From Algoriphagus lutimaris (GTDB lineage: Bacteria > Bacteroidota > Bacteroidia > Cytophagales > Cyclobacteriaceae): 64,000 nucleotides of DNA. The position numbers were made by a program, and so were the translations under genes. The number at the start of each line of letters is the position of its first letter. Position 1 is the stretch's first letter. Location: contig NZ_JAFIDJ010000004.1 in the NCBI RefSeq assembly GCF_017051705.1, forward strand, positions 62,001 to 126,000. The letters run 5' to 3'. Below, piece after piece: positions 1 to 64,000 of the stretch. The notes under the pieces were generated by a model. The model saw only the letters and a list, made by a program, of their open reading frames with translations. It searched no databases and was not told where the DNA came from.

Positions 1-825
1 CCCAATGCAGTTCCTTCTAACCCGGATCAAGCATTAGATTACATTCAGAGAACAGGCCATACAATCATTGCGGATGGAGTGCCGGAAGTGACAAAAAGAA
101 CCCGTGAGGCACTTAGAATGGGTGCTACCCAAATCAAAGTGATGGCTGGCGGTGGAGTATCTTCTTTGTACGACCCGCTGGATGTTACCCAATATACCAA
201 GGCTGAGGCCGAGGCTATGGTTGAGGTCGCCGCAAGTTGGAACACTTATGTCGCCATCCATGCCAATACCGATGATGCAATTCAAATGTGGGTAAGAGCT
301 GGCGCAAAATCCGTCGAACATGCTTTTCTGATCACCGAAGAAACCGCTAAACTCATGGCCGAGAAAGGTGCATGGTTTAGCATGCAGCCCATCATAAACG
401 ATGAAGATGCCATTCGATTTGAAGACCCGATAAGCACAGCAAAATTTGTTGAAGTAACTGATGGTCTGGACAATGCGATTGCTTTAGCCAAAAAATATAA
501 AGTGAAAACCGCATTCGGTACTGACATTCTCTTCGATGCCAAGTTGGGAGAAAAGCAAGGGAAATTACTCTCTAAACTGAAAAGATGGTACACTCCCTAC
601 GAAATCCTGAAAATGGCCACTTCCGACAATGCCGAATTGGTGAAACTCTGCGGCCCTCGCGACCCCTACCCACATCCTATTGGGGTTATCAAGGAAGGTG
701 CCTATGCAGATATGCTTTTAGTTAATGGAAATCCCCTAGAAAACATAGATCTGGTTGCCGATCCCGATAAAAACTTCGCCATCATCATGAAGGACGGGAA
801 GATTTATAAAAAAACTTTAAACTAA
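1..825 (+). CDS. Amidohydrolase (imidazolonepropionase/prolidase-like), 5' end cut by the window
   Basis: The reading frame is open from base 1, so the N-terminus, including the HxH metal motif expected early in this superfamily, lies outside the window. The visible part reads as the second half of an amidohydrolase TIM barrel. A KVMAGGGV strand is followed by VAIHANT and AGAKSVEHAF, which fit the two later metal-binding histidines, and by AFGTDI, which carries the catalytic aspartate. The C-terminus returns to the small beta domain (GAYADMLLVNGNPLENIDL, then a KDGKIYK end). Family members hydrolyse cyclic amides or dipeptides with proline; the substrate here cannot be read. An M81 peptidase follows 28 bases downstream on the same strand, so the two are probably co-transcribed. 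The superfamily is clear, the exact activity is not. Confidence 0.8.
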   Translation, partial: PNAVPSNPDQALDYIQRTGHTIIADGVPEVTKRTREALRMGATQIKVMAGGGVSSLYDPLDVTQYTKAEAEAMVEVAASWNTYVAIHANTDDAIQMWVRAGAKSVEHAFLITEETAKLMAEKGAWFSMQPIINDEDAIRFEDPISTAKFVEVTDGLDNAIALAKKYKVKTAFGTDILFDAKLGEKQGKLLSKLKRWYTPYEILKMATSDNAELVKLCGPRDPYPHPIGVIKEGAYADMLLVNGNPLENIDLVADPDKNFAIIMKDGKIYKKTLN

Positions 826-853
826 ATCATGTTTTTAATAGAAATCGAAAGAA

Positions 854-2518
854 ATGAAGAGAAGAAAATTCGTTTTTCTATCTACAGCCGCCAGTGCTGC
901 TATAGCATCAGCACCTCTAGTTTCCTTTACTTTGAAAGAGGAAAATAAATTGAAAAAAAATAAAAAATTAAGAGTTTCCTATGTTGGCTTTTTCCATGAA
1001 ACCAACACCTACCTCACCGAGGGCATGGGCGAAACCACGCTCGACAGAATGCGCACGTTCCGGGGCGATCAGATCAAAAATATGATGAAAGGAACTGCCA
1101 TTGGTGGGGCAGTGGATGTGTGCGAAGAAGAAGGCTGGGACTTGCTGCCGGGTATTATGTACTATATAGACTGGTGCTTTAGCACGGTGAGCGATCAGGC
1201 TTGGAAAGATGCAAAAAAGGAGATCATGGACACGTTGAAATCACAGATGCCGATGGACATCGTTTACCTTGGTGTTCACGGTGCCGGCATGGTGAATAGT
1301 ACGAATGATCTTGAAGGAGACTTGGCGGAGTCAGTTAGAAAATTAGTCGGAAAGAATACGATGATTGTCTGGAGTGGTGACCTACATGGCAAGATCACAG
1401 ATAAAATGAAGGATAACATGAATTTCTTCAGTGCCTGCAAAGAATATCCTCATATGGATATGAATGCCTGCGCACGTGATGCAATGTATCGTGGTGCAGC
1501 CATACTGGCAGGAGAATCGCGTCCTACGCCTGCCTATCGCAAAGTGCCCCTGATGATGGGCATGAGTAATACCGAAGAGGAGGGAACTTTTGCCAATCGA
1601 TTGAAAGAAAAGTGCATTGAAATAGAAAAGCGGCCCGGTGTTCTGAACTGCTCTGTTATGCATGGTTTCCCATATCAAGACAGCAATTTTTGTGGCGTGT
1701 ACCCAATGGTCACTACCGAAAAAAACCGCAAGCTGGCAGAAGAACTGGTGGACGAACTGGCGCAGTGGATATGGGATCACCGGAAGGAGTCCATCCTCCC
1801 ATTAGAAACTTTGGACAAAACGATGAGCACTGTGCTGGCCATGCTCGAAAAGGACGGCTACTATGTTCGTAAACTACCAACGAAAGGCGATATCATCGAC
1901 CATACCCCGATCGTGATCGGGGACGCCGCGGATAATCCGGGTGGGGGAGCTGGGGGTGGGGGAACCCACCTACTAAAGGCTCTTATGGAGACCAAAGGCT
2001 TGGGGAAAGTCGCTTTCATGTCCATACACGATCCGGAAACTGCAAAGGCAGCAGTCGCTGCCGGTGTCGGAGCGACAATCGATGTGAGCCTCGGTGGCAA
2101 ATTTGAGACATTGGCGGGCGAACCGATTAAGACCAAAGCCTATGTTAAATCCATTTCGGATGGGAATGAGACCGTTCGCGGGGGAACCGCTTTCAACGGC
2201 CCATTCCAGCTCGGCCCTACCGTCAGGCTGGTCATCGAAGCGGAGAATACGGTGGATGTCATCGTTATTTCCGGCTTATGCCAGACCTATGATGATACGC
2301 AGGGACGGCCACATGGTATTATCATTCAGGAATATGATGTGATAGGTGTCAAAAGCGGGATGCACTTTAGAGCATTCTATGAAAACTTCACCGATAAGTT
2401 ACTGCTTGCTGATGTCCCTGGAACCACTAGCCGTGATATTACGCTTTTCGAGCATACCCAGCTCAAGTATCCTATCTACCCCCTAGACGAAAACGCAACT
2501 TTTAGTATGGGAAATTAA
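854..2518 (+). CDS. M81 family metallopeptidase (MlrC-like)
   Basis: The 554-residue protein matches the M81/MlrC family, known for breaking linearised microcystin and other small peptides. Motifs seen are GFFHETNTY (residues 45-53, the usual N-terminal family signature), GVHGAGMV, SGDLHG and GDAADNPGGGAGGGG near residue 360, which corresponds to the zinc-site loop DxADNPGGG. The N-terminus (MKRRKFVFLSTAASAAIASA) looks like a Tat-type or Sec signal, so the enzyme probably acts outside the cytoplasm, which is not usual for MlrC itself. Base composition is GC-richer in places than in the genes downstream of 4500. It sits between an amidohydrolase and a beta-lactamase-like hydrolase on the same strand, suggesting a small unit for degrading peptide or amide compounds. 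Family call firm; substrate unknown. Confidence 0.82.
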   Translation: MKRRKFVFLSTAASAAIASAPLVSFTLKEENKLKKNKKLRVSYVGFFHETNTYLTEGMGETTLDRMRTFRGDQIKNMMKGTAIGGAVDVCEEEGWDLLPGIMYYIDWCFSTVSDQAWKDAKKEIMDTLKSQMPMDIVYLGVHGAGMVNSTNDLEGDLAESVRKLVGKNTMIVWSGDLHGKITDKMKDNMNFFSACKEYPHMDMNACARDAMYRGAAILAGESRPTPAYRKVPLMMGMSNTEEEGTFANRLKEKCIEIEKRPGVLNCSVMHGFPYQDSNFCGVYPMVTTEKNRKLAEELVDELAQWIWDHRKESILPLETLDKTMSTVLAMLEKDGYYVRKLPTKGDIIDHTPIVIGDAADNPGGGAGGGGTHLLKALMETKGLGKVAFMSIHDPETAKAAVAAGVGATIDVSLGGKFETLAGEPIKTKAYVKSISDGNETVRGGTAFNGPFQLGPTVRLVIEAENTVDVIVISGLCQTYDDTQGRPHGIIIQEYDVIGVKSGMHFRAFYENFTDKLLLADVPGTTSRDITLFEHTQLKYPIYPLDENATFSMGN

Positions 2519-2564
2519 TACAAATCGATTAAACGCAACGATTAATACTTAAAACAAAAGAAAA

Positions 2565-3551
2565 ATGAAACATATCAAAACCATATTTTCAATTTTAATA
2601 GTCTCGGCATTTGTTGCAGTTCAACCGGCATTTCCTCAAAAACAAAATGGTGAAGTTATTTCTCAGAAGATCGAGAAACTCACAGAGAAGTTAGCAGGTC
2701 GCATCGGAGTGGCCGCACAGGAAATTGGCTCTAAGGAGACAATCACCATAAACGGCGATGAACAGTTTGTGATGGCGAGTACCTACAAGGTTGCAATTGC
2801 TGCTGCCGTGCTGGATCGTGTGGACAGGGGGGAGCTGCGGCTCGACCAGATGGTCGATGTCACACTCGATATGATGATGATCGGGGACGCTGCGCTTAAT
2901 GGCAGATTCGTTCACCCTGGGCTCCAGTTGTCGATCGCGAACCTGATTGAAGTGATGATCACGGAGAGCGACAACACGGCGACCGACATCTCGATGGGGC
3001 TGGCCGGTGGCCCCGCGGCAGTGACCAAATATCTGCGCAGGATTGGGATCAGCGATTTCAGGGTCGATCGGTCGACAGGCGAGATCATCGGGGAGTTCTA
3101 TGGTTTGCCGGGACCGGCCACGCATAAACTTGCCACAGAGGTCTTCAAGGCCCGGCCGGAGCTCTTGAAGATCCAGGGTGACCGCAATCTGGACTTCGAG
3201 GCAGATCCACGTGACCAAGCAACGCCCCTTGCGATGCTGCAGCTCCTGCTTGCCATTGACGGTGGCAAAGCGACGAGCTCCGAGAGCCGCGACTTCCTGA
3301 TTAATGTCATGTCGCGCACGCGCACGGGCTCTGGCCGGCTCAAGGGGCTGCTGCCCAAGGGAACGCCCGTAGCGAACAAGACCGGAACCATAGGGGGAGT
3401 GGCCAACGACGTCGGCTATATCACACTACCCGATGGCAGACGTTTTGCGATTGTAGTATTCACTAAGAGTAGTACGACTTCCGAGGCAGATAGGGATAGA
3501 GCTATAGCCGAAGTTACCCGGACGTTATATGACTTTTATTATTTAAAGTAA
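2565..3551 (+). CDS. Class A beta-lactamase-like serine hydrolase
   Basis: A 328-residue exported protein (signal peptide about residues 1-24) with three of the four class A beta-lactamase elements: STYK at 72-75 (nucleophile and lysine), SDN at 135-137 and KTG at 272-274. The omega-loop element ExxLN is not clear. About 33 extra residues lie between SDN and a recognisable DPRDQATP (213-221), and no glutamate sits where E166 would be by spacing back from that motif. The coding sequence is GC-rich in its middle (40 of 60 bases at 3301-3360 by hand count) but AT-rich at its start (22 of 60 at 2581-2640), unlike its surroundings. Activity on beta-lactams is uncertain; it could be a true lactamase of a divergent branch or another serine hydrolase. 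Confidence 0.75.
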   Translation: MKHIKTIFSILIVSAFVAVQPAFPQKQNGEVISQKIEKLTEKLAGRIGVAAQEIGSKETITINGDEQFVMASTYKVAIAAAVLDRVDRGELRLDQMVDVTLDMMMIGDAALNGRFVHPGLQLSIANLIEVMITESDNTATDISMGLAGGPAAVTKYLRRIGISDFRVDRSTGEIIGEFYGLPGPATHKLATEVFKARPELLKIQGDRNLDFEADPRDQATPLAMLQLLLAIDGGKATSSESRDFLINVMSRTRTGSGRLKGLLPKGTPVANKTGTIGGVANDVGYITLPDGRRFAIVVFTKSSTTSEADRDRAIAEVTRTLYDFYYLK

Positions 3552-4522
3552 TTAAACGATCAACCTTCTTCATGCCTGAGATCTAATTGCAACGATGGTC
3601 AAAAGCGCCATTCGTTTCAACCAAGGTCTTAGGCATTTTTTATTAAGTTACTTTAATTAAAGGAATATAAAGAGACAAATCATGAATAAACCCTAATCAT
3701 CATTACCTCTTAAGGAGAAAAATAATAAAACGCTACACCTATAAGATATTATTAAAAAAAGAAACATTTATCCAAAGTCTTCTTAAGTATAAGAACCTAT
3801 ATAATAGAAGAATACAAAGATCCATCTGCTTATATAAAATATATTTAACTGCAATAAAATAGTTTTTGTAGAAATAAATGTCAACACAGCAATCGATTCA
3901 ATAAGAGACTTAATAAAAAAAAATTCACATTTTTTTCTTTGGAAATAAATAGAAAAAATATCTTCTCCTCTTTTTTACCATTGAATAGTTCAACCTTCCT
4001 TATCCAAGCCCGATTTATCGTTAAAACATTGAATAATAGGCCATCTTAACTTAATCTACAAACTAACAATACTTTTCCTGCGGTGTAGAATATATGCTTG
4101 AATTCCAAGAGGCGACTAACTACCCTTTTGATTTATTAAATCGAATTCAATTTGTGCCTAAGTATGAATTTTAATTAAAACGAGCTTTCACAAGTTATGA
4201 CCTGATTTTTATTTAAAATACGACTTTAATACCTATAAATGCGACTTTAGTATGAGTTTATTGGTTTTTTGATTTCATATATTCACTTATAAACCAGCTA
4301 ATTGTATTCTTACTATATATTAAAATCTTTAATAATAAGCCAAAAAAAAGAGATTCAGTAAATTTTGAGTAAACAAAATAGAGCCCACAACATGCTAAAC
4401 ATGGAGGCAAGTATGTCAAAATAGAAATAAACTCAAGAATGATTCATTTCAACCTTCTGCTGCAAAAATGCTTAACAGGGAATAAAAAGAAGTAAAATTC
4501 AATAAACAATAAGAGACAACGT
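3552..4522. other. AT-rich intergenic stretch of about 970 bases, no gene seen
   Basis: Apart from the weak hairpin at its start, I see no gene, RNA or repeat. The only ATG frames are very short (for example 26 codons from 4093). Composition is very AT-rich with many A and T runs. It separates the GC-rich hydrolase cluster from the ThrE-type exporter and must contain that exporter's promoter. Confidence 0.6.
3572..3636 (+). terminator. Possible terminator after the beta-lactamase-like gene
   Basis: The arms ATGCCTGAGATC and GGTCTTAGGCAT pair with mismatches across a loop of about 41 bases and are followed by TTTTT. The loop is long, so this is a weak call. Confidence 0.35.
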
Positions 4523-5770
4523 ATGACAGAAACAAGTTTCAACAATGGTTCGAAGGTTTCTTTTGACGATGCATGGCATTTCATCGTAAAGGTGGGCGTT
4601 GCCGCTCATAAATATGGCGCTACGTCAGGCAGATTAGAATCTTTGCTGACGAGCCTGTCAAAAAAAATGGGCTATCAGGGTGTATTCAAATCTACACCAG
4701 TAGAATTAACATTTGCAATGAAAAAATCTCAGGATTCTCCCCAGAGGATTGAAATTTTGTCTGTACCAGCTCCGGATATTGCATTGGATAAGTTGGCAAG
4801 ATTGGGTGACGTCCTAAAGGAGGTTACATCCGGTGATTTATCATTAGCAGATGCCAATAATCGAATGGCTGCTATTGATGAAGCTCCTTTGCCATGGGGA
4901 AAGTTTCCGACTTTGTTAGGATACATATTTACTGGAGTAGGCCTTGCTCCACTTTTGGGCGCTGGAATGATAGATACCATTGCCGCAGCACTATTTAGTG
5001 CTTTAGTTTATGGTGTGGTTTCATTTTCTGTACGTATAGGAGGAGCTTTGGCGGCATGGGTACCCCTTACTACGGCACTAATTGTTAGTTTTTTGGCTAC
5101 ACTTCTAAAGTTATGGATAACAGATCTAAATATCTTATTAGTGATTATATCCGGCGTTGCAATTATACTTCCTGGATATTCCATCAGTCTTGGTGCTGGG
5201 GAACTAGTAGCGCAAAAAGTATTGTCGGGGATTTCTAATCTCATGAGAGGGTTAATTGTTCTTTTCATGCAGATTGCAGGAGCAGTGTTAGGAGGTGCTT
5301 TTGCGAGTCTTTTTGTTTCTGTAAGAATGGCCGGAGAGCAAAGCCCTTTAAGTCAATTTTGGACATTATCACTATTTCCCCTTCTTCTTGTAGGATTGGC
5401 TTTAGCATTTCAAACCTCAAAAAGAGATTTCCCCTGGGTTATTTTAGTTTCTGCCTTGGCTTACCTGGGAGTAATGTTTGGAAGTTCACTTTTGGATGGG
5501 AATTTGGGGAATTTGTTAGGCACAATAGTCGCAGTGGTGCTAGCTAATCTATGGGCAAGAAAAACTAGTCGCCCCACCTCCATTGTATTGATTCCAGCCA
5601 TTGTGATGCTAGTAAGTGGTACTATTGGTTTTAGAGGTCTTGCCTCTATTGCGGTAGGAGATTTGGCGCTCGGTACGCAACAATTCTTTCAAATGTTCTT
5701 AGTGGCGATGACTGTGGTAGCTGGAATTATGATTGGCTATACGATAATACAACCAGAAGAAGGTCTATAG
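4523..5770 (+). CDS. Threonine/serine exporter family protein (ThrE-like)
   Basis: The 415-residue protein has the ThrE layout. A soluble N-terminal domain of about 120 residues begins with VAAHKYGATSGRLES, close to the family's conserved H-x-YGA-x-S-x-R-x-E, and ends before GKFPTLLGYIFTGVG. About ten hydrophobic helices follow, in two blocks: DUF1212-type, then the second ThrE domain from about residue 275 (FPLLLVGLALAFQ). Family members export threonine and serine or small peptides using the proton gradient. Both domains are in one chain here, whereas many bacteria split them. No partner is within 150 bases; an outer-membrane protein gene follows 174 bases downstream. Length is normal for the fused form. 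Confidence 0.85.
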   Translation: MTETSFNNGSKVSFDDAWHFIVKVGVAAHKYGATSGRLESLLTSLSKKMGYQGVFKSTPVELTFAMKKSQDSPQRIEILSVPAPDIALDKLARLGDVLKEVTSGDLSLADANNRMAAIDEAPLPWGKFPTLLGYIFTGVGLAPLLGAGMIDTIAAALFSALVYGVVSFSVRIGGALAAWVPLTTALIVSFLATLLKLWITDLNILLVIISGVAIILPGYSISLGAGELVAQKVLSGISNLMRGLIVLFMQIAGAVLGGAFASLFVSVRMAGEQSPLSQFWTLSLFPLLLVGLALAFQTSKRDFPWVILVSALAYLGVMFGSSLLDGNLGNLLGTIVAVVLANLWARKTSRPTSIVLIPAIVMLVSGTIGFRGLASIAVGDLALGTQQFFQMFLVAMTVVAGIMIGYTIIQPEEGL

Positions 5771-5944
5771 TGCAATGTCTAATTATTCAGAATGGTAAAC
5801 TTAATTTCAAATAGTTCAAAATATCACAGTCTAAACCCTTCTTTTATGACTATACAAATTGATCTTTTACCGCTCTCAAGTTTTTATTCTCGACTAATTA
5901 TAATTAAAAATTAATAAAATTCTTGATTCACAAAACATACAATT

Positions 5945-6847
5945 TTGAAACTTAACTATCCTAAAATAATTCTTGCAACCGTATTGTCATTGGCATCTTC
6001 ATTGACGTTTGCACAAGAGGAAACTGAGCAAAATTCGGCAGAAATCGCTAAAGAATTGGCGAATCCCAACACCGTCCTGGGCACCATGAACTTTAACTTT
6101 GATTATATGCATTATAATGGCACTTTGCCTAATGCGAGAAGCCAAAACAGCTTTTCGATGAGTTTTCAACCTAGCCTTCCCATTCCTTTAAACAAGACTA
6201 CTAATCTTTTTGTAAGACCAAATATTCCTGTTTATTTTTCACAGCCTGTTTATGGGCCGAATGGTTTCGAAAATGCAGGGGCCAACCTAGGAAATATTAG
6301 TGCTGATGTAGCGGTAGGAAAAACATTTCCATCTAAAACTATAGTTGTACTTGGTGGATTTGCCAGTTTCAGAACGGCAACAGACGACGCCTTAAAATCT
6401 CCCTATACTTTAATTGGTCCTGAATTAGCCGTGGGGCAGATTTTTAATTGGGGTGTTCTTGGAGCCATGGTAAATCACTCATGGAATGTAAATAAAATTG
6501 ACCCAGCTTCTAATGACCGCTTTTCTAGTTTAGGTGACGATATATGGATAGTTTCGGAAGGGGGAGAATCTGCTAGTATTACTGCCGGTCAATATTTTTA
6601 TGTAGTGACTTTACCAAACGCATGGCAAATCGCGGGGTCTCCAACCTGGTCTTATAATCACAAAGCCTCAAAAGGAAATAAATTAACATTTCCTATCGGG
6701 ACTGGTATAAATAAAGTAACACATATTGGCAAATTACCTCTAAAATTGAGTATGCAATATTGGTATTATGCTGCGACTCCTGAAGCTTTTGGTCCTCAAC
6801 ACCAATTACGTTTTATTATATCTCCTGTAGTACCTTTACCATGGTAA
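5945..6847 (+). CDS. Outer-membrane beta-barrel protein of unknown function
   Basis: The start is a TTG directly before KLNYPKIILATVLSLASSLTFA, a clear signal peptide cleaved near residue 23; there is no ATG in a suitable place. The mature part of about 275 residues alternates polar and hydrophobic residues, with aromatic-rich strands (FNFDYMHYN, LSMQYWYYA, LRFIISPVV), as in outer-membrane barrels often labelled simply 'transporter' or transporter-like. No ligand motif is visible. It is the first of three outer-membrane protein genes in a row (gaps of 49 and 39 bases), which suggests an operon for exchange across the outer membrane. Confidence 0.65.
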   Translation: MKLNYPKIILATVLSLASSLTFAQEETEQNSAEIAKELANPNTVLGTMNFNFDYMHYNGTLPNARSQNSFSMSFQPSLPIPLNKTTNLFVRPNIPVYFSQPVYGPNGFENAGANLGNISADVAVGKTFPSKTIVVLGGFASFRTATDDALKSPYTLIGPELAVGQIFNWGVLGAMVNHSWNVNKIDPASNDRFSSLGDDIWIVSEGGESASITAGQYFYVVTLPNAWQIAGSPTWSYNHKASKGNKLTFPIGTGINKVTHIGKLPLKLSMQYWYYAATPEAFGPQHQLRFIISPVVPLPW

Positions 6848-6896
6848 TAGCTGTGATAAAAATCCGATAGATTTATACTCGATTATTAATAACCCT

Positions 6897-8174
6897 ATGA
6901 AACAAACTCTATTATTCACTTTAATTGCCTTGCTATTGACCCCAATTGCTTTGAAGGCTCAAGATTGGCATGCAGGCGACACGTTGAAAACAACAGTGCC
7001 TGAGGCAGACCGAATCAGTGATTTTCGGGAAAATATGATTGACTGGACTGGTCAAGATCTCATTGATGCCAATTTCCCAAAATCTTGGCCTCTTTTCGGA
7101 AGCAAGGCAAGAATGGCAATAGGCGGCTATGTGAAACTAGATTATATCCAAGATTTTAGTGGAGGCTATGACCGATACCAATACGAAATTCAAAATGTAC
7201 CTGTCTCTGGTGATGGAAGAGTCCCGCAGAGTGGTTATATGAACCTTCATGCTAGGGAATCAAGATTTAATTTTGACATTAGAAGCATTACAGAGAGCGG
7301 TATGCCTTTACGGATTTTTATAGAATTAGACTTTTATAATATCACTGACCCTGAATTTAATCAAACACCGAGATTACGTCATATTTATGGTGTGATTGGC
7401 AGACTGCTTATTGGTAGGACATGGGGAACACATTCCGATCTTTTTGCTGTTCCTTCTACTATTGATTTTGCAGCTGGTGATGCTTTGACAGGAACACGTA
7501 GAGCTCAAATTCGATTTGAAGACAAAATAAGTGAGAAAATCAATTATGCATTTGCCTTGGAAATGCTTGAATACCCTGGAATTGATGGGAATAATTTTCC
7601 AGGAAAAGCAAGTCTCAGTCTTCCGTTAGCTGTCGGCAGATTAACAAAATTGACTTCCAAAAAAGGGCGTCTATTTTTTGGCCTTTCTGCATTCCAGTTG
7701 AGATATGATCGTCAGTCTACCGGTCCTAATACTTCTACTTTGGGTTGGGGAGCAAGCTTTAGCGGTCGAGAATATTTTTCCAGCAAACGACACTATTTCC
7801 GCTGGATGGCCTCATATGGAAATGGTTGGGGTAGTAATATTGTAGCAACACTTGGTTCTACTGCTTCAGCAGTTCTAAATCCTCAAGGAGAAATAGAAGC
7901 GATGCCGGCATGGAACCTTGGTACAGGAGTCGCTCTTAATTTATCGCCTGTTTTAGTTTCAAATTTCAATACCAATTGGTTTGGCCTGAATCCATCCGAA
8001 TACCGATCTGAAGAAAAAATAAAACTCGGTGGATCTGGGCATCTAAATTTGATCTGGTCACCATTAAAATCATTAAACACGGGTGGGGAATTCATGATGC
8101 TCTATCGAGAAAATGGAGACGGTTCATCTGGCGTTGGAACTCGTTTACAGTTTATGGCCAAGTACATATTCTAA
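6897..8174 (+). CDS. DcaP-like outer-membrane porin
   Basis: A 425-residue exported protein (signal peptide to about residue 21, ALKAQ). The mature N-terminus has the DcaP hallmark order: a helical lead-in, then FPKSWPLFGSKARMAIGGYVKLDYI near residues 60-85, followed by alternating beta strands to a C-terminal LQFMAKYIF ending in an aromatic residue. DcaP-family proteins form trimeric outer-membrane channels for small, often negatively charged molecules. Neighbours on both sides are barrels, so the trio probably handles one class of small solute. The substrate cannot be read from sequence. Confidence 0.75.
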   Translation: MKQTLLFTLIALLLTPIALKAQDWHAGDTLKTTVPEADRISDFRENMIDWTGQDLIDANFPKSWPLFGSKARMAIGGYVKLDYIQDFSGGYDRYQYEIQNVPVSGDGRVPQSGYMNLHARESRFNFDIRSITESGMPLRIFIELDFYNITDPEFNQTPRLRHIYGVIGRLLIGRTWGTHSDLFAVPSTIDFAAGDALTGTRRAQIRFEDKISEKINYAFALEMLEYPGIDGNNFPGKASLSLPLAVGRLTKLTSKKGRLFFGLSAFQLRYDRQSTGPNTSTLGWGASFSGREYFSSKRHYFRWMASYGNGWGSNIVATLGSTASAVLNPQGEIEAMPAWNLGTGVALNLSPVLVSNFNTNWFGLNPSEYRSEEKIKLGGSGHLNLIWSPLKSLNTGGEFMMLYRENGDGSSGVGTRLQFMAKYIF

Positions 8175-8213
8175 ACGAAAAAATCCATTTTATTCTACAT
8201 ACTTACCCAATCG

Positions 8214-9377
8214 ATGTTTTTCTTACGATCTTCCTATTTGTGTCTATTCCTTTGTTTAATGATGATAACGGGCTATTCAAATGCCCAATCAGATAGTACC
8301 AAAACAAAGAAGAAACTTAGTTTTAAAGACCCAGAAGATGGAGCTCTGGACTTGAGTCAGTTTCTTTTGGAAGCAAATGGGGTATTACCGGTAATTATCC
8401 CAATTACCGAACCCGCAGTTGGATATGGTGGTGGCGCCGCGATATTGTACTTTCATAAACGGAAAAAACAGTATTCAACCTATGTTCCCCCAAATGTCTC
8501 TGGTGTAATGGGGCTATATACTCAAAATAAAACATGGGGAGCAGGAGCATTTCATAGTCATATTTTTGGAGAAAATAGAGTGAGAACAATAACCGCTTTA
8601 TTTAAACCAGATGTCCGGATCAAATATTATGGAAATGGAAGTGAATTTCTCTCAAAAAACCCGATTGGAATCAATTTGGACTCATGGGTTATCTTTCAAA
8701 AGGCCGAGTTAAGACTAGGTAAATCAAAGTTTTATGCAGGAGCATCCTATACTTATTTTAAAACAGATGTTTCTTTTGATACCATTCCCGGCAGACCTAT
8801 TTTGAATGAAATAATTAAAAGACTGAATATAAATTCGACGGTAAGTTCGATAAAGCCGCACTTGACCTATGACAGTCGAAACAATGCTTTTACCCCTACA
8901 AAAGGAATAAAAGGTGAAGTAGCGGCAAATTTTAGCGCAGAATGGCTAGGATCCTCTGATAGCTTCAGTACAATGCACACCAACTTTTACGGATATCTTC
9001 CTATTTCTTCTCGCTTTAATTCTGCCTGGAGATTTGAGGGAAGCTATCTCCTAGGGGATGCGCCCTTTTATGCCTATCCTTTTTTGGATCTGCGAGGCAT
9101 ACCAGCCATGAGATACCAAGGGGATAATGTCATGCTAACAGAAACAGAGTGGACCTACAATGTCTACAAAAGGTGGTCTCTCATAGGATTTGTTGGAGGA
9201 GGTAAAGCTTTTTCTGAGTTCAGCGATTTTGCTGAGTCAGATTGGGCTTATACTTTTGGAACTGGTTTCAGATACAAGATAGCTCGACTTCTAGGGGTAA
9301 ATATGGGAGCTGATTTTGCCTGGGGTAATGGAGAAGATTTTGCTTTTTACATAGTGTTTGGAAGTGCTTGGTTTTAA
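8214..9377 (+). CDS. BamA/TamA (Omp85) family barrel protein without POTRA domains
   Basis: The 387-residue protein has a signal peptide (about 1-24, SNAQ) and then the pattern of a short Omp85 'surface antigen' barrel. It has PITEPAVGYGGGAAILYF near the start of the barrel, ending strands rich in glycine and aromatics, LTYDSRNNAFTPTKGIKGEV (typical 'D-x-R-x-P-x-G' strand) and a C-terminal FYIVFGSAWF. There is no room for POTRA repeats, so it is not the essential BamA but one of the small paralogues common in Bacteroidota. It ends the outer-membrane trio and is followed by a good terminator. Confidence 0.75.
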   Translation: MFFLRSSYLCLFLCLMMITGYSNAQSDSTKTKKKLSFKDPEDGALDLSQFLLEANGVLPVIIPITEPAVGYGGGAAILYFHKRKKQYSTYVPPNVSGVMGLYTQNKTWGAGAFHSHIFGENRVRTITALFKPDVRIKYYGNGSEFLSKNPIGINLDSWVIFQKAELRLGKSKFYAGASYTYFKTDVSFDTIPGRPILNEIIKRLNINSTVSSIKPHLTYDSRNNAFTPTKGIKGEVAANFSAEWLGSSDSFSTMHTNFYGYLPISSRFNSAWRFEGSYLLGDAPFYAYPFLDLRGIPAMRYQGDNVMLTETEWTYNVYKRWSLIGFVGGGKAFSEFSDFAESDWAYTFGTGFRYKIARLLGVNMGADFAWGNGEDFAFYIVFGSAWF

Positions 9378-9385
9378 TGAGATAG

Positions 9386-9417
9386 AAAAGGAATAGATTT
9401 TTTAGGCTATTCCTTTT
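9386..9417 (+). terminator. Intrinsic terminator ending the outer-membrane protein trio
   Basis: A perfect 11-bp stem, AAAAGGAATAG with CTATTCCTTTT, closes a 10-base loop a few bases after the stop codon of the Omp85-like gene. Confidence 0.7.
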
Positions 9418-9492
9418 CGCAATTCTTGGAAACTAAATCAGAGTTATTGTCAGCTTGATAAATTTATGCTCTCGCACTTTTCGAAAGAATAG

Positions 9493-9630
9493 TTATTTCT
9501 AAAAAAGGATTATCTTTTTAGAGTATGTAGATATTTTCCTTCGGAGGGCAGTTTAACAATTGAACTATTTTATCAAATCAAAGAAGATATTGATGAACTG
9601 ATTGCGCTTATTGATAGTCAATTAAAGTAA
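9493..9630 (+). pseudogene. Possible gene remnant (45 codons, no start)
   Basis: The frame is open for 45 codons to a TAA at 9628-9630 and ends in a protein-like stretch (LTIELFYQIKEDIDELIALI), but it has no ATG, GTG or TTG start and begins right after a stop. It may be the C-terminal scrap of a deleted gene or chance. I do not recognise it. Confidence 0.2.
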
Positions 9631-9780
9631 CATACAAACTTGTTTATCGAATACTTTTCCCAGTCTAACCAGTTTAATTTAAAGTCTGATTATTCCCGCC
9701 TCATTAACCTATTTCAATCCTTATAGCATTTCTCAAGAAATCCTCGAACTTTATCCATTCGACTAACCTAGATCACTATC

Positions 9781-10728
9781 ATGCTTATCATTCCTGATGC
9801 GGAAATCATTCAATTGCTGGATTACAAAAAACTGATCGAAGCACTACGAGAAATTTTTCAGTCTGAATATACCATGCCTGTTCGGCATCATCATTTCTAC
9901 CAAACTACAGAAGAGGATGAAAACACCTTGATCCTAATGCCTGTCTGGAACCAGAATTACCTAGGTATGAAGCAGGTCACCGTTGCTCCAGCGAATGCTT
10001 CCAAAAACATGCCTTCCATCTATGCCCAGTACATCTTGAGCGATGCCAAAACTGGCCGGCCCCTAGCGATGATGAATGCCACAGAGTTGACGGCACGAAG
10101 AACCGCTTGCACATCCGCTTTGGCTGCCTCTTTCTTGTGTAGAAAGGATGCGGAACATTTACTGATAGTAGGCGGAGGTAAAGTAGCCCAGCATCTGGTT
10201 CAATCCCATTCAGCGGTACGGGATTTTAAGAAAGTTAGCATTTGGATGCGAAACCCAGCTAAAATGGAAGCATTTGTAGCGAGTCTTAACCAACAAGGAA
10301 TCCTTGCTGAAGGCGTGACCAACTTGGAAGAAGCTGCTCGCCAAGCAGATCTGATTTCATGCGCCACACCTGCAAAAACTCCCATCATTAAAGGTGAGTG
10401 GGTAAAACCAGGTACGCATTTGGATCTAATCGGCTCTTACAAACCGGACACCCGCGAAACGGATGATGATGCCATCCAGAAAAGCTCCATTTTCGTGGAC
10501 TCAAGGGCTGGTGCCTTACATGAATCGGGTGAACTCGCCATCCCCATCGCCAATGGTATTATCACCAAAAATGATGTAAAAGCAGACATCGTAGAGCTGG
10601 TCAATGGTACCCATCCCGGGAGAATTTCCAAGGAGGAAATCACACTTTTCAAATCCGCAGGGTTAGCAATTGAAGATTTAGCTGCCGCATTATTGGTGTT
10701 TAAAAGTTATACCCCCTCCAATACTTAA
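9781..10728 (+). CDS. Ornithine cyclodeaminase / mu-crystallin family dehydrogenase
   Basis: A 315-residue cytoplasmic protein of normal family length. LGMKQVTVAPAN holds the conserved active-site lysine (K64), TARRTACTSALAA carries the family RTA motif (107-109), and LLIVGGGKVAQHLV (127-140) is the NAD(P)-binding glycine loop, GGGKVA in place of the common GxGxxA. Relatives include ornithine cyclodeaminase, alanine dehydrogenase of this fold, and delta-1-pyrroline-2-carboxylate reductase used in hydroxyproline and D-proline breakdown. No proline gene is nearby, so the substrate stays open. It stands alone between two terminators. Confidence 0.82.
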   Translation: MLIIPDAEIIQLLDYKKLIEALREIFQSEYTMPVRHHHFYQTTEEDENTLILMPVWNQNYLGMKQVTVAPANASKNMPSIYAQYILSDAKTGRPLAMMNATELTARRTACTSALAASFLCRKDAEHLLIVGGGKVAQHLVQSHSAVRDFKKVSIWMRNPAKMEAFVASLNQQGILAEGVTNLEEAARQADLISCATPAKTPIIKGEWVKPGTHLDLIGSYKPDTRETDDDAIQKSSIFVDSRAGALHESGELAIPIANGIITKNDVKADIVELVNGTHPGRISKEEITLFKSAGLAIEDLAAALLVFKSYTPSNT

Positions 10729-10779
10729 TCGAATAATTCTTGCAAGGATAAAAATCAATTATCAGCCCCAATTCAACAC

Positions 10780-10807
10780 AAAGCCCGGTCTATTCAGATC
10801 GGGCTTT
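10780..10807. terminator. Bidirectional terminator between convergent genes
   Basis: The stem AAAGCCCG/CGGGCTTT extends by three more pairs (one G-T) around a TATTCA loop. It lies between the convergent ornithine-cyclodeaminase-family gene and the molybdopterin gene and can serve both. Confidence 0.8.
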
Positions 10808-10813
10808 GGAATA

Positions 10814-11560
10814 TTAAAACCCATTATACCAAGCCCATCCAATATCTCCGGGGTCAATGTATTCTTCGGAAACCACGATCTTCTCCAAGTACTTCATACT
10901 CTTAAATCCAATCTGTCTTTCCAATCTCAAACGAACAGGAGCACCATGGGGAATGGACAGATTTTTCCCATTCATCCCATAGGCCAAAATCGTCTGCGGA
11001 TGAAATGCATCAATTAAGTCAATGCTATCCAACCAACCATCATAGGAATAAAAATTCACCCATCTTGCTTTAGGCATGATCCCGGCATGTTCCAATACCA
11101 TGCGAAGTGGCACTCCAGTCCATTCTGCAATGGCGGTCCATCCTTCCTCACAGGTATGCCGAGTAATCTGTGTACGAGGCGAAAATCGCTTGAGTTGATT
11201 CAAGGAATAATTCCCGGGACGTGCAACTAATCCTTCCACCGGCAACTGCCAGTTCTCAAAGCCAGTTCGTAAGTGCTTATCGTAACTTTCACTAAAATAT
11301 TCCTTGGAAGTGTCGGCAGGGTTGATAGTGCCTGTAGCAGGCATGGAAGAAATATCACTGAAGTTATATTCTTTGGCTAAGGATTTCTTGGAAAGCAAGG
11401 CCCGATGGGCAGCATAGGTAAAATTGTCGCCCATTCGAAGGATATTCCCATAGTTGGGAGGCATGGGTTGCTTGCATCCAGGAATCAATAATGCGCCCAA
11501 TGCTGCCACCCCGGTTGTAAGGGCTGCTCGTCTCGTAATGATTTGTTGCCTCTTCTTCAT
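10814..11560 (-). CDS. Molybdopterin-dependent oxidoreductase, Tat-exported lipoprotein (sulfite-oxidase/MsrP fold)
   Basis: The 248-residue protein begins with a twin-arginine signal (RR at 10-11, then a hydrophobic run) ending in LIPGC, so it appears both Tat-exported and lipid-anchored at C29. The Moco-binding domain is visible from about residue 105: WQLPVEGLVARPGNYSL, then RHTCEEGW, whose Cys137 should coordinate molybdenum, and LAYGMNGKNLSIPHGAPVRL. This is the sulfite-oxidase-like fold shared with MsrP (YedY), which reduces oxidised methionine in the periplasm. It follows the cytochrome b gene by 2 bases, so the pair should form one redox unit. No dimerisation domain is present, as in MsrP. 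Substrate not determinable. Confidence 0.85.
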   Translation of the reverse strand: MKKRQQIITRRAALTTGVAALGALLIPGCKQPMPPNYGNILRMGDNFTYAAHRALLSKKSLAKEYNFSDISSMPATGTINPADTSKEYFSESYDKHLRTGFENWQLPVEGLVARPGNYSLNQLKRFSPRTQITRHTCEEGWTAIAEWTGVPLRMVLEHAGIMPKARWVNFYSYDGWLDSIDLIDAFHPQTILAYGMNGKNLSIPHGAPVRLRLERQIGFKSMKYLEKIVVSEEYIDPGDIGWAWYNGF

Positions 11561-11562
11561 AG

Positions 11563-12339
11563 CTATTTACCTAAAGTCATATATCTCAATTGGGCTTTAA
11601 AACCTGATAAAATAATCATCAGCACATGAACGATCAGAAATACCTCTAAAGACAAAGAGGAAAAAAAATGGATCGTTCGAGCAGATTGATATCCTCCGAA
11701 AATATCCAGCAAAAACGGATAGGCCGCCGTAATAGCGGGCGACATGGTAAAGCCAGTAATGATTGCCATGGGTAAACCAATGAAAATGATGCCCATGTAC
11801 GAAAGCTTCTGTAAGAGGCCATAATGTGGACCACCGGTGGGAGGTGAAATTTTCAATCGGAAGTGATCTTTCAAATCCCTAAAGAACTGTGTTGGAGTCA
11901 ACTCCTTCAGTTTAGGCCAAATATACTTTTGAAAGTGTCCACTAAACAAGCCAATTATCAGGTAAAAAAGCCCCGTTAAAACCAAGAACCAAGCCGCCAG
12001 GAAATGAAGGCTTCTTCCCCATCCATTTTGGTTAAACAATCTTTCTTCTCCTAGTCTTCCTGCGCTGATGGGAGAGTCTTGGACATCAAAAAAAGGTATC
12101 GATTCTTCCCAATCCGACCATTGGTAGTTTCTGCTGATGGGAAGTTCCAGAAAAGCTGGAGTCAAATCATTTCCCACTTCTCCCCAATACAATCTGGGAT
12201 GAACCATCAGGATTTCAACACCAGTAAATACCAAAATCAAAAAACTTAAGGTAATTATCCAATGGGAGGTTTTAACCCATGGTTTGTGTTTTGCCTTTAT
12301 TGAATTTTGCTCACTAGAAGTATTCATAAAATACAGCAA
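11563..12339 (-). CDS. Cytochrome b/b6-domain membrane protein, electron partner of the molybdoenzyme
   Basis: This 258-residue protein has four clear membrane helices: SHWIITLSFLILVFTGVEIL, LHFLAAWFLVLTGLFYLIIGL, YMGIIFIGLPMAIITGF and FLIVHVLMIILSGF. Histidines at the helix ends (H26, LHF, IHF, VHV) are placed to bind two b haems, as in formate dehydrogenase gamma or thiosulfate reductase cytochrome b subunits. The loop after the first helix carries an SRNYQWSDWEESIPFF insert. The second ATG (M5, at 12327) is an equally good start. The molybdopterin gene starts 2 bases after its stop, so it probably passes quinol electrons to that protein. It is not MsrQ by sequence pattern. Confidence 0.8.
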   Translation of the reverse strand: MLYFMNTSSEQNSIKAKHKPWVKTSHWIITLSFLILVFTGVEILMVHPRLYWGEVGNDLTPAFLELPISRNYQWSDWEESIPFFDVQDSPISAGRLGEERLFNQNGWGRSLHFLAAWFLVLTGLFYLIIGLFSGHFQKYIWPKLKELTPTQFFRDLKDHFRLKISPPTGGPHYGLLQKLSYMGIIFIGLPMAIITGFTMSPAITAAYPFLLDIFGGYQSARTIHFFSSLSLEVFLIVHVLMIILSGFKAQLRYMTLGK

Positions 12340-12551
12340 TAATTTTTGAGTAGAACCCCTTGTATTTAAATGTACTATTTTATTTTAAAAACTCATGATT
12401 GTACAATTCCTTGAATAATTTCAAGTTTGAAATTCACTTTCGATCAAAATCTTAAATTCATATTCCGAAACTTTAAAAATGATTTTTTAGACTAAATTAG
12501 AGATTGTTGATTCAAGAAATTGAATTGAAAATACCATACCCCTATGCTATC

Positions 12552-13559
12552 ATGAAACTTAAGCTTCGGTCTCTCCCACTTTTACTTTTCGCTTTAGCCT
12601 GCTCTTCACCTCCTGAAATCAAACCCCAGTTTGAGCATGACATCTCAAGTGGACCCACTCCATGGACCAGCGATTCCTTCGAACTGGAAGAAGAGGATTT
12701 CACCTTTGCAATCATTTCAGATCTTACCGGCGGAGAGCGTCCAAATATCTATGGAACTGCAGTGGGACAGTTAAATCGGCTAGATCCAACCTTCGTATTG
12801 AGTGTCGGTGATCTAATAGAAGGAGGCACAGAGGACACCCTGCAGCTCCAAAAAGAGAGGGATTCCTTTGATGGAAGAACCTCCAATCTGAATATGCCTT
12901 TTTTCCATTTGGGAGGAAATCATGACCTCACCAATCCTGTCATGCGGAAGTTTTGGGAAAATCGATTTGGGCGGAGATACTATCATTTTGTGTATGAAAA
13001 CGTGCTGTTTCTAATGCTCGATTCTGAAGACTATGAGGAACAGCGAATGATAGAAATCTATGAAGCCAGGGCAAAAGCACTTCAGATCATCAATGGAGAA
13101 ATCGAGGGAGTCTATGAGGAATCCGATTACTATAAGATGTCTGAGCGAAGTCTGGGAGGAATGAGTAATGATCAGTTTGAATACCATAAAGCTGTGCTTG
13201 AAAAATACCCGGATGTTAAATGGACTTTTCTCTTAATGCACAAACCGCTCTGGATGCATGAGGATGATAAAGGTTTGGAGAGATTGGAAGCTTTATTGGT
13301 AGATAGACCCTACACGGTATTCAACGGGCATTTTCATTCTTATTCACATCGTAAAAGATTAGGCAGGGATTACATTATGCTAGGAACTACAGGAGGTTCC
13401 CAAAACCCCAGAGACTCCATGGCTTTTGACGAAGTAACCTTGGTGAGAATGGATAAAGAACCAGTCATTACCACCTTAAAAATGGAAGGGATTTTGGATG
13501 AAACTGGGAAAGTTGCTGTGGTTTACGATAGTTTGAATCGGGAGAGAAAAGACTTCTAA
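12552..13559 (+). CDS. Lipoprotein calcineurin-like metallophosphoesterase
   Basis: I place the start at the ATG at 12552, because it begins a lipoprotein signal (LPLLLFALACSS, lipid Cys at residue 17). The open frame reaches back to a TTG at 12504 that would hide this signal. The metallophosphoesterase motifs appear in order: FAIISDLTGG (the usual D-x-H changed to D-x-T), SVGDLIEGG (GDxxE type), LGGNHDL (GNH[DE]), LLMHKPLW and FNGHFHSYS (GHxH). A dinuclear metal site is expected although the first histidine of DxH is missing. It is anchored outside the inner membrane. It is divergent from the cytochrome b gene; no clear partner, substrate unknown. Confidence 0.8.
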   Translation: MKLKLRSLPLLLFALACSSPPEIKPQFEHDISSGPTPWTSDSFELEEEDFTFAIISDLTGGERPNIYGTAVGQLNRLDPTFVLSVGDLIEGGTEDTLQLQKERDSFDGRTSNLNMPFFHLGGNHDLTNPVMRKFWENRFGRRYYHFVYENVLFLMLDSEDYEEQRMIEIYEARAKALQIINGEIEGVYEESDYYKMSERSLGGMSNDQFEYHKAVLEKYPDVKWTFLLMHKPLWMHEDDKGLERLEALLVDRPYTVFNGHFHSYSHRKRLGRDYIMLGTTGGSQNPRDSMAFDEVTLVRMDKEPVITTLKMEGILDETGKVAVVYDSLNRERKDF

Positions 13560-13578
13560 AAAAGTCACTAATCTCAAG

Positions 13579-14973
13579 TTAGGTCAGAATGGTTTTGGCT
13601 GAAAGTATAGCATCCAGCTTTTTACTAAAAAGCAAGATTAAAACGCCTCCTACAGCCGCAATCGCAGCATGCATTAACCAGAACTCTGCCGGACTCATGC
13701 TTTCATAAATTCCTCCAAGCCATCCTACCACAAGATTTGCGACAAAAACTGATATATATATAATTCCCATCATGGTGGAGTTGAACCGAGCTGGAGCTCC
13801 CCTAGAAACAATTGCCAATAAGGTTGGCAACTGATACATAAAACCTACACCCATACCAAATGCGCAAAGGACTGGCCAGATCAGATGAACCTGTCCATCC
13901 CCTGCGAAGAAAATACCAAGCAAAAGTGCGGAATGACTGGCCACCGCGATCCATGCCCCAGTTCCAATTTTTTGTAATTCATTAGGTTCGCTGCCTCGAG
14001 AAGCCTGCCATTTCCAAATTATAAAAAGCAGTGGGACGGCTAGTACAGAAGCAATAGAATCTACTGACTGAAACCATGGAACGGGAATATTAAAACCTCC
14101 TACGCTCAAATCAACGTTTTCCTGAATCCAAATTTTAAAAACATTAAAAAGTTGATAATAGCTTGCCGATTGGAAAATGGTAATGATAATAACCACAAGG
14201 GATGCTATCACCTTTCGTTTTTCTTCAGGAGCCAAACTGGATTTATCCAGATTAGAATGAGAAACTTTGGCAGGAAGGTATCGATAGCCATAAAGATATG
14301 TCAACAAACCAATTACCATAAATACCCCAGCGATTCCAAAGCCATAATGCCAACCATAGGCTTGGGCAAGATAGCCGCATAATAATGGGCCGAAGATCGC
14401 ACCAATATTTATAGCTGTGCTGAAAATGACAAAGCCTCGAGTTCGCCGAACTTCATCACCAGCAGGATATAAAGCACCTACCTGTGCTGCGATGTTTCCT
14501 TTGAGAAAACCAGATCCGATAATCAAAAGTAATAAGGCTAGAAGAAAGGTCTGATCAAAAGCCATGACGATATGACCTGCAGTCATTAATAGAGCCCCAA
14601 TCACCACTGCATTTCTTTGACCTGTCCAGCGATCCGCGATCAGTCCTCCAAAAACCGGCGTGAAATAAACAAAGCCAGAATACAATCCAAAGATCAGAGA
14701 AGATATTGCAAGAGTTGAAAGTGGCCCAGTTATGGACTCAATAAGATTTCTAAATCCTTCAAAACCAGCGATATGCTCGACATGACCAGGTAAAAGTAAT
14801 TGGTTGACCATGTAAAGCACCAACAAAGCCGTCATTCCATAAAATGAAAATCGTTCCCAAGCTTCCGTGAAAGCCAAGTAGAAAAGCCCTTTGGGATGGC
14901 CAAAAAAATTCTGCTCCGTAATGGAAGCAGTCTTACTGGTACCTTCTATAGGTTTGCCTTGATTTTCATTCAT
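13579..14973 (-). CDS. POT/PTR family proton-coupled peptide transporter
   Basis: A 464-residue membrane protein with about 12-14 helices. The N-terminal part FFGHPKGLFYLAFTEAWERFSFYGM holds the POT-family ExxER motif (E37, E40, R41) that couples protons to peptide binding. Later features fit MFS topology (TPVFGGLIADRWTGQR for the loop 2-3 motif). It imports di- and tripeptides in characterised relatives. It is convergent with the phosphoesterase gene, with only 19 bases between stops and no clear terminator there. On its other side lies the immune operon. Family call strong; some family members carry nitrate or other substrates, not expected here. Confidence 0.88.
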   Translation of the reverse strand: MNENQGKPIEGTSKTASITEQNFFGHPKGLFYLAFTEAWERFSFYGMTALLVLYMVNQLLLPGHVEHIAGFEGFRNLIESITGPLSTLAISSLIFGLYSGFVYFTPVFGGLIADRWTGQRNAVVIGALLMTAGHIVMAFDQTFLLALLLLIIGSGFLKGNIAAQVGALYPAGDEVRRTRGFVIFSTAINIGAIFGPLLCGYLAQAYGWHYGFGIAGVFMVIGLLTYLYGYRYLPAKVSHSNLDKSSLAPEEKRKVIASLVVIIITIFQSASYYQLFNVFKIWIQENVDLSVGGFNIPVPWFQSVDSIASVLAVPLLFIIWKWQASRGSEPNELQKIGTGAWIAVASHSALLLGIFFAGDGQVHLIWPVLCAFGMGVGFMYQLPTLLAIVSRGAPARFNSTMMGIIYISVFVANLVVGWLGGIYESMSPAEFWLMHAAIAAVGGVLILLFSKKLDAILSAKTILT

Positions 14974-15011
14974 TACAATTTTTTACAGTTTAGCTAAAAG
15001 TAGCATTTAAA

Positions 15012-15182
15012 ATGAAAAAAGTACTTTTCACCGGAAAGACACTCGAAAAGGAAATGTTTGAACCTAACATTAATCTTCTGATTTTATTCTCTTTAAAAAC
15101 CTACCTTCTGACTATTGCCCGCTTCATCAAATTGGCTTATATTGAAGAAAATAGGATTAAAATAAGTTTACCCAATAAGTAA
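15012..15182 (+). CDS. Short open frame of 56 residues, possibly not a gene
   Basis: An ATG-started frame encodes a basic 56-residue peptide with a hydrophobic middle (INLLILFSLKTYLLTIARF), ending 103 bases before the SIR2-TIR gene. It has no recognisable motif. A small membrane protein linked to the immune operon is conceivable, but a frame of this length can arise by chance in AT-rich DNA. Confidence 0.2.
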   Translation: MKKVLFTGKTLEKEMFEPNINLLILFSLKTYLLTIARFIKLAYIEENRIKISLPNK

Positions 15183-15221
15183 TATTTAATTCCTCAAGAT
15201 TTATTTGAATTCATTTTTGTA

Positions 15222-15244
15222 ATTGAGAGACTTTTTCTCCCAAT
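15222..15244. promoter_or_regulatory. Imperfect palindrome ahead of the SIR2-TIR operon
   Basis: Arms ATTGAGAGA and TCTCCCAAT (8 of 9 positions pair) flank CTTTT, ending 41 bases before the start codon. It could be an operator or a leader hairpin. There is no other support. Confidence 0.3.
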
Positions 15245-15285
15245 GACTTTTTCAGTAGCGTATCTTCAATTAATAAAAATTTTAG

Positions 15286-16620
15286 ATGGATAAAGAATAT
15301 ATATCCCGTATAGTCAAGAAAATTGCTGAAGAAAAATGCCTGGTTATTTTAGGACCTGAGCTACTCTATGAAAACGGCGAGAGCACCAATAGTAAGCTGG
15401 GAAAAGAGCTTCATTCTACCCATGGAGATCAGGTAAAGTATTATCCCGACGATGAGATGTTTAAGTTTGACAACTCACTTCCCATTGTAGTGATTGAAGA
15501 TGATATTCAGGATTTTTATAATCAATTAGAGCCCAATGAACTCTATAAAAAAATTGCAGATATCCCCTTTGCCACCATCATCAACACTGCTCCGGATAAA
15601 ACACTAAACAAAGCCTTTGAAGCTAAAAATATCCCATTTGATTATGATTATTATCGTAAAGGTGAAGCGCAAAAGGAATATGAAAGAACTAACAAAACAC
15701 TGATCTATAATATTTTTGGAGATTACTCAGACATCAATTCCCTCATATTGACTTTTGACGATCTGTTTGACTACCTCTTTAGTATTATGGGGGATTTTGA
15801 ACTGAATATCAAAAGTGAGTTACGAAGAGCAACTTCCGTCCTTTTTATAGGATTTGATTTTGATAAATGGTATTTCAAATTATTGCTTCGGCTGATCAAA
15901 ATCAATGAAAATAAGTTGCTCCACTCCCATGACATACATCAAGAGAATAGTAAGAATTTTTATTCAGAGGAGTTTAAGGTCACATTTTTTGGAAGTAATT
16001 CCGCAGAGGAAATTATCATCGAAATCCACAATCAGGCTTTAGAAAAAGGGCTAATCATTGCAAAACCAGAAATATTTGTATCCTATGCCTGGGGAGGAGA
16101 AAGCGAAGAGATTGTCGATAAATTGGATACCGTTCTTCAAAATAATAATCTAAAACTTACCAGAGATAAACGCGATCTAGCCTATCAGGAACGAATCAGT
16201 TTTTTTATGGATCAAATAGGAAAAGGAAAGGGAATTGTGGTGGTGATCAGCGAAAAGTATTTAAAGTCCCCCTATTGCATGTACGAACTCCTGGAAATCT
16301 ATCAAAACAAAGACTTCGAATCGAGAATAATCCCAATCGTTCTTTCTGATTCTAAGATATACGAAACTGATTCCCTTTTGGCCTATCAGGAATTTTGGAT
16401 TGAAGAGAAGAATAAATTAGATCAAAAAATAAAAGAAAACGGTGGTGATGCAATCGCTGTAATTGGAGAGGAATACAAGTTATTCAAACGGGTGGTAGAC
16501 AACTGGGGGGATCTGATGACAATTCTAAAAGATATCAACTCACTTTCTACTGAAGAGCATCTTAAATCCGAATTCGCCGGAATAATAAAAACACTCAAGG
16601 AAAAGGTACAGCCTAATTAA
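15286..16620 (+). CDS. SIR2-like/TIR fusion protein, probable NAD-consuming immune effector
   Basis: This 444-residue cytoplasmic protein has two halves. Residues 5-255 follow the SIR2_2-type layout: KCLVILGPELL where the nucleotide loop would be, FATIINTAPDKTLNKAF (T-x-N-x-D-like), LIYNIFGDYSDINSLILT..DLFDYL and SVLFIGFDFDKWYFKLLL. The usual catalytic H-G of this family reads F-G (F144), and the GAGxS loop is lost, so this half is probably a binding or assembly domain. Residues 261-440 form a TIR domain: PEIFVSYAWGGESEEIVDKL, VVVISEKYLKSPYCMYELLEI with the expected catalytic glutamate E334, and a long C-terminal part. TIR domains of bacterial defence hydrolyse or cyclise NAD. The STAND NTPase gene starts 4 bases later, so the two are surely one operon. 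Domain calls are by eye. Confidence 0.8.
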   Translation: MDKEYISRIVKKIAEEKCLVILGPELLYENGESTNSKLGKELHSTHGDQVKYYPDDEMFKFDNSLPIVVIEDDIQDFYNQLEPNELYKKIADIPFATIINTAPDKTLNKAFEAKNIPFDYDYYRKGEAQKEYERTNKTLIYNIFGDYSDINSLILTFDDLFDYLFSIMGDFELNIKSELRRATSVLFIGFDFDKWYFKLLLRLIKINENKLLHSHDIHQENSKNFYSEEFKVTFFGSNSAEEIIIEIHNQALEKGLIIAKPEIFVSYAWGGESEEIVDKLDTVLQNNNLKLTRDKRDLAYQERISFFMDQIGKGKGIVVVISEKYLKSPYCMYELLEIYQNKDFESRIIPIVLSDSKIYETDSLLAYQEFWIEEKNKLDQKIKENGGDAIAVIGEEYKLFKRVVDNWGDLMTILKDINSLSTEEHLKSEFAGIIKTLKEKVQPN

Positions 16621-16624
16621 TCAA

Positions 16625-18733
16625 ATGGAAAAGCATTACAGATACCCAGGTACCAGACCTTTCCAAGAAGATGACCGCAATTTATTTTTCGGTCGAAATG
16701 AGGATATAAAAAAACTGACAGAACTTATTGTGCTCGAAAAGATGGTCGTGCTTTTCAGCAAATCAGGTTTTGGAAAATCCTCTTTGCTCAATGCAGGGGT
16801 AATTCCAAGGCTGAAAGAAGTAGAAAATTTTCAAACCTTAAACATAAGATTCAATGATCCAGAACGAAATCCTGTAGAATTACTGAGTTTCCATCTTGAA
16901 AACAAAAAAGGGCAAAACACCTTTCTGGATTCAAAATTCAATATTCTGGATGAGCTGCCGGATGACATTTCGGCGAAACTCTGGTACTACGCAAAGTCTA
17001 TCCAAATAGCCCAAAGAGATTCTATACCAATGGTCCTGATTTTCGATCAATTTGAGGAACTTTTTAATTATTCTCCCTCTCAGGTAAAAGACTTTGCCAG
17101 CGAGCTGGCCACATTGCTCAACCCAAATCTTCTTGTTTCTATCCGAAGCTTATTCAAACAAAAAATCGCTGCCTCCCGTGACTACTTTACCAAAGAGGAA
17201 ACTGATCTTTTACTGGAGCCCCTCAATCTGAAAGTGGTTTTTTCCCTTCGAAGCGATCGAATCAGTCTTCTTAATCAACTGAAAGATTCCATACCGGCTG
17301 TTTTTAAGAAAACTTATGAACTTCAGTCACTAAATGAAGCTCAAGCTAGAGAAGCACTCTTGGAACCGGCAGGAAAAGCAGGGGATTATGCCTCGCCCCA
17401 ATTCTACTTTTCTAAGGATGCCCAAGACCGTATTCTAAATAGCCTGATAGACAAAGAAAAAAAACGAATCGAGACCTTTCAACTTCAACTCATCTGTCAG
17501 CATGCGGAGGAAAAAATAATTCAGAAACAAAAGGACCATCCAAATTCCACCCATCTTGAATTGACTGCTGAGGAGCTGGGTAAACCAGAAGATCTTTTCG
17601 AGGAACATTATAATACAATCATTGGCAGTCTTCCTGAAGAATCCCAACATAAAGCCCGAATTCTGATTGAAGACAAATTAATCATAGGAGGCAATCGGGT
17701 TCCGCTTCCAGAATCTGTGATTATTACCGAGTACCAAATCCCAGAAGAGCTATTAAAGACCTTGGTCGATAAGCGATTGCTTCGATCAGAACCCAATACG
17801 GTGGGAGGAACCAGCTTTGAATTAAGTCATGATACTTTAGTCGATCCTATTCAGAAAACTGCAAAGATAAGAAGGGAAGAAGAAGCTAGAAAACAAGCTG
17901 AAATTGAAAGATTTGAAAAAGCAAAAATTAGAAGCAACCGTATAATTAAGGCTTTATTAGTAATTTCTATTTCCGGTCTTGTCTTAGCTGTATTTTTAGG
18001 GTATCAAGCTTTTTCCGCAAGTAATTTAGCTAATGCACAAAGAATTGAAGCGGAAACTCAAAGAATTGAAGCGGAAAAACAGAAAGAAATAGCCGAAGCT
18101 TCCAGAGAAGAGGCAATCCGAATCAAGCAGAGGGCAGATTTAAATAGGGAAATAGCAATTACCCAAAAAATGCTTGCAGATTCAGTAATTACTGAAACTA
18201 GAAGACAATTTGCCAATTACAAAGCTTTACTTCTAAAATCAACAGCGATAAATTTAATGGCAAAGAGTAAAAATACTGAGGCATTAAGAGTAGCAGAGGC
18301 AGCCTATGCTTCTGCTCTTCAAGCTAATCCTGAGATAAAGGAGGTTCTTTCAAATTTTTTACTTGCATCTTTTTTCTCTAACTACCTATCTCAGATTTTA
18401 AAATTTAATCAAAATACAGGGGACATCTTCTTAGCCTTCTCTTCAGATGGAAAATCTTTACTCGCCGGAAATGATGAAAATACAGAAATCCTTTGGAATC
18501 TGAATGGAAAGCAAAGCCAGACCCTTCAGGAACATGCTGACTCGGTTTCCTTTATCTCATTTACCTCTGACGGAACAGCTGTCCTTACCGGAAGTGGAGA
18601 TAGGACCGCTATTTTCATGAAAACAGCTTCAGGGATTTATGATTGGCTTCAAAGCCCAGAATGTCAAATCCGACAACTCACTGAAAAAGAAAAAAAGGAA
18701 TATTGGATAATTGTTGAAGAGGAAAAGAACTGA
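16625..18733 (+). CDS. STAND NTPase (nSTAND1-like) with membrane helix, coiled coil and short WD40 tail
   Basis: A 702-residue protein. YRYPGTRPFQEDDRNLFFGR (6-24) is the opening typical of nSTAND1 proteins. The P-loop is SKSGFGKSS (45-53, first glycine replaced by serine), Walker B is MVLIFDQFEELF (136-147), a sensor arginine region is FSLRSDR (206-212) and the domain ends with ELSHDTLVDPI (399-409). Next come a single membrane helix (about 439-461), a charged coiled coil (about 465-530), a helical stretch (530-595) and only about two WD40 blades (GDIFLAFSSDGKSLLAG, VSFISFTSDGTAVLTGSGD) before a final WLQSPECQIRQLTEKEKKEY segment. STAND proteins oligomerise on sensing a trigger; here the likely output is the SIR2-TIR partner just upstream. 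The blade count is far below a closed propeller. Confidence 0.82.
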   Translation: MEKHYRYPGTRPFQEDDRNLFFGRNEDIKKLTELIVLEKMVVLFSKSGFGKSSLLNAGVIPRLKEVENFQTLNIRFNDPERNPVELLSFHLENKKGQNTFLDSKFNILDELPDDISAKLWYYAKSIQIAQRDSIPMVLIFDQFEELFNYSPSQVKDFASELATLLNPNLLVSIRSLFKQKIAASRDYFTKEETDLLLEPLNLKVVFSLRSDRISLLNQLKDSIPAVFKKTYELQSLNEAQAREALLEPAGKAGDYASPQFYFSKDAQDRILNSLIDKEKKRIETFQLQLICQHAEEKIIQKQKDHPNSTHLELTAEELGKPEDLFEEHYNTIIGSLPEESQHKARILIEDKLIIGGNRVPLPESVIITEYQIPEELLKTLVDKRLLRSEPNTVGGTSFELSHDTLVDPIQKTAKIRREEEARKQAEIERFEKAKIRSNRIIKALLVISISGLVLAVFLGYQAFSASNLANAQRIEAETQRIEAEKQKEIAEASREEAIRIKQRADLNREIAITQKMLADSVITETRRQFANYKALLLKSTAINLMAKSKNTEALRVAEAAYASALQANPEIKEVLSNFLLASFFSNYLSQILKFNQNTGDIFLAFSSDGKSLLAGNDENTEILWNLNGKQSQTLQEHADSVSFISFTSDGTAVLTGSGDRTAIFMKTASGIYDWLQSPECQIRQLTEKEKKEYWIIVEEEKN
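18038..18077 (+). repeat. 21-bp direct repeat in the STAND coiled coil
   Basis: Two copies of CAAAGAATTGAAGCGGAAA lie 21 bases apart (18038 and 18059) and encode the repeated heptad QRIEAE[TK]. They are identical at DNA level over 19 bases, suggesting a recent in-frame duplication. Confidence 0.7.
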
Positions 18734-18794
18734 AAGGCAAATAAAAAATCTCCCTCTAACTAAAAAGTCAATCATAAAATCATTAGGAACTCAC

Positions 18795-19745
18795 ATGAAA
18801 TCGGTCACCGTCATAGGTTCAGGTATTATTGGATTGACTTCGGCCATCGCCTTGCAGGAAGCAGAATTTCAGGTGAAAATCATCGCGAAAGAACCTTTTC
18901 AGAAAAGCCTTTCACATAAGGTAGGTGCGATCTGGTTTCCTTTTGAAATTGCTCCCAAAGAAAAAACGAATGCCTGGGCTACGAACTCCTATACCCGGTA
19001 TTTGCAAGACCTGCCCTTTCCGTCAGGCGTTTCGATGATTCCATTTATCAATGCATACACCGAAGGTTCCAATACAGACTGGAAAGAACAATTACCAAAG
19101 GGAATTGTGCGGGAAGCAAAAAAAGAGGAATTACCCAATGGAATAGCTCAAGCTTTGCATGCGGAAGTACCTTTGGTAGAACCCGGAATCTATTTACCCT
19201 ATCTTTTCAATCAATTCCTTGCGAATGGAGGGCAGTTTGAATTAAAGAAGATTTCTTCCTTGAAGGAACTAGCGGAATTAGGTCAACTCGTTGTGAATTG
19301 TACAGGATTGGGAGCTAGAGAACTATGTCACGATAAGGAGCTCTACCCGATTCGTGGGCAGATTCTTCGTTGCGAAAAACTAAATGCCATTTCTTTTGCA
19401 GACCCAACCAAGAAAGGTGCTTTGCGCTATGTCATCAATCGGAGTTCGGATACCATCATAGGAGGAACAGATTATGAGCATGATTGGAACCCAGAAGTAG
19501 ACCCGGAGGATACCACTTTAATTCTTAACAGGTTAAAAGATTCTGGAATATCAGAAGCCCCTAAAATCCTCGATGAGTTGGTGGGTTTAAGACCCAAAAG
19601 AACAGCCGTTCGGTTTGAGTTTGACGCAGATCACCTTCACGTTTTTCATAATTATGGACATGGAGGAGCAGGATATACGGTGGCTTGGGGATGTGCGATA
19701 GAATTGTCGCAGGTTTTAAAAAGCAGCTACACTCCTAGTATTTAA
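18795..19745 (+). CDS. D-amino-acid oxidase family FAD enzyme
   Basis: The ATG at 18795 gives MKSVTVIGSGIIGLTSAIAL, an intact FAD-binding GxGxxG at the N-terminus. The frame is open back to a TTG at 18711 inside the STAND gene, but that would add a 28-residue basic tail before the fold. The 316-residue protein has family landmarks of D-amino-acid oxidase: VGAIWFPFEIAP, VNCTGLGARELC, YPIRGQILR, IIGGTDYEHDWNPEVDP, VGLRPKRTAVRFE and NYGHGGAGYTVAWG near the C-terminus. It should oxidise D-amino acids to 2-oxo acids with release of ammonia and peroxide. The next gene is a D-aminoacylase-like protein 53 bases away, which fits a shared D-amino-acid role, though the substrate is not shown. Confidence 0.85.
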   Translation: MKSVTVIGSGIIGLTSAIALQEAEFQVKIIAKEPFQKSLSHKVGAIWFPFEIAPKEKTNAWATNSYTRYLQDLPFPSGVSMIPFINAYTEGSNTDWKEQLPKGIVREAKKEELPNGIAQALHAEVPLVEPGIYLPYLFNQFLANGGQFELKKISSLKELAELGQLVVNCTGLGARELCHDKELYPIRGQILRCEKLNAISFADPTKKGALRYVINRSSDTIIGGTDYEHDWNPEVDPEDTTLILNRLKDSGISEAPKILDELVGLRPKRTAVRFEFDADHLHVFHNYGHGGAGYTVAWGCAIELSQVLKSSYTPSI

Positions 19746-19798
19746 AATCAAAGATGTTTTGCTAACTTAAAATTCACCTTTCCACTCAACCTTAAACC

Positions 19799-21478
19799 AT
19801 GAAAACTATCCTCAGTTTATTGGCAGGAATTATATTTTTTTCTGCATGTTCTTCTCCTCAAACCTATGACGTCTTAATTAAAAACGGACAAATCATGGAT
19901 GGCTCCGGCAGTTCATCCTATATAGGAGATGTAGGAATCAATGCCGATACCATTGCTGCCATAGGAGATCTCAAAGGAGCCAAAGGAGTCTTGGAAATCG
20001 ATGCAACTGGTCTAGTGGTCGCTCCTGGTTTTATCAATATGCTGAGTTGGGCGGTGGAATCCCTGATCGAAGATGGGAGGTCTATCAGTGGCATCAAACA
20101 AGGGGTCACGCTAGAGGTCTTTGGGGAAGGAAACTCCATGGGCCCTTTGAATGAAACTATGAAGGAAGAAGAACTGAAGGCCCAAGGAGATATCAAGTTC
20201 CCTATCAGTTGGACGACTCTCAGTGAATACCTGGATTTTTTGGTGGAAAAAGGCGTTTCCACCAACGTGGCATCTTTTATCGGTGCTACGACGGTTAGAA
20301 TCCATGAACTGGACTATCAGGACCGTGCTCCAAATCAGGAAGAATTAGAGGCCATGAAAAAATTGGTTCGACAAGCTATGGAAGAAGGCGCTATGGGAGT
20401 AGGATCTTCGTTGATTTATGCCCCGGCATTTTATGCCAGTACGGAAGAACTCATTGAATTATGCAAAGTGGCTTCAGAATACGATGGCATGTACATTTCC
20501 CATATGCGTAGTGAAGGGGGAAGATTGCTGGAAAGCTTGGATGAATTGATCCAGATTGCTGACGAGGCGGATATCCGGGCAGAAGTATACCACCTCAAAA
20601 TGAGTGGTCAAGATAATTGGAACAAATTTGATGCAGTAGTAGCCAAGATTGATTCTGCTAGAGCAGCTGGGTTGGAAATCACCACCGACATGTACAACTA
20701 CGTGGCGGGAGCCACAGGATTGGATGCTTCCATGCCCCCCTGGGTTCAGGAAGGAGGCTATGATAAATGGGCGGAACGTCTCCAAGACCCTGCCATTCGA
20801 AAACGCGTATTGAAAGAAATGACCACTCCAACCAATGAATGGGAAAGCCTGATGCAGGCGGTGGAAGGGCCTGATAAAATCATTTTAGTGGGTTTTAAGA
20901 ACGATAGTCTAAAATACCTGACTGGAAAAACCCTGGCAGAAGTAGCGGCCATGCGAAATCTTTCTCCGGAAGAAACCGCCATGGATTTGGTAGTTCAGGA
21001 TGGTAGCCGAGTGGGTACAATCTATTTCTTGATGTCGGAAGAAAATGTTAAAAAGCAGATCGCCCTTCCTTACATGAGTTTTGGTTCGGATGCAGGATCC
21101 TACTCCATCGAAGGAATATTTCTGAAGTCCAGCTATCATCCAAGGGCTTTTGGTAATTTCTCCAGATTACTAGGTAAGTATGTAAGAGAGGAGCAAGTAA
21201 TTCCTTTGGAAGAAGCCATTCACAAATTGACCACTTTGCCTGCCAATAATTTAAAAATCAAAAAAAGGGGCGCATTAAAAGAGGGATTCTTTGCTGATCT
21301 GGCAATTTTTGACCCAAATGAAATCCAGGATCATGCGACTTTCGAGGAACCTATGCAGTATGCAACGGGGATGGTACACGTATTCGTCAATGGAAACCAC
21401 GTGTTAAAAGACGGGGAGCATACAGGAGCTTTTCCAGGCCAGGTGGTGAAAGGACCAGGGTATCAAGGCAACAATTAA
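19799..21478 (+). CDS. D-aminoacylase-like amidohydrolase lipoprotein with altered metal-site motifs
   Basis: A 559-residue lipoprotein (FFSACSS, lipid Cys17) with N-acyl-D-amino-acid deacylase architecture: an N-terminal beta part (YDVLIKNGQIMDGSG), a barrel, and a return to the beta part (GFFADLAIFDPNEIQDHATF). The usual PGFIDxHxH reads PGFINMLSW (76-84), so both histidines are absent. The usual cysteine after GVTT is also missing (GVTLEVFGEGNSM). Later ligands are kept: YISHMRSEGG (H235), VYHLKMSG (H265) and FGSDAGSYS. A one-metal or otherwise altered site is likely. With the D-amino-acid oxidase just upstream it could release D-amino acids from N-acyl forms, but catalysis by the standard mechanism is doubtful. 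Confidence 0.8.
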   Translation: MKTILSLLAGIIFFSACSSPQTYDVLIKNGQIMDGSGSSSYIGDVGINADTIAAIGDLKGAKGVLEIDATGLVVAPGFINMLSWAVESLIEDGRSISGIKQGVTLEVFGEGNSMGPLNETMKEEELKAQGDIKFPISWTTLSEYLDFLVEKGVSTNVASFIGATTVRIHELDYQDRAPNQEELEAMKKLVRQAMEEGAMGVGSSLIYAPAFYASTEELIELCKVASEYDGMYISHMRSEGGRLLESLDELIQIADEADIRAEVYHLKMSGQDNWNKFDAVVAKIDSARAAGLEITTDMYNYVAGATGLDASMPPWVQEGGYDKWAERLQDPAIRKRVLKEMTTPTNEWESLMQAVEGPDKIILVGFKNDSLKYLTGKTLAEVAAMRNLSPEETAMDLVVQDGSRVGTIYFLMSEENVKKQIALPYMSFGSDAGSYSIEGIFLKSSYHPRAFGNFSRLLGKYVREEQVIPLEEAIHKLTTLPANNLKIKKRGALKEGFFADLAIFDPNEIQDHATFEEPMQYATGMVHVFVNGNHVLKDGEHTGAFPGQVVKGPGYQGNN

Positions 21479-21548
21479 AAAAACTTTCTCTTTCAAGCAT
21501 CTTTTTTCACTAAAACAGAACTTTCCAACCGAAATTCAAGTTCTAAAC

Positions 21549-21579
21549 TTGATCGTATTATCACGATTAATTAGTTTTG
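21549..21579 (+). promoter_or_regulatory. Promoter and ArsR operator of the arsR-arsM operon
   Basis: A Bacteroidota-type promoter is visible: TTG at 21549-21551, a 20-bp gap, then TAGTTTTG at 21572-21579, matching TAnnTTTG. Between the two boxes sits ATCGT-ATTATC-ACGAT (21552-21567), a perfect inverted repeat of the kind ArsR dimers bind. A repressor there would block polymerase directly. The arsR ATG is only 4 bases after the -7 box, so the transcript should have almost no leader. Confidence 0.55.
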
Positions 21580-21583
21580 AACC

Positions 21584-21913
21584 ATGGGACTCGCAAAAAC
21601 TGAAATATTCAACCAGCAACAAAATGAAATCGCTTCATTGGCCAAAGCACTAGGCCACCCCGCCAGAATCGCCATTCTGCAACATCTATTTAAAATCAAC
21701 GCTTGTGTTTGCGGGGATTTAGTAGAGGAAATAGGATTGGCGCAGGCTACCATTTCCCAACATCTGAAAGAATTAAAACAAATCGGACTCATCAAAGGAA
21801 ATGTAGAAGGCACCAGCGTTTGCTATTGTATTGACAAAGAGAAATGGTCAAAAATGAAAGGACTACTCTCAGAGTTTTTGAATCTAGACCTTCGTAATTC
21901 CACTTGTTGTTAA
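21584..21913 (+). CDS. arsR: ArsR family metalloid-responsive repressor
   Basis: A 109-residue winged-helix regulator. The DNA-binding part reads GLAQATISQHLKELKQIGLIKG. The helix just before it holds ACVCGDLVEEI with Cys41 and Cys43, matching the ELCVCDL metalloid site of classical ArsR, in which As(III) or Sb(III) binding releases DNA. Two more cysteines end the chain (STCC) and could act as a third ligand. The gene for an arsenite methyltransferase starts 23 bases later. A matching operator lies inside its own promoter, so it very likely represses itself and the methyltransferase until arsenite appears. Confidence 0.88.
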   Translation: MGLAKTEIFNQQQNEIASLAKALGHPARIAILQHLFKINACVCGDLVEEIGLAQATISQHLKELKQIGLIKGNVEGTSVCYCIDKEKWSKMKGLLSEFLNLDLRNSTCC

Positions 21914-21936
21914 GAACCCTTTAAGCATTATATATC

Positions 21937-22824
21937 ATGAACAAGGAACAAGAATTAAAAAACATCGTCAAAGAGCGATATGCAAAAATAGCAGAGCAAG
22001 GAAAAGCTGAAAATGCGGCTTCCTGCTGTGGTGCTACCACCCCATCCAATAAGATTTACAATATCATGATGGATGATTACTCTGAAACCGAAGGGTATTT
22101 AGAAGATGCGGATTTAGGCTTGGGCTGTGGCTTACCGACACAGTTTGCCAAGATTCAAAAAGGAGACACCGTGATTGATTTAGGTTCAGGTGCAGGAAAT
22201 GACTGCTTTGTAGCGAGGCATGAGGCAGGTGTGGAAGGTAAAGTGATCGGAATTGATTTTACGCCTATCATGATCCAAAAAGCCAGAGCCAATGCAGAGA
22301 AACTGGGCTACAACAATGTGGAATTTAGAGAAGGAGATATTGATAATATGCCTGTCAACGATGCCGTAGCCGACGTAATTGTTAGCAACTGTGTTTTGAA
22401 TCTAGTTCCAAATAAGCAAAAGGTAATTTCTGAAATCCACAGAGTTCTAAAACCAGGTGGACACTTTAGTATTTCTGATATTGTGTTGGTAGGTGATTTA
22501 CCTGAAGCATTGAGAGAAGATGCGGAAATGTATGCAGGATGTGTGGCAGGAGCGATTCAAAAATCCGAATACTTACAGTTCATTCAAGAACAAGGATTCC
22601 AAAACATCACGATCCAGAAGGAAAAACCAATTGTGATTCCAGATGATATTTTAAGCAAATACCTATCTGAGGAAGAGGTGAATGAATTCAACAAAGGAGC
22701 AACAGGAATTTTTAGTATTTCAGTATATGCAGAAAAGGCTGGAGCTAAATCCTCTAAACCCAAGTTTAAGCTTTCAGAGTTGCAATCCGGTTCTTGTTGT
22801 GAGCCAAGTTCAGGATGTTGTTAA
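21937..22824 (+). CDS. arsM: Arsenite S-adenosylmethionine methyltransferase
   Basis: The 295-residue enzyme has the SAM-binding motif VIDLGSGAGND (79-89) with the acidic residue at the end of the next strand (VIGIDFT). The conserved ArsM cysteines are all present: CC at 30-31, LGLGCGLP (C64), SNCVLNLVP (C152) and YAGCVAGA (C202), which bind and pass As(III) during methylation. The C-terminus is cysteine-rich (SCCEPSSGCC), common in bacterial ArsM and possibly used to capture arsenite. It acts in the cytoplasm, turning arsenite into methylated, partly volatile forms. It is co-transcribed with arsR and closed by a strong terminator. No arsenic pump is next to it unless the following MFS protein serves so. 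Confidence 0.9.
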   Translation: MNKEQELKNIVKERYAKIAEQGKAENAASCCGATTPSNKIYNIMMDDYSETEGYLEDADLGLGCGLPTQFAKIQKGDTVIDLGSGAGNDCFVARHEAGVEGKVIGIDFTPIMIQKARANAEKLGYNNVEFREGDIDNMPVNDAVADVIVSNCVLNLVPNKQKVISEIHRVLKPGGHFSISDIVLVGDLPEALREDAEMYAGCVAGAIQKSEYLQFIQEQGFQNITIQKEKPIVIPDDILSKYLSEEEVNEFNKGATGIFSISVYAEKAGAKSSKPKFKLSELQSGSCCEPSSGCC

Positions 22825-22830
22825 TATTTA

Positions 22831-22856
22831 TAGCCCATGGTTAAAACCATGGGCTA
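22831..22856 (+). terminator. Terminator of arsR-arsM; copy 1 of a palindromic repeat
   Basis: Arms TAGCCCATGGTT and AACCATGGGCTA pair perfectly around AA and are followed by seven T. A near-identical palindrome recurs at 26520-26545. Confidence 0.85.
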
Positions 22857-22971
22857 TTTTTTTCTTTTTCAACTTGCTGGAATCAAAAATTTTCAGCTAC
22901 TTTTCTACACTTTCAAAAGATTACTTGCTTCGGGTACTATAGAAAAGAGTCTTTTTTATCGCCAACTGAAT

Positions 22972-24153
22972 TTGAAAAACCGGATCCTTTTACTGATCAT
23001 CTATCTGGCATTTATCAGCCTTGGTTTACCGGATGCCCTGTTAGGCTCTGCTTGGCCAGCGATGTTTGAGTACTTAAAAGTACCTGTCTCATATGCAGGA
23101 ATAATTTCCATGATCGTAGCTGGCGGAACTGTTATTTCCAGTCTGTTTAGTGGCCATTTGATTCAGAAATTCGGGGAGGCAAAAGTCACTACTTTCAGTG
23201 TTTTCCTTACAGCACTTGCCTTGATGGGCTTTGCCTATTCCCACCATTTTATGTTCCTCTGTTTGTTGGCAATCCCTTTAGGTTTGGGGGCAGGAAGTGT
23301 AGATGCCGCGCTTAACAATTATGTAGCCCTGCATTACCAAGCAAAGCATATGAACTGGCTACACAGCTTTTGGGGGGTTGGTGCTGCGATAGGACCAATG
23401 ATCATGGCAAGTTATTTTGCAAAAGGAGGTCTTTGGACACAAGGTTACCATACAATTGCCTGGATTCAAATTGGCTTGGTCATCATTTTACTGCTTTCCT
23501 TGCCATTATGGGTTCGTTCGAAAGAGGATACTTCTGAAGAAAAAAAGGATTCAAAAAGCCTTTTCAGTTTGCTTAAAGCCATACCGGGATTGAAGCAAGC
23601 ATTGCTGATCTTCTTTTGCTATTGTACCATTGAGGCAAGTTTTGGATTATGGGGAGCTAGTTTTTTAGTTTTTGAAAAAGGCTTTCCAGTCGAGAAAGCA
23701 GCGAGATTGGTCTCACTTTATTATATCGGAATTGCGGCAGGAAGATTTCTTTCCGGATTCTTAACCCACTATTTCACCAACCGCCAATTAGTCTTTGCTG
23801 GCCAGGGTATTATAGGGATAGGGATCATTTTATTACTGCTTCCTTTCGAATCAGTTTTATTACCTGGCTTTCTGCTCATAGGCTTTGGATGTGCCCCCAT
23901 TTTCCCAAGTTTACTTCATGAAACTCCTGTGAATTTTGGTAAAAAACATTCTCAAAAAATCATGGGAATGCAAATGGCCAGCGCCTATGTTGGTATTACT
24001 CTGATGCCATTTGTTTTCGGCGAATTATCCACCTTTACCGGGTATTCATTTTTATTACCATTTCTGGGAGTGTTCCTGTTTGTAATGATAATTCTCACAA
24101 AAATGCTCCATCAAAAAACAGCTAAGATAAATTTGACTACTGAACATCATTAA
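22972..24153 (+). CDS. MFS permease of the sugar/fucose-permease-like type
   Basis: The protein has twelve hydrophobic helices. I choose the TTG at 22972 (MKNRILLLIIYLAFISLGLPDALLGSAWPAM, 393 residues). The frame also has an ATG at 22837, but it lies inside the arsM terminator stem and would add a 45-residue tail absent from this family. The opening SLGLPDALLGSAWPAMFEYL, the loop LIQKFGEAKVT and AASFLVFEKGFPVEKAARLVSLYY resemble the FucP-like group of proton-coupled symporters and exporters. The substrate is not evident. It follows the arsenic operon, but the terminator between argues for separate transcription. Confidence 0.75.
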   Translation: MKNRILLLIIYLAFISLGLPDALLGSAWPAMFEYLKVPVSYAGIISMIVAGGTVISSLFSGHLIQKFGEAKVTTFSVFLTALALMGFAYSHHFMFLCLLAIPLGLGAGSVDAALNNYVALHYQAKHMNWLHSFWGVGAAIGPMIMASYFAKGGLWTQGYHTIAWIQIGLVIILLLSLPLWVRSKEDTSEEKKDSKSLFSLLKAIPGLKQALLIFFCYCTIEASFGLWGASFLVFEKGFPVEKAARLVSLYYIGIAAGRFLSGFLTHYFTNRQLVFAGQGIIGIGIILLLLPFESVLLPGFLLIGFGCAPIFPSLLHETPVNFGKKHSQKIMGMQMASAYVGITLMPFVFGELSTFTGYSFLLPFLGVFLFVMIILTKMLHQKTAKINLTTEHH

Positions 24154-24179
24154 TCTTGCTGAATAGTTTCAAGCAGGAT
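24153..24179 (+). terminator. Weak hairpin after the MFS permease
   Basis: ATCTTGCTGAA and TTCAAGCAGGAT pair with one bulge and one mismatch across a four-base loop, starting at the stop codon. There is no good T tract. Confidence 0.3.
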
Positions 24180-24349
24180 CTTGGAGAAACCATTCGGTTT
24201 AACCAACTAATTATTGCCATACAGCCGTCCAAAATTGAGACTACAATACCCTTTAAAAAATCTAATTTCTTCATTCTGACACTTATCACCCTGTGTTTTT
24301 TAATCTGAAGATTTGAAGATATCTTGGGAGGTAACCTTTCAAAGTATCT

Positions 24350-25660
24350 ATGTTTAATAAACCCAAATTTTTGTCCCTGCTTATTTTTATCGTTTTGCTA
24401 GGGAATGTAACACCCAACTTTGCCCAAAAAGATTCTAACCAATTTATCTACGGAGACTTACTTCCTGATGCCCCAGTATTGGCTGCAAGAGGAAACTATG
24501 CTGTAGGCGTACAGACACTGGATTTGATCCATGAAAATCAACTGGACATCCTCAACTATGGGAAAGGCGGAGATTCATTATACAATCGACCTTTGAAAGT
24601 CGAAATTTGGTATCCATCGGAATCTAAGGAGGGATCCAATGAAATTATCTCTTATGAAGAAGTCATGGGACAGAACGGGTCTCCCTCGAGGCCAATCATT
24701 CCTTTTACTTTTTTGGGAAGAGCTACAAGAGATGCAAAACCTACCTATTCTGACTCTCCATTTCCACTGGTGATCGTATCGCATGGTTATACTGGGTCTC
24801 GTTATTTAATGACTTATCTGACCGAAAATCTAGCATCCAAAGGGTATGTAGTGGTAGCTATAGATCATACCGAAGCAACTTTTAGAGATGCAGGAGGCTT
24901 TCAAAGCACGCTACTAAACCGGTCCTTGGACGACTTGTTTGTTTTGAATGAAATGGCCAGATTAGGACAAGATCAAAGTTCATTTCTAAATGGTTTAGTG
25001 GACGCAAACAATACTGCTTTGATTGGCTACTCCATGGGAGGCTATGGCGCAGTGAATGTAGCAGGAGGCGGGTACAGCCCTCAGGCAGCTCAACTCTTTG
25101 GAGGAATGACAGGGGGAAGCAATGCTCTATTGAAGAGGACAGTAGGCAATCCCGAATTTGAGGCATCCATTGATCCAAGAATAAAAGTCATCGTAGCTTT
25201 TGCTCCCTGGGGAATGCAAAGAGGAGTTTGGAATGCAGAAGGGTTGGCAGGTATCAAAATTCCATCATTCTTTATTGCTGGAAGCAAAGATGATATCTCC
25301 GGATATGAAGATGGTACAAAAGCGATTTATGAAGGTGCGGTAAACTCTGAGAGATATTTACTGACTTTTAAGGAAGCCCGGCATAATACTGCCCCTAATC
25401 CGGCCCCTAAAGAATCTTTAAATCCAGGTTTGAATATTGACGAATACTTGAGATATGCTGATTCAGTTTGGGATTCAAGAAGAATGAATAATATCAACCA
25501 GCATTTTGTCTCGGCATTTTTGGGATATTATTTGAAAAATAAGGAGGACTATAAAGCTTATTTTCAGTTAGATCCTGATTCTAAAGAGAAGGAATGGCCT
25601 GGCTTTAAGCCTAGAACTACCGTAGGATTAGAATTGGAGCACCAAAGTCCAAGAAATTAA
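24350..25660 (+). CDS. Secreted alpha/beta hydrolase (dienelactone hydrolase / PAF-acetylhydrolase-like)
   Basis: A 436-residue exported enzyme (signal peptide about 1-25, PNFAQ). The alpha/beta hydrolase signals are PLVIVSHGYTGSRYLM (oxyanion strand), YVVVAIDHTEATF, ALIGYSMGGYGA with nucleophile Ser228, IPSFFIAGSKDDISGYEDG (acid region) and FKEARHNTAPNP with the likely catalytic histidine. The arrangement resembles the platelet-activating-factor acetylhydrolase-like group often seen in environmental Bacteroidota. An ester substrate in the periplasm is likely, without closer identification. No obvious functional neighbour; a DUF2461 gene follows after 72 bases. Confidence 0.78.
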   Translation: MFNKPKFLSLLIFIVLLGNVTPNFAQKDSNQFIYGDLLPDAPVLAARGNYAVGVQTLDLIHENQLDILNYGKGGDSLYNRPLKVEIWYPSESKEGSNEIISYEEVMGQNGSPSRPIIPFTFLGRATRDAKPTYSDSPFPLVIVSHGYTGSRYLMTYLTENLASKGYVVVAIDHTEATFRDAGGFQSTLLNRSLDDLFVLNEMARLGQDQSSFLNGLVDANNTALIGYSMGGYGAVNVAGGGYSPQAAQLFGGMTGGSNALLKRTVGNPEFEASIDPRIKVIVAFAPWGMQRGVWNAEGLAGIKIPSFFIAGSKDDISGYEDGTKAIYEGAVNSERYLLTFKEARHNTAPNPAPKESLNPGLNIDEYLRYADSVWDSRRMNNINQHFVSAFLGYYLKNKEDYKAYFQLDPDSKEKEWPGFKPRTTVGLELEHQSPRN

Positions 25661-25732
25661 CTTTTGCTGATACAGGAAATAAGACAGTCAAATAAATTAT
25701 CCATCAGTTCATCGCATCGCTAGTATCTTATC

Positions 25733-26395
25733 ATGAAAAGAGGTTTTGAATTTATCAAACTGCTCCAGGAAAACAACAATCGTGAATGGTTTAAAGAGCA
25801 TAAACCTGAATATGATTTGATTAAGGAAGAGAATACAAAGTTTTTCAACCAGATCTATTCAGAACTCCAAAAACATGACAGTTTAAATAAAATCCATATC
25901 TCTAGAATCTACAGAGATATCCGCTTTTCAAAAGATAAAAGACCTTTCAAAACCAATTTCGGAGCAGGATTCTCTCGAGTCAAACCTTTGTTGAGAGGTG
26001 GCTATTATCTCCAGGTAGGCCTAGATAGCAGTTTTGTAGGAGGAGGTTTCTGGGCTCCAAATAAGGACGATTTATTCCGTATTCGAAAAGAATTCGAAAT
26101 GAATCCAGAGGAAATCCAGCAGATCACTTCAGACAAAAATTTCTTGAAATACTTTGGAAAGCTTGAAGGGGAGGATGGGGTTAAAAATGCTCCAAAAGGC
26201 TTTGACAAAACACATCCCGCAATTGATTTGATTAAGAAAAAGCAATTTGTGGTAAGAAGAAGATTTACTGATCAGGAGGTTTTAGATGGGGATTTCCAGA
26301 AAGAGGTGCTTCTGACATTTTTGGCTATGCGACCATTTTTTGATTACATGAGCGAAGTGCTTACAACTGACCAAAATGGAGAGTCGATATTGTAA
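25733..26395 (+). CDS. DUF2461 family protein
   Basis: The 220-residue cytoplasmic protein opens with FEFIKLLQENNNREWFKEHKPEYD and continues with RIYRDIRFSKDKRPFKTNFGAGF and GGYYLQVGLDSSFVGGGFW, the consecutive signatures of DUF2461 (TIGR02453). The family is widespread and has no established function. Length is normal. It is convergent with the isomerase gene, with a bidirectional palindrome between. Confidence 0.88.
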   Translation: MKRGFEFIKLLQENNNREWFKEHKPEYDLIKEENTKFFNQIYSELQKHDSLNKIHISRIYRDIRFSKDKRPFKTNFGAGFSRVKPLLRGGYYLQVGLDSSFVGGGFWAPNKDDLFRIRKEFEMNPEEIQQITSDKNFLKYFGKLEGEDGVKNAPKGFDKTHPAIDLIKKKQFVVRRRFTDQEVLDGDFQKEVLLTFLAMRPFFDYMSEVLTTDQNGESIL

Positions 26396-26519
26396 TAAAT
26401 GATCTTGAAGTTACAGACCATGCCTTAGATTTTCTACATAGCTGCTGAGATTTCTCCTTTCAGTCGAAATGACCTTAAAACAATTTCCCGTCCCTATTTG
26501 TATCTCCACAAACATAAAA

Positions 26520-26545
26520 TAGCCCATGGTTTAAACCATGGGCTA
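26520..26545. terminator. Bidirectional terminator; copy 2 of the palindromic repeat
   Basis: A perfect 26-base palindrome with arms TAGCCCATGGTTT/AAACCATGGGCTA lies between the convergent DUF2461 and isomerase genes. On the minus strand it is followed by TTTTATGTTT. It differs from the copy at 22831 by one central base. Confidence 0.75.
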
Positions 26546-26550
26546 GGAAT

Positions 26551-27402
26551 TTACAATCCGTATTTCTCTCCCATTTCCCGAATCATCTTGTATCCATTCT
26601 CTGCCATATCCCAAGGTTCGGAGAAATTCCTCCACACCCCGATAGAATTCGCAAAAGCAGGATCATTTCGGGTAAATCCTTCGATAGTCAACCATCCCTT
26701 ATATTTCACCTCAGCCAATGCTTGAAAAGTTTCATCGAAATTGACATGACCCGACCCTGGGGTTCCTCTGTCATTTTCAGAAATATGGAAGTGGCACAAT
26801 TGAGGAGCAATAAACTTGATCGCATCTCCCAATTTCTTTTCCTCAATATTCGCATGGTGTGTATCAAACATGGCCTGCACATTCGGATGATCGACTTTCT
26901 TCAACAAATGAGAAAGTTGACCCATCGTATTACACAGATAACATTCAAATCGATTCAAGGCTTCCGGCGTCAATAATACTCCAGCATCTTTGGCATAATC
27001 CCCAACTCCATGTAGCACTTCAGCAGACCAGTTGTATTCATCCTCTATGGGTTCCCTCGAAGCAAAAACTGTAAATGCAGAATGGTATGGACCACATAAT
27101 ACCTGTGCATTCAAATCGACTGCCCGATCTATCACCCACTTTAACTGTTCGCTGGCAGCAGCACGGATTTTGGCATCTGGAGAAATCGGATTTTGTTCTG
27201 GCCCCATTACGGTCACAGCAGTTACTTCCAAACCGATATCTGCACAATGTTTACCGATCATTTTGAAGGATTCTTCCGGAGATCCTCCAATAAAAAATTC
27301 TGCCCCATCGTACCCGATTTTTTTTAATCGATCTAATACGGGCAATAAGTTCTCTGACATCTCCGCAGACCATGCCAGTACATTAAATCCTATTTTGTTC
27401 AT
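26551..27402 (-). CDS. Sugar phosphate isomerase/epimerase (xylose-isomerase-like TIM barrel)
   Basis: I take the ATG at 27402 (MNKIGFNVLAWSAEMSENLL), which starts at the first barrel strand. The frame runs on to a TTG at 27483 through a repeat-like intergenic segment. In the 283-residue protein, the expected metal ligands are present: LLTPEALNR (Glu), AMFDTHHANIEE (Asp/His), LCHFHISENDRGTPGSGHV (His) and WLTIEGF (Glu), the pattern of D-psicose/D-tagatose epimerases and related enzymes. It is the last gene of a minus-strand run behind ThuA, PhyH and SusCD, so it probably epimerises or isomerises a sugar derivative taken up by that locus. Confidence 0.82.
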   Translation of the reverse strand: MNKIGFNVLAWSAEMSENLLPVLDRLKKIGYDGAEFFIGGSPEESFKMIGKHCADIGLEVTAVTVMGPEQNPISPDAKIRAAASEQLKWVIDRAVDLNAQVLCGPYHSAFTVFASREPIEDEYNWSAEVLHGVGDYAKDAGVLLTPEALNRFECYLCNTMGQLSHLLKKVDHPNVQAMFDTHHANIEEKKLGDAIKFIAPQLCHFHISENDRGTPGSGHVNFDETFQALAEVKYKGWLTIEGFTRNDPAFANSIGVWRNFSEPWDMAENGYKMIREMGEKYGL

Positions 27403-27486
27403 CGCTTTAATCTTGTCAATAGACCGCAGTCTACGGTCGACAGCCGCACATAGGTGGACTGCGTTCAGTGGACTGTTGACCAAATC
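27403..27486 (-). repeat. GTC/GAC-rich inverted-repeat segment between the thuA-like and isomerase genes
   Basis: The spacer contains a small hairpin (GACCG-CAGTCTA-CGGTC on the plus strand, 27422-27438) and the direct repeat GTGGACTG (27453 and 27467), unlike the AT-rich spacers nearby. It resembles short intergenic repeats of genomes in this group, but no second full copy is in the window. Confidence 0.35.
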
Positions 27487-28509
27487 TTATTTAAAATCCT
27501 CTACTTTCATTCCTTTTCGGAAGCTATCAAAACCAAACATGGTAGGTTTATAGGACCCGACAATCGCTACATTTAATTCAGGAGTGATCACTTCAGGCAT
27601 ATCTAAAAGCCAGAAGGATGCGTTGACAATAAGTCTTCGCATATCCTCCACTTGGAAATCCAAAGAGGATCCCAAAGTACTTCCCAATACTTTACCAGTT
27701 TTCCCACCTTCCATTTTGTACTCTTTGGTCCAAGCAATAGGCATGATGGATTTATCCCACATCAAAGGAGCATCTGGAGTCATTCCTGCAGTTGACTGCC
27801 CATAAAGCAGTACATTGGCAGAAGCGGGAAGGTTTTTTATGGAATATACATCGGTAGGTGCCCAAATATCATCTACTCCACGAAGAATCGGATGATCAGC
27901 ATCCCGGTCTACTCCATCGGCCAAGGCTCTTGTACCTTCGGATTTATGGATTCCATGATGTGCTACCCAAGTTTCACCAACGATCTGCTGTCCAAATCCT
28001 CCTTCCCATCCAGGGATTTTGCTATTCCAATTCCATTTGAAATAAGGAGAGTTTTGATCCTTTATCGCAAAAGGGTGTGTGGAAGTTCTCAGAGCAATAA
28101 AAGGCTTACCCGATTTAAAATAATCCTCCAACTGTTTCATTTGATCCATTGGAAGATCTCTAAATCGAATTAACATAATCACCAGATCAGCATCCTGAAG
28201 ATGGTCCATTCCCGGAATATTTTTTTGATAGCTAGGTACAATATCTCCTGTCTCTGGATCAATTGGGAACAGCACAGTGGTATTGAAACCATAGGTCTCG
28301 GAAAGAATTTTGGCCATCATGGGCATGGATTCTTCAGATCGATATTCATCATCGCCTGAAATCAGCACCACGTGTTTACCTTTCCCAGGTCCAGTTTTCC
28401 CTTCAAATTGAAGAAAAGTTTTACCATTTTGGGCGCAAGCCACAGAAATTGAAAAAGAAAGTACCAGAGCAAAAACAGTTGCCCATTTACCATTAAAGAG
28501 GTTTTTCAT
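27487..28509 (-). CDS. ThuA domain protein, secreted
   Basis: The start at 28509 (MKNLFNGKWATVFALVLSFS) begins a signal peptide ending near CAQ. The frame is open to 28560, but that only adds a charged tail. The 340-residue protein has the ThuA fold, a class I glutamine-amidotransferase-like flavodoxin topology: HVVLISGDDEYRSEESMPMMAKIL, ADLVIMLIRFRDLP, FKSGKPFIALRTSTHPF, then VGETWVAHHGIHKSEG. ThuA proteins accompany sugar catabolism and have been linked to keto-sugar chemistry; no catalytic cysteine is evident. The gene sits between the dioxygenase and the isomerase in the SusCD locus, so a periplasmic role on a carbohydrate is plausible. Confidence 0.82.
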   Translation of the reverse strand: MKNLFNGKWATVFALVLSFSISVACAQNGKTFLQFEGKTGPGKGKHVVLISGDDEYRSEESMPMMAKILSETYGFNTTVLFPIDPETGDIVPSYQKNIPGMDHLQDADLVIMLIRFRDLPMDQMKQLEDYFKSGKPFIALRTSTHPFAIKDQNSPYFKWNWNSKIPGWEGGFGQQIVGETWVAHHGIHKSEGTRALADGVDRDADHPILRGVDDIWAPTDVYSIKNLPASANVLLYGQSTAGMTPDAPLMWDKSIMPIAWTKEYKMEGGKTGKVLGSTLGSSLDFQVEDMRRLIVNASFWLLDMPEVITPELNVAIVGSYKPTMFGFDSFRKGMKVEDFK

Positions 28510-28578
28510 AGATTTTTTGGGTTGAAATGGGAAGAAATAAAAATATTTCCCTCCCACCAAACAGATTATGTTTTACGG

Positions 28579-29508
28579 TTATTTTATTTCAAAAATTTTA
28601 GGGAAAAATTTACCTTCCATTTTTTCCCCTTTCGGAATAATAGGTACACCCTGCAATAATGGTTCATTGGTATCAGAAACTGTACCATCAGCAAATACAT
28701 TCAATACAAATGCTCTTCTGGCATTCTCGGAATAATTCGCAAAACTTCCATGTACCATCAAGGGATGGTGAAAAGTAGCATATCCAGCTTTCAAGGGAGC
28801 AGCTACCGGTTTAAATTCTTTCAACTGCTCCTCATTGAGCATGGCCTTTAATCCATCCATTTCTCCTGCTAAAGCAGGTTTGTCCAGCAATCCCCAACGA
28901 TGACTTCCGGGAATATAATTCAGGCATCCATTTGCCTCAGTAGCATCATCCAATCCACACCAGCAGGTCAGGTGTTGCATAGCAACAGTCCGGGTCCAAT
29001 AAGAGTAATCCTGATGCCAGGCCACATTTCCTCCATGCTTAGCGGGTTTACAGAAAAGCTGATCATGCCAAAATCTCACTGATTTATTACCAAGCAACTG
29101 ACTGGAAGCCATCAAGAAAGCTGGATTCCAAATTACATCATGAAAAGCCGGGTGTATCCTCCAATGCCCTAATGAATGAAACAATACCTGATTGGGGTCA
29201 GAAGACTCGTTGCTGTGAAACTCATGGAATAAGTGGTGCATGGGATGCTTTGGATTGGATACCTTTTCCAATGCTTCTTTTAAAACACGAATCTGATCTT
29301 CATCCAATAATTTGATTCCTGCCAAATACCCATTTTCATGGAAGAAGTCAACCTGATCTTGGCTTAGTCGATATTTCTCCCATTCAGCTTCTGTTTTGGG
29401 CTGTTCGAAAAGGTCCGTAATTGGATGAGAATAATCCGATAGATCTCTCATTTTTGGGTGCGTTAAGTTGACATGGAAGTTAACAAAATCCTGATTTTGA
29501 TCTGTCAT
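28579..29508 (-). CDS. Phytanoyl-CoA dioxygenase (PhyH) family Fe(II)/2-oxoglutarate oxygenase
   Basis: A 309-residue cytoplasmic protein from the ATG at 29508 (MTDQNQDFVNFH); another ATG at 29544 adds 12 residues. WHQDYSYW supplies the iron-binding H-x-D, HHPLMVHGSFAN the distal histidine and ARRAFVLNVF the arginine that holds 2-oxoglutarate. The family hydroxylates or desaturates many small molecules, including sugar and betaine-like compounds. Its presence directly after susD suggests it acts on the imported compound. The next gene (thuA-like) follows after 69 bases. Confidence 0.85.
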   Translation of the reverse strand: MTDQNQDFVNFHVNLTHPKMRDLSDYSHPITDLFEQPKTEAEWEKYRLSQDQVDFFHENGYLAGIKLLDEDQIRVLKEALEKVSNPKHPMHHLFHEFHSNESSDPNQVLFHSLGHWRIHPAFHDVIWNPAFLMASSQLLGNKSVRFWHDQLFCKPAKHGGNVAWHQDYSYWTRTVAMQHLTCWCGLDDATEANGCLNYIPGSHRWGLLDKPALAGEMDGLKAMLNEEQLKEFKPVAAPLKAGYATFHHPLMVHGSFANYSENARRAFVLNVFADGTVSDTNEPLLQGVPIIPKGEKMEGKFFPKIFEIK

Positions 29509-29588
29509 TACTTTCTGATTTTTCGCATAATTATTGAAATACATTGCACTTCAAATAGGTTTATTCAACTGATTTGCCCTGAAAATTC

Positions 29589-29622
29589 AAGAAGGCTTTG
29601 TCAGTTAAGACAAAACCTTCTT
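29589..29622 (-). terminator. Hairpin between susD and the PhyH gene
   Basis: A long stem (AAGAAGG, mismatch, TTTGTC paired with GACAAA, mismatch, CCTTCTT) has a 6-base loop. The T tract on the minus strand is poor, so it may be a partial terminator or an mRNA-stabilising end that lowers downstream expression compared with susCD. Confidence 0.5.
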
Positions 29623-29700
29623 AGGAGGAAACATACATTTTTGATCAAGAACTATTAAAAAAAGTAATTAACCGCCCCCTTATTGGCACCCAAACCAATA

Positions 29701-31203
29701 TTAGTAACCTGCGTTCTGAACAAGGTTTGAATTGTTTCTTATCTCCGCAGTAGGGATAGGAAATAGCAATTCTCTTTCTTTTAAAGTAGGACCATATATA
29801 AATTGGTGTCCCACATACTCTTCAAACTGACGGGTAGTCACATTGAACCCTTTCCTGATCCTCACCATATCAAACCAGGTTTTGTTCTCAAATGAAAGCT
29901 CAAAGAATTTTTCTTTCCATATCGCTTCCCTTAACTCCGTTTGTGACATTCCCGTCAGTGGATCCAATTCGGCTCTTTCTCTTATCAAATTTACCGCTTG
30001 ATAGGCCTCATTTGTGGGGCCATTCGCCTCATTGGATGCTTCTGCATAAATCAACAAAACTTCTGCATACCGGATAATCGGCCAGTTCATATCACTGCTA
30101 GTGGTACTAGTTTGAGCCAATTCATCAAAATGTTTATAGATATAATAATCTCCCAATTCCAAAATCTGACTTCTATCATCCCTAAGTGAGTAGCTGGTAT
30201 AATAAAACTCCTTTTCATCGGCTCGCTTATCACCAGATTCGTAGGATTTCACAAATTCCTCCTGGGCAAAAATCCCTCCTGTCTCTGCACTATAATTTGA
30301 AATTCCACGGTTATAAGGAATAATCGAAACTTGCCAGCTAGATGGCTGGATGTAAGCAGCAAATTGCGCCATAAAAATATTCTCCCCTAGGTTTTTCATA
30401 CTAGGATCATGAAGTGCATCATAAGAATCAAACAGTGAAAATTCTTTGGAGTCAATCACTTCCTTCGCTTTCGCAGCTGCTAAGCTATAATATTCATTTC
30501 CTTTCTGTAATGGATATCCTGCCATGGTCAGGTAGACAGAAGACAGTAAGGATTTGATAGCCCCCATTGACACTCGCCCTGTTGCATCTCTCATAGGCAA
30601 TCCAGAGTCTTCTGCTTCAGTCAAATCCATGACAATCTGATCATAAACCGCAGAAGGATCTGCAGGATTTGGATATAATTCTTCGGAAGTCAAGTCTACA
30701 GGATTGATTATCAAGGGAATATTTCCAAAAATCCTAACGAGGTTGAAGTAATAATATGCTCTCAAAAACCTGGCTTCTCCTAGAAGTTGTTGCTTTTGAG
30801 TTTCATCCATATTCATCTCAGGAATATTGGCAATTGCCAAATTGGCATTGGCTATCCCTCTATAATAATTGGTCCAAAAGGTTTGACCATAGCCATTGTC
30901 TGAATTATTCACCAGGTCTTTAACGAACAAGCTGTACTGAGCTTGTCCCAATTCCGTATCTGCCAAACCCGTAGCAAATTCCAACATCATCCAAGGTCCA
31001 CCATTAAACCCACTACTCATAATTGGCTGCATACTTTGATAAATGGAATTCACCACACTGACAGCATGCTCCGGTTTTGTAAAGTAGTTGTCAAGGGTAA
31101 AATTTGATTTGTCGGTTTCATCTAGAAAGTCCGCACAGGATGTTGCGAAAAAGACAGCTGCAAGAACAAGGACTTTACTTATATATGTTTTTATACTTTT
31201 CAT
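29701..31203 (-). CDS. SusD/RagB family outer-membrane nutrient-binding lipoprotein
   Basis: A 500-residue lipoprotein (lipid Cys23 in ATSCADFLDETDKSNF). The opening DNYFTKPEHAVSVVNSIYQSM, the middle QQLLGEARFLRAYYYFNLVRIFGNIPLI and the C-terminal block (IRYAEVLLIYAEASNEANGPTNEAYQAVNLIRERA, then WKEKFFELSFENKTWFDMVR) are the standard SusD marks. It is a helical lid over the SusC channel on the cell surface and captures the nutrient. The susC gene lies 18 bases upstream. The glycan or small molecule cannot be inferred from this protein. Confidence 0.95.
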   Translation of the reverse strand: MKSIKTYISKVLVLAAVFFATSCADFLDETDKSNFTLDNYFTKPEHAVSVVNSIYQSMQPIMSSGFNGGPWMMLEFATGLADTELGQAQYSLFVKDLVNNSDNGYGQTFWTNYYRGIANANLAIANIPEMNMDETQKQQLLGEARFLRAYYYFNLVRIFGNIPLIINPVDLTSEELYPNPADPSAVYDQIVMDLTEAEDSGLPMRDATGRVSMGAIKSLLSSVYLTMAGYPLQKGNEYYSLAAAKAKEVIDSKEFSLFDSYDALHDPSMKNLGENIFMAQFAAYIQPSSWQVSIIPYNRGISNYSAETGGIFAQEEFVKSYESGDKRADEKEFYYTSYSLRDDRSQILELGDYYIYKHFDELAQTSTTSSDMNWPIIRYAEVLLIYAEASNEANGPTNEAYQAVNLIRERAELDPLTGMSQTELREAIWKEKFFELSFENKTWFDMVRIRKGFNVTTRQFEEYVGHQFIYGPTLKERELLFPIPTAEIRNNSNLVQNAGY

Positions 31204-31221
31204 AATTTTCAGGGTTTTAGA

Positions 31222-34200
31222 TTACAAACTGACGCTTAGACCAAGCATAAAAACTCTTGGTTTTGGGTAGGCATATAAATCAACTCCTTGATCAAATGCG
31301 GCTCCGGAAGTAGATACCTCAGGATCGTAACCTCCATATTTTGTAGAAAGGAAAAAGTTTTGAACTGAGAAGAAGGTCCTTAGATTTCTCACTTTAATTC
31401 TCTCCAATAATTCGGGGGCAAAATTATAGGACAACATCAGGTTTCTTCCTCTTACAAAAGATCCATCCTGAACCCTGTCAGAATCATTGTTGGTATTATA
31501 CCCTGCAGTCAAAGGTCTAATCTGTGCTATATTGGTGTCCTGATTTTCTGGGGTCCAGGCATTCAAGACAGTTTTAAAGCTGTTGGCAATCCCTGTACGA
31601 TCTTCGGCCGAATGCTTGCTTCTAAACAAAACATCATTGCCATAGCTAAACTGAATATCTACTAACAATTCAAAATTCTTGAACCGGAAGGTGTTGGCAA
31701 AGGTCCCAAATCCATCAGGTATCCCTTTTCCAATAATTACTCGATCTGCATCATTAATGACTCCATCTTCATTGACATCTTGATATTTGATGTCTCCAGG
31801 TCTTTTATTATATGTTGCTGCAAGAGATTCTTCATCTGTATTCCAAGTACCTTGGTGTACAAACCCGAAGAACGAACCTACTGACTCCCCTTCCCTCACA
31901 ATGGTTGATCCTAAGAAAATATCAGCTCCCCCGGTTAATTCTTTGACCGTGTTTTTGTTGTAGGAGAAGTTAAAGTTGGTATTCCATGAGAAATTAGCCC
32001 GCTCAATATTGACTGTATTCAAACCAATTTCTATTCCTTTATTTTCCATACTTCCTACATTCTTACTGACTACAGTATATCCGCTACTGGAAGGAACCGG
32101 AGCACTCAACAGCATATCATCGGTAATCTTTCTATATAAGTCGACTTCAAACATGACTCTGTTTTGAGCAAATCCTATTTCCGCTCCAAAATCTACCTGG
32201 CTCGTTTTCTCCCATCTTAAATCTGGATTGGCCAGCCTGCTAATACCTATTCCGATTTCTCTTTGGTTATTGAAAACCACAGAGTAATTCCCCATACCTG
32301 CCAAAGACTGATAAGCAGTGATTTCTGAGTTACCAGTTTGACCGTAGCTGGCTCTTAATTTCAAATCAGAAATTGTAGCGCTATTTCTCAAGAATTCCTC
32401 GTCCGATGCCCTCCACGCAAATGCTGCAGAAGGGAAAAATGCAAATTGATTTGAGGAACCAAATTTGGAAGAACCATCCACCCTTCCAGTGAAGGTAAAC
32501 AGGTATTTATCGTTAAGAGTATAATTAATTCTACTGAAATAGGAATTTAAACCATAGGCTACACTTCCAGATTGAGGTTGAACTGCATTGGCTCCAGCTC
32601 CTAGATTATTAAACATAAAATAGTCATCCTGGAAATTCTGTGATCTGGCCATCGCGTTAAAACGATCTACATGCTGCCAAGAAAGTCCAACCATCGCATT
32701 TAATCTATGAAGATCATTAAATTCCTTTAGGTAGGTCAAATAGTTTTCAAACTGCCAAGAGTTTAATCGGTCATTAAATATAGAGGCATCTCCTCCCTGA
32801 TTTTTAGCAATGTAATTCAGCTCTCTGCCTCCATAGTAATCAACCCGTTGATTTACAATATTCGCAGAAATATTAGACCTAAGCTCTAGACCTTCAGCCA
32901 GATAAATATTAGCATAAACATTACCGATGATAGTCTGTGTATTGACTAAATACACTCTTTCTTTGGAGACTTGTAAGGGATTATTTCCTCCTTCCATTCC
33001 TGGATAATCAGCATTTCCAGCCCAACTTCCATCTGGATACCTCACAGGAATTATCGGAAGTGCTTCCAATACTTGCCTCATAGCTACAATTCCACCATTA
33101 CCTAATGGGTCTACTTGACTTTCTTTTTGATCATTGTAGCTCAGGACACCTCCAACCTTGATCCAGTTTTTAAGCTTACTATCAAAAACAAAACGGGAAG
33201 AATACCTTTTCATCCACGAGTTTGCCATCAAGCCATCTTCATCTCGATAACCCAAGTAAACTCCAAAATTGTCATCGACATTTCCAGAAGTAAAGTTTAA
33301 CTGATGGTTTTGAGTAAATGCAGGTTTAAAAGATTCTTCCTGCCAATCTGTATCATATAGTGGATTGCCATTTGCATCAAATAAGTTAGGATCAGTACGT
33401 TTTAAGGCCGGGTCCTTGTAAATTCCATTAGCCCATCCATTCGGGTCGTATTTTTGAGCATTTTGATAAGCTAAATCTTCAGTGGCTAAAAATTCTGCTG
33501 AATTAAGTAATGGGATTTTCTTCGGAAGAACACCTATACTATAGTTTCCTTCATAAGAAATAATTCCTCCAGATTGACTACCACGTTTCGTAGTAACCAG
33601 AATCACACCATTGGCTCCCCTTGCTCCATAAATAGCGGTTGCGGATGCATCCTTTAAAACTTCTACTGAGGAAATATCATTGGGGTTGATATAGTCTATG
33701 GGTGTACTCCCATTTGCCAATCCTGCTGCATGCATAATTACCCCATCGATCACATACAGTGGATCATTGGCTATACTCACTGAGGTATTTCCACGTATAC
33801 GGATATTTGCTCTACCTCCAGGACGACCAGAGTTAATTGACACATTTACTCCTTGAATTTTTCCTGAAAGTGCATTGGATAAAGAAGCTGCGGGCCTTTC
33901 TTTTAAATCATCTTCACCTACAGATCCAACAGAGCCTGTTAAATCTGATTTCTTCTGAGTACCATATCCAATCACGACCACTTCGTCCAACTCAGATTCA
34001 TCCATCTCCAGATTTACCATTATTTCTTGAGAAGGGTCAGTTATCACTACTTCCTTTGTAGTAAATCCAATGAAACTAATAACTAAAGTTTCATTTACAC
34101 TTGCTTCTATGGAGAAGCTTCCATCATTTTCAGAAACTGTTCCTCTCTGGGTTCCTTTAACTACCACCAGTGCTCCAGGAACTGGTTCTTCCTGCTCCCC

Positions 34201-34320
34201 GGAAGTCACAACTCCTTTGATCAAAGAAGTTTGGCTTAGGGCAAGGTGACTTAGGAAAAAGAATGAGAAAAACACTCCCAGAACGATAGATTTCCAGGGG
34301 GTTGTAAAAATTTTCAGCAT
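31222..34320 (-). CDS. SusC/RagA family TonB-dependent transporter
   Basis: The 1032-residue protein has a signal peptide (to about residue 29), a carboxypeptidase-regulatory-like domain (IKGVVTSGEQEEPVPGALV..GTVSENDGSFSIEAS, about 33-110), then VVVIGYGTQKKSDLTGSVGS, the SusC-type TonB box and plug start. The plug has the SusC marker VEVLKDASATAIYGARGANG. The barrel follows to RVFMLGLSVSL. It imports the substrate bound by SusD, powered by TonB-ExbB-ExbD (an ExbBD set is at 61142-63438). Length is normal. The gene is first in a minus-strand unit and divergent from a Gfo/Idh/MocA gene. No anti-sigma or SusR regulator is adjacent. Confidence 0.95.
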   Translation of the reverse strand: MLKIFTTPWKSIVLGVFFSFFFLSHLALSQTSLIKGVVTSGEQEEPVPGALVVVKGTQRGTVSENDGSFSIEASVNETLVISFIGFTTKEVVITDPSQEIMVNLEMDESELDEVVVIGYGTQKKSDLTGSVGSVGEDDLKERPAASLSNALSGKIQGVNVSINSGRPGGRANIRIRGNTSVSIANDPLYVIDGVIMHAAGLANGSTPIDYINPNDISSVEVLKDASATAIYGARGANGVILVTTKRGSQSGGIISYEGNYSIGVLPKKIPLLNSAEFLATEDLAYQNAQKYDPNGWANGIYKDPALKRTDPNLFDANGNPLYDTDWQEESFKPAFTQNHQLNFTSGNVDDNFGVYLGYRDEDGLMANSWMKRYSSRFVFDSKLKNWIKVGGVLSYNDQKESQVDPLGNGGIVAMRQVLEALPIIPVRYPDGSWAGNADYPGMEGGNNPLQVSKERVYLVNTQTIIGNVYANIYLAEGLELRSNISANIVNQRVDYYGGRELNYIAKNQGGDASIFNDRLNSWQFENYLTYLKEFNDLHRLNAMVGLSWQHVDRFNAMARSQNFQDDYFMFNNLGAGANAVQPQSGSVAYGLNSYFSRINYTLNDKYLFTFTGRVDGSSKFGSSNQFAFFPSAAFAWRASDEEFLRNSATISDLKLRASYGQTGNSEITAYQSLAGMGNYSVVFNNQREIGIGISRLANPDLRWEKTSQVDFGAEIGFAQNRVMFEVDLYRKITDDMLLSAPVPSSSGYTVVSKNVGSMENKGIEIGLNTVNIERANFSWNTNFNFSYNKNTVKELTGGADIFLGSTIVREGESVGSFFGFVHQGTWNTDEESLAATYNKRPGDIKYQDVNEDGVINDADRVIIGKGIPDGFGTFANTFRFKNFELLVDIQFSYGNDVLFRSKHSAEDRTGIANSFKTVLNAWTPENQDTNIAQIRPLTAGYNTNNDSDRVQDGSFVRGRNLMLSYNFAPELLERIKVRNLRTFFSVQNFFLSTKYGGYDPEVSTSGAAFDQGVDLYAYPKPRVFMLGLSVSL

Positions 34321-34796
34321 ACATTAAGGGGTTTATTATTTTAGTAACTAACCCAAAGTATCTGAAGAACAAAGACTTAGTATCCTGCGGAGTCCTGATA
34401 TAAATCATTGAAATACAACAGGATAGATCAGGATAACTAATTTATAAAAAGATTGATTTTATAGGTATTTCATAAAATAACTAAAACGTTTAATCACTTT
34501 TAAAACAACATTCATATAACTAAAAAAACCTTTTAAATAAAAATTCAAACAACTAGACACTTCAATATCTCACCCAAAAAACTCTTTCCTTAATAGGATT
34601 TATTTGAGATAAAAAGTCGAATGTTTTTTGAAATAAATTGAAAATATGCTCACCTGATTTTAACTCTTACTTCCCGCATGATCACGAAATCCATTCCGTT
34701 AGTTTTCGCTTTAGAAGCCTCTTTCTAAAAAATACTTAGGAAAGATTTTCTTATTTTTTCAGTCTAATTGATCCGATAATCCATAAATATCCTGAT
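34321..34796. other. Divergent promoter region between susC and the Gfo/Idh/MocA gene
   Basis: 476 bases without a gene. It should contain both promoters and holds an AAACGTTT-centred site at 34482-34493. No other structure stands out. Confidence 0.55.
34482..34493. promoter_or_regulatory. Possible LacI-type operator in the susC promoter region
   Basis: TAAAACGTTTAA has a perfect AAACGTTT palindromic core with a central CG, as in many LacI-family operators. A perfect 12-base relative is at 37368. No LacI gene is in the window. Confidence 0.35.
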
Positions 34797-36209
34797 ATGA
34801 AAAATAAAAGAAGAGATTTTATAAAAACCAGTGCTCTTGGAATGGCAGGAATTAGTTTTCTTCCATCCTCAGTATTTGGAAAATCATTAGGTCATATTGC
34901 CCCTAGTGATAAAGTAGACCTAGCTTGTTGTGGAATTGGAAATAGAGGAGCTCAAATCATCAAAGCCCTTCATGACACAGGCCTTTGTAACATCGTAGCT
35001 CTTTGCGATGTGGATATGGGGGCACCCCATACTTTGGAAATTATGAACAAGTTTCCAAATGCAAAACGTTTTCAGGATTTTAGGGAGCTATTTGATCAAT
35101 TTGGCCATGGCTTTGAAGCCATCACGGTGGGTACACCGGATTTTTCTCATTTCCCTATCACTATGTTGGCTATGTCAGAAGGGAAGCATGTCTATGTAGA
35201 AAAACCAATGGCAAGAACATTCAATGAAATTACGTTGATGATGGATTGTGCAAATAGACATAATGTAGTGACCCAAATGGGGAATCAAGGTCATTCCGAA
35301 GGAAACTATTTTCAGTTTAAAGCATGGAAAGAAGCAGGTATCATTAAAGACGTCACCGCAGTTACTGCCCATATGAATAGCCCTAGAAGATGGCATGGAT
35401 GGGATGTGAATATGCAAAGCTTTCCAAAAGCTGAACCTATCCCTTCCACCTTGGACTGGGACAATTGGCTAATGGCGAGAAGTCAACACGATTATAATAA
35501 GGACTTCATCAATGGACAATGGCGTTGTTGGTATGACTTTGGAATGGGAGCTCTAGGCGACTGGGGAGCACATACCATGGATACTGCTCACGAATTTTTG
35601 GAGTTAGGTCTTCCTTATGAAGTAGATCCAGTGATGTTGAAAGGACACAATAATTTCTTCTTCCCTATGTCGTCTACCTTGGAATTTAAGTTTCCTGAAA
35701 GAAATGGAATGCCTGCCTGTACGTTGACATGGTATGATGGAGTAGACAATATTCCGCCCGTACCTGAAAATTACGGTGTTTCAGAACTGAATGCGGATAT
35801 TCCTGCAGCGAGTAATGGTCAGATCCAACCTGCTAAACTTAATCCAGGTAAAATCATTTATGGAAAAGATTTGACCTTTAAAGGAGGTTCGCATGGAAGT
35901 ACTTTATCTATTATTGGAGAAGACAAAGCCAAAGAAATGGCAAGTAAACTTCCGGAAGTTCCAGAAAGCCCATCCAACCACTTTGCAAATTTCTTGAAAG
36001 CTTCAAAAGGTGAAGAAGAAACCAGATCTCCTTTTTCTGTTGCAGGCCCATTAAGCCAAGTTTTCTGTTTAGGTGTTTTGGCCCAGCAGCTGAATACCAA
36101 GTTAATTTTTGACAGAGAAACACATCGAATCACCAATAATCCACTTGCCAATCAATTATTGACTGGGGAAGCCCCAAGAAAAGGATGGGAAGAGTTTTAT
36201 ACCCTATAA
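34797..36209 (+). CDS. Gfo/Idh/MocA family oxidoreductase, Tat-exported
   Basis: The 470-residue protein starts with KRRDFIKTSALGMAGISFLPSSVFG, a Tat signal, so the enzyme carries its cofactor to the periplasm already bound. The NAD(P)-binding part is CCGIGNRGAQIIKALHDTGL with ALCDVD, followed by the family EKP motif (HVYVEKPMARTFNE). The C-terminal dimer domain includes the bacterial-type inserts GQWRCWYDFGMGALGDWGAHTMDTAHE and SSTLEFKFPE. Exported members are frequent in sugar loci of Bacteroidota and oxidise or epimerise sugars through 3-keto forms. It is divergent from susC, so it is probably regulated with that locus. Confidence 0.88.
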   Translation: MKNKRRDFIKTSALGMAGISFLPSSVFGKSLGHIAPSDKVDLACCGIGNRGAQIIKALHDTGLCNIVALCDVDMGAPHTLEIMNKFPNAKRFQDFRELFDQFGHGFEAITVGTPDFSHFPITMLAMSEGKHVYVEKPMARTFNEITLMMDCANRHNVVTQMGNQGHSEGNYFQFKAWKEAGIIKDVTAVTAHMNSPRRWHGWDVNMQSFPKAEPIPSTLDWDNWLMARSQHDYNKDFINGQWRCWYDFGMGALGDWGAHTMDTAHEFLELGLPYEVDPVMLKGHNNFFFPMSSTLEFKFPERNGMPACTLTWYDGVDNIPPVPENYGVSELNADIPAASNGQIQPAKLNPGKIIYGKDLTFKGGSHGSTLSIIGEDKAKEMASKLPEVPESPSNHFANFLKASKGEEETRSPFSVAGPLSQVFCLGVLAQQLNTKLIFDRETHRITNNPLANQLLTGEAPRKGWEEFYTL

Positions 36210-36230
36210 AATTCCATTCGATTAAAAATG

Positions 36231-36261
36231 AAAAAGCTGAAAGGTCTACTTTCAGCTTTTT
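36231..36261. terminator. Bidirectional terminator between convergent genes
   Basis: A perfect 13-bp stem AAAAAGCTGAAAG/CTTTCAGCTTTTT with loop GTCTA lies between the Gfo/Idh/MocA gene and the porP-like gene, with T runs on both strands. Confidence 0.85.
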
Positions 36262-36284
36262 TTTATAACTAATCTAAAGCCTGC

Positions 36285-37331
36285 TTAGAATTTCGGACAA
36301 GGTAATATGGTATCCCTTCGATTAGGTTTACCCTCATATTTATTAGGCAATGTCCATGACAAACTCAATTCATGTGCACCTCCAGATTGAATTCCCAACT
36401 GAGAAACTGTATAGTCGAAACTATATCCAATATTCAATCCACTGAGTAGATTTACACCTACCATCATCACGATCGCATCCCGATTGCTTTGATTCTCTAC
36501 CGGCTTGTAGGGTAATCCTCGGTACCAAAGTCCGAAAACAATAGGCTCTACATAGAAATAGGCTCCTACATCCAGCTGTTCAAATGGTCCTTGGCGTTTA
36601 TAATTAATGGTTGGAGTTAAATAGCGTTGACGGCGCATATGAGTAAAATCTTGTCTCATCCCTCCTTCCCCAAGATTAAAGCGGTAACCACCATGTAAAG
36701 AGATTTTGGCCGGCAACTTACTAACTCCGTCCAGAAAAGATTGGTTAGGTTGATTCACATGGTGCGCCGAAACACCTATCCAAAAATCCTCTGTAAAGAA
36801 CATTCCCCCTAAGGATAGAGATAACATACTTACAGGATCTCCCAAGCCTGGCAAGTCAGTCCCAGGCAATATTGGTCCAAAAGGATCATTGGGATTTATT
36901 TGGTTGGCAAAGACTAGATTTTCGTAAAAACCTATTTCTCGTCGAATATATGATGCCTGAAATCCAGGACGAAAATAAGCGTTATCACTAATTTTTAATT
37001 CGTAAGAATAAAGCGCAGAAATCGTAGTGGATCTTAATTTTGAAGCTCCCTCGGTATCTTGCATCACCATTACACCAATTCCTGAATTATAATTTGGCAG
37101 GTAGGTATCATAGTATGCTGAGAAGGTAGTAAACTGAGCATCAATGCTTGGCCACTGGTTGCGATAGTTGAATCCTATTCGTCCCGTTAACTCTCCCCCG
37201 GTCATTGCAGGGTTTAGGTAAAGGGGCGCTGCATAATATTGGCTATATTGGGGGTCCTGACCAAAGGCATTAATCTGTAGTCCTAGACAACAGATTGAAA
37301 AAAAAACAATAAGAGACAGAGACCGTAACAA
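36285..37331 (-). CDS. PorP/SprF family type IX secretion-associated membrane protein
   Basis: The start is a TTG at 37331, since an in-frame stop lies just upstream and the signal peptide (MLRSLSLIVFFSICCLGL..AFGQ) begins here. The 348-residue mature barrel opens with DPQYSQYYAAPLYLNPAMTGG, the family signature, followed by GRIGFNYRNQWPSI and many beta strands. SprF-type proteins help deliver or anchor particular type IX cargo, typically encoded next door (SprF with SprB). Divergent from it, 82 bases away, is a giant protein with a type-B sorting domain, so it probably serves that protein and its two tandem paralogues. A TAAAACGTTTTA site is in the shared promoter. Confidence 0.88.
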   Translation of the reverse strand: MLRSLSLIVFFSICCLGLQINAFGQDPQYSQYYAAPLYLNPAMTGGELTGRIGFNYRNQWPSIDAQFTTFSAYYDTYLPNYNSGIGVMVMQDTEGASKLRSTTISALYSYELKISDNAYFRPGFQASYIRREIGFYENLVFANQINPNDPFGPILPGTDLPGLGDPVSMLSLSLGGMFFTEDFWIGVSAHHVNQPNQSFLDGVSKLPAKISLHGGYRFNLGEGGMRQDFTHMRRQRYLTPTINYKRQGPFEQLDVGAYFYVEPIVFGLWYRGLPYKPVENQSNRDAIVMMVGVNLLSGLNIGYSFDYTVSQLGIQSGGAHELSLSWTLPNKYEGKPNRRDTILPCPKF

Positions 37332-37367
37332 GGATTTGTTCGTTTATTTGATTATTCAGTTGGCTTT

Positions 37368-37379
37368 TAAAACGTTTTA
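37368..37379. promoter_or_regulatory. Perfect TAAAACGTTTTA palindrome in a divergent promoter
   Basis: A 12-base perfect palindrome lies between the porP-like gene and the first giant secreted protein, 35 bases ahead of its ATG. The AAACGTTT core is shared with the susC promoter site. Confidence 0.4.
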
Positions 37380-37413
37380 CTAGTTTGGTTGTTTTAAAAG
37401 CGGTTCGAAAATT

Positions 37414-40400
37414 ATGAAAAGCAACCCTAATTCCATAAGGATCAAGTATATTTTTACCTTTTCGCTTCTATTTGCCCTATTTGCGATAGAATCAAAAGTC
37501 CTATCTCAGGGATTTAATGAAAACGAGTGGATTTTTGGAAGTTGCGACACGGGAGAAAGCAATTACTTATCATTTGGTAAAGGCAATTCTCCTACGGTAC
37601 AAACATTACCAAATACCGTGCTACTTGGCAAAAACAACAGTGCGATCGCCATTGATCCAATTACGGGACAACCACTTTTTCAAACAAATGGTGAATTGGT
37701 TTACGATTTCAGTCAATCTCCTATTGAGGGTTCAGCTCCTGGATTAAACGGCAACGTAGATGGTACTCAGCAAGTAGCTACAGGTTTTTTGGAATACGAT
37801 CCGGAGGGAAATAAATTATTTTACATTTTTTACATTTCCCTATCCGGGGAACTCCAATATTCCTTGGTCGACATGAATGCACCTGGTCAAGCTATCGGGA
37901 ATGAGAGACCTCTGGGTGAAGTTGTTTCCAAAGACAACAGTATGGGGAATGCTTCAGGAGCAATCCTTGTCGTAAAAAGTTCCTCTTCTCCCTCCTATTT
38001 AATCAGTTTTGACGGAGGAAACTTGATTTCCCAAAGATTAGATAATGGGGAAGGAAATTTCAGTACTACTGATAATCAAAATCTACCATTCACACCAGAA
38101 CGGATCATTTTCAATGATGAGTCTGGTCAATTGATTTTACTTCCTGAGACGAGCTCTGATCCAATTCAAGTTCTTGATTTCGATACTGGAAGTGGAACAT
38201 TTGGCAATCCCACTCCAATTTCATCGATTCCAGGCTCTGGAAATTATGGAGGGGCAGATTTTTCTCCAGATGGAAGCTTTATTTATTATTCTTTGGGAGA
38301 TCAGTTGGTAAGAGTTCCATCAAATGACCTTTCTGCAACTCCAGAAACCATTCTGCTAGCAAATCCTTTAAATGCGATTTATGATGTTAAAGTAGGGCCT
38401 GATGGAAGCCTTTATTACATCTATGAGGAAACCGTAGGAGGTCCACAATTAATCGGTAAGGTTGAAAATCCAAATGAACCAGATCTTACCTTATTGACAC
38501 TGGATGAAGATCCATTTATGGGTGCGGATTTTTGCGGAAGAATATTCCCAGTTTTTGCCCCCAACGCAGACATTTCACCTTCAGTAGATTTCACATGGGA
38601 CCCTGAAATGCCCTGTTCCAATAATCCTGTTCAGCTAACCAGCACGATTACTCCAGAAAACTACAATCCTGCGACTTATACCTGGGAATTTTCTCCTCCA
38701 TTGACTGATTCGGACGGTAATCCAATAGAGGCTGATTACAATCAGGAACATTTTTTAATCCCTGCTGACGCTGCTCAAGGCACTGACATTACGGTTACCT
38801 TGACAGTAGAGTATGAGGACGGAGAAACCCAATCCTCCACGCATTCTATTCCTTTGACCGAAAACAACCTAGAGGCTAACTTCAATCCATCTGACACCAC
38901 GATCTGTAATACCTGTATTGACATTGGACCGCTATTGCAAGCCCAGGCTGCAGGTCAAGATGGAGAAGCTCCTGATACAGGAGGTGGTTCCAATTATCAA
39001 TATTTCTGGTCCAATTACCGGGATGAAGGCTGGGGAACCAGACAGGAAAATGAAGTATGTCAACCAGGATTATATTGGGCTTTGGTAAAAGAAGAAGGTT
39101 CTTCTTGTTATGCTTATGCTGAAATCCGAGTAAAAATCTGGGATTTAGATGACCAAAGTAACAACATCTGGTATTTTGGAGATGGAGCAGGGTTAGATTT
39201 TAACCCAGATCCTGATGATCCAGACGCCCCCACTCCTAGGCCCATTGAAAGTCGACACCCTCAGGATATTCCTGCAGGGACTACAACAATATCCGATCAA
39301 ACAGGCCAGGTTCTGTTTTATACCGATGGTGCATCTGTATGGGATCTCAATGGCGACTTAATGGAAAACGGGGATTTTATCGGAGGAGACAATTCTGCTA
39401 GTCAATCCGTTTTGGCAGTCCCTGTTCCTGAGGAACAAACCTTGTTCTATTTATTTACCACCCAACAATCCGCGAATGGTTCCAATCAAGTGAGCTATTC
39501 TTTGGTGGATATCAAGGCCGAAAATGAATCAGGAATTGGAAATGTAGTATCCAAAGATAACTTCCTATTTAGCCCATCTACAGAACATACGGCTGCCTTA
39601 AATGCGGGAGATACCACTTGGATGATGTTCCATGAATTGGGAAACAATACTTTTAGGGCCTATCCAGTATCGTCATTGGGTATTGGACCACCGGTACTAA
39701 GCTCAGTGGGAAGTAATCATGGATTTAATTCTGGAGTAGGTGCAATGAAATTCAACTCGGACGGAGATAAAGTAGCAGTCACTATTTCCGAGGGAGGGTG
39801 TAACAAACTGGAAATATTTGACTTTGACCAGGATACGGGAGAAATGACCGAATATGCCAGAATTGATCTTGGATGTGAAGGAGATGTATATGGATTGGAG
39901 TTTTCTGAAGATGGCGACCGGGTGTTGGTCTCTTACAGAAACGGAGGACCTGGAATCGAGGAATTCAACATTAAACCTGTGGAAAATGACGATCCAGATG
40001 CTGCGGTTTGCCCTACTTGTTTTGAAAATGCCAGTACCAGAGCTGAAATTGAAGCCTGTATTATAGATACCAAAAATGGCATTAGCCAAACCTCGGGACT
40101 TGATCTCGGCGCACTTCAAATCGGTCCAAATGGACAAGTTTATGTAGCCGTTGTTGGCGATAACCGAATTGGCCAAATCAATGTTGGGTCAGGTTGTAAT
40201 TCTTCCAGTACATTCACGATGGATGGTGTTGAACCTATGCCCGGCACCTCAAATTTAGGTCTACCTTCATTTGTACAAAATTCAGGAAGTTCTATCCCTG
40301 AACCATCCCTTTCTGGTCCTCCAAGAATATGTTTGGACCCTGATGAAGGTGGTGGGGCGATGTTTGAAGGAGCTGGAGAACCTGATATTGACAGTTATTT

Positions 40401-42921
40401 TTATACGATTACCGATGAGAACGGAGTAGTAGTATTAGATAATTTTGGAGGTCCCGGAGATGAATTCCAGAGCTACGAACATAATTTTACGGAGCCAGGA
40501 TTATATACTGTTGATTTAAGAGTAGACCGATGTGGAGACCCTACCTATTATGAAGCCAGCTTAGAAGTTCAGGTTGATGCGCCACCAGTTTTGACTTTGG
40601 AAGATGATGTCACCTTATGCTCCGGAGCTCCTGTCACTTTAACTGCTATTGACGGTTATGATCCAGCAGAAGGATTGTATGATTTCCAATGGACCAATGC
40701 AGCAGGCCAGGTATTTGGCGATGAAGATTCCAATGAAATTACTGTTGACGAGGAAAGCATTTACACTGTAACTGTAAGCTATAGATTACCTGATGGACTT
40801 TCAGATGATGAAGCCTTACTTTATGAAACATGTCCATCTACTGTGGAAGTATTTGTTGGTCCTGCCTTTGAATTTGAATTAACTCAAACTTCGGAGGAGG
40901 TATGTTATGAGGAGACGACAGTCACCTTTGCGCCAGACACCCCGATCACCGGAGAATGGTTCTATACGTTGGATGGAGATCCTAGCAGAACTTCTTTAGG
41001 AAGTTTCTTTGAGTTGGAATTATTCATCCCTAATCTTCCTGGTCCAGGTCAATATGAAATAATTTTTGTAACCCAAGACCCGATTTTGGAAGGCTGTACC
41101 GTAGAAAAGAAAGTGGATTTAATAGTTAATGAATTACCACTATTTATAGCCAACCAGACAAACCCAGCCACTGATTGTAACACAGCAGATGGGTCATTTG
41201 AAATCAACATGCAAAGTGATGCTGAATCAGTTACTATTTTAGAAACTGGTGAAGTATATAACAATGTATCTGAAGGCAATTCGATTCCTGTCATTGACCT
41301 GTTACCAGGTGTTTATACGATTGAAGCACAAAATAGCTTTGGGTGTATGTATACCGCAACCGTTACAGTTGTAAACAGCAATCCTCCAGTGGATTTTGAA
41401 TATACCGTCACACCAACTGATGAACTATGTAGCAGTAATGGAGTGGAAAATGGGGTTCTGACTATTGATTTCACAAGCTCCCCACAAAACGGAAGTTATG
41501 TAATTACCAGGCAAGGTGATGGACAGGAATTTACGGGGAATTTCACCAATACCAATCAAGTTTTAGTGAATGTCCCTTATGGCGAATATGCCGTTGAGGT
41601 TTTTGATGCTACCAACTGTTCCGTTCCGGATGATATGCTTTATCCGATTGAGCAAAAATTGCAAGTGGTATTCTCAGTCCCTACTGATTTCACAGCTTGT
41701 GAAAGCTTCACCTTTACCCCAGATGCTTCAGATTCGTTTAGCTATACCTTGACATCCAGTACTGGGACAATTATCCCCCCTAATTCAGATGGAAGTTTTA
41801 CCATAGACTCAAAAGACACCTATACTATCTTAGGAGAGGATCCAAATGGCATTAATTGTCCAAGAGAAATTGAAATGGTAGCCAATATTACTCAGCCTAT
41901 CGATTTTGAAGTAAGTGAGCCAATTATAGATTGTCAAGTAGGGACTATATATGAAGCTATCCTGAATAACGCTGACCCTACCGATGTGATATTCCTTTGG
42001 AAAGATGAGGGTGGAATCATTGTAGGAAGATCTCAAAACTTTGCCCCTAATAGAGAAGGAAATTATACCTTGGAAGTACAACCTATTTCCGGTGGACTTT
42101 GCCCGGTAGACAAAAAGCCTTTTGAAGTGGAATTGGTGGATCAAAATCTTGAAGTGGAATTGGATGTGGTACCTTTTTGCATTGATCAAAGCAGTACGAC
42201 CATCACAGTGATAGCTGACTTAAGTACAGTGACTGAAATTGAATGGTACTCTGTGCAGGGAACCATTAGAACCAGATTACCAGCTTTTGATAATCTTCCT
42301 ATTATTGAAGTTTCACAGGAAGGAACCTATGAAGCATTATTGAGAAATGCTTCTGGGTGCGATTTGGGAAGAGCTTCAGGAGTGGTCGTAAAATCCACGA
42401 TTATCCCCCCAGTATTACCTGAGTCCATCACGATTTGTGCTGCCGAAGGAGTCACAGAAAGTATTGCCCCTGGAGACTATGACAATTACTCATGGATATT
42501 AGAAGGGGAGGAAGTTTCTCAAGATTCAGAATTTACACCTACTTTACCGGGTACTTATACCTTAACAGTTTCCGATAACGTGGGCTGTGAATACATTGCC
42601 ACGATGGAAGTTATCGAAGACTGCTCACTTAAAATATCTTTCCCTAATGGAGTAGTATTAGATGACCCTAACAGGAATTTTATTCTTTTCGCAAATGAGT
42701 ACATTGACTTTGTGGAGGTTTACATTTATAATAGATGGGGAGAATTAATTTTCTATTGTGAGCATGAAAACTTAGAATCTGGCCAGCCATTTTGTCCTTG
42801 GGATGGGCAATTGAATGGAAAATATGTTCCAAATGGAACATATGCGGTCGTTGTGAAGTTGACTAGTGAAGACCAAAATATTACCCAAAAAATCACCAAA
42901 GCAATTACAGTCATTCAATAA
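37414..42921 (+). CDS. Giant secreted surface protein with type IX type-B C-terminal domain (1835 residues)
   Basis: A signal peptide (about 1-31) precedes two similar propeller-like regions. The first starts at NEWIFGSCDTGESNYLSFG and the second near residue 585 with NNIWYFGDGAGLDFNPDP; each contains YSLVD and VVSKDN segments and a 'FSPDG/FNSDGDKV' element. Ig/PKD-like beta modules follow (FAPNADISPSVDFTWDPEMPCSNNPV around 380-480; then many CxxxxVTLTA-type repeats). The last about 90 residues (LKISFPNGVVLDDPNRNF..VEVYIYNRWGELIFY..WDGQLNGKYVPNGTYAVVVKL) are the gliding-motility-associated C-terminal domain that directs type IX export. Probably an adhesin or surface filament. It lies opposite its likely PorP/SprF helper; yaaA begins one base after its stop. 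Ligand unknown. Confidence 0.88.
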   Translation: MKSNPNSIRIKYIFTFSLLFALFAIESKVLSQGFNENEWIFGSCDTGESNYLSFGKGNSPTVQTLPNTVLLGKNNSAIAIDPITGQPLFQTNGELVYDFSQSPIEGSAPGLNGNVDGTQQVATGFLEYDPEGNKLFYIFYISLSGELQYSLVDMNAPGQAIGNERPLGEVVSKDNSMGNASGAILVVKSSSSPSYLISFDGGNLISQRLDNGEGNFSTTDNQNLPFTPERIIFNDESGQLILLPETSSDPIQVLDFDTGSGTFGNPTPISSIPGSGNYGGADFSPDGSFIYYSLGDQLVRVPSNDLSATPETILLANPLNAIYDVKVGPDGSLYYIYEETVGGPQLIGKVENPNEPDLTLLTLDEDPFMGADFCGRIFPVFAPNADISPSVDFTWDPEMPCSNNPVQLTSTITPENYNPATYTWEFSPPLTDSDGNPIEADYNQEHFLIPADAAQGTDITVTLTVEYEDGETQSSTHSIPLTENNLEANFNPSDTTICNTCIDIGPLLQAQAAGQDGEAPDTGGGSNYQYFWSNYRDEGWGTRQENEVCQPGLYWALVKEEGSSCYAYAEIRVKIWDLDDQSNNIWYFGDGAGLDFNPDPDDPDAPTPRPIESRHPQDIPAGTTTISDQTGQVLFYTDGASVWDLNGDLMENGDFIGGDNSASQSVLAVPVPEEQTLFYLFTTQQSANGSNQVSYSLVDIKAENESGIGNVVSKDNFLFSPSTEHTAALNAGDTTWMMFHELGNNTFRAYPVSSLGIGPPVLSSVGSNHGFNSGVGAMKFNSDGDKVAVTISEGGCNKLEIFDFDQDTGEMTEYARIDLGCEGDVYGLEFSEDGDRVLVSYRNGGPGIEEFNIKPVENDDPDAAVCPTCFENASTRAEIEACIIDTKNGISQTSGLDLGALQIGPNGQVYVAVVGDNRIGQINVGSGCNSSSTFTMDGVEPMPGTSNLGLPSFVQNSGSSIPEPSLSGPPRICLDPDEGGGAMFEGAGEPDIDSYFYTITDENGVVVLDNFGGPGDEFQSYEHNFTEPGLYTVDLRVDRCGDPTYYEASLEVQVDAPPVLTLEDDVTLCSGAPVTLTAIDGYDPAEGLYDFQWTNAAGQVFGDEDSNEITVDEESIYTVTVSYRLPDGLSDDEALLYETCPSTVEVFVGPAFEFELTQTSEEVCYEETTVTFAPDTPITGEWFYTLDGDPSRTSLGSFFELELFIPNLPGPGQYEIIFVTQDPILEGCTVEKKVDLIVNELPLFIANQTNPATDCNTADGSFEINMQSDAESVTILETGEVYNNVSEGNSIPVIDLLPGVYTIEAQNSFGCMYTATVTVVNSNPPVDFEYTVTPTDELCSSNGVENGVLTIDFTSSPQNGSYVITRQGDGQEFTGNFTNTNQVLVNVPYGEYAVEVFDATNCSVPDDMLYPIEQKLQVVFSVPTDFTACESFTFTPDASDSFSYTLTSSTGTIIPPNSDGSFTIDSKDTYTILGEDPNGINCPREIEMVANITQPIDFEVSEPIIDCQVGTIYEAILNNADPTDVIFLWKDEGGIIVGRSQNFAPNREGNYTLEVQPISGGLCPVDKKPFEVELVDQNLEVELDVVPFCIDQSSTTITVIADLSTVTEIEWYSVQGTIRTRLPAFDNLPIIEVSQEGTYEALLRNASGCDLGRASGVVVKSTIIPPVLPESITICAAEGVTESIAPGDYDNYSWILEGEEVSQDSEFTPTLPGTYTLTVSDNVGCEYIATMEVIEDCSLKISFPNGVVLDDPNRNFILFANEYIDFVEVYIYNRWGELIFYCEHENLESGQPFCPWDGQLNGKYVPNGTYAVVVKLTSEDQNITQKITKAITVIQ

Positions 42922-42922
42922 C

Positions 42923-43675
42923 ATGTTAATTTTAATATCCCCCGCCAAAACCTTAGACTACAGTTTACCCGATTTCAAATCCCATACCTTACCGGAATTC
43001 CAATCCGACACACAGGCATTGGTAAGAATCATGAAGAAAAAATCTGCTGAAGAAATTTCCGGTTTGATGCACATCTCTGATTCCTTAGCTAATCTAAACG
43101 AGGAACGGTTCAAAACCTTCCAAAAAGAATTCAGTTTTGAAAACTCCAAGCAAGCATTATTGGCATTTAAAGGAGATGTATATACCAAGATTGAAGTAGA
43201 GGAATATAATGAGGAGGACTTTAATTTTGCACAGAATCATTTAAGAATTCTTTCTGGGTTGTATGGTTTATTAAAACCTCTGGATTTAATTCAACCCTAC
43301 AGATTGGAAATGGGAACCAAATTGGAGAATAATAAGGGTAAAAACCTATATGAATTTTGGGATAAAAAAATTGCAAAAGCAATTAATAAAGTGGCCCAAG
43401 GAGCCCCAATTATCAACCTTGCATCACAAGAATATTTCAAAGCTGTAGACCAAAAAACGCTAAAGTCCCCAGTGATAACTATTCACTTTAAAGAATTCAA
43501 AAATGATAGCTATCAAGTAGTTGGTTTTTTTGCAAAACAAGCTAGAGGAATGATGACTAATTATGCGATCAAAAACAGAATAATGGATCCTGAGGAACTC
43601 AAAAAATTCAATCAAGACCGATATGAATATTCAGAAAATCTAAGCACTTCAAGTGATTGGATATTCGTCAGATAA
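42923..43675 (+). CDS. yaaA: YaaA family peroxide stress protein
   Basis: The ATG at 42923 starts the family opening MLILISPAKTLDYSLPDF; the frame also runs 19 codons further upstream, but only inside the end of the preceding gene. The 250-residue protein shows RILSGLYGLLKPLDLIQPYRLEMGTKL, EFWDKKIAKAIN, IINLASQEYFKAV and a C-terminal AKQARGMMTNYAI, all characteristic of YaaA (DUF328). In E. coli it lowers free iron during peroxide stress and binds DNA. It starts one base after the stop of the giant secreted protein and ends in its own strong terminator, an odd place for a housekeeping gene inside a surface-protein cluster. Confidence 0.93.
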   Translation: MLILISPAKTLDYSLPDFKSHTLPEFQSDTQALVRIMKKKSAEEISGLMHISDSLANLNEERFKTFQKEFSFENSKQALLAFKGDVYTKIEVEEYNEEDFNFAQNHLRILSGLYGLLKPLDLIQPYRLEMGTKLENNKGKNLYEFWDKKIAKAINKVAQGAPIINLASQEYFKAVDQKTLKSPVITIHFKEFKNDSYQVVGFFAKQARGMMTNYAIKNRIMDPEELKKFNQDRYEYSENLSTSSDWIFVR

Positions 43676-43687
43676 AGACTTTTGCTT

Positions 43688-43724
43688 AAAAAATCCAGCA
43701 TTCAATTTAAAAGCTGGATTTTTT
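43688..43724 (+). terminator. Terminator after yaaA
   Basis: A perfect stem AAAAAATCCAGC/GCTGGATTTTTT with a 13-base loop runs into a T tract. Confidence 0.85.
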
Positions 43725-43782
43725 TTGACCTAATAAATATGGTAGCTTAGAGGTCTGATTTCCATCGGTTTTCCTCAAAATT

Positions 43783-46700
43783 TTGAAGTTAGCATACGTA
43801 AAAAGACAACTATTATTCACCTTACTACTGACTCTGGTCAGTGGTTCGGTTTCTATTGCCGTATCAGATTTTTTTGGGGAAAACCTCAACTCAACTAATT
43901 TGGAGAAACCTAAAAATCAAGATCCCGAATTAATAGGCCCAGATAAACTTTGTAACGTATACGGAAGCGTAATAGGAGACTTTTTTGGAGCTGGAAATCC
44001 CTTTACCGATTTGTATTTCTGGAAAATATTTAATCCATCGGGTCAATTGGTTTTTGAAAGATCTGGAGGGGAAAGTTTTCAAACCATCAGTTATACTTTT
44101 GACCAAATCGGAGTCCATCGGGTAGAATTAATTGTAAAGCGACCAGGGTTTCCGGATTTTAACCAATCCCAAGAAGTAGAGCTGATCAAAGGTCCCACGA
44201 TTAGTTTGCTTCCTACTTATGAGATTTGTGATACAAATGGGATCAGCATCTCAGCCATTGATGAAAATAGTTCTGGTTTCTCAGAATATAAATTTATTTG
44301 GGAAGACGGAGAAGGAAACATTATTGGGGACGCCAATTCCATCACAGTAGTGGATCCAGACCAGTACACAGTAACATTTTTCTTCGAGGATGAAGATGGA
44401 AACCAAGCCTGTGAAACAAGTCTATTCACAGAAATCAGTTTGTATACCGGATATGAAATAGAAAGTTCCACCCCATTCATTTGCCCCGACAATACTGTTA
44501 CACTAACTACCTCTGAGGATTTGAATGGATCTTGGTATTTTAGAAAACTCCCTAATACTGGTGAGGTATTTCTAGATCAGGCTAAAACCATTGTGATCAC
44601 TCCGATCCTTGATCTTGACATGCCCGGAGAATACGAAATCATTTTCAAACCAAACCCTATCAGTGGAAACAACTGCTTAATTGAAAAATCCTATCCATTA
44701 ACCTATTACCCCTCACCAGACTATGAGGTAATAAATAGTCAAAGCTCATCCGACTGTTTGATTCCTGATGGAAGTATTACCATACGAGCCCTCACTCCTT
44801 TGGATAAAGTCTTTTTGGAGGAAAGTGGGGAAACATCCCCTCCATTAAACACTGGAGAAATTTATGAATTTACTAATCTTAAATCTGGAGCATATACCCT
44901 CACCGGTATCCTAGGAGGCTGCTTGAATTATTTAGGTTCGGTTGTCTCTCTTGCTTTCGAACCTGAGAGTTATAAGTATGAAATTCAGAATGTCACAGGA
45001 GAGGCATGTACAGTTGAAGGAAAAATAAATGGCTCAATTGACATCCTTTTTCCTAATGGTCCAGTCAGTGGCTCTTACCTATTGATTAATGAAAAAGGAA
45101 CTTTGATCAGAGAAAATGAGGTCAAGGATCAAACCAATCTGAAAATCAGTATTCCTGGAGGTCAGTACTATTTTGAATTTTATGGAGAAGACGAATGTAG
45201 AATTCCTAGAGCAGATTTAATAGATGTACCAGGACTAGTAAAAACCGATTTCACTGTTCCGGAAATATTAACAGTTTGCCAGTCTTTCGAACTCATTCCA
45301 GAATCAAATCAGCTTTTGGATTATCAACTTCAACTACCTGACGGTACCTCAGAATATAAAAGCAATGGAGAGTCTTTTATCATCACCCAAGCAGGACCTT
45401 ACAAAATTACAGGTTTGCTTCCTAATCAATCAGAAATCTGTCCATCAACCTTGGAATTTGAGGTTACCCTAGTAGACCCGGTAGACTTTACGCCTGTTTT
45501 AATCAAACAAGATTGTTTTGGGAATAGAACCTACTTCGCTGATATTTCAGGTGTAGATCCTTCTTCAGTAATTTTCTCCTGGTACAATGAAAATGATATT
45601 CTTGTAGGGACAGGTCAAACTATGTTCCCAACTTCTTTTGGAGAATTCAAATTGGATGTTCAACCTTCCAACAGTGCAGCTTGTCCAATTCCCCCTAAGA
45701 CTTTTTTGATTGAGGAACCCATTTTAGAGGTGGATGTGATCATGGAAACCACCAAACTTTGTGAGCTTGGTCCTGGAGCTACAATTTCAATTGAAACAAC
45801 ATTTCCTAATGAGGTAACAGACATATTATGGAGAAGATATACTTCAGCTGGGGTAATAGAGGAGCTCGATCAATTTAAGGACCAAACCGAAATCACAGTT
45901 TTTCAAGATGGGACCTATGAAGCTTCTGTGTACAGTATTATCCCCTCAATAGAAAAAGATTGTGAGCTGGGCAGAAATTCAATTGACTTGACATTTAATA
46001 CAGAAAAGGTAGAATTTTCAGTCCCCAATTCATTATCTATTTGTGAATCTTATGAACTTATTCCAGAAACTGATCAACCATTACAATTCATTTTGACTCT
46101 TCCAGACGGAAGCACCATTGAAAAAGATGCGAACAATTCATTTGAAATAACTCAAGAAGGAAATTATAGCCTTTATGGCTTCCATCCTGAAATAAGCTCC
46201 CCTGATTGCCCTGTGATTAAGGATTTCTTTGTAAAAGTCAATCAACCAATTCCATTTGAGCCAATACTATTTAGCGAGGACTGTAATGGTGAAAAAACAT
46301 ATCAAGCGAAGTTATCTGGCGCGTCAGTAGAGGATGTACTGATATTTTGGTTTGATAAGGACAATAACCTTTTAAGTACTGAAGAATTTTTTAGCATTGG
46401 CAATTCAGAATTTGGAAACTACTACTTAGAGGTCCAGCCTAGAAATAGTGAGCCTTGTGATCTCGAGCCTATCCCATTTGAGGTAAAGGAATCTGTTTTG
46501 ACTCTTGAAGTGTCTTTGTTGGCGGCTCCCCTCTGTCCAGATGCCACGGAAGCAGCAATTTCAATTGAAGCAGATTTGGATTTAGTCAATTCAATAGAAT
46601 GGTGGTTTACGGACTTAAATGGAAACCAGACCGAATTGACTAGTCTAAGGAATAGGACTGAAATATTAGCTTCTGAAGAAGGCACCTATGAGGCAAGGCT

Positions 46701-47283
46701 TTACAATAATGTCCCCTGCCTGTTAGGATCAGATTTAGTATTACTTACTAGAAGCATGGATCAGGTAAGACCTGAGGTAGATGAGCGATATCAAATCTGT
46801 CCTAGATATGAAATTGCACCCGTGATCAACCCTGGAAATTTTGCTTCATACGAATGGTACCACGAAGGAAATTTAGTTTCCACCAGCCCAACTTATAAAC
46901 CTTTGTTGGTAGGGAGTTTTGAACTTGTAGTTTATAGTGAAGAAGGTTGTGTCTATACTACTACTTTTGAAACCATCGAGGAATGTGAACTCCGGGTAAC
47001 CTACCCAAATGCCATTGAGCTTGATAATCCAGACAAAGGATTTTTGGTATATACCAATTACCTCATTGATGAATTAGAGGTCTTTATTTTTAATCAATGG
47101 GGCCAGATGATTTTTAATTGTAAACAAACGGACCTGATCAAGGAAGAATCAACTTGCTTTTGGGATGGAACCTACAATGGCAAAAAAATTCCGAATGGAA
47201 CCTACTCCATCCGACTCAATTATGTAAACCTCGAAAGAGGATTAAATGAGTATCAAATTGGGTCAATATTAGTAATCAACTAA
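43783..47283 (+). CDS. Secreted surface protein with type-B C-terminal domain, second paralogue (1166 residues)
   Basis: The start is a TTG before KLAYVKRQLLFTLLLTLVSGSVSIA, a signal sequence. The mature N-terminus (ELIGPDKLCNVYGSVIGDFFGAGNPFTDLYFWKIFN) is shared with the third paralogue, as is the whole domain order: Ig-like modules with paired cysteines, then LVSTSPTYKPLLVGSFELVVYSEEGCVYTTTF and the sorting domain (CELRVTYPNAIELDNPDKGFLVY..WDGTYNGKKIPNGTYSIRL). One module of about 250 residues occurs twice in a row (about 487-743 and 744-986), each opening with a [FS]xVPxxLxxCxSxELIPE pattern. It is exported by type IX secretion and probably sits on the surface. No catalytic motif seen. Confidence 0.85.
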   Translation: MKLAYVKRQLLFTLLLTLVSGSVSIAVSDFFGENLNSTNLEKPKNQDPELIGPDKLCNVYGSVIGDFFGAGNPFTDLYFWKIFNPSGQLVFERSGGESFQTISYTFDQIGVHRVELIVKRPGFPDFNQSQEVELIKGPTISLLPTYEICDTNGISISAIDENSSGFSEYKFIWEDGEGNIIGDANSITVVDPDQYTVTFFFEDEDGNQACETSLFTEISLYTGYEIESSTPFICPDNTVTLTTSEDLNGSWYFRKLPNTGEVFLDQAKTIVITPILDLDMPGEYEIIFKPNPISGNNCLIEKSYPLTYYPSPDYEVINSQSSSDCLIPDGSITIRALTPLDKVFLEESGETSPPLNTGEIYEFTNLKSGAYTLTGILGGCLNYLGSVVSLAFEPESYKYEIQNVTGEACTVEGKINGSIDILFPNGPVSGSYLLINEKGTLIRENEVKDQTNLKISIPGGQYYFEFYGEDECRIPRADLIDVPGLVKTDFTVPEILTVCQSFELIPESNQLLDYQLQLPDGTSEYKSNGESFIITQAGPYKITGLLPNQSEICPSTLEFEVTLVDPVDFTPVLIKQDCFGNRTYFADISGVDPSSVIFSWYNENDILVGTGQTMFPTSFGEFKLDVQPSNSAACPIPPKTFLIEEPILEVDVIMETTKLCELGPGATISIETTFPNEVTDILWRRYTSAGVIEELDQFKDQTEITVFQDGTYEASVYSIIPSIEKDCELGRNSIDLTFNTEKVEFSVPNSLSICESYELIPETDQPLQFILTLPDGSTIEKDANNSFEITQEGNYSLYGFHPEISSPDCPVIKDFFVKVNQPIPFEPILFSEDCNGEKTYQAKLSGASVEDVLIFWFDKDNNLLSTEEFFSIGNSEFGNYYLEVQPRNSEPCDLEPIPFEVKESVLTLEVSLLAAPLCPDATEAAISIEADLDLVNSIEWWFTDLNGNQTELTSLRNRTEILASEEGTYEARLYNNVPCLLGSDLVLLTRSMDQVRPEVDERYQICPRYEIAPVINPGNFASYEWYHEGNLVSTSPTYKPLLVGSFELVVYSEEGCVYTTTFETIEECELRVTYPNAIELDNPDKGFLVYTNYLIDELEVFIFNQWGQMIFNCKQTDLIKEESTCFWDGTYNGKKIPNGTYSIRLNYVNLERGLNEYQIGSILVIN

Positions 47284-47404
47284 GAGTAAAATACCAAGTA
47301 TTTAAGTGGAATAGAATTTGATATTTTTTGGCATGTGATTAGAAAGTTCAATTCTTTCTGAATCAGATCATGTAAATTTACAGACACTTAAATAAGTAAA
47401 AATT

Positions 47405-50149
47405 TTGCGAGCTAAAGACCAATTTCCTAGCTGGAAGATTGGAATCATATATGCCTTGATCAGTTTGTTGACTGTTTCATCCCCTTTAACCTCCAGAAGC
47501 GCCGTAAAAGATATTCACAGAATGCTCACTGACGATTTTGGAGTACTGGAACTAATTGGTCCAGAATACTTATGTATTGTTTTTGGAGGAGTTATAGGAA
47601 CCTTTAGCGGCGGGGGTGATCCCGACACAGATGTCTACACATGGGTAGTCACCGACCAAAACGGGGAAGTCATATTCAACCAATCCGGTGGAGGAGTCCA
47701 GTATGAGACGGTTAAAATTTCCTTTAATGAAACTGGTAAATACCAAGTCAAGCTGAATGTAAGGAGAAATAATGAAAGTGATTTCTATGAAAAAACTATG
47801 GAAGTTACTGTTCAAAAAGGCCCTGAATTAGCATTAGAACCAGATTACCTACTTTGTAATGGGGGGTATGCCGAACTTACAGCGATCAATCCCGACAAAA
47901 CTCCAAACATAAGTGAATACACTATTACCTGGAAAGACGTTTTGGATAATGAAATTGCTTCTGGCAATACCATTCAAGCTTATTATGAAGGTTATTATAA
48001 AGTAGAAATCTTTTTAACCAATTCTGAAGGTGGACAAGATTGTCTAATTACTGGTTCAACTTTCGTAGGCCCTCCTATAGATTTTAAAATAATCCGAAGT
48101 TCAGAGCAAATCTGCGAAGGAGAGAACATCACTTTCTCATTGGATACTCCTCTTTCTGGTGAATGGTTCATTAGAAAAGATACTGAGACCACCAAAATAA
48201 GCATTGGTGAAGGATATGAAAAGGTTATTCAACCTGAGGATATCGACGGTACAGGATATTTTGAAGTATACTTCAGTGCAGTAAATGAGGAATTCCCTAA
48301 TTGTAGATCCGAGAGAAGAAAATTCTTTTTTGTAAATGAAGTCCCAAAAATACAACTAAGCATGACAAATCAGCCTGAAGACTGTTCTGACCCATCTGGA
48401 GGCTTTCAGGTAACTGCACAATCCGACATTGACTACCTATTTATTCCAGAGCTTGGTTTAACTGAACTAGGTGTTTCTATTGGTCAAACGCTTTCCTATT
48501 CTAATCTTAAACCTAAGGTATATACCGTTAAAGCCTATAAAAACGGGTGTGAAGTAACAGAATTGATAAAGCTGGAAGCCATGGATCCACCTCTGACAAA
48601 TTCCCCTCCTTCTCAGGTAAATGTAAATATCACAAAAGAACCTGAAACCTGTAGTCCTACCGGAGTATCTCGAGGAAAATTGGCTTTTGAATTTGATGAG
48701 CCTGTCACAGGTTCCTTTAGGGTCTTGCAAGAAACCGAGGGAGAAATCACCTATGGGGAAATGGTCAATGAGACCAGCAAAACTGTCGATTTATTAGGGG
48801 GAAAATACGTGCTGGAGTTTATCATGGGAGGGTGTACTTACCCTATGGAAGAAGTAATAATTGAAACTGAAAAGCAGGTGGAATATTCTGTTCCTGAATC
48901 CATCAATATTTGTGAAACCTTTGATTTGATCCCAGAAACTGAAGGGGACTTAACATTTACCCTAACTTTCCCAGATGGACATGAGGAACAAATAGGGTCA
49001 AATGGTGCCTTTTCATTGACAGAACCAGGAGATTATGAAATATTAGGAATCTCTGATGATGCGAGTTTGGGACTATGTCCGAAGAGAAGACAATTCACCG
49101 CCTCCATCTCACAATCAATTTCATTTAATTATCAATTAATCGAACAGGACTGTTTTGGAAACAAAGTGTTTGAGGCCACTATTGAAGGGATAGAACCTGA
49201 AAATGCTAGTATTCGATGGCAAAATTCAGATGGAGAAATAGTAGGAAGAAGTCCTTTTTTCTACCCAACAGCTTATGGCACCTATTCTTTGATAGTGCAA
49301 CCATTAGGAAGTGGCTATTGCCCTGTTGAAAAGATTTATTTCGAGGTAGTTGAACCGGTTTTTAGAGTTGATACTGAACTCGAAGCTACCAAGATTTGTC
49401 CACAACCTTATGAAGGAACCATTACTTTGACTACTGATGAAGAGGTCGTAGATCACATTGAATGGATCTTTTTTGACTTAAATGGAAATCGAGAGAATCT
49501 AACCGCATTGGACGATTGGATGGAGATTCCAGCAGTGGAAGTAGGAACCTATGAAGTAGTTGTCTACAGTGAGTTGGGCTGTGAATTGGGTAGAAACCAA
49601 ATAGAAGTTGAAGAAAGCACTTTTACGACTCTTCCACAAGTAGAGGATTCTTATGCATTTTGCTCCATTGAGAATAATACGATTCCTGCTATAGATCCAG
49701 GGGATTTTGCAACTTATAATTGGTTCTTTGGAGATCAATTGGTATCTACCTCTCCCACCTATAAGCCAAAAGAAATTGGTGATTATGTCTTAGTTGTAAC
49801 CACAGAAGATGGTTGTGAATTTACTGCAGAATTCAACACCTATGATGCTTGTAATTTCCAAGTAGTATATCCCAACGCTATGATCTTAAATCAACCTGAT
49901 AAAGATTTTAGAGTTTTGTTAAGTGAAGGGGTTTCTGAGGCGGAGCTATTCATTTTAAACAGGCAAGGAACCTTAATCCATCATGATTTGACCAGTGAAA
50001 TCCCGGTGGAGACACCTGTTTTACAGTGGGACGGAACAGTCAACGGAAAAAATATTCCAAGCGGGACTTATGTGGTCATTTTGTTGTTACGAAATAATGA
50101 ATTTGGTTTTGAGGATAAGGTAACTAGCTCACTGTTAGTTATAGAGTAA
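47405..50149 (+). CDS. Secreted surface protein with type-B C-terminal domain, third paralogue (914 residues)
   Basis: The start is again TTG (MRAKDQFPSWKIGIIYALISLLTVSS), giving a slightly long signal peptide. LELIGPEYLCIVFGGVIGTFSGGGDPDTDVYTWVVTD matches the N-terminus of the previous gene's product. It carries one copy of the module that is double in the second paralogue (from about 492, YSVPESINICETFDLIPET), which explains its shorter length. It ends with LVSTSPTYKPKEIGDYVLVV and the sorting domain (FQVVYPNAMILNQPDKDFRVLL..WDGTVNGKNIPSGTYVVILLL). In the sorting domain the usual YNRWG reads LNRQG. It probably shares the surface role and helper of its neighbours. Confidence 0.85.
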   Translation: MRAKDQFPSWKIGIIYALISLLTVSSPLTSRSAVKDIHRMLTDDFGVLELIGPEYLCIVFGGVIGTFSGGGDPDTDVYTWVVTDQNGEVIFNQSGGGVQYETVKISFNETGKYQVKLNVRRNNESDFYEKTMEVTVQKGPELALEPDYLLCNGGYAELTAINPDKTPNISEYTITWKDVLDNEIASGNTIQAYYEGYYKVEIFLTNSEGGQDCLITGSTFVGPPIDFKIIRSSEQICEGENITFSLDTPLSGEWFIRKDTETTKISIGEGYEKVIQPEDIDGTGYFEVYFSAVNEEFPNCRSERRKFFFVNEVPKIQLSMTNQPEDCSDPSGGFQVTAQSDIDYLFIPELGLTELGVSIGQTLSYSNLKPKVYTVKAYKNGCEVTELIKLEAMDPPLTNSPPSQVNVNITKEPETCSPTGVSRGKLAFEFDEPVTGSFRVLQETEGEITYGEMVNETSKTVDLLGGKYVLEFIMGGCTYPMEEVIIETEKQVEYSVPESINICETFDLIPETEGDLTFTLTFPDGHEEQIGSNGAFSLTEPGDYEILGISDDASLGLCPKRRQFTASISQSISFNYQLIEQDCFGNKVFEATIEGIEPENASIRWQNSDGEIVGRSPFFYPTAYGTYSLIVQPLGSGYCPVEKIYFEVVEPVFRVDTELEATKICPQPYEGTITLTTDEEVVDHIEWIFFDLNGNRENLTALDDWMEIPAVEVGTYEVVVYSELGCELGRNQIEVEESTFTTLPQVEDSYAFCSIENNTIPAIDPGDFATYNWFFGDQLVSTSPTYKPKEIGDYVLVVTTEDGCEFTAEFNTYDACNFQVVYPNAMILNQPDKDFRVLLSEGVSEAELFILNRQGTLIHHDLTSEIPVETPVLQWDGTVNGKNIPSGTYVVILLLRNNEFGFEDKVTSSLLVIE

Positions 50150-50181
50150 ATAATATCCAGATTCTTTAAAATTTTTATATA

Positions 50182-50203
50182 ATCGGAAAAGCCTTAATCC
50201 GAT
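50182..50203 (+). terminator. Possible terminator after the surface-protein cluster
   Basis: A 5-bp stem ATCGG/CCGAT is followed by ATTTTTC. The stem is short, so confidence is modest. Confidence 0.4.
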
Positions 50204-50270
50204 ATTTTTCCTATTTTCAAAGCCATTTCAAATTTTCTTTTAATGACCCAGTAACCAAAATACCTAGCTT

Positions 50271-51497
50271 ATGACTCAAACCATCAACAAAAGTGCACTC
50301 TTCAATGCAAGTTGCTTCGCACTAATCACAACTGCCTTTACATTTGCTATTAGGGCAGGAATTTTACCCCAGTTAGGAGAACAATTCGGCCTAAATGGAG
50401 AACAATTGGGATTCATCAACTCTATGTGGTTCCTTGGGTTCCCTATTTCAATGATACTTGGAGGATTATTCTACCACGTTGTTGGACCCGCTAATATTAT
50501 GCGGATCGCATTTGTAATGCACACTTTGGGGATTATTCTTACAATTTTCGCAGGCGGATACACAACTTTATTGTTATCGACACTATTTATTGGTTTTGGA
50601 AATGGATGTACTGAAGCTGCTTGTAATCCAATGATTGCAGATATGTATACCGGAGTCAAAATGAATAAAATGCTCAATAGATTTCATATGTGGTTTCCAG
50701 GTGGAATCGTAGTGGGAAGTTTGATTTCAAAGTTTATGACAGATTTCGGTGCCAGTTGGCAAATGCAAATGTGGATACTCATGATACCTACTATCATCTA
50801 TGCAGTACTTTTCTTCGGCAAAACCTTCCCTAAGCCACATGAAGATGAAGCTATGTCTATTACTCAGAATCTAAAGGCAATGTTTTCACCAGTATTTATC
50901 TTCTTATTCATTGCAATGTCTCTAACTGCAATTTCAGAGTTTGGACCACAGCAATGGGTAGGATTAATTATGGGAGCTAGTGGAGCTAGTCCTATGTTGA
51001 TACTGGCTTTAACCACAGGGGTAATGGCTGTCGCCAGATTCTTTGCAGGACCAGTAGTCAGCAAATTAGGCCAAACAGGAGTATTACTTGCAGGATCTAT
51101 ATTAGCTACTCTTGGTATTTATTTATTTAGTACAGTTACAGGGCCTTTAGCCTATGCTGCAGCTGTTATATTTGCTTTAGGAGTAGGCTATTTCTGGCCA
51201 GTAATGGTAGGCTCAGTAGCTCAAAGAGTTCCTTTAAGCGGTGCTTTAGGGATGTCAATCATTGGAGGTATAGGCATGTTTTCTACTGCAATATGGCAAC
51301 CAGTAATTGGATCCTGGATTGATGGATCACTTGCTGAAAAATCAGCTGAAGGACTATCTGGTGAAGCCTTAGAATTAGCAGCAGGCCAAGCTACTCTTCA
51401 AAACATAATGTTATTCCCTGCGATATTAATTGTATTATTCACCATTTTCTATTTCTGGCAAAAAGGATCTAAACCAGTTACCGCAGTAGCACACTAA
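50271..51497 (+). CDS. MFS transporter
   Basis: A 408-residue protein with about 12 helices. The opening INKSALFNASCFALITTAFTFAIRAGILPQLGEQFGLNGEQLGFINSMWF, the FGNGCTEAACNPMIADMY segment and RFHMWFPGGIVVGSLIS point to a major-facilitator group with a conserved acidic pair in helix 4, similar to sugar or nucleoside permeases common in Bacteroidota. The codons and composition are like neighbouring genes. A UUCG-loop terminator follows 5 bases after the stop. No enzyme neighbours reveal the substrate. Confidence 0.8.
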   Translation: MTQTINKSALFNASCFALITTAFTFAIRAGILPQLGEQFGLNGEQLGFINSMWFLGFPISMILGGLFYHVVGPANIMRIAFVMHTLGIILTIFAGGYTTLLLSTLFIGFGNGCTEAACNPMIADMYTGVKMNKMLNRFHMWFPGGIVVGSLISKFMTDFGASWQMQMWILMIPTIIYAVLFFGKTFPKPHEDEAMSITQNLKAMFSPVFIFLFIAMSLTAISEFGPQQWVGLIMGASGASPMLILALTTGVMAVARFFAGPVVSKLGQTGVLLAGSILATLGIYLFSTVTGPLAYAAAVIFALGVGYFWPVMVGSVAQRVPLSGALGMSIIGGIGMFSTAIWQPVIGSWIDGSLAEKSAEGLSGEALELAAGQATLQNIMLFPAILIVLFTIFYFWQKGSKPVTAVAH

Positions 51498-51502
51498 AAT
51501 TT

Positions 51503-51524
51503 AAAGCAGCCTTCGGGCTGCTTT
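51503..51524 (+). terminator. Strong terminator with UUCG loop
   Basis: The stem AAAGCAGCC/GGCTGCTTT closes a TTCG tetraloop and is followed by a run of T, directly after the MFS gene. Confidence 0.9.
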
Positions 51525-51532
51525 TTTTTGCT

Positions 51533-51781
51533 TTATTGGTTTCCGCATGAATAGGAAGTATATTCTTCTTTAAAAAGAGACCAAATCTTCCCCTCCTCAT
51601 CTCGATAAGTAATACCTTCATACCTTTTTGACACTTCTATACCTCCTATGGTCTCAATCGTAGATCCATCTTTCAATGTGATCACACAAGGACCATCAAA
51701 TTTTTGAATATCTACTAATTTAGTGTCTTCAAACAGGCTACAACCCATGAAAAGAAATAATAATGGGATAACTTTTTTCAT
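51533..51781 (-). CDS. Small lipoprotein of unknown function
   Basis: The 82-residue product has a lipoprotein signal (LLFLFMGCSL, lipid Cys14). The mature part, CVITLKDGSTIETIGGIEVSKRYEGITYRDEEGKIWSL, alternates strands and resembles the layout of the YgdI/YgdR SH3-like lipoproteins (VITxxDGxxI...G...Y.DxxG). That likeness is by eye and unproven. It is convergent with the MFS gene and stands alone. Confidence 0.6.
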   Translation of the reverse strand: MKKVIPLLFLFMGCSLFEDTKLVDIQKFDGPCVITLKDGSTIETIGGIEVSKRYEGITYRDEEGKIWSLFKEEYTSYSCGNQ

Positions 51782-51979
51782 TTATTCCTACAGAAATGCA
51801 AAGCTAAAATGATCAAAAAATAGTTCTTATAAAAACTGATTTCAATTTGGGAAATACATTAACTCCTCCTTCCACTGATTCAAGGATTTTCTTTTAGTAA
51901 TTAAAATGAATTTACCAGGATTCACCACGATTACCATCGCGGACTGAAACCTCCTTTAACAGTTTTATTGGAAACAAAA

Positions 51980-52006
51980 AAAGCTCAACCGATATGGATG
52001 AGCTTT
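51980..52006 (-). terminator. Terminator of tRNA-Arg
   Basis: The stem AAAGCTCA/TGAGCTTT with an 11-base loop sits just downstream of the tRNA on the minus strand and is followed there by TTTTTGTTT. Confidence 0.65.
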
Positions 52007-52007
52007 G

Positions 52008-52081
52008 TGACCTCGTCAGGATTCAAACCTGAAACCTCCTGAGCCGTAATCAGGTGCTCTATTCAGTTGAGCTACGAAGCC
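52008..52081 (-). tRNA. tRNA-Arg (anticodon ACG)
   Basis: Reading the minus strand, a 7-bp acceptor stem (GGCTTCG with CGAGGTC, two G-U pairs), a D arm (GCTC/GAGC), an anticodon stem CCTGA/TCAGG with loop TTACGGC, and a T arm (TCAGG..TTTGAATC..) fold as a standard tRNA. The loop gives anticodon ACG, normally edited to ICG for arginine CGN codons. CCA is not encoded. Confidence 0.93.
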
Positions 52082-52262
52082 GAAATGGAATGCAAAGGTA
52101 TTTATTTTTCTTTTTATTCCAAACAAGTACAAGGTAGAAAAAGATCTTTTTGTAAATTTAAACTTGATCACCACTTAAGAATAATTAAGACTAAAAACAG
52201 GGTAATTCCTAAAGGAATTCATATTTTTGCCCGCGATGAATTTGAAATTCAATCCTTATTTA

Positions 52263-53000
52263 ATGAAAAAATTATACACTATTTTGTTCGCTTTGGTTTT
52301 ATTCCAAACCGCTTTTGCTCAGGAAAAACCAAAAACTCCAATTGGAGGAAGACCAAATATTCCAAGCAACTTATCTTTTGAGTTCGGATTTAACCAATTA
52401 AACAACCGACCTGAGGACATGAGCCTGAACTTCTTTGGTTCCAGGACTTTCAATGTTTATTTCCAGCACCCGTTTAAAATATTTGGTGAAACTTCTGGAT
52501 TTACATTCGATCCAGGTATTGGCTTTGGGACAGACAAATATGCTTTCAAAGATGGGAAAAACCTGTTTAACGATGAAACGAAAGGACCTGAATCCAGTGA
52601 TCTAATTGAAGTAACAGAAGTATATGGAGAGAATATCCGTCTGGATAAAAACACCTTTGCGGCAAACTATATTGACTTTCCATTGGATTTAACATATCAC
52701 TTCAATAAAACCAATCATTACAAAGGGTTCAGAGTTTCGATTGGAGCAAAGTTAGGTTTGCTTTATGAAGCACATTCTAAAATTAAATTCACTGATTCCG
52801 ATGGTTTAGAAAGAAAAATCAAGGATTCACAGAACTATGGACTTGAGAAATTTAGATATGGATTGACCTTAAAAGCAGGATCGCCCGGTTTTTATGCCTG
52901 GATGTACTACGGATTGAATAAAACATTCCAAGAAGGAATGGGGCCGATTGGAACGGGAGCAACACAACTTAACTTTGGGGTTGCAGTCAATGTCTTCTAA
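52263..53000 (+). CDS. Outer-membrane beta-barrel protein
   Basis: The ATG at 52263 (MKKLYTILFALVLFQTAFAQ) starts a clean signal peptide; upstream ATGs at 52227 and 52236 in the same frame would only add a tail before it. The 245-residue protein alternates strands (FEFGFNQLNNRP, TFNVYFQHPFKIFGETSGFTFDPGIGFGTDKYAF, GFRVSIGAKLGLLYEAHS, QLNFGVAVNVF) as in the PorT/OmpW-sized barrel families. The end FGVAVNVF fits an outer-membrane insertion signal. Function unknown; single gene between a tRNA and a strong terminator. Confidence 0.75.
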   Translation: MKKLYTILFALVLFQTAFAQEKPKTPIGGRPNIPSNLSFEFGFNQLNNRPEDMSLNFFGSRTFNVYFQHPFKIFGETSGFTFDPGIGFGTDKYAFKDGKNLFNDETKGPESSDLIEVTEVYGENIRLDKNTFAANYIDFPLDLTYHFNKTNHYKGFRVSIGAKLGLLYEAHSKIKFTDSDGLERKIKDSQNYGLEKFRYGLTLKAGSPGFYAWMYYGLNKTFQEGMGPIGTGATQLNFGVAVNVF

Positions 53001-53017
53001 TCCAATTAATCATATCA

Positions 53018-53048
53018 AAAAAAGCCGGAAACTAAATCCGGCTTTTTT
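53018..53048. terminator. Bidirectional terminator
   Basis: A 12-bp perfect stem AAAAAAGCCGGA/TCCGGCTTTTTT with a 7-base loop lies between the barrel gene and the convergent membrane protein gene. Confidence 0.88.
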
Positions 53049-53083
53049 TATGCTATTTTTTTCGAGAAGGACCTCTTTAAAAA

Positions 53084-53704
53084 TCAGGGGTAAATCAACT
53101 CAAACCCTAAAAAACAAATGATAAAGCCGTACAAAAAGCCTAAATAAATTTCCAGTGGTTTGTGTGCATTTAAATACAGTCTACAAGTAGCTACTAAGCC
53201 GGAGAGCACAATAACTCCCAATAATGGATATAATGCATCAAAGTTGGCAAATTTCAAGTTTAGCACAATAACTGTCGCCACTAAGCCCCCCAGTCCAGTC
53301 ATATGCGCAGACATTTTCCAAAAAAATGTCACCAGCGTCAAACCTACAATTGAGACAGATATGATGCCTAATACCTGCCAAAGAATCGGATCCAATTCAT
53401 TCTTATCATGTAGAAAATAAGTAGTCAATAAAAAATAGATGGTAGTCACAATAAATGGCACAATACGGTCCTTTATATCGACCATATGGATACTTTTTAA
53501 AGTACCACTCAGTCTTAAACCAAAAATAGTCACCATCGGTATGGCTAGGGTAGATAAGACAATTAAAAGGAAGATTCTGTTTTTAAAAACATCTGGAATA
53601 CTGCTTGCCTCCGGCACTAAGTACAAGATCAATCCAAACACCAAAGTGGGGACTAGCAAAGGCTGAAAAACTACAGATACAAATAAAGCAATAAATCTAG
53701 GCAC
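53084..53704 (-). CDS. PAP2-like membrane protein with degenerate phosphatase motifs
   Basis: The start is a GTG at 53704 that overlaps the TAG stop of rpoN by one base, so the two genes are translationally coupled. The 206-residue protein has about six helices. Two segments recall PAP2 motifs: KMSAHMTGLGG for PSGH, and CRLYLNAHKPLEIYLG for SRxxxxxHxxxDxxxG. The first motif (KxxxxxxRP) is reduced to KDRIVPF. The serine-arginine-aspartate set is therefore incomplete (C-R instead of S-R, E for D), and catalysis is uncertain. Coupling to rpoN is conserved-looking but I cannot check it here. It could act on undecaprenyl or other lipid phosphates. Confidence 0.6.
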   Translation of the reverse strand: MPRFIALFVSVVFQPLLVPTLVFGLILYLVPEASSIPDVFKNRIFLLIVLSTLAIPMVTIFGLRLSGTLKSIHMVDIKDRIVPFIVTTIYFLLTTYFLHDKNELDPILWQVLGIISVSIVGLTLVTFFWKMSAHMTGLGGLVATVIVLNLKFANFDALYPLLGVIVLSGLVATCRLYLNAHKPLEIYLGFLYGFIICFLGFELIYP

Positions 53705-55158
53705 TAGAGTTCTTTTCTTAGTCTTGCAACCGGTATTTGAAGTTGTTCCCTATATTTTGCCACGGTCCTTCTCGCAATATTATACCCCTTTTTATTGAGC
53801 ATCTTCACAAGCTTATCATCGGATAACGGCTTCTTCTTATCCTCCTGATCCACCATAGCCTGCAACACAGATTTCACTTCACGATTACTTACATCTTCCC
53901 CGCTATCTGTGGAAATTCCTTCCGAAAAGAAATATTTTAAAGGATATACTCCAAATTCTGTCTGAATAGCCTTACTGTTTGCTACACGAGATACGGTGGA
54001 AATATCCATATCTATTCTCTCTGCAATATCTTTTAGAATCATAGGACGAAGGTTAGTCTCATCTCCATCGATAAAAAATTCCTTTTGATAAGTAAGTATC
54101 GCTTCCATGGTCCTTAGCAAAGTGTTTTGTCGTTGCTTGATGGCATCAATAAACCATTTTGCTGCGTCTAATTTCTGCTTGACAAAAGAAACAGTCTCTT
54201 TGAGCTTCTTATCCTTCTTATCACTCTTGTCATACGCATCAAACATTTCAGAATAAGACCTTGAAATTCTAAGCTCGGGTGCATTTCTGGAATTTAGACT
54301 AATTTCCATTTTGCCGCCATTATTTGTCAGAATGAAATCAGGAATTATGTATTGGGTACGAACCAATCCATCCGCCACTCCTCCTGGCTTTGGGTTTAGT
54401 TTCGTAATAAGATTTACAGCTTCTTTCGTCTCCTCCTCAGTTAAATCACACTTCTTTTGAATTTTGGAGTAGTGCTTTTTTGTAAACTCATCAAAGCAGT
54501 CATGAATAATACGAAGAGCATGAATTACAGTAGGATCTTCTGGATGTTCTTTCCTTTCAAGCTGAAGAGTCAGACATTCCTGAAGATTTCTTGAAGCGAT
54601 TCCAGCAGGGTCAAACCCTTGAATTTTTCTTAAAATCTCCTCCAGTTCATCGATATCTGTTTCAATATTTTGGCTAAATGCCAAGTCATTAATTATCGCA
54701 TCTAAGTCTCTACGTATGTAGCCATCGTTTTCAATACTGCCAATCAATTGTTGCCCGATGATTCTTTGTCGATCATCCAACTTTAGAAAATTAAGCTGAG
54801 AAACTAATTGCTCATGCAAGGATGACTGACTGGAAATCGGGATTTCCCGATCTTCTTCATCAGGGCTATAATTCCCATCGCCTTGCATCTTATAACCTCC
54901 ATATTCATCATCGAGGTAATCGTCAATGTTAACATCTCTATCATCCTGCACAGAATCTTCCTCGTAACTATCTTCAAAATCGTCTTGAGTACTATCTGAA
55001 TCTTCATCCTTCCCTTCTTCCAGAGCAGGATTAATCTCCAACTCTTCCTCAATTCTAGTCTCCAATTCTGCAGTTGGCACCTGCAACAATTTGATAAATT
55101 GGATCTGTTGAGGAGAAAGTTTCTGTGAAAGTGACTGGCTAAGGTTTAGCTTTTGCAT
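53704..55158 (-). CDS. rpoN: RNA polymerase sigma-54 factor
   Basis: The 484-residue protein has the three sigma-54 regions: a glutamine/leucine-rich N-terminus (LNLSQSLSQKLSPQQIQFIKLLQVPTAELETRI) that contacts activators; a very acidic middle (EEGKDEDSDSTQDDFEDSYEEDS and onward); and the core-binding and DNA-binding parts with DISTVSRVANSKAIQTEFG and the RpoN box NIARRTVAKYREQL. It directs polymerase to -24/-12 promoters and needs an AAA+ activator, none of which is in this window. The following gene overlaps by one base. It is divergent from asnS across a 177-base region that holds a hairpin at 55195-55218. Confidence 0.97.
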   Translation of the reverse strand: MQKLNLSQSLSQKLSPQQIQFIKLLQVPTAELETRIEEELEINPALEEGKDEDSDSTQDDFEDSYEEDSVQDDRDVNIDDYLDDEYGGYKMQGDGNYSPDEEDREIPISSQSSLHEQLVSQLNFLKLDDRQRIIGQQLIGSIENDGYIRRDLDAIINDLAFSQNIETDIDELEEILRKIQGFDPAGIASRNLQECLTLQLERKEHPEDPTVIHALRIIHDCFDEFTKKHYSKIQKKCDLTEEETKEAVNLITKLNPKPGGVADGLVRTQYIIPDFILTNNGGKMEISLNSRNAPELRISRSYSEMFDAYDKSDKKDKKLKETVSFVKQKLDAAKWFIDAIKQRQNTLLRTMEAILTYQKEFFIDGDETNLRPMILKDIAERIDMDISTVSRVANSKAIQTEFGVYPLKYFFSEGISTDSGEDVSNREVKSVLQAMVDQEDKKKPLSDDKLVKMLNKKGYNIARRTVAKYREQLQIPVARLRKEL

Positions 55159-55335
55159 TAGAAATCAGATAAAACCAATATTTGGGTTCAAAAAAGGCCT
55201 TTTCAAGTGAAAAAGCCTCATACCCAAAGTTAGGAAAAACAAACAATTTTTTGATAAAAAGCTTATTTAATCGTTTTTTTGCATTCCACTTTACTATCAT
55301 CGGAAATAGATATTTTCCTTAAATAAATTCTCCTA

Positions 55336-56787
55336 ATGGCATTTAACAAACGGGTCAAAATCAAGACCATCCTGGATGAAAGTCCGATAGGTTCAGAAGT
55401 GACACTGATGGGCTGGGTACGCACTAAAAGAAGTAACAAGAATGTTTCATTCATCGCTCTTAATGATGGATCTACCATTACGAATTACCAAATAGTCGCA
55501 GACCCAAATGTGATCTCAGAAGACATCTTGAAAAACTGTGCTACAGGAGCTTGTCTTAAAGTTACCGGCAAGGTAGTGGAGTCCATGGGAGCTGGACAGG
55601 CTTCTGAATTGAATGCTAGTTCAATTGAAATATTGGGTAAGGCAGATCCTGAAAAATACCCTCTTCAGCCTAAAAAACATTCTCTTGAGTTTTTGAGAGA
55701 GATTGCACATCTGAGAATGAGAACCAATACCTTTGGCGCTGTTTTCAGAGTAAGACATGCCTTGGCTTTTGCGGTACATAAATATTTCAACGATAAAGGA
55801 TTCTTCTATATCCATACACCAATCATCACCGCTTCGGATGCTGAAGGTGCCGGGGAAACTTTTAAAGTAACTACACTGGATCTCAAGAACCCTCCTTTAA
55901 ACGAAGAAGGAGCGGTCGACTACTCGGAAGATTTCTTTGAAAGAGAGACCAACTTGACTGTTTCCGGTCAATTGGAAGGTGAATTAGCTGCTCTTGCTCT
56001 ATCTGAGATTTATACCTTTGGACCTACTTTTAGAGCTGAAAATTCGAATACTGCCAGACACCTGGCTGAATTTTGGATGATCGAGCCTGAAATGGCATTC
56101 TATGACGCAGAAGACAACCAAGATCTCGCAGAAGACTTCTTAAAGTATGTCATCCAATATGCTTTGGATCATTGTGCGGAAGATCTCAAATTCTTGGATC
56201 AACGAGTTGCTGAAGAAGAAAAAGGAAAGCCTCAAGACCAAAGAAGTGAATTGGGATTACTTGATAAGTTGAAATTCGTGGTCGAAAATGACTTTGAAAG
56301 ACTTACTTACACAGAGGCAATTAATATCCTTAGAAACTCCAAGCCCAACAAGAAAAAGAAATTCGCTTACCTTATTGATGAGTGGGGCGCAGATTTACAA
56401 TCAGAGCACGAACGCTATTTAGTGGAAAAGCACTTTAAGAAGCCAGTAATATTGACGGATTATCCAAAGGAAATCAAATCCTTCTACATGCGTCAAAATG
56501 AGGACGGTAAAACTGTAGCAGCTATGGATATCCTATTCCCTGGAATTGGTGAAATTGTTGGAGGTTCTCAAAGAGAAGAAAGACTGGATGTACTAACTCA
56601 AAGAATGGAGGAAATGAATATTCCACAGGATGAAATGTGGTGGTATTTAGACACCAGAAGATTTGGTACTACCCCTCATGCAGGCTTTGGACTTGGATTT
56701 GAGCGAATGGTCTTGTTCGTAACAGGTATGAGCAATATCCGCGATGTGATTGCATTCCCTAGAACTCCTGGAAACGCAGAATTTTAA
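55336..56787 (+). CDS. asnS: Asparagine--tRNA ligase
   Basis: A 483-residue class II synthetase. The N-terminal OB fold starts [24 protein letters not shown]. The class II core has [22 protein letters not shown] (motif 2, with the AsnRS-type sequence) and [15 protein letters not shown] (motif 3, ATP-binding arginine). The intervening insert EERDV-free pattern and [20 protein letters not shown] match bacterial AsnRS rather than AspRS. It charges tRNA-Asn in the cytoplasm. Length is normal; the gene is followed by a terminator and is the first on the plus strand after rpoN. Confidence 0.96.
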
Positions 56788-56794
56788 TCATCAC

Positions 56795-56816
56795 TCCCCG
56801 GCATATATGTCGGGGA
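56795..56816 (+). terminator. Terminator of asnS
   Basis: Stem TCCCCG-GCA/TGT-CGGGGA (one G-U pair) with loop TATA, followed by seven T. Confidence 0.8.
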
Positions 56817-57053
56817 TTTTTTTGATTCCTTAAGTGACCATCTAGAAGGTCACCCAAAACAAAATGTACCTGTGAATGATAAAACTCGGGATGATAAACA
56901 ACCCTAACAGGACACTTCTCCATATAGCACCTTTCAATTCTGTATTGCATCTTGCAAAACGTAAAGTGTTTTTTTCAATTCTTTTATTCGACAATCCCTT
57001 TATTGGGTAATCCTCTGAATTATTCTATTAATTCAAATTCCTCAAAACTTAGC

Positions 57054-58241
57054 TCAACTCACCACTTTTATCCTTCTGGCCAAAGGAATACAGAGTAAAC
57101 TAAAGAAGATTGCTACATACCCCACTATATTGAAGTTGGTGAGTTCCCCAGCTGCGTTCTCCCCTATAATTACCCCTGCAATTAGCGACGCTAACCCAGT
57201 TGCCATTTGTTGGACTGCAGAATTAAAACTCAAAAAGCTACCCCTATTCTCAGGTTTCGCAGTTCCCGTAATCAAAGCTGCTGCAGGAACAAAACGACCA
57301 TTGGAGGTCACAAAAAATAGTGTGGAAACCATTAAAACAAAAAAGATTGGAGTAACTCCCAAATGGGTAATAATTGCTATTGGAATTACATTCAAGGACA
57401 TGAAAATGGTAAAAATCTTTAGTTTTCCATATTTATCTGAAAGTTTACCCACCCAAGGAGAAGTGAAAATAGTAAAGGCTCCCCCAGCCATATAAATGTA
57501 GGTCAATTGCATCTCGGTAAAGCCAATATTTGATACAGTATAGGGACTTAAGAAAGGGATAATCATAAACTGACCAAACATCATCATCACGGACAAGGAA
57601 ATTGCCCTCATTTGATTGGAATCTCCTATAACCCGGGAAATTACCAACATGGGGTTGGGTCTCAAATATCCTTGATCTAAATGATCTCTGATCGATGGAA
57701 TATACTTAAAAACCATCACCAGGCTCAACAAAGAAGTACCAGTAAGAATAAAAAATGGAGTATGCCAATTGGATAGACTTGCCAAAAACAAACCAAGTGG
57801 AACACCTAATACTGATGCTACAGAAAATGCAGCCATAACCAATCCCATGGCTCTCCCTCTTCTTTGATCAGGAATAACATCTCCTATAATTGCTAAAATC
57901 AAGGCGGAAGTAAGTCCACCGAAGAGTCCTGATAAAACTCTTGCAACTAATAATATAGAATAACTTGGAGATAATGCACAAGCTAATGTGGCCAAGGTAA
58001 AGCCCATATACACCCATAATAAGATCTTCTTTCTATCGAATCGATCGAGAAAAAACGCTCCAAAAAAACTTGAAATTCCTGCACTGAATGTGTAAGAAGA
58101 AACCAACAGACCAAATTCTCTTGGACTGATTTCAAATATTCTCATTAACTGTGGACCTAATGGCATCAAAATCATAAAATCCACGATATGGATAAAATTG
58201 ATTAATGCTAAAGTCCAAAGAAGAAACTTTTCATTCTTCAT
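57054..58241 (-). CDS. MFS transporter (drug/sugar efflux type)
   Basis: The 395-residue protein has 12 helices. The MFS loop motifs are in place: ISSFFGAFFLDRFDRKKILLW (motif A between helices 2 and 3) and ARVLSGLFGGLTSALILAIIGDVIPDQRRGRAMG (helix 4-5, with the motif that follows R-x-x-x-G). This is the arabinose-efflux/drug-antiporter-like DHA1 layout, so export of small molecules is likely. It is last in a minus-strand row with the NAD(P)HX repair and UMF1-type genes (gaps of 48 and 11 bases). Confidence 0.82.
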   Translation of the reverse strand: MKNEKFLLWTLALINFIHIVDFMILMPLGPQLMRIFEISPREFGLLVSSYTFSAGISSFFGAFFLDRFDRKKILLWVYMGFTLATLACALSPSYSILLVARVLSGLFGGLTSALILAIIGDVIPDQRRGRAMGLVMAAFSVASVLGVPLGLFLASLSNWHTPFFILTGTSLLSLVMVFKYIPSIRDHLDQGYLRPNPMLVISRVIGDSNQMRAISLSVMMMFGQFMIIPFLSPYTVSNIGFTEMQLTYIYMAGGAFTIFTSPWVGKLSDKYGKLKIFTIFMSLNVIPIAIITHLGVTPIFFVLMVSTLFFVTSNGRFVPAAALITGTAKPENRGSFLSFNSAVQQMATGLASLIAGVIIGENAAGELTNFNIVGYVAIFFSLLCIPLARRIKVVS

Positions 58242-58289
58242 AAAAGGGATGCATGAGGTAAATTATATAGACACAGAAAGCGTCTTATT

Positions 58290-59759
58290 CTAAGAGATAT
58301 TTAGTTGGGCATAGGTCTCAGGAATTGCCTCAATCAAGTCAGAGGCAATTAGTCCCTTCCTCTTCTTGACTCCAGTAATTTCACCTGCCAACCCATGATG
58401 ATACACCCCACAAATAGCAGCATTTTCAGGTTCATATCCCTGCCCCAAGTAGGAAGTAATCATTCCTGTCAACACATCTCCAGAACCACCAGTTGCCATA
58501 TATTTGGTGCCGGAAGAATTAAAAATCTGTCTACCGTCTGGCAAAGAAATGACCGTATTAGCTCCTTTAAGAACGAGAATTAACTGGTGGGTAACCGAAA
58601 ACTCTTTAGCCATTTCCAGTCGCTCCAAATGATCCTTTGCAGGACCTACTAGTCGGGAAAATTCACCTATATGTGGTGTTAAAATTGATTTCTTAGGAAC
58701 AAGTTCAAGCAACTCCTTACTTCTTGCTAAAATATTCAAGCCATCCGCATCTATCACTACCGGACTTTTAAATTCCTTCAAAATCTGAGTCAATAAATGA
58801 ACTCTTCCATCTTGCCCCCAACCTGGTCCTATCCCAACCGAATCGTAATATTCCAGATTTGCAATCAAGCCCCAAGAAGCCATGGCTTCAGGAACTGCTG
58901 TTTGGATGATATCTCTTTCTGAATCTTCGATATGGCAGGTAACAAGGCCAGTACCTGTTCTCAAAGCGCTTTTTGCACATAAAATCAATGCTCCCATTTT
59001 TCCAGGACTACCACCGGCAATTAAAATTTTCCCATAGTCACCTTTATAGGAAAACCGATGGAAAGATTTGTGAAGTGCAGGAATATCCTTTCTCTCTAAA
59101 TAATAGAAGTTTGAATCAAAGCCTTTAGAGGTCCCTTCCTCAATCCCAATATCCACTAATACCAACTCTCCTACGTACTCAGCATTTTCAGGAAGTAGTA
59201 AAGACAATTTTGGAAAAGCAAAAGTAACGGTAAAGTCTGCTCTTACAGCTAAACCCTGGTGGATGGTTTCAGAGGGAAGACCACTTGGGAGATCTACCGA
59301 AACAACAGGGCCCGAGAACTCATTTATGTAATCAATGAATGGAATACTTGATTCCCTTAAAGACCCTGTAAGTCCGACTCCAAAATAACAATCAATCAGA
59401 ACTAAATCACCTTTATACTTTAATTCCTTGAAATCGATTATTTGAATGGATTTAGGAAGCAATTCCCAATTGACTGACGCGTCGGGTGATAATTTACTTG
59501 GATCAGTAAAACAAAGAACCACAGACACTTGAACACCTTGATTTGTCAAAATCCTAGCGATTGCAAGTCCGTCTCCTCCATTATTTCCAGCTCCCACAAA
59601 AATCAACACCCCAAACTCTTTGAATTGATCTTGTGCTACATACCAATCCACAAACCCCAAGGCAGCCACTTCCATTAATTCTTGGCTAGACTGCCCGGAT
59701 ATTGAAATATGTTTAGCATCTAACTCTTTTACTTGAGCACCTTGAAGGATCTTTTTCAT
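58290..59759 (-). CDS. nnr: Bifunctional NAD(P)H-hydrate epimerase / ADP-dependent dehydratase
   Basis: A 489-residue fusion that repairs damaged NAD(P)HX. The N-terminal epimerase part (about 1-215) has VFVGAGNNGGDGLAIARIL-type sequence (FVGAGNNGGDGLAIAR here) and VLIDCYFGVGLTGSLR. The C-terminal kinase-like dehydratase part has ILIAGGSPGKMGALILCAKSALRTG, VIDADGLNILA, ILTPHIGEFSRLVG and GTKYMATGGSGDVLTGMI, the ATP/ADP site with its catalytic aspartate in GGSGD. Both activities act in the cytoplasm. The order and length are usual for the fused bacterial form. Its stop is 48 bases from the MFS gene, and the UMF1-type gene lies just upstream. Confidence 0.94.
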   Translation of the reverse strand: MKKILQGAQVKELDAKHISISGQSSQELMEVAALGFVDWYVAQDQFKEFGVLIFVGAGNNGGDGLAIARILTNQGVQVSVVLCFTDPSKLSPDASVNWELLPKSIQIIDFKELKYKGDLVLIDCYFGVGLTGSLRESSIPFIDYINEFSGPVVSVDLPSGLPSETIHQGLAVRADFTVTFAFPKLSLLLPENAEYVGELVLVDIGIEEGTSKGFDSNFYYLERKDIPALHKSFHRFSYKGDYGKILIAGGSPGKMGALILCAKSALRTGTGLVTCHIEDSERDIIQTAVPEAMASWGLIANLEYYDSVGIGPGWGQDGRVHLLTQILKEFKSPVVIDADGLNILARSKELLELVPKKSILTPHIGEFSRLVGPAKDHLERLEMAKEFSVTHQLILVLKGANTVISLPDGRQIFNSSGTKYMATGGSGDVLTGMITSYLGQGYEPENAAICGVYHHGLAGEITGVKKRKGLIASDLIEAIPETYAQLNIS

Positions 59760-59770
59760 GGGAACAGAGA

Positions 59771-61078
59771 TTAAGAAGCGTTTAATTGACTTTTAGGAAT
59801 TGTAACTAATAGTAAGAAACCTAAACCTACGAGGAAAAAGATCCCTAAGGTCAAGGAACTGTTTCGCATACTTCCGGTAAGCTGTTCGATCACGCCATAA
59901 GAAAATGTCCCTAATACAATAGCCATTTTCTCGGTAACATCATAAAAGCTGAAATAAGAGGCGTGGTCCGTGGTAGATTCTGGAATCAATTTGGAAAAGG
60001 TAGACCTTGATAAAGATTGAATTCCTCCCATTACCAATCCTACGACAAAAGCCAAAGCAAAAAACTCATAAACTGTATACACATAATATGCTGCACCACA
60101 GATAAAGATCCAAATGATGACCATGATCACCAAACTGGATTTATTTCCATACTTCTTGGATAAAAAGGCAAAGAAATAACTTCCGATAATAGCCACAAAC
60201 TGAATAATCAAAATGGTTAAGATCAATTGATCTCCAGGAAGCCCTAATTCCTTATCCCCAAAACTCGCTGCCAAATACATTACCGTTTGTACTCCCATCG
60301 AATAAAAGAAGAAAGAAGCGAGAAACTTATTCATGACTCCAATTTTCCTCACCTCAAAAAACACTTTACGGATTTCTTTATACCCCTTTGATAAAATCTC
60401 TCTTGTAACATTTTTCCCAAAAGGGTTTTTAGGCAACACATTAAAAGTAATCTGAGCAAATCCAGCCCACCAGACTCCAGTAATCAAAAAGGATAGTCGG
60501 GCAGCAATTCCACCATCAGGAATCATAAAGGCTTCAGGAAACTGAATCATCAATAAATTAAGAATCAGTAAAATCACCGACCCTATGTATCCCAATGCAA
60601 AGCCTTTTGCACTCAAAAAGTCATATTCTTTCTCCTCGGAAATTTCCGGTAAGTAGGCATTATAAAACACAATACTCCCAGCATATCCTATACTAGCAAG
60701 CACACTACATATGATTCCAAATTCAAGGTTACTCCCATCAAAGAAGAAAAGCCCTACGCAAGAGATAGCCCCTAAGTAGGCAAAGAATTTCATAAAGCTT
60801 AATTTCTTTCCAGTGGAATCAGCTATCCCTGACAATAATGGGGAGATCAAGGCAATGATTAGGAAGGAAAAGGAAATGGAATAAGAATACAGAACTGTAT
60901 TGATCATTTCAAAACCAAAGAAATTCACTTTGTCACTACCATCGATTGCTTTGGTGACATTATTGTAATAAACCGGAAATATGGTAGAAGTGATTACCAG
61001 GCTATAAACAGAATTTGCCCAGTCATACATGGCCCAACCGTTTTGGACCTTCTTTTTATTTTGTAGTGTTGCTAGCAT
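59771..61078 (-). CDS. UMF1/Atg22-like MFS transporter
   Basis: The 435-residue protein opens with QNGWAMYDWANSVYSLVITSTIFPVYY, the characteristic start of the UMF1 (Atg22-like) MFS group, followed by ISPLLSGIADSTGKKLSFMKFF (loop 2-3) and GLVMGGIQSLSRSTFSKLIPE, a signature near helix 10. About 12 helices are visible. Eukaryotic Atg22 exports amino acids from vacuoles; the bacterial substrate is unknown. The nnr gene starts 11 bases after its stop, so the two are in one operon. Confidence 0.88.
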   Translation of the reverse strand: MLATLQNKKKVQNGWAMYDWANSVYSLVITSTIFPVYYNNVTKAIDGSDKVNFFGFEMINTVLYSYSISFSFLIIALISPLLSGIADSTGKKLSFMKFFAYLGAISCVGLFFFDGSNLEFGIICSVLASIGYAGSIVFYNAYLPEISEEKEYDFLSAKGFALGYIGSVILLILNLLMIQFPEAFMIPDGGIAARLSFLITGVWWAGFAQITFNVLPKNPFGKNVTREILSKGYKEIRKVFFEVRKIGVMNKFLASFFFYSMGVQTVMYLAASFGDKELGLPGDQLILTILIIQFVAIIGSYFFAFLSKKYGNKSSLVIMVIIWIFICGAAYYVYTVYEFFALAFVVGLVMGGIQSLSRSTFSKLIPESTTDHASYFSFYDVTEKMAIVLGTFSYGVIEQLTGSMRNSSLTLGIFFLVGLGFLLLVTIPKSQLNAS

Positions 61079-61091
61079 GGGGTAAACAAAA

Positions 61092-61119
61092 AAAGCTATC
61101 CCGGCATCGGGATAGCTTT
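61092..61119 (-). terminator. Terminator of the exbB-exbD operon
   Basis: A perfect 12-bp stem AAAGCTATCCCG/CGGGATAGCTTT with a GCAT loop lies just beyond the last exbD stop on the minus strand, followed there by TTTTTTGTTT. Confidence 0.8.
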
Positions 61120-61141
61120 AAATATACTGAATTGTTTCTAT

Positions 61142-61606
61142 TTAGTCTTTTACAACTTTACCAACAGAAGCGTAAAGAACTCTTCTAGCATCCGCTTCTC
61201 TAAGTTCTGTTTGAACGTCAGAGATAGGACCCATTTTAACATCCTTATCCACTTTCATTGAAATTGTAATCCCTCCACGGTCCGCTTCAGGCAATGCATC
61301 TCTTTCTTGGTTCACCCACTGAACAATTTCGTCAGTTGACATCAAGGCATCGTTAGCTTGAACTCTTGGTTCAGTTCCGTACAATGATGTATTCTTAGGC
61401 TTACCAATGAAGATGTAAGAAATCAATGTTTTCTTTTGCAATTTCTGAAGCTGAGTAGCTTGAGGAATTTTTTGCTCAACCAATATCTCCTGATCTCTTA
61501 ACACGGTAGTTACCATGAAGAAGAAAAGAAGCATGAAGATAATATCCGGCAACGCCGAGGTTGGGATATTCTCAGAGACTTTATTTTTCTTACCGAACTT
61601 TCCCAT
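61142..61606 (-). CDS. ExbD/TolR family protein, second copy
   Basis: A 154-residue protein with one membrane helix (ALPDIIFMLLFFFMVTTVL), preceded by a basic cytoplasmic tail and the conserved helix aspartate in LPDIIF, then a periplasmic domain. It forms the stator of the TonB motor together with ExbB and the other ExbD. The gene begins 1 base after the first exbD's stop. The periplasmic part contains ADRGGITISMKVDKDVKMGPISDVQTELREADARRVLYA, a typical ExbD end. A second, different ExbD in the same operon is normal in Bacteroidota. Confidence 0.93.
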   Translation of the reverse strand: MGKFGKKNKVSENIPTSALPDIIFMLLFFFMVTTVLRDQEILVEQKIPQATQLQKLQKKTLISYIFIGKPKNTSLYGTEPRVQANDALMSTDEIVQWVNQERDALPEADRGGITISMKVDKDVKMGPISDVQTELREADARRVLYASVGKVVKD

Positions 61607-61607
61607 A

Positions 61608-62243
61608 TTAATTGCTTCCTAGTTTATCTGGTTCTGCGATGGAAATTTGCATTGCAATGCCTTCTTTTCCTTTGTCTATAAGCGCTTGTTCTGCGTCATC
61701 TTTACCACTAAGAGCTCTATACTCGTCAGTTGACAAGTTTGCTCTAGTTGCATAGATATCGAAGTAAGCCTTTTTCACCAAATCCAATACTTCAAGATAC
61801 TTTTCGTAGCTAGTACCTCTATTTGTTTTGATGGAAACAACAGCTTCACTTGGATAGTCAGAAGATTCAGGATTTCTAGCTGCCTCTGCTTGAAGAGAAG
61901 CTGGCAAAGAATTGTAAAGAGCAACTGCTTCTTCATCCGGCGCGCCGAAATTCAATACAAATGCTTTAACATCCTTATCAAGACCATCGGCACTTTCTCT
62001 GTATTCTCCTTCTACAAGAAGATCATCGTTCGCGTTGACAAGAATGGTGTAGATGTTACGCTCATTCTTTTGAATGTCTGGTGGCGGAACGTTAGGATCC
62101 ACTTTTGGAGGGAGTACATTCAAGATACCCTTATCCGATGCAATAGTAGTAGTGACGAGAAAGAAGATCAGGAGCAAGAAAGCTATGTCAGCCATAGAAC
62201 CTGCATTGACCTCCTGAGCCATTCTATTTTTCTTTCTAGCCAT
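61608..62243 (-). CDS. ExbD/TolR family protein, first copy
   Basis: The 211-residue protein has a short basic N-terminus (MARKKNRMAQEVNAGSMADIAFLLLIFFLVTTTIASDKGI) with the helix and its conserved aspartate (MADIAFL). A periplasmic domain follows that is longer than in its neighbour because of an insert (about 80-130, GLDKDVKAFVLNFGAPDEEAVALYNSLPASLQAEAA). Its partner ExbD starts after 1 base, and the 109-residue membrane protein ends 1 base before it. Confidence 0.93.
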   Translation of the reverse strand: MARKKNRMAQEVNAGSMADIAFLLLIFFLVTTTIASDKGILNVLPPKVDPNVPPPDIQKNERNIYTILVNANDDLLVEGEYRESADGLDKDVKAFVLNFGAPDEEAVALYNSLPASLQAEAARNPESSDYPSEAVVSIKTNRGTSYEKYLEVLDLVKKAYFDIYATRANLSTDEYRALSGKDDAEQALIDKGKEGIAMQISIAEPDKLGSN

Positions 62244-62244
62244 A

Positions 62245-62574
62245 TTACTTTATCGCTTTGTTTAGTTCAGTTACTACGATTCCAGCTAATGCTGAGATCG
62301 CAAGTATGTACGTAGTGATAAGCATTCCTCCCACTAACTTAGATCCATCTGCGGTTAAGTTGAAAGGTTCTGCTTCAAATTTTGGAAGTACTTCGTCGCT
62401 AGAAACAGAGTAAGCGATGAAGAACAACACCAAGATGCCAACGATACCCACTATTGTCTTCAACAAACTCTTAGGATCATTCAAAGAGTTGATTAAAGGC
62501 ATTACAATAGAAGCGAAAGCTCCAATCGCAATTAGCAAGTAACTACCGTATAATAAAATGTCATAAGTATCCAT
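62245..62574 (-). CDS. Membrane protein encoded between exbB and exbD
   Basis: A 109-residue protein with three predicted helices (ILLYGSYLLIAIGAFASIVMPL, TIVGIVGILVLFFIAYSVSS, MLITTYILAISALAGIVVTEL). Its place inside the ExbB-ExbD-ExbD operon, 54 bases after exbB, suggests a part of the same energising complex. I do not recognise a named family; genes of this size in this position are common in Bacteroidota. Confidence 0.75.
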   Translation of the reverse strand: MDTYDILLYGSYLLIAIGAFASIVMPLINSLNDPKSLLKTIVGIVGILVLFFIAYSVSSDEVLPKFEAEPFNLTADGSKLVGGMLITTYILAISALAGIVVTELNKAIK

Positions 62575-62628
62575 AATGTAGCTTTCTTCGGGGTTAACTT
62601 AAATAATTGAAACTCAAATTTTGACGGC

Positions 62629-63438
62629 TTACTTACCAGTCAATTTGTGCTTCACCAAGATGTCCACCAAAGTGATAGAAGCATCTTCCATATCGTTAAC
62701 CAAAGAGTCAATTTTAGCGACACAGTAGTTGTAGAACAACTGAAGGATAATCGCTACGATCAAACCCGCTACTGTAGTCAAAAGGGCAATTTTAATACCA
62801 CCTGCCACAAGAGATGGAGAGATATCACCAGCTGCCTCGATAGAGTCGAATGCACCGATCATACCAATTACAGTACCCATGAAACCCAACATTGGAGCAA
62901 GAGAGATGAAAAGAGAGATCCAAACTAGACCTTTTTCCAATCTACCCATTTCAACGGATCCATAAGCAATGATGGACTTCTCAACCATTTCGATACCCTC
63001 AGAGTATCTCATAAGTCCTTGAGTAAAGATTGAAGCTACAGGGCCTTTGGTGTTTCTAGTAACATCCTTAGCTGCTTCAACTCCACCTGAAGACAAAGCA
63101 TCTTCAACTTTTGCCAACAATTTCTTGGTGTTGGTCGTAGAAAGGTTCAAAGTAATGATTCTTTCGATAGCTACAGCAAGACCTAAGATCAAACAGATCA
63201 ATACTGGAGTCATATACAAAGGATCACCTTCGATAAACTTGTCTTTAACTACTTGGTGGAAGCTTTGCTCCTCAACGATGATCTCGTCATCAATGATTGT
63301 TGGTGATGCAGCAGGTTCTTCTGCTACAGGAGCCATTTCTTCTTGAGCTGCAGAATCAGCTGCTGCTTCTTGTGCGTTTGCGAAAACAGGAACAAACATG
63401 ATACCTGCAAGCATGAACAAAGCGATTAACTTTCTCAT
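62629..63438 (-). CDS. MotA/TolQ/ExbB proton channel family protein
   Basis: The 269-residue protein has a signal-like N-terminus (MRKLIALFMLAGIMFVPVFANAQ), then an acidic alanine-rich linker, and three membrane helices typical of ExbB: YMTPVLICLILGLAVAIERII, WISLFISLAPMLGFMGTVIGMI and IKIALLTTVAGLIVAIILQLFYNY. The helix 2 core LAPMLGFMGTVIGMIGAF is the family signature. It conducts protons and drives the TonB complex that energises SusC-type transporters. The gene is first in the minus-strand operon; the open promoter region lies at 63439-64000. Confidence 0.93.
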   Translation of the reverse strand: MRKLIALFMLAGIMFVPVFANAQEAAADSAAQEEMAPVAEEPAASPTIIDDEIIVEEQSFHQVVKDKFIEGDPLYMTPVLICLILGLAVAIERIITLNLSTTNTKKLLAKVEDALSSGGVEAAKDVTRNTKGPVASIFTQGLMRYSEGIEMVEKSIIAYGSVEMGRLEKGLVWISLFISLAPMLGFMGTVIGMIGAFDSIEAAGDISPSLVAGGIKIALLTTVAGLIVAIILQLFYNYCVAKIDSLVNDMEDASITLVDILVKHKLTGK

Positions 63439-64000
63439 AATTTGATTTTTAAATAGACTTTTGATAAAGGTTAAATGGTTTCTACACTAAAATCGAGTTT
63501 TAAAGTTATCATTTTTTAATTTCAAAAAACAATGGACTCTTTTAGATTTTTTGGAAAAATCCTGCTTTTAAAGCGGAATTGGGGCAATTATTACACGAGC
63601 GGAAAATATTCCTTTGAACTGTCATAGGCTTCTAATTCGCCATTTAAAGGTCAGAATAGTCCATTTTCAAGTGTTAATTCATTCCAAAACAATCTCTTAA
63701 GCCCTTTGCGTCAGTCAGATAGACAAAGAAAAATTTCTTTGAATATTTTTCCCTTTCCGACATAACTTAACTGATTTCGCAACTAAGTTACAAAAAATGC
63801 AATTCTATCCTTCCCATTATCAGACTTTCCTAAATCTTTTAACGTTAAATATTTTTAAAATAAACCAAGGAATAAAACTTTTCATTGCCATCTCTGTAAC
63901 AATCCCGTCGAAAAATTAGACTAATAGCCTTTTCAAAGCAATTAACTATTGAATCAGGAATTTTTGAGATTCTCAGATAAATAGACTTCAATCCATGGCT
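63439..64000. other. Region upstream of exbB, no gene seen
   Basis: 562 bases to the window end hold no frame of convincing length. They should include the exbB promoter. I see a small palindrome (CAAAGAAA-AA-TTTCTTTG, 63724-63741) and TTAACGTTAA (63839-63848); both may be chance in AT-rich DNA. Confidence 0.5.

Follow-up and report, generated by a model that had tools for sequence, protein, structure and literature searches.

In the window (the whole 64,000-nucleotide stretch of Algoriphagus lutimaris DNA that we analyzed), two adjacent genes raise the question of how SIR2-like, TIR, and STAND domains might work together and which of them is the enzyme. Gene A (positions 15286..16620, + strand) is an open reading frame for a 444-residue protein with hits above the cut-off to both SIR2_2 and TIR_2 in Pfam. 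Gene B (16625..18733, + strand), which begins after a gap of 4 bases, encodes a 702-residue protein with an nSTAND1 NTPase, a membrane helix, and a short WD40 tail. The open reading frames, the Pfam hits, and hydropathy confirm the layout given in a preliminary description of the locus, which had proposed an immune system that depletes NAD. The genes that directly flank the pair encode a transporter and an oxidoreductase.

The active sites of gene A

Judging from a table of motifs and from an AF2 model, the SIR2 module of gene A (residues 1-258; 15286..16059, + strand) has no active site. It has GP instead of GAGxS, NTAPD at the TTNxD site (A102 replaces the catalytic Asn), and FG at the HG/NG site (F144 replaces the catalytic His). 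The fold is kept: the model of the module matches the SIR2 domains of DSR2, KomC, ThsA, and Avs5.

The same loss is found in the homologs that resemble gene A. Of the STAND-linked copies that we identified, 24 have a second module; 22 of these are STAND-adjoining hits to a SIR2-module profile, and other searches supplied the remaining 2. All 24 have another residue in place of the catalytic His (F in 16, Y in 4, and M, V, C, or G in one each), and the catalytic Asn is replaced in 20 of the 23 that are readable there. GAGxS and TTNxD, which contact NAD, are gone from most of these dead copies. The remaining 12 readable SIR2 copies all keep the Asn, and their His position is occupied by His (11 copies) or by the known Asn variant (1 copy). 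None of these 12 intact-site copies has a hit to the TIR, EAD11, or CHAT profiles at E = 0.01. In a phylogenetic tree, which came with long-branch warnings, the dead copies form a single clade (support 97/98), so the 24 replacements do not represent 24 independent losses.

The TIR domain (residues 263-371; 16072..16398, + strand; TIR_2, E = 2.9e-13) has a putative catalytic glutamate, E334, which aligns with the conserved Glu of TIR domains. This Glu is present in 13 of the 14 TIR copies that we aligned; it is missing from the fused TIR of locus L030. The TIR module continues into a helical C-terminal extension (residues 372-444; 16399..16617, + strand), as seen in the AF2 secondary structure and in homologs: four other TIR proteins match residues ~258-443 of gene A at 38-44% identity. 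By sequence, gene A belongs with the TIR-domain NADases, with cleavage of NAD+ being putative, and the TIR domain is its likely enzyme, which we expect to destroy NAD. The TIR half may be the proposed NAD-consuming effector, and the SIR2 half is probably not a second one.

It is very improbable that the SIR2 half has kept enzymatic activity despite its unusual residues, which would make gene A a double NADase, as the domain fusion in the preliminary description would allow: the SIR2 fold is retained, Avs5 is functional with Asn at the catalytic His site (excerpts of PMC12931631), and 3 of the 23 readable copies keep the Asn of TTNxD, but neither His nor Asn is found at the His position of any of the 24 dead copies, the window's copy also lacks GAGxS and TTNxD, and Ala or Gln at that site of Avs5 abolished protection (same excerpts). 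The motif tables led us to set this reading aside, and because A102 and F144 stand where the catalytic residues should be, we prefer a role as an adaptor over one as a second NADase.

Recurrence of the pair and exchange of its parts

In sampled Bacteroidota genomes, an nSTAND1 gene adjoins 24 of the 35 distinct matches to the SIR2-module profile, so the two-gene arrangement of effector and STAND is conserved, whereas a lack of such co-occurrence would have refuted the preliminary description. The distribution of the pair is patchy.

The module that is fused to the dead SIR2 varies: it is TIR in 15 of the 24 copies, EAD11 in 7, a CHAT protease in 1, and a cyclase in 1. TIR, which the preliminary description proposed as the effector of the window's pair, is only one of several modules that fill this slot. 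Within the dead clade, a supported clade of 10 rows mixes TIR, CHAT, and EAD11 copies. At locus L028, a gasdermin is encoded upstream of the gene for dead-SIR2-CHAT, and at L060, an EAD11-CHAT gene adjoins the dead-SIR2-EAD11 gene. (We also suspected a gasdermin upstream of L059; a search did not support it.)

The C-terminus of the STAND protein varies too. Depending on the locus, it contains WD40, TPR, LRR, OmpA, or LysM domains (L141 and L142 have OmpA and LysM), or its place is taken by a separate exported-looking protein. A close relative of the window's pair, from Aquiflexum, has a gene A that is 89% identical, and the DNA identity between the two pairs (83.7%, by blastn) ends at position 17864; the sensor parts downstream differ.

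Distances between SIR2 modules correlate with distances between NTPases (r = 0.89, n = 20; r = 0.55 after thinning to 17), and none of 20,000 permutations reached the observed correlation. Joint inheritance alone may account for this co-variation. Our best reading of these sequences is that the dead SIR2 module couples the STAND switch to swappable effectors.

The module might instead be a regulator that binds NAD+, ADP-ribose, or the product of the TIR domain. Its Rossmann-like fold would allow this, and an abstract on Thoeris gives a precedent for nucleotide signaling between SIR2 and TIR. But the motifs that contact NAD are missing from most copies, and the module stays with the STAND protein when the effector becomes CHAT or EAD11, where sensing of NAD has no clear use. 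We consider a ligand-binding role improbable and favor docking.

A predicted receptor that spans the inner membrane

Gene B begins with the nSTAND1 module (residues 7-421; 16643..17887, + strand; Pfam E = 7.9e-38; 131.5 bits versus a curated cut-off of 27.1). It contains a Walker A motif, SGFGKSS (residues 47-53), and a Walker B-like motif, FDQFEE (residues 140-145). G48, G50, K51, S53, D141, E144, and E145 are invariant across the 15 rows of the alignment (A5). With a domain above the cut-off and invariant GKS and DQxEE, gene B can be classified as a STAND NTPase. Because nSTAND1 begins at residue 7, there is no space for an N-terminal effector domain, and gene B has no effector domain of its own.

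Hydropathy predicts a transmembrane helix at residues 440-458 (17942..17998, + strand), with five K/R within the 12 residues before it and none after. Such a helix is predicted in 23 of 25 B proteins (those of L028 and L029 fell below the threshold we used). K/R are more common before the helix than after it in 14 of the 16 B proteins tested, with one tie and one that has fewer (P = 8e-4); L059 is an exception to the charge rule. Also, in the four loci with a separate sensor gene and a short STAND, the N-terminus of the sensor looks like an export signal by eye. The C-terminal sensor of gene B is predicted to lie in the periplasm, and the C-terminal OmpA and LysM domains at L141 and L142 support this. 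The membrane-anchored STAND of the preliminary description is borne out in that a helix is predicted, and this helix predicts a periplasmic sensor, which is more than an anchor.

In the window, the predicted periplasmic part consists of a coiled-coil or helical linker (residues 459-593; 17999..18403, + strand; AF2 helices, with low confidence beyond residue 494) and two WD40 blades (residues ~594-668; 18404..18628, + strand; matches from Pfam and the PDB). Relatives of this tail are found in 6 of 295 genomes, including the window's own, and the other five match the WD40 part only. Two blades are fewer than a single chain needs for a closed propeller, which suggests that the window's copy may be contracted; and since the AF2 model of the sensor is also unreliable (pLDDT <50 from residue 494), this copy may not work.

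The window's copy could be a decaying or contracted remnant, having lost all but two blades of its WD40 sensor and with them the ability to sense. In favor of this, the STAND protein of L140 carries a long WD40 array at the corresponding position, after a similar-looking linker, while the window's sensor end has no confident fold. But both open reading frames are intact, the NTPase and TIR motifs are retained, and gene A is close to the Aquiflexum copy. Two-blade pieces could also join in an oligomer: judging by its title, 6r5z is a 9-bladed propeller from three 3-bladed fragments. We consider such decay unlikely, if plausible, and it is compatible with our main reading of the family.

That reading, which we think is probably correct, is that A and B comprise a split, membrane-anchored, NLR-like receptor in which the dead SIR2 links the STAND switch to the TIR enzyme. 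B would be the switch, with a cytosolic nSTAND1 NTPase, one membrane helix, and a periplasmic C-terminal sensor. A would be the effector, whose SIR2 module would dock onto the NTPase or co-oligomerize with it without cutting NAD. The sensor would detect an event at the envelope, most likely phage entry or the resulting damage. Triggered B would oligomerize, which would gather the SIR2 modules and bring the TIR domains together. The clustered TIR domains would then use up NAD+ or produce an ADP-ribose signal, leading to a stop in growth or to cell death.

More tentatively, the Bacteroidota family as a whole may be made up of NLR-like transmembrane receptors that monitor the periplasm and pass signals into the cell. 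The dead sirtuin would be a universal socket for death modules (TIR, EAD11 networks, cyclases, and CHAT, either alone or accompanied by gasdermin), so that a former enzyme became a scaffold adaptor, like the death domains of animals. If true, then STAND proteins in bacterial immunity can sense events on the far side of the inner membrane, and the conversion of an NAD-cutting enzyme to an adaptor decouples sensing from killing. One shared part would join TIR, caspase-like/gasdermin, and EAD systems, and the two relatives whose sensors differ downstream of DNA that is 83.7% identical would be a clear, testable case of separate evolution of effector and sensor.

Genomic context and known systems

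The preliminary description had proposed a search for other defense genes beside the pair, and we found no clear enrichment. Using PADLOC, we searched 106 of 111 neighboring proteins (five rows of L058, which lies beside the near-copy L057, were excluded) and found matches to 50 families at 1e-10; among the 25 of these 50 families that were listed, mad2 matched two proteins and the other 24 matched one each. The control set, 40 ordinary genes from the window, matched one family, mad2, in one protein. This family occurs in both sets, and we claim no enrichment from this comparison of 106 neighbors with 40 window genes. Defense-system models did not recognize the pair itself, either: PADLOC has no match for gene B up to E = 1 and only weak models for gene A.

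The pair is missing from the same spot in all four relatives that we examined, which fits with mobility. We found no copy among the phage records searched, and none of 53 pattern matches in viral contigs was a relative of the pair. One case of plasmid carriage, of the SIR2 half only, is on pHALHY02 of Haliscomenobacter.

Instead of providing immunity against phages, the pair might drive suicide or a stress response when the envelope is damaged or the cell meets bacterial rivals or predators. The patchy distribution would fit this, as would sensors that are predicted to be periplasmic and that carry OmpA or LysM, and there is no clear context of defense genes. But predicted bacterial conflict systems typically have TIR, caspase-like, and EAD modules whose parts have been exchanged (excerpts of PMC7159879 and PMC8195603). 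We view this alternative as doubtful, though a serious one, and favor a role in defense.

As the preliminary description recognized, the pair is built unlike Thoeris or short-Argonaute systems: neither protein has a pAgo or APAZ match in Pfam or PADLOC. Like the window's pair, Thoeris combines SIR2 with TIR, and gene A resembles ThsA both in sequence (1.4e-4) and in fold. According to an abstract on Thoeris, a TIR sensor protein is linked to a separate SIR2 effector by a nucleotide signal; to our knowledge, there is no STAND partner. In the window, SIR2 and TIR share one chain instead of being divided between ThsA and ThsB, the partner is an nSTAND1 protein, and the SIR2 site is not intact; we therefore do not place the pair in Thoeris.

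Avs5 is a single SIR2-STAND chain (title of 9jap) whose SIR2 is an active NADase (PMC12931631, in part), whereas the window has two genes, a lost SIR2 site, TIR as the likely enzyme, and a B protein that is predicted to span the membrane. We rejected membership in Avs5/AVAST: the nSTAND1 protein has no N-terminal effector and no PADLOC match, and the SIR2 NADase motifs (TTNxD; HG or NG) are absent. Avs structures are absent from the 50 Foldseek matches listed for the gene B model, which excludes nothing.

The family shares swappable effectors, coupling adaptors, and a STAND core with the EAD-coupled STAND and ternary conflict systems, as described in parts of Kaur et al. 2020 and 2021 (PMC7159879 and PMC8195603). 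Those excerpts also place some parts near the membrane and the cell wall, and PMC8195603 names nSTAND1. We did not find a SIR2 adaptor in these descriptions: "SIR2" occurs 0 times in the main text of PMC7159879 and once, as an effector, in that of PMC8195603. Those systems have cognate EADs in the core and the effector, which are present in the relative L060; we found no EAD in A or B and no EAD11 match in the window's genome. The phrase "SIR2-TIR" was not found in open-access full text, and the titles and first parts of abstracts on inactive or degenerate SIR2 proteins mention no natural adaptor of this kind.

Bacterial gasdermins are known to pair with caspase-like proteases. L028, with its gasdermin beside dead-SIR2-CHAT, resembles this arrangement; the window's pair differs in having TIR. 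Finally, TIR and nSTAND1 are also found as direct fusions. In L027, for instance, a TIR domain (38% identical over residues 258-442 of gene A) is in the same chain as nSTAND1 and an ankyrin sensor, so that a covalent link stands where the window has the SIR2 module.

The gene pair and its insertion site

Gene A (15286-16620, + strand, 444 aa) and gene B (16625-18733, + strand, 702 aa) lie on the same strand and are separated by 4 bases. A contains SIR2_2 at residues 97-210 and TIR_2 at residues 263-371, both of which pass the Pfam cut-off. B contains an nSTAND1 NTPase at residues 7-421 (131.5 bits, versus a Pfam cut-off of 27.1) that is preceded by no other domain, and Pfam also matches WD40 close to the C-terminus. 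Against the PADLOC models, A has weak matches (the best is PDC-S66, E = 6.7e-7, residues 249-351) and B has none up to E = 1. The preliminary description had set the pair apart from Thoeris and short-Argonaute systems; membership in these and in Avs was rejected, as the features that we tested for failed.

We took 15 kb from each of four relatives of the same genus with the closest downstream gene (an FAD oxidoreductase, 74-92%). A, B, and the PTR2 transporter are all missing from each of these four segments. In two of them (L121 and L122), the metallophosphoesterase and the oxidoreductase, which flank this stretch of the window, are directly adjacent to each other; in the window, they are ~5.2 kb apart, with PTR2, A, and B in between. 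The metallophosphoesterase was not found in the 15 kb from L120 or L123. The PTR2 gene (13579-14973) is within the stretch that is missing from the relatives. Elsewhere, the 4.7 Mb genome that contains the window encodes an nSTAND1-pYEATS protein and a TIR-WD40 fusion (L042:6356-8332 and L041:6318-8408).

A probably dead SIR2 module beside STAND genes

Compared to the profile for the module, the window's SIR2 has LGPELL instead of GAGxS, NTAPD instead of TTNxD, and YNIFGD at the HG motif. The positions of the catalytic Asn and His are A102 and F144. In a study of Avs5, GAGxS and TTNxD are described as sirtuin hallmarks, N110A abolished immunity, and the HG position required His or Asn (Ala and Gln failed) (PMC12931631).

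Using the profile, we found 29 distinct matches in family and phylum samples (16 of 391 and 13 of 395 genomes, respectively; each count includes the genome that contains the window), and the class sample gave 6 new matches (8 of 395 genomes, with a stricter E-value). An nSTAND1 gene adjoins 24 of these 35 matches, one is at a contig end, and 10 have no adjoining nSTAND1 gene, but nine copies like the window's were used to build the profile, which biases it towards this type. As a fresh test, all 6 class-sample matches are STAND-linked and all 6 lack the catalytic His (one of them, L145, is a fragment). Other searches gave three more loci: L022 and the plasmid copy L070, which are both STAND-linked, and L023. 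Carriage is sparse, with any match in 16 of 391 family genomes and STAND-linked matches in 9 of these 16.

We compared the SIR2 sites of 36 copies; two further copies, L023 and L034 (broken or cut), are excluded from the counts. Among the 24 STAND-linked copies with a second module, His is absent from every one (F in 16, Y in 4, and M, V, C, or G in one each), and Asn is lost from 20 of the 23 that were readable (L070, L140, and L143 retain it). The remaining 12 copies all have Asn, and 11 have His; L091 has Asn at the His position. Ten of these 12 have no neighboring nSTAND1 gene. Two intact-site copies, L061 (302 aa) and L063 (300 aa), comprise SIR2 alone and adjoin an nSTAND1 gene, which looks like an older arrangement with SIR2 as the effector. 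The 12 copies had no TIR, EAD11, or CHAT match at E = 0.01 (best 0.035), which is a weak test because the degenerate TIR of L030 scored only 0.016 and longer copies may hold other domains. L091:6105-9266 encodes a big SIR2 protein with NG instead of HG, resembling the Avs5 variant.

In a phylogenetic tree, the 18 dead copies included form one clade (97/98), separate from the 7 intact copies that were also included, and TIR, CHAT, and EAD11 copies are intermixed inside a supported clade of 10 (98/97); the details are unsure because long branches were flagged, including L060, L059, and L063. Catalysis was probably lost once, so the counts of lost His and Asn are not independent events. The informative point is that the dead module is retained through changes of its fused partner. 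Pairwise distances for the SIR2 module and the NTPase are correlated (r = 0.89 for 20 pairs, or 0.55 for 17 with near-copies removed; none of 20,000 permutations was as high), which would also be expected from joint inheritance alone.

Variable partners of the dead module

The second module of the 24 copies is TIR (15), EAD11 (7), CHAT (1), or an N-terminal adenylate/guanylate cyclase (1; L142, E = 4.8e-12, with a faint EAD11-like end, 0.02). Three matches fall below the Pfam cut-off: CHAT in L028 (19.8 vs. 24 bits), TIR in L030 (25.5 vs. 28), and EAD11 in L144 (22 vs. 26). Of the 14 TIR copies that were aligned, 13 retain the TIR Glu. Only L030 lacks it; three genes further upstream, this locus also encodes a TIR on its own. 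In L142 (5201-9440), the cyclase lies ahead of the dead SIR2, and the STAND gene reads as two ORFs with a LysM end.

In L060, the dead-SIR2-EAD11 gene is adjoined by an EAD11-CHAT gene (E = 1.1e-17 and 5.7e-10). EADs are proposed to link effectors with core proteins through like-with-like binding (PMC7159879), so the dead SIR2 of L060 would carry a socket for the protease. The genome of L059 has no EAD11 match beyond L059's own, and genome G860 has 33, which suggests a large effector network. The row of EAD11-CHAT, dead-SIR2-EAD11, and nSTAND1-TM-LRR genes spans L060:5230-11276.

Upstream of the dead-SIR2-CHAT gene in L028 is a gene whose PDB matches up to E = 10 are all gasdermins (4/4, best 1.7e-4). 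The gasdermin, dead-SIR2-CHAT, and STAND-TPR genes are in one operon (L028:4954-10340), possibly a pyroptosis-like system that uses the same dead-SIR2 adaptor.

Effector swapping in STAND systems, some of them located near the membrane, is described in PMC7159879, PMC8195603, and PMC10907252, as are iSTAND systems with OmpA following a TM segment and one STAND target whose sensor is predicted to be periplasmic. We did not find a dead SIR2 as a coupling part in the open-access text that we searched. The component parts are of known kinds.

Membrane topology and the sensor end

A hydrophobic helix follows the NTPase in 23 of 25 B proteins (18/20 and 5/5); L028 and L029 lack one at the threshold used. 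Within 12 residues, K/R are more frequent before the helix than after it in 14 of the 16 B proteins that were tested jointly, with a tie in L065 and the reverse in L059 (Wilcoxon p = 8e-4; the multi-helix proteins L057 and L058 were left out). This bias predicts that the NTPase lies in the cytosol and the C-terminus in the periplasm. Two C-termini belong to families that bind the cell wall: OmpA in L141 (1.2e-10) and LysM in L142 (8.1e-16). The others are WD40, TPR, LRR, CarboxypepD_reg with TonB_C, or unrecognized. In L024, L029, L070, and L143, a short STAND gene (550-580 aa) is followed by a gene for a propeller or LRR protein, whose N-terminus, judged by eye, resembles a Sec signal peptide. 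The STAND protein at L058:9530-13903 has extra hydrophobic helices within the NTPase region and CarboxypepD_reg/TonB_C towards its end.

The copy in Aquiflexum sp. TKW24L (L024) is 89% similar to the window's. DNA identity is 83.7% over 15270-17864 and ends just before the membrane helix; judging from this alignment, the effector and switch are common to both and the sensor differs. The Aquiflexum pair is preceded, at a distance of about 5 kb, by a TIR-like gene (below the Pfam cut-off) that overlaps a second nSTAND1 gene (L024:329-3258).

The tail of the window's B has two WD40 blades, which are insufficient for a propeller. In L140, the STAND protein (1512 aa) carries a long array of WD40 blades at this position, following a linker of similar appearance (blades were counted with a rough pattern only). 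The window's copy may have contracted, may function as an oligomer, or may reflect a repeat that collapsed during assembly.
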